DNA from: Catenulispora sp. MAP5-51
Lineage (GTDB): Bacteria; Actinomycetota; Actinomycetes; Streptomycetales; Catenulisporaceae
Assembly: GCF_041261205.1 (NCBI RefSeq)
Contig: NZ_JBGCCH010000054.1
Location: forward strand, 1-39,126
Direction: 5' to 3'
DNA length: 39,126 bases
A model generated the notes under the pieces. That model did no database searches and was not told the origin of the DNA. It saw only the letters and a program-made list of their open reading frames with translations. This document shows positions 1 through 39,126 of this stretch, one piece after another. A program made the translations under genes and the position numbers. Position 1 is the stretch's first letter, and the number at the start of each line of letters is the position of its first letter.

Positions 1-30242
<30,242 letters not shown>

Positions 30243-30514
30243 TACGTGGCGGGGGTCGGTTTGTTCGTTGGTTGACAGGCGACAAGCGTTTTCTGACGGC
30301 TTCGCGCAGGGTTGGCGGGATCCGTTGGTGGCGCGGGTCGGGGGTGGTGCTGGTTTCGGGGGGCGGCGGTGGTGTGGGCAGGTGGTCGGCTCTACTGCGA
30401 AGGGCAAGGTCAAGGGCTTACAGGCGCCTCCGGCGGCGCCTGCGCGGCGAGCGGCCTCGCTCCGGGGAGTGGGGGTCGCGCTGGCTGCCGGCGGACGATG
30501 CTTGTGGTCGCCTC

Positions 30515-30584
30515 TGTCCCGGATTCCCCGCCGCTTCAGCGCCCGGAGGGAACCATCCCGGACTGGGCGGTGTCAAGCCGGATC
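30515..30584 (+). repeat. 70-nt unit, copy 1
   Basis: It starts TGTCCCGGATTCCCCG and ends GGTGTCAAGCCGGATC. It pairs with copy 2: 30551-30582 is complementary to 30609-30640 with one mismatch in 32, around a 26-nt loop. Confidence 0.9.
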
Positions 30585-30607
30585 ACACGCTGCTGTGGTT
30601 GCGCCTC

Positions 30608-30678
30608 GTCCGGCTGGACACCGCCCAGTCCGGGATGGTTGTGCAAGCACCGCCGAAGCGACGGGGAATCCGGGACAA
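30608..30678 (-). repeat. 70-nt unit, copy 2 (inverted)
   Basis: This is the reverse-strand copy. Its outer end, 30651-30678, is perfectly complementary over 28 bp to 30775-30802 at the start of copy 3, so copy 2 can pair with either neighbour. Confidence 0.9.
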
Positions 30679-30775
30679 CCCCGGTCTGTGGGAAGGGTTC
30701 CCGCACCACACGCACACACCGCCTGGCCGCCGCTGTGCCTCACCGAGTGGACCCCGTCCACACCACAGGCGGGTT

Positions 30776-30846
30776 TGTCCCGGATTCCCCGTCGCTTCGG
30801 CGGGCGTAGCCAAGCAGGCCGGGCCGGTGGTGTCAAGTCGCTGATA
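30776..30846 (+). repeat. 70-nt unit, copy 3
   Basis: It has the same start as copy 1 (TGTCCCGGATTCCCCG) but a different core (AAGCAGGCCGG). The segment 30812-30840 is complementary to 30869-30897 in copy 4, with two mismatches in 29. Confidence 0.9.
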
Positions 30847-30864
30847 CCCGGCCACCAGTTCTGC

Positions 30865-30936
30865 GATCCGACTTGATACCACCGGACCGGCCTGCTTCCG
30901 TAAGGAGACGATGCGGCGGGGAATCCGGGACGAAGG
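30865..30936 (-). repeat. 70-nt unit, copy 4 (inverted)
   Basis: This reverse-strand copy shares its core with copy 3 and not with copies 1 and 2. The four copies therefore form two subfamilies, one per hairpin. Confidence 0.9.
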
Positions 30937-31026
30937 CGACCACAAGCAGCGTCCGGCAGCTAGCAGCGCGACCCCCACTCCCCGGAGCGAGGCCGCTCGC
31001 CGCGCAGGCGCCGCCGGAGGCGCTCT

Positions 31027-31068
31027 TGACTGTCGCCTCTGACTGTCGCAGTTGATCTTGACTGTCGC
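31027..31068 (+). repeat. Three direct copies of TGACTGTCGC in the right arm
   Basis: Exact 10-bp copies lie at 31027-31036, 31040-31049 and 31059-31068. The left arm has a shorter, different sequence at the equivalent place, so this is an arm-specific expansion. Confidence 0.9.
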
Positions 31069-31219
31069 AGTAGAACCGACCACCTACCCACACCACCGCC
31101 GCCCCGCGAAACCAGCGGCACCCCGACCCGCGCCACCAACGGATCCCGCAAACCCTGCGCGAAGCCGTCAAGAGACGCCTGTGCCTGTCACCCCCGAACA
31201 AACCGCACCAGGAGCGCCG

Positions 31220-31252
31220 ATAGGCCCGCCGCACTTTGCGCGGCGGGCCTAT
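31220..31252. terminator. Hairpin terminator between convergent operons
   Basis: A perfect 13-bp stem (ATAGGCCCGCCGC at 31220-31232, its complement at 31240-31252) encloses a 7-nt loop. It lies 44 nt downstream of the minus-strand oxygenase stop and also beyond the NRPS on the plus strand. There is no T-tract, as is common for actinomycete terminators. It probably acts in both directions. Confidence 0.75.
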
Positions 31253-31296
31253 CCGTGTCCTGCTAAAGGGCTCCTGAACGTACGCCCGACTGCCGG

Positions 31297-32049
31297 TCAG
31301 GCGTTGGGGTGCAGCAGGTCCATCGTGTCGTGGGTGACCTCGCGGTCGAGGTCCTCCAGCGAGCAGTAGCTGAAGCACACCATGATGCGCTCCACCCCCT
31401 CGGCGATGGGGGTCACGTGGTGCAGGGAGGTGTCGGTGCGCATCAGGTAGGCGGTGCCGGAGGCCGGGTGCCGCCGGCGGATCTCGCGGGTGGCCAGGTA
31501 GTGCTCCAGGCGCGGGTTCTCCTTGTCCCAGAAGGTGTCGGGGATGTACTCGACGTCGCCGCCGCAGCCCTCGGGGGTCGACTTGACCACCCAGACCACG
31601 GCGAAGGAGTAGTCGTCCCAGTGCCAGCCGTGGACGTCCCCGGGGCGGTCCATCCGTGCCGAGATGTACTCCTCGGGCACGTAGGGCACCGGCAGCACCT
31701 CCTGGCCGGCTATCTCCGACAGCCGCTTGAGCAGCGCCGGACAGTCGAAGACCGCCGGGATGACCGAGCTGCCCGCCAGCAGGACGTCCCGGTCGAGGTT
31801 CGAGAAGTTCCGGGGCGTGTTGCCGGTCGAGGGCACGAGGATGTCGCGCCGTCGGCTGCGGGTGTCGTACAGGTCGGCCAGTTCCTGCTCGGCCCGGTGT
31901 GCCAGGGCCGGCGGGAGGAAGGATTCGAGCTCCACGTAATCGTCTTCCTTGAATCGTTCGGCCAGTGCCGGAACGAGTTCCCGGAATGCGGGGGAGTCGA
32001 AATGTTCGTGCAGTTGTTCTGTGACGCTGAGCGAAGTCTGCAGACTCAT
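31297..32049 (-). CDS. Fe(II)/2-oxoglutarate-dependent oxygenase
   Basis: This 250-residue protein looks like a non-haem iron, 2-oxoglutarate-dependent dioxygenase. The putative facial triad is H143-W-D145 (in GWHWDDYSF) and a distal His in TSLHHVTPI (H210 or H211), with R221 a candidate for binding 2-oxoglutarate. Having Asp rather than Gly or Ala in the HxD motif favours hydroxylation over halogenation. The chosen start, ATG 32049, has GGAAGG 6 nt upstream. An earlier in-frame ATG at 32190 overlaps the exporter stop (ATGA), but the intervening 47 codons look non-coding, with many A/T third positions. It is second in a two-gene operon behind the exporter and beside the NRPS, so hydroxylation of an amino acid or of the peptide is plausible. 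The exact family and substrate are inference. Confidence 0.8.
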   Translation of the reverse strand: MSLQTSLSVTEQLHEHFDSPAFRELVPALAERFKEDDYVELESFLPPALAHRAEQELADLYDTRSRRRDILVPSTGNTPRNFSNLDRDVLLAGSSVIPAVFDCPALLKRLSEIAGQEVLPVPYVPEEYISARMDRPGDVHGWHWDDYSFAVVWVVKSTPEGCGGDVEYIPDTFWDKENPRLEHYLATREIRRRHPASGTAYLMRTDTSLHHVTPIAEGVERIMVCFSYCSLEDLDREVTHDTMDLLHPNA

Positions 32050-32164
32050 GGAATGCCTTCCCGTGAATACCAGGAAACCCTGATCGGAGGCCCAGTAGAT
32101 ATCTGTGCTCTGCGAAACGTCAAGGAAATCACGAGGCGTGGGAAAGGGATTGGGTCTTGCTATT

Positions 32165-32180
32165 CCGGTGGCGCCACCGG
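32165..32180 (-). promoter_or_regulatory. 16-bp perfect palindrome between exporter and oxygenase genes
   Basis: CCGGTGGCGCCACCGG is self-complementary and starts 7 nt beyond the exporter stop. The rest of the 137-nt gap (32050-32186) shows nothing else. It could fold in the transcript as a weak attenuator or RNA-stability element that tunes the second gene. Confidence 0.4.
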
Positions 32181-32186
32181 CGCCGC

Positions 32187-34082
32187 TCATCGTGCTGCTT
32201 CGGCCATGTCGTGCGCCGAGAATTGCGTCCGGTACAAGTCCGCGTAGAGCCCTTCGGCGGCGAGCAGTTCGGTGTGCGTGCCACGTTCGCGGACTTGTCC
32301 GGCCTCGATCACCACGATCAGGTCCGCGTCGCGGATGGTGGACAGCCGGTGGGCGATCACCAGCGAGGTGCGGCCGGCCAGCGCGGCCTTCAGTGCCTGC
32401 TGGATCGCCAATTCCGACTCGGAGTCCAGGTGGGCCGTGGCCTCGTCCAGGACGACGACCGGCGGGGACTTCAGCAGTAGGCGGGCCAGCGCGACCCGCT
32501 GCTTCTCGCCGCCCGAGAGCCGGTAGCCGCGGTCGCCGACCACGGTGTCCAGGCCGTCGGGCAGGGCCGCGATCGTCTCCCAGATCATGGCCGCGCGGCA
32601 GGCCTGCTCCAGGTCCTGCTCGGTGGCCTGCGGGCGGGCGAACAGCAGGTTGGCGCGGATCGTGTCGTGGAACATGTGCGCGTCCTGCGTCACCACGCCG
32701 ACGGTGTCGTGGACCGAGTCCAAAGTCAGGTCCCTGATGTCCTCGCCGCCGATCCGCACCGTCCCGGTGACCGCGTCGTACAGCCGCGGCACCAGGTGGA
32801 TCAGGGTCGTCTTCCCGGCGCCGGACGGTCCCACCAGCGCGACCATGGCGCCGGCCGGGACCCGGAAGCTGACGTCGGTGAGCGTCCAGGCCTGGGAGGC
32901 GCGCTCGACGCCGGGCCGGGCGATCGACTCCAGGGACGCCAGCGACACCTCCGAAGCCGCCGGATAGCGGAAGCAGACCCGGTCGAACTCGACCTCGGGC
33001 GCGGGCTGCCCGGGCCCGGCCGGCGGCAGGGCGATCGCCCCGGGCCGCTCGGTGATCAGCGGCTCCAGGTCCAGGACCTCGAAGACGCGGTCGAAGCTGA
33101 CCAGGGCCGAGGTGATGTTCACCTGCAGGCTGGTGAGCTGGTTCAGCGGCGCGTAGAAGCGCAGCAGCAGGGCCGCCATCGCCACCAGCGTGCCGATCGG
33201 CACGACGCCGTGGATGACCAGCTCGCCGCCGACCCCGTAGACGATCGCGGAGGTGAGCGCGATGAGCAGGGAGATGATGATGACGAAGATGCGCCCGACG
33301 ACGCCGGTGACCACCGCGATGTCGCGTACCCGGCCGGCCCGGTCGGCGAAGGCCCCGGACTCCTGCGCCGGGCGGCCGTAGAGCTTGACGAGCATGGCGC
33401 CGGCCACGTTGAACCGCTCGTTCATCTGCGTGCCGATCTCGGCGCCGAGCTGCATCTCCTGGCGGGCCAGCCGGGCGATCCGGCGGCTGACGAGCTTGCC
33501 CGGGACGAAGAACGCCGGCAGCAGCACCAGCATGATCACGCTGAGCTGCCAGGACAGGTAGAACATCATCGCCAGCGTGAACACCAGGGTGAGCACGGTG
33601 GACGCGGTCTGCGTCAGCGCGGTGCCGACCACCTGCTGGGCCCCGTTGACGTCCGCGTTCAGCCGGTTGACCAGCGCGCCGGTCTGGGCCCGGCTGAAGA
33701 ACGCCAGGGGCTGGCGCTGCACGTGGTCGAAGACCCGCGTGCGCAGGTCGTAGACGATGCCCTGCCCGACCCGGCCGGAGAACCAGGCCTGCACGTAGAC
33801 CGCGCCGGCGTCGAGGAAGGCCAGGCCGGCCAGGGTCGCCGACCAGCCCAGCAGGACGCCGGGGCGGCGGTGCGCGATGCCGTCGTCGACCACCCACTTC
33901 AGGATCAGCGGGGTCGCAGCGGTGATGAGGGCGTCCACCACCGAGGTCGCCACCAGCAGAATCAGGGCCCAGCGATACGGGGCGGTGTACGGCAGGATGC
34001 GGCGGACGGTGCCCGGCCGGATCTGCTGCCGGGTCAGGGGTTCGTCCAGGCGTGGCCGCATCTGGAAGGCGCCTATCGACAT
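32187..34082 (-). CDS. ABC exporter, fused membrane and ATPase domains
   Basis: This 631-residue type I ABC exporter half-transporter (MsbA/LmrA-like) is expected to work as a homodimer in the cytoplasmic membrane. The membrane domain spans about residues 35-315, with hydrophobic helices near 37-60, 155-195 and 262-310. The ATPase domain has Walker A GPSGAGKT (418-425), the Q-loop in TQDAHMF (about 466), signature LSGGEKQR (about 522), Walker B VVVLDEAT (about 542) and the H-loop in AHRLST (about 578). Its position beside the NRPS suggests export of the peptide and self-resistance; this is inference. ATG 34082 is the only start codon downstream of an in-frame stop, yet it has just a weak AGGT in front of it. 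The strong AAGGAG lies 32 nt away and serves an overlapping upstream frame. Confidence 0.93.
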   Translation of the reverse strand: MSIGAFQMRPRLDEPLTRQQIRPGTVRRILPYTAPYRWALILLVATSVVDALITAATPLILKWVVDDGIAHRRPGVLLGWSATLAGLAFLDAGAVYVQAWFSGRVGQGIVYDLRTRVFDHVQRQPLAFFSRAQTGALVNRLNADVNGAQQVVGTALTQTASTVLTLVFTLAMMFYLSWQLSVIMLVLLPAFFVPGKLVSRRIARLARQEMQLGAEIGTQMNERFNVAGAMLVKLYGRPAQESGAFADRAGRVRDIAVVTGVVGRIFVIIISLLIALTSAIVYGVGGELVIHGVVPIGTLVAMAALLLRFYAPLNQLTSLQVNITSALVSFDRVFEVLDLEPLITERPGAIALPPAGPGQPAPEVEFDRVCFRYPAASEVSLASLESIARPGVERASQAWTLTDVSFRVPAGAMVALVGPSGAGKTTLIHLVPRLYDAVTGTVRIGGEDIRDLTLDSVHDTVGVVTQDAHMFHDTIRANLLFARPQATEQDLEQACRAAMIWETIAALPDGLDTVVGDRGYRLSGGEKQRVALARLLLKSPPVVVLDEATAHLDSESELAIQQALKAALAGRTSLVIAHRLSTIRDADLIVVIEAGQVRERGTHTELLAAEGLYADLYRTQFSAHDMAEAAR

Positions 34083-34105
34083 GGCGGTACCTGCTTGGCT
34101 CGCAT
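34073..34105 (-). CDS. Ten-codon upstream reading frame overlapping the exporter start
   Basis: ATG 34105-34103 begins a short frame (MRAKQVPPCR) that ends at TAG 34075-34073, eight bases into the exporter gene in another frame. AAGGAG at 34120-34115 lies 9 nt before this ATG and is the only good ribosome binding site in the leader. Exporter translation may depend on reinitiation after this peptide. Whether the peptide is made is unknown. Confidence 0.5.
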   Translation of the reverse strand: MRAKQVPPCR

Positions 34106-34133
34106 CCGATCTCTCTCCTTGACAAGTGGTGAA

Positions 34134-34164
34134 TGTTCAACTGGGCCCGGGACGCGGTTGAACA
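34134..34164. promoter_or_regulatory. Candidate operator in the divergent promoter region
   Basis: TGTTCAAC (34134-34141) and its perfect complement GTTGAACA (34157-34164) are separated by 15 nt. They lie 52-82 nt upstream of the exporter start, between two divergent genes. The arrangement suits a dimeric repressor, but no regulator gene lies in the window. Confidence 0.5.
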
Positions 34165-34310
34165 GCCGCGCTCGCACCATCGGTGCGCGGACTCCGAGAT
34201 CGGAATCGAGTATTGATGGGGCGGGGCGGGCTCGGCCATAGTGGCGCGGCGTGGGCCTGAACCCCCGCTGACGGCCACGGTCGTCCGGTACCTAGCCGGG
34301 TCTTCGCCCA

Positions 34311-34346
34311 CTGACATCGAACCCTGATGAGAACTCTGATGGGAAC
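34311..34346 (+). repeat. Short tandem direct repeats upstream of the hydrolase
   Basis: CTGATGAGAAC (34324-34334) and CTGATGGGAAC (34336-34346) repeat with a 12-bp period. A weaker copy, CTGACATCGAAC, lies at 34311-34322. They sit 18 to 53 nt before the hydrolase ATG and could be regulator half-sites in the leader, or chance. Confidence 0.4.
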
Positions 34347-34364
34347 CCGATCTGTGGAGCTGTC

Positions 34365-35165
34365 ATGCCGATGCTGAACGTCCGCGGAATCCGGCTGGCC
34401 TACGAGCGGGCGGGCTCGGGCGAACCGGTCCTGCTGATCATGGGATCCGGCGCGGCCGGCCGGGTCTGGACCATGTACCAGACGCCCGCGCTGCAGCGGG
34501 CCGGCTATGAGACCGTCACGTTCGACAACCGCGGCATCGCGCCGTCGGACGCCCCGCCCGGCCGCTACTCGGCGGCCGATCTGGTCGGCGACACCATCGG
34601 ACTGATCGAGGCGCTGGAGCTGGGACCGTGCCGGATCGTCGGGACGTCGCTGGGGGCGATGATCGCCCAGGAACTGGCGGTCGTCCGGCCGGATCTGGTG
34701 CGCAGCGCCGTGCTGATCGCCACCCGGGCTCGCTCCGACGCCTTTCGCAGGGCCATGACGATGGCCGACCGCGCCCTGGCCGAGGCCGGCCTCGGCCTGC
34801 CGCCGCTGTACGGTGCGGTGGGCGAGGTGGTGCGGATGTTCTCGCCGGCGACGCTGGACGACGATCGCGCGGTCGAGGTGTGGCTGGACCTGTTCGAGCT
34901 GTCGGGCAGCGGTGGCGCCGCCGGCGGCCAGGCCTGGGCCACCCCGGAGGAGGACCGCCGCGCAGCGCTGAAGGGCATCACCGCGCCCTGCCGCGTCATC
35001 GCCTTCGCCGACGACCGCATCACGCCGCCGCATCTGGGCGAGGAGGTGGCCGACGCGATTCCGGACTGCGACTACGTGGAGGTCGCCTCCTGCGGGCACC
35101 TCGGCTATCTGGAACGACCCGACGAAGTCAACGCAGCGATGATCGAGTTCCTGGACAAGTACTGA
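34365..35165 (+). CDS. Alpha/beta-fold hydrolase
   Basis: This 266-residue soluble protein has the alpha/beta hydrolase pattern: oxyanion-region MGSGAAG (26-32), FDNRGIAPSD (53-62), nucleophile elbow GTSLG with Ser95, a probable acid in FADDRITPP (D216 or D217) and catalytic His245 in CGHLGYLERP. GGAG at 34356-34359 lies 5 nt before the ATG. It is transcribed divergently from the exporter operon. Candidate roles are an ester, lactone or thioester hydrolase serving the pathway, such as proofreading of stalled intermediates or cleavage of a protecting group. It does not show the GHSMGG-type motif usual for editing type II thioesterases, so its job is unassigned. Confidence 0.88.
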   Translation: MPMLNVRGIRLAYERAGSGEPVLLIMGSGAAGRVWTMYQTPALQRAGYETVTFDNRGIAPSDAPPGRYSAADLVGDTIGLIEALELGPCRIVGTSLGAMIAQELAVVRPDLVRSAVLIATRARSDAFRRAMTMADRALAEAGLGLPPLYGAVGEVVRMFSPATLDDDRAVEVWLDLFELSGSGGAAGGQAWATPEEDRRAALKGITAPCRVIAFADDRITPPHLGEEVADAIPDCDYVEVASCGHLGYLERPDEVNAAMIEFLDKY

Positions 35166-35270
35166 TTCCGCCGCTTCCGTTCAACCGTGCCTTGGGCACA
35201 CTTGGACACACACGCTCGCCCCGCGCTGTGGCCCGAATGCCGGGTTCTGCATATGATTTTCGATCAGCAC

Positions 35271-35286
35271 TATCAGAATTCTGATA
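35271..35286. promoter_or_regulatory. 16-bp perfect palindrome upstream of cysD
   Basis: TATCAGAATTCTGATA is fully self-complementary and AT-rich in an otherwise GC-rich region. It lies 115 nt before the cysD start, in a 235-nt gap (35166-35400) with no gene. It is a good candidate operator for a sulfur-responsive regulator of this operon; the regulator is not in the window. Confidence 0.6.
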
Positions 35287-35342
35287 AATGAGGTGTCAAT
35301 GATCTGAATCCTCGGCACGCAGTCCACGAGACGAGACATTCG

Positions 35343-35376
35343 CAGGGGCCGGCCGGCTATCAGCCGTCGGCCCCTG
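35343..35376 (+). promoter_or_regulatory. GC-rich hairpin in the cysD leader
   Basis: A perfect 9-bp outer stem (CAGGGGCCG at 35343-35351 with 35368-35376) encloses a 5-bp inner stem (CGGCT 35354-35358 with AGCCG 35362-35366) and a 3-nt loop. It ends 24 nt before the cysD ATG and has no T-tract. It may be a leader attenuator or the terminator of an upstream transcript. Confidence 0.5.
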
Positions 35377-35400
35377 GCGAGTCAGAGGTGAGGTTCGGTA

Positions 35401-36321
35401 ATGCAGCTCGTACAGATGTCCTCGGATGATCCCGTGATGACTCTGCGGAGGCTGGAGGCTGAGGCGGTCCACATCATTCGCGAGGTGGCGGCGGAGTTCG
35501 AGCGGCCGGTGTTGTTGTTCTCCGGCGGCAAGGACTCGATCGTCATGTTGCATCTGGCGTTGAAGGCGTTCGCGCCGGCGCCGGTGCCGTTCGGTCTGTT
35601 GCATGTGGACACCGGGCACAACTTCCCGGAGGTTCTGGCTGCGCGGGATCGGACTGTGGCCGAGCACGGGTTGCGGCTGTATGTGGCGCATGTGCAGGAC
35701 TACATCGATGACGGCCGTTTGGTGGAGCGTCCGGATGGGACGCGGAATCCGTTGCAGACGGTGCCGTTGGTGGATGCGATCCAATCGCACAAGTTCGATG
35801 CCGTCTTTGGTGGCGGTCGGCGTGATGAGGAGAAGGCCCGCGCGAAAGAGCGGGTCTTCTCGCTGCGTGATGATTTCGGCCAGTGGGATCCGAAGCGGCA
35901 GCGTCCGGAGTTGTGGCGGTTGTACAACGGCCGGCACCGCCCGGGTGAGCATGTGCGGGTCTTTCCGCTGTCGAACTGGACCGAGTTGGATGTGTGGCAG
36001 TACATCGACGAGCAGGAGATCGAGCTGCCGGAGATCTACTACGCGCATGAGCGGCAGGTGTTCGCCCGCGGCGGTATGTGGCTGTCCCCCGGTGATTGGG
36101 GCGGCCCGCGCGAGGGTGAGGCGTTGCAGACCCGGGTGGTGCGCTACCGCACCGTCGGGGACATGTCGTGCACGGGGGCGGTGGACTCTTCTGCCGCCGA
36201 TGTCGGTGCGGTCATCGAGGAGATCACGGCGTCGCGGATCACCGAGCGGGGCGCCTCCCGCGCCGACGACCGCATGTCGGAGGCCGCGATGGAGGACCGC
36301 AAGCGAGAGGGGTATTTCTAG
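35401..36321 (+). CDS. cysD: Sulfate adenylyltransferase subunit 2 (ATP sulfurylase small subunit)
   Basis: This 306-residue protein has the size and motifs of CysD: the PP-loop LFSGGKDSIVMLHLALKAF (about 40-58), HVDTGHNFPEV, GGGRRDEEKARAKERVFSLRD and PLSNWTELDVWQYI. With CysN it forms adenosine 5'-phosphosulfate from ATP and sulfate, the first step of sulfate assimilation in the cytoplasm. GAGG (35390-35393) lies 7 nt before ATG 35401. It is the first gene of a four-gene-plus operon and its stop abuts the cysN start. No cysH or cysC lies immediately upstream, although these often precede cysD in actinomycetes. Confidence 0.97.
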   Translation: MQLVQMSSDDPVMTLRRLEAEAVHIIREVAAEFERPVLLFSGGKDSIVMLHLALKAFAPAPVPFGLLHVDTGHNFPEVLAARDRTVAEHGLRLYVAHVQDYIDDGRLVERPDGTRNPLQTVPLVDAIQSHKFDAVFGGGRRDEEKARAKERVFSLRDDFGQWDPKRQRPELWRLYNGRHRPGEHVRVFPLSNWTELDVWQYIDEQEIELPEIYYAHERQVFARGGMWLSPGDWGGPREGEALQTRVVRYRTVGDMSCTGAVDSSAADVGAVIEEITASRITERGASRADDRMSEAAMEDRKREGYF

Positions 36322-37749
36322 ATGACCGCGTTGCTGGATGCGCCGACCGCGAAGGACACCCGGACGGCAGGACTGCTGCGGTTGGCCACCGCCGGTTCGG
36401 TGGACGACGGCAAGTCCACGTTGGTGGGCCGGCTGTTGTATGACACCAAGTCGGTGCTGGCCGATCAGTTCGAGGCTGTGGAGCGCACCTCGCGCGACCG
36501 TGGCCTGGAGCAGGCGGACCTGGCGCTGCTGACTGATGGCCTGCGCTCGGAGCGGGAGCAGGGCATCACCATCGATGTGGCCTACCGGTATTTCGCCACG
36601 CCGCGTCGCCGGTTCATCCTGGCCGACACGCCGGGGCATGTGCAGTACACGCGGAACATGGTCACCGGTGCCTCCACTGCCGAACTGGCGGTGATCCTGG
36701 TCGATGCTCGCAAGGGCCTTGCCGAGCAGACCCGCCGGCACACTGCTGTTTCGGCGCTGCTGCGGGTGCCGCGGGTGCTGTTGGCGGTGAACAAGATGGA
36801 CCTGGTCGACTTCGACAAGGACCGCTTCGGCGAGATCGAGGCCGACTTCGCCGCCTACACCACCGCACTCGGCATCGAGCATTGTGCCGCGCTACCCGTC
36901 TCAGCCCTACGCGGCGACAACGTCGTGGAGCCGTCGGCGGATCTGGCCTGGTTCGAAGGTCCCACACTGCTGGAGTATCTGGAGAACGTGCCGGTGGCAG
37001 CCGACCAGCGTCCGGCCGGCCGGTTTCCGGTGCAGTACGTGATCCGGCACCAGTCCGCGGACTACCGGGGTTATGCCGGCACCATCGCCTCCGGCCACCT
37101 GCAAGTCGGCGAGGAGATTGTGGTGTTGCCGTCCGGTCAGCGCTCGACCATCGCGGGTATCGACCTCCTTGGCTGCCCCGCCCAACGCGCCGCCGCCGGC
37201 GAAGCCGCCACCATCCTGCTTGCCGACGCACTCGACGTCTCCCGCGGCGATTTGATCGCCCCGGTCGATGGTGCACCGGCTGCGGTGCAGGACGTGGTGG
37301 CCACGGTGTGCCACTTGTCGGAGAAGCCGCTGGCTGCGGGAGACAGGGTCCTGCTCAAGCACACCACTCGCACGGTCAAGGCTGTTGTGAAGGAGATCTC
37401 GGCGAAGCTGGACATCTCCAACCCGCTCGACGCACACGATGCTGACGCCGCCACGACCGCCACGACCGCCATGACCGCCGCGACCGCCGCGACAACCACT
37501 GCTGCCGCCGCCGGAGTCGCCGCCTCCGCTCCCTCCGAGACTGCCGCGCACATCCTGCACGCCAACGACATCGGCCGCGTGGTCCTGCGCACGGCTTCGC
37601 CGATCCTGCTCGAGCCCTACGCCGCCGACCGCGAGACCGGCAGCTTCCTGCTGATCGACCCCGCCAGCGGCGACACGCTCACCGCCGGGATGTCCGGCGA
37701 TCCGCTGGGAGTCTTCTCGATCCCGTTTGGAGAATGTGCTGATGCGTAA
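36322..37749 (+). CDS. cysN: Sulfate adenylyltransferase subunit 1, GTPase
   Basis: This 475-residue elongation-factor-like GTPase drives ATP sulfurylation by CysD through GTP hydrolysis. Motifs: G1 GSVDDGKST (about 28), G3 DTPGHVQYTRNM (about 94), G4 NKMD (about 156), then two beta-barrel domains ending in LTAGMSGDPLG. There is no fused CysC kinase domain. The ATG directly follows the cysD stop, with GAGAGGGG (36305-36312) as ribosome binding site. An Ala/Thr-rich insert of about 25 residues near residue 375 separates the two barrels and is not usual for the family. The last 8 bases overlap the next gene. Confidence 0.97.
   Translation: MTALLDAPTAKDTRTAGLLRLATAGSVDDGKSTLVGRLLYDTKSVLADQFEAVERTSRDRGLEQADLALLTDGLRSEREQGITIDVAYRYFATPRRRFILADTPGHVQYTRNMVTGASTAELAVILVDARKGLAEQTRRHTAVSALLRVPRVLLAVNKMDLVDFDKDRFGEIEADFAAYTTALGIEHCAALPVSALRGDNVVEPSADLAWFEGPTLLEYLENVPVAADQRPAGRFPVQYVIRHQSADYRGYAGTIASGHLQVGEEIVVLPSGQRSTIAGIDLLGCPAQRAAAGEAATILLADALDVSRGDLIAPVDGAPAAVQDVVATVCHLSEKPLAAGDRVLLKHTTRTVKAVVKEISAKLDISNPLDAHDADAATTATTAMTAATAATTTAAAAGVAASAPSETAAHILHANDIGRVVLRTASPILLEPYAADRETGSFLLIDPASGDTLTAGMSGDPLGVFSIPFGECADA
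37450..37494 (+). repeat. Five 9-bp repeats inside cysN
   Basis: Five imperfect in-frame copies of GCC-ACG-ACC encode A-T-T, A-T-T, A-M-T, A-A-T, A-A-T. They make up a low-complexity loop in CysN just before HILHANDIGRVVL. Confidence 0.85.
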
Positions 37750-38866
37750 GGCCCTCTCCGCGATCCTCGCCACGGTCGCTGCCGGCTGGATGGCCGTGTC
37801 GCTGGTGATCGTGCTCGCCGCGTACGTCTCGGCCTCCGGCGACTCGTCCGGATCGGCCTCGTCCTCGACCGCCACGTCGTCGACCGCCGCGGGCTCCACG
37901 TCCACGGCGGCCGGTGAACTGCGGCTCGGCTACTTCGCGAACGTCACGCACGCCTCCGCGGTGGTCGGGGTCGCCCACGGCGACTTCGCCAAGGCCCTGG
38001 GCTCCACCAAACTCACCACACAGCTCTACAACGCCGGCCCCGCGGAGATGACCGCGCTGCTCGGCGGCCAGCTGGATGCGGCTTATGTCGGACCGTCCTC
38101 GGCGCTGTCGGCGTTCGTGACGTCGCACGGCCAGGCGCTGCGCATCGTCGCCGGGGCCACGACCGGGGGTGCGGAGCTGGTGGTCAAGCCGTCCATCGGC
38201 TCGGCAGCCGATCTGAAGGGCAAGGTGCTGGCCACGCCGCAGAAGGGCAACACCCAGGACGTCGCGCTGCGCTACTGGCTCAAGCAGAACGGCCTGACCG
38301 CCAACGCCGACGGCACCGGCGACGTCTCGGTGGACCCGCAGGACAACGCGACCACCCTGGACCAGTTCAAGGCCGGGCACATCGACGGTGCCTGGCTGCC
38401 GGAGCCGTGGGCCTCGCGGATGGTGCTGGAGGCCGGGGCGAAGGTGCTCGTCGACGAGCGCAGCCTGTGGCCGAACGGGCAGTTCGCCACCACCAACCTG
38501 GTGGTGTCCACGACCTTCCTGAACGCGCACCCGGACACCGTCAAGGCCCTGATTGACGGGCAGATCGCGGCCAACCAGTGGATCACCGCCGATCCCGCCG
38601 ACGCCCAGAAGCTGGTCAACGACCAGCTGAAGGCGCTCACCGGCAAGGCCCTGTCCGCCGCCGAGATCCAGCGCGCCTTCACCGAGCAGCAGGTCACCGA
38701 CGATCCGAACGCGTCCACGTTGCAGGCCTCGTCCGACCACGCCGTGGCTGTCAGTCTTCTGAAGAAGACCGATCTGCACGGCATCTTCGACCTGACGCTG
38801 CTGAACACCGAACTGGCCAAGGACGGCCTGGCCACGGCGTCCGACGGCGGCCTGGCCGCCAAGTAA
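37742..38866 (+). CDS. TauA/SsuA-like ABC transporter substrate-binding protein
   Basis: This 374-residue protein resembles aliphatic sulfonate or sulfate-ester binding proteins (LGYFANVTHASAVVGV; AGPAEMTALLGGQLDAAYVGP; ELVVKPSIGSAADLKGK; GAWLPEPWASRM). It should capture a sulfur compound outside the membrane for the ABC ATPase encoded next. The N-terminus has a hydrophobic segment (about residues 4-26) then a Ser/Thr-rich linker, with no lipobox Cys, so it is anchored by a helix or secreted. ATG 37742 has GGAG (37729-37732) 9 nt upstream and overlaps the end of cysN by 8 nt. In-frame TTG 37727 and GTG 37736 are too close to the ribosome binding site. Its ligand is inferred from cysDN context. 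Confidence 0.9.
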   Translation: MRKALSAILATVAAGWMAVSLVIVLAAYVSASGDSSGSASSSTATSSTAAGSTSTAAGELRLGYFANVTHASAVVGVAHGDFAKALGSTKLTTQLYNAGPAEMTALLGGQLDAAYVGPSSALSAFVTSHGQALRIVAGATTGGAELVVKPSIGSAADLKGKVLATPQKGNTQDVALRYWLKQNGLTANADGTGDVSVDPQDNATTLDQFKAGHIDGAWLPEPWASRMVLEAGAKVLVDERSLWPNGQFATTNLVVSTTFLNAHPDTVKALIDGQIAANQWITADPADAQKLVNDQLKALTGKALSAAEIQRAFTEQQVTDDPNASTLQASSDHAVAVSLLKKTDLHGIFDLTLLNTELAKDGLATASDGGLAAK

Positions 38867-38937
38867 CCGCCAACCAGCCGCTAATCAGCCACCAGTCAGC
38901 TGCCAAGCAGCCGCCAGAAAGCTAAGGAGAGAGAGCC
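38867..38937 (+). promoter_or_regulatory. Short spacer with strong ribosome binding site
   Basis: This 71-nt spacer carries repeated CAGCC-type motifs and then AAGGAG (38924-38929), 8 nt before ATG 38938. No terminator is visible, so transcription should continue into the ATPase gene. Confidence 0.7.
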
Positions 38938-39126
38938 ATGACCGCTGCAACAGTCGAGAGCACCGCCACGGCCACCCTCGACACCACCGTTTCCGGCGAG
39001 AGTGGCACGTTCTCGCCGGCTGTCCGTCTCACCGGGGTCGGCAAGACCTTCCGGGGCGGTGCCCCGGTGCTCGACGGCATCGACCTGACCGTCGCCCCCG
39101 GTGAGTTCGTCTGCCTGCTCGGCGCC
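38938..39126 (+). CDS. ABC transporter ATP-binding protein, 5' end only (SsuB/TauB-like)
   Basis: The first 63 codons are present. After a Thr/Ala-rich leader of about 25 residues comes VRLTGVGKTFRGGAPVLDGIDLTVAPGEFVCLLGA, the normal start of an ABC ATPase up to the first residues of Walker A. The window ends there, so ATPase motifs cannot be checked. It follows the binding protein in the same operon and most likely energises uptake of the same ligand. Confidence 0.85.
   Translation, partial: MTAATVESTATATLDTTVSGESGTFSPAVRLTGVGKTFRGGAPVLDGIDLTVAPGEFVCLLGA

Follow-up and report, generated by a model that had tools for sequence, protein, structure and literature searches.

A gene-free nested palindrome in a Catenulispora gene cluster belongs to a genus-wide family of protein-less transposable elements

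Bacterial MITEs usually measure a few hundred bp, and a size criterion of below ~600 bp is applied to them, while in eukaryotic foldback elements (Galileo and others) long inverted-repeat arms make up most of the element. REP, BIME and REPIN sequences are described as short palindromes tied to tyrosine transposases (PMC2817692). DNA template switching has been reported to overwrite hairpin arms and give rise to double changes (PMC8794818), and arm homogenisation and spacer inversion have also been attributed to it (PMC8604942).

The window analysed here, a stretch of 39,126 nucleotides of Catenulispora sp. MAP5-51, includes a natural-product gene cluster with a large gene-free block, which is explained as a mobile element. 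The block is a nested palindrome and represents a copy of a genus-wide, protein-less non-autonomous transposable element of Catenulispora, a conclusion that is well supported, the assignment of the window palindrome being based on the family and not on the window copy alone. No paper on these palindromes was found among openly licensed PubMed Central papers.

Anatomy of the window copy and its repeat family

The gap at 30257-31205, between the NRPS and its tailoring operon, consists of a nested inverted repeat. The NRPS lies on the plus strand and ends with a TGA stop codon at 30240-30242, and the tailoring operon, convergent to it on the minus strand, has its stop side at 31297. Self-comparison reveals stacked inverted-repeat arms at 30424-30537/30910-31023 (114 nt, 92%), 30341-30413/31052-31124 (73 nt, 88%) and 30282-30343/31121-31182 (62 nt, 92%), with an outermost pair at 30257-30272/31190-31205. 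When aligned with its own reverse complement, the whole palindrome shows 76% identity (E 4.5e-186), far above chance. The description of the gap as one imperfect inverted repeat, given in an earlier note on this DNA, is borne out by these arms and by the self-alignment, and the perfect 60-bp match that the note had reported was confirmed from the sequence, its left half at 30424-30483 (plus strand) and its right half at 30964-31023 (minus strand).

Self-comparison and the comparison of arms between copies delimit a left outer arm at 30257-30514 (plus strand) and a right outer arm at 30935-31205 (minus strand). Between them, two hairpin units were recognized by self-comparison and covariation, each composed of an X stem, an inner stem and a loop: unit 1 at 30515-30677 (inner stem 30551-30640) and unit 2, its inverted relative, at 30774-30934 (inner stem 30812-30897). 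The centre between the units (30678-30773) is closed by a unit-to-unit inverted repeat at 30650-30683/30770-30803, as seen in self-comparison. The nested repeat is thus located where the earlier note had placed it, but its boundaries are not those of the element, as full copies elsewhere reach further, to terminal repeats and 8-bp duplications. The window copy of this multi-copy family is assigned to 30230-31218, with both ends degraded. On the right, alignment identified a shortened terminal repeat at 31206-31218 (minus strand) that ends in CAGGAGCGCC at 31218; it is adjoined, on the tailoring-operon side, by a terminator-like hairpin at 31219-31253, detected by self-comparison. On the left, the end is perhaps near 30230, where a weak gapped alignment to the left end of copy L073 (shuffle p ~0.02) tentatively suggests a degenerate terminal repeat at 30230-30256 (plus strand) that would include the NRPS stop codon. 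The window copy is without a target duplication (TGGCTGGA vs GATAGGCC), and a search with the right flank of the cluster found no syntenic counterpart in the genus, so that there is no empty site for this copy. The five open frames across the window copy gave no Pfam match, indicating that no protein is coded, in agreement with the previously noted lack of a transposase.

The palindrome is not a single-copy sequence, a finding that would have spoken against an interspersed element. Used as a query against its own genome, it gave 92 matches on both strands at 39 places or more; this is a lower bound, as 40 of 306 candidates were scored, although a copy interrupted by a contig end may have been counted as two places. 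With a shorter query, further copies were found in the same genome. The suggestion that the palindrome is an interspersed structured repeat, present in many copies with common boundaries, is therefore upheld by the search of its own genome, with approximately 40 places. The hairpin unit was present in 10 of 10 Catenulispora genomes and in none of 137 others of the order searched (covariance model R1 of the inner hairpin, stricter filters). In a named genome collection the exact core pattern occurred only in C. rubra, in six stretches, while viral contigs yielded no exact core match and plasmids no match to the element. Full copies measure ~1.03-1.07 kb. Two remnants in the host genome (L136:3921-3990 and L142:4235-4503) retain a terminal repeat with little or no palindrome core and are apparently internal deletions.

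The terminal inverted repeats of full copies have the form GGCGCC[C/T]CTGAC...TGTGTGGGTG (~25 bp), and this pattern had 37 matches in the host genome, compared with 0 for a reversed control. Both ends were recognized in 21 of 44 copies examined. A perfect flanking repeat of length 8 was found in seven of these 21 copies and one of length 7 in a single copy, and none was observed at lengths 4-6 or 9-12; among 420 control cross-pairs, a 7/8 match occurred in 3 and an 8/8 match in none. The 14 two-ended copies that lack a perfect target duplication count against this picture. Moreover, two of the seven perfect duplications possibly represent one event, since the ten bases that flank L131 on either side are identical to those of L133 (both in genome G006), with the two copies oriented oppositely; a duplicated segment or a repeated target would account for this. 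The duplication of L094 is also perfect with the end set one base further in, and that of L124 is perfect with its outer end.

Three pairs of ends on different contigs of the host genome have a common 8-mer (TCTTTTGG, GAATTTTT and AAAAAAGA). The end copies of contigs C11/C23, C32/C47 and C15/C64 match pairwise in these flanks, each pair most simply representing a single copy that was split by the assembly. In two of these pairs, the copy on one contig is separated from the contig end by 0.5-0.8 kb of other sequence belonging to an IS3-type insertion. Target duplications could thus help to order contigs by suggesting which broken ends belong together.

Element-free sites were sought for four of eight prepared loci (L062, L063, L070 and L073). 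The flanks of L063 without the element could be aligned in G008, G004 and G009, and those of L073 in G008, G006, G004 and G002; no insert of element size was present at these relative sites. Small insertions or deletions, up to ~115 bases (in G002), surround the empty spots in relatives, and for this reason it is only in the comparison of L073 with G006 that the target can be followed almost base by base. As to the other two loci, one G008 search match crosses the L062 junction, and the two flanks of L070 lie 15 bp apart in a G008 search match. A non-autonomous mobile element, one of several possibilities raised earlier, is accordingly supported by common boundaries, terminal repeats, 8-bp duplications and element-free sites in relatives; the empty-site comparison proposed with it succeeded for L063 and L073, whereas the right flank of the cluster with the window copy showed no syntenic counterpart.

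Covariation of the hairpin units and matching of the outer arms

The interior of the element is made up of two ~160-nt hairpin units (155-162 nt) within the long outer arms, and 98 such units, 89 of them distinct, were found. Covariation was assessed in 42 units from five genomes over 46 pairs, of whose 1932 stem cells 98.3% are paired; with the partner offset by 1-3 columns, at most 49.4% stayed paired. Both-sided changes affect 16 of the 46 pairs. Double-changed cells number 181 vs 60.2 in shuffles, a value reached by 0 of 500, but as they stem from a modest number of alleles in related sequences, independent events are far fewer than 181; for further pair types, the observed count was reached in 50 of 500 shuffles. 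Insertions of an entire base pair occur at two places, in 14 and 8 rows, respectively, and at both places the two stem sides agree in 42 of 42 rows, either both having or both lacking the extra base.

Very strong covariation in both units might reflect a mobile structured RNA, the element being transcribed and its hairpins kept by selection on the folding of the RNA, which might serve as an RNase III substrate or a source of antisense RNA. Conserved sub-blocks in both arms would agree with such a role, as would the position at gene 3' ends, where read-through transcription would make RNA, and in a less strict count over half-units the balance is tilted mildly towards the minus strand (66 vs 96, p 0.02). 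On the other hand, mismatches in the unit stems comprise 20 G-T, 14 A-C and 19 other cells of the 1932 (G-T vs A-C, p 0.39), and as a G-T mismatch reads as A-C on the opposite strand and both kinds are rare, neither strand exhibits clear wobble tolerance. Mismatches in the outer arms are also even between the strands (169 vs 156, p 0.5). Furthermore, no Rfam family reached its gathering score in the window, where the matches were confined to nine sub-threshold ones, eight of the microRNA type and one to a bacterial sRNA. A structured RNA is regarded as unlikely on these grounds. Because G-T and A-C mismatches are about equally rare, DNA-level homogenisation of the arms by template switching would fit the covariation of the stems better than RNA selection, although it is not proven.

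Long-range pairing as the sole fold was considered and rejected, as 18 of 39 elements were informative and in 15 of these the X stems favour pairing within the unit; the window copy is one of the three exceptions. No inverted loop was detected in 42 two-unit elements (31 with a marker clear on both sides and 11 with a variant marker, judged by eye), which counts against very frequent switching at the loop.

The outer arms match each other within a copy more closely than expected from permutation (own-arm identity 0.815 vs 0.776 permuted, p 3e-4, 20 copies). The right arm closest to a given left arm is that of the same copy in 7 of the 20 cases and that of another copy in the remaining 13. In L066 (0.96) and L089 (0.95), both arms contain variants that are absent or nearly absent from other copies, while L060 and L082 have a common divergent block in opposite arms. 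The pattern looks like occasional arm-to-arm copying combined with shuffling between copies. The earlier assertion that arms so long and so well matched must be recent or under selection therefore proves too strong: most copies find their best arm elsewhere, a few copies have been re-matched in blocks and no wobble bias is apparent, and DNA template switching can give matched stems without selection.

Taken as a whole, these observations are very probably best explained by a genus-wide, protein-less transposable element with ISL3-type ends, whose hairpin-dimer interior would be rewritten by template switching and recombination. Such an element would be moved in trans by an ISL3 transposase; its interior is an inverted dimer of the ~160-nt hairpin unit inside long outer arms. 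The arms may fold back while single-stranded during replication, template switching could then use one arm to rewrite its partner, and arms would be shuffled by recombination between copies. A host role is not needed to explain the element. The more specific idea of a self-correcting palindrome, whose hairpins stay matched not through RNA selection but because one DNA arm repeatedly serves as the template for its partner, the paired one-base-pair insertions included, is put forward tentatively, as a serious possibility that falls just short of a probable one. If true, the hairpins would exhibit textbook 'compensatory' covariation without being RNA, so that covariation alone would be no proof of a functional RNA, and the 98 units, with the unit present in all ten genus genomes searched, would provide a natural measure of template-switch rates in bacteria. 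In any case, they constitute a dense data set on whether template switching alone can keep long stems paired; the same question, template switching vs RNA selection, is raised for RNA genes in PMC8794818.

Insertion sites, the ISL3 partner and nested insertions

Most copies have inserted at A/T tracts close to the 3' ends of genes. Of 46 flanking 8-mers, 30 contain a stretch of four or more A or T, compared with 0.33% of random host 8-mers; the count is 27 of 43 without three probable second halves, and 25 of 41 when two ISL3 sites are also left out. The gene context was derived from a home-made gene caller, which called a wrong left gene for the window and left 2 of 40 copies (L066 and L126) spanned by an open frame. 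With the fortieth copy unclassifiable, 39 copies were assigned to 19 convergent, 18 tandem and 2 divergent gene pairs, vs 20, 66 and 23, respectively, of 109 background neighbouring pairs (convergent excess, p 5e-4; divergent deficit, p 0.024). Of the 18 tandem copies, 15 are no more than 60 bp away from the stop codon of the gene upstream.

The excess of convergent pairs and the rarity of divergent ones could be taken to indicate a domesticated bidirectional terminator or insulator, copies being kept between genes where their hairpins stop transcription from both sides. However, the same positions follow from the preference for A/T tracts, which is directly visible in the flanking 8-mers, and from the loss of insertions that break genes or promoters; in addition, the window already has its own terminator-like hairpin next to the element. 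Domestication of this kind appears rather improbable. Insertion specifically behind terminator hairpins was examined as well and found no general support, as upstream folding was not stronger than downstream folding (16 sites, p 0.40); L073 and the C. acidiphila ISL3 IS do sit behind clear hairpins.

The ends of the element point to its likely mover. The host genome contains a truncated transposase with the Pfam domain DDE_Tnp_ISL3, ending in the terminal repeat of the element (end GGCGCCTCTGACCTATGTGTGGGTGG). In C. acidiphila, an intact IS of 1403 bp is flanked by a perfect 8-bp duplication (CATTTTTC) and encodes a transposase of 425 aa, assigned to ISL3 by NF033550; its ends differ from those of the palindrome at two bases of 24. 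Homology between the palindrome and the ISL3 element is confined to the ends (~30-50 bp), with no significant similarity beyond, and the possibility of an internal-deletion derivative of the ISL3 element was discarded on this basis. The earlier statement that the palindrome matches no insertion sequence thus holds for the interior but not for the ends, which are of the ISL3-family type. Among the best 30 of 46 ISL3-type matches, ends agreeing in at least 20 of 24 letters were limited to the C. acidiphila element, the host fragment and a copy in G002. No intact ISL3 element with matching ends was seen in the host genome, which has only the fragment, a result that counts against present mobility, and none was seen among the loci retrieved from G006 and G008 (30 loci examined), though both genomes are rich in copies. 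The likely driver, an ISL3 transposase that would act on the element in trans, therefore exists but is scarce. A different ISL3 element of C. rubra (L213:1402-2801), with ends GGCTCTTCGC... and the 8-bp duplication CTTTTTGT, again occupies an A/T tract, and a preference for such targets may be shared by these ISL3 elements.

Several copies have themselves received insertions. L073 (contig C9 of the host genome) harbours, at 3509-5036 and near the palindrome middle, an IS256-family IS with a 451-aa transposase (NF033543) and its own inverted ends. A transposase inside a palindrome with an 8-bp outer duplication would suit an autonomous form, making the element a member of the IS256 family with the transposase in the palindrome centre. 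This reading is very improbable, and IS256 was ruled out as the parent because inverted ends belonging to the insert itself adjoin the palindrome centre and the insert is single-copy in the genome; it splits an otherwise intact palindrome, whose outer ends match the ISL3 element instead. An IS3-family element interrupts copies L075 (3597-4150) and L088 (1-820), on contigs C15 and C47 of the host genome (NF033516 for the L088 frame). Both insertions fall at roughly one position, in the apical loop of a hairpin unit, and the outer target duplications of the two copies are not the same, which hints at targeting of the hairpin loop by an IS. In C. acidiphila, an IS110-family transposase frame (NF033542) is situated in the outer arm of L124 (2637-3881), the outer 8-bp duplication of this copy still being perfect.

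An assembly artefact, that is, an inverted duplication at a contig joint, is very improbable even though 15 of 21 examined contig ends of the draft host genome lie within 8 bp of an element match, as the arms differ by substitutions, the copies have unique flanks with target duplications, and palindromes of similar size (~1.1-1.2 kb) exist in C. acidiphila, whose genome (10,467,782 bp) was finished by Sanger sequencing, which shows, for the doubt raised earlier on this point, that the kind of structure is not produced by assembly.

Comparison with known systems

The element resembles ISL3-family IS in its terminal repeats, which begin with GGC, in its 8-bp duplications and in its A/T-tract target, as seen in the C. 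acidiphila and C. rubra elements; unlike them, it has no transposase and no internal ISL3 sequence. As with the interspersed extragenic palindromes of the REP/BIME/REPIN type, movement in trans is envisaged, but the 8-bp duplications and ISL3-type ends set the element apart, and because of these target duplications, mobilisation by a REP-associated tyrosine transposase is unlikely.

Bacterial MITEs and other non-autonomous IS derivatives likewise lack a transposase gene and display terminal inverted repeats, a duplication of fixed length, many copies and the ends of an autonomous element. The palindrome element is larger, its interior does not come from the partner IS, and it is entirely a nested palindrome. 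As full copies exceed ~600 bp, it is not claimed as a MITE in the strict sense; in the wide sense, the family has the features of one, namely terminal repeats with constant ends, a fixed 8-bp duplication, no protein and a partner with the same ends. Eukaryotic foldback elements are similar to the palindrome in their long arms, from which the Catenulispora element differs in being bacterial, in having ISL3 ends and in enclosing two internal covarying hairpin units.
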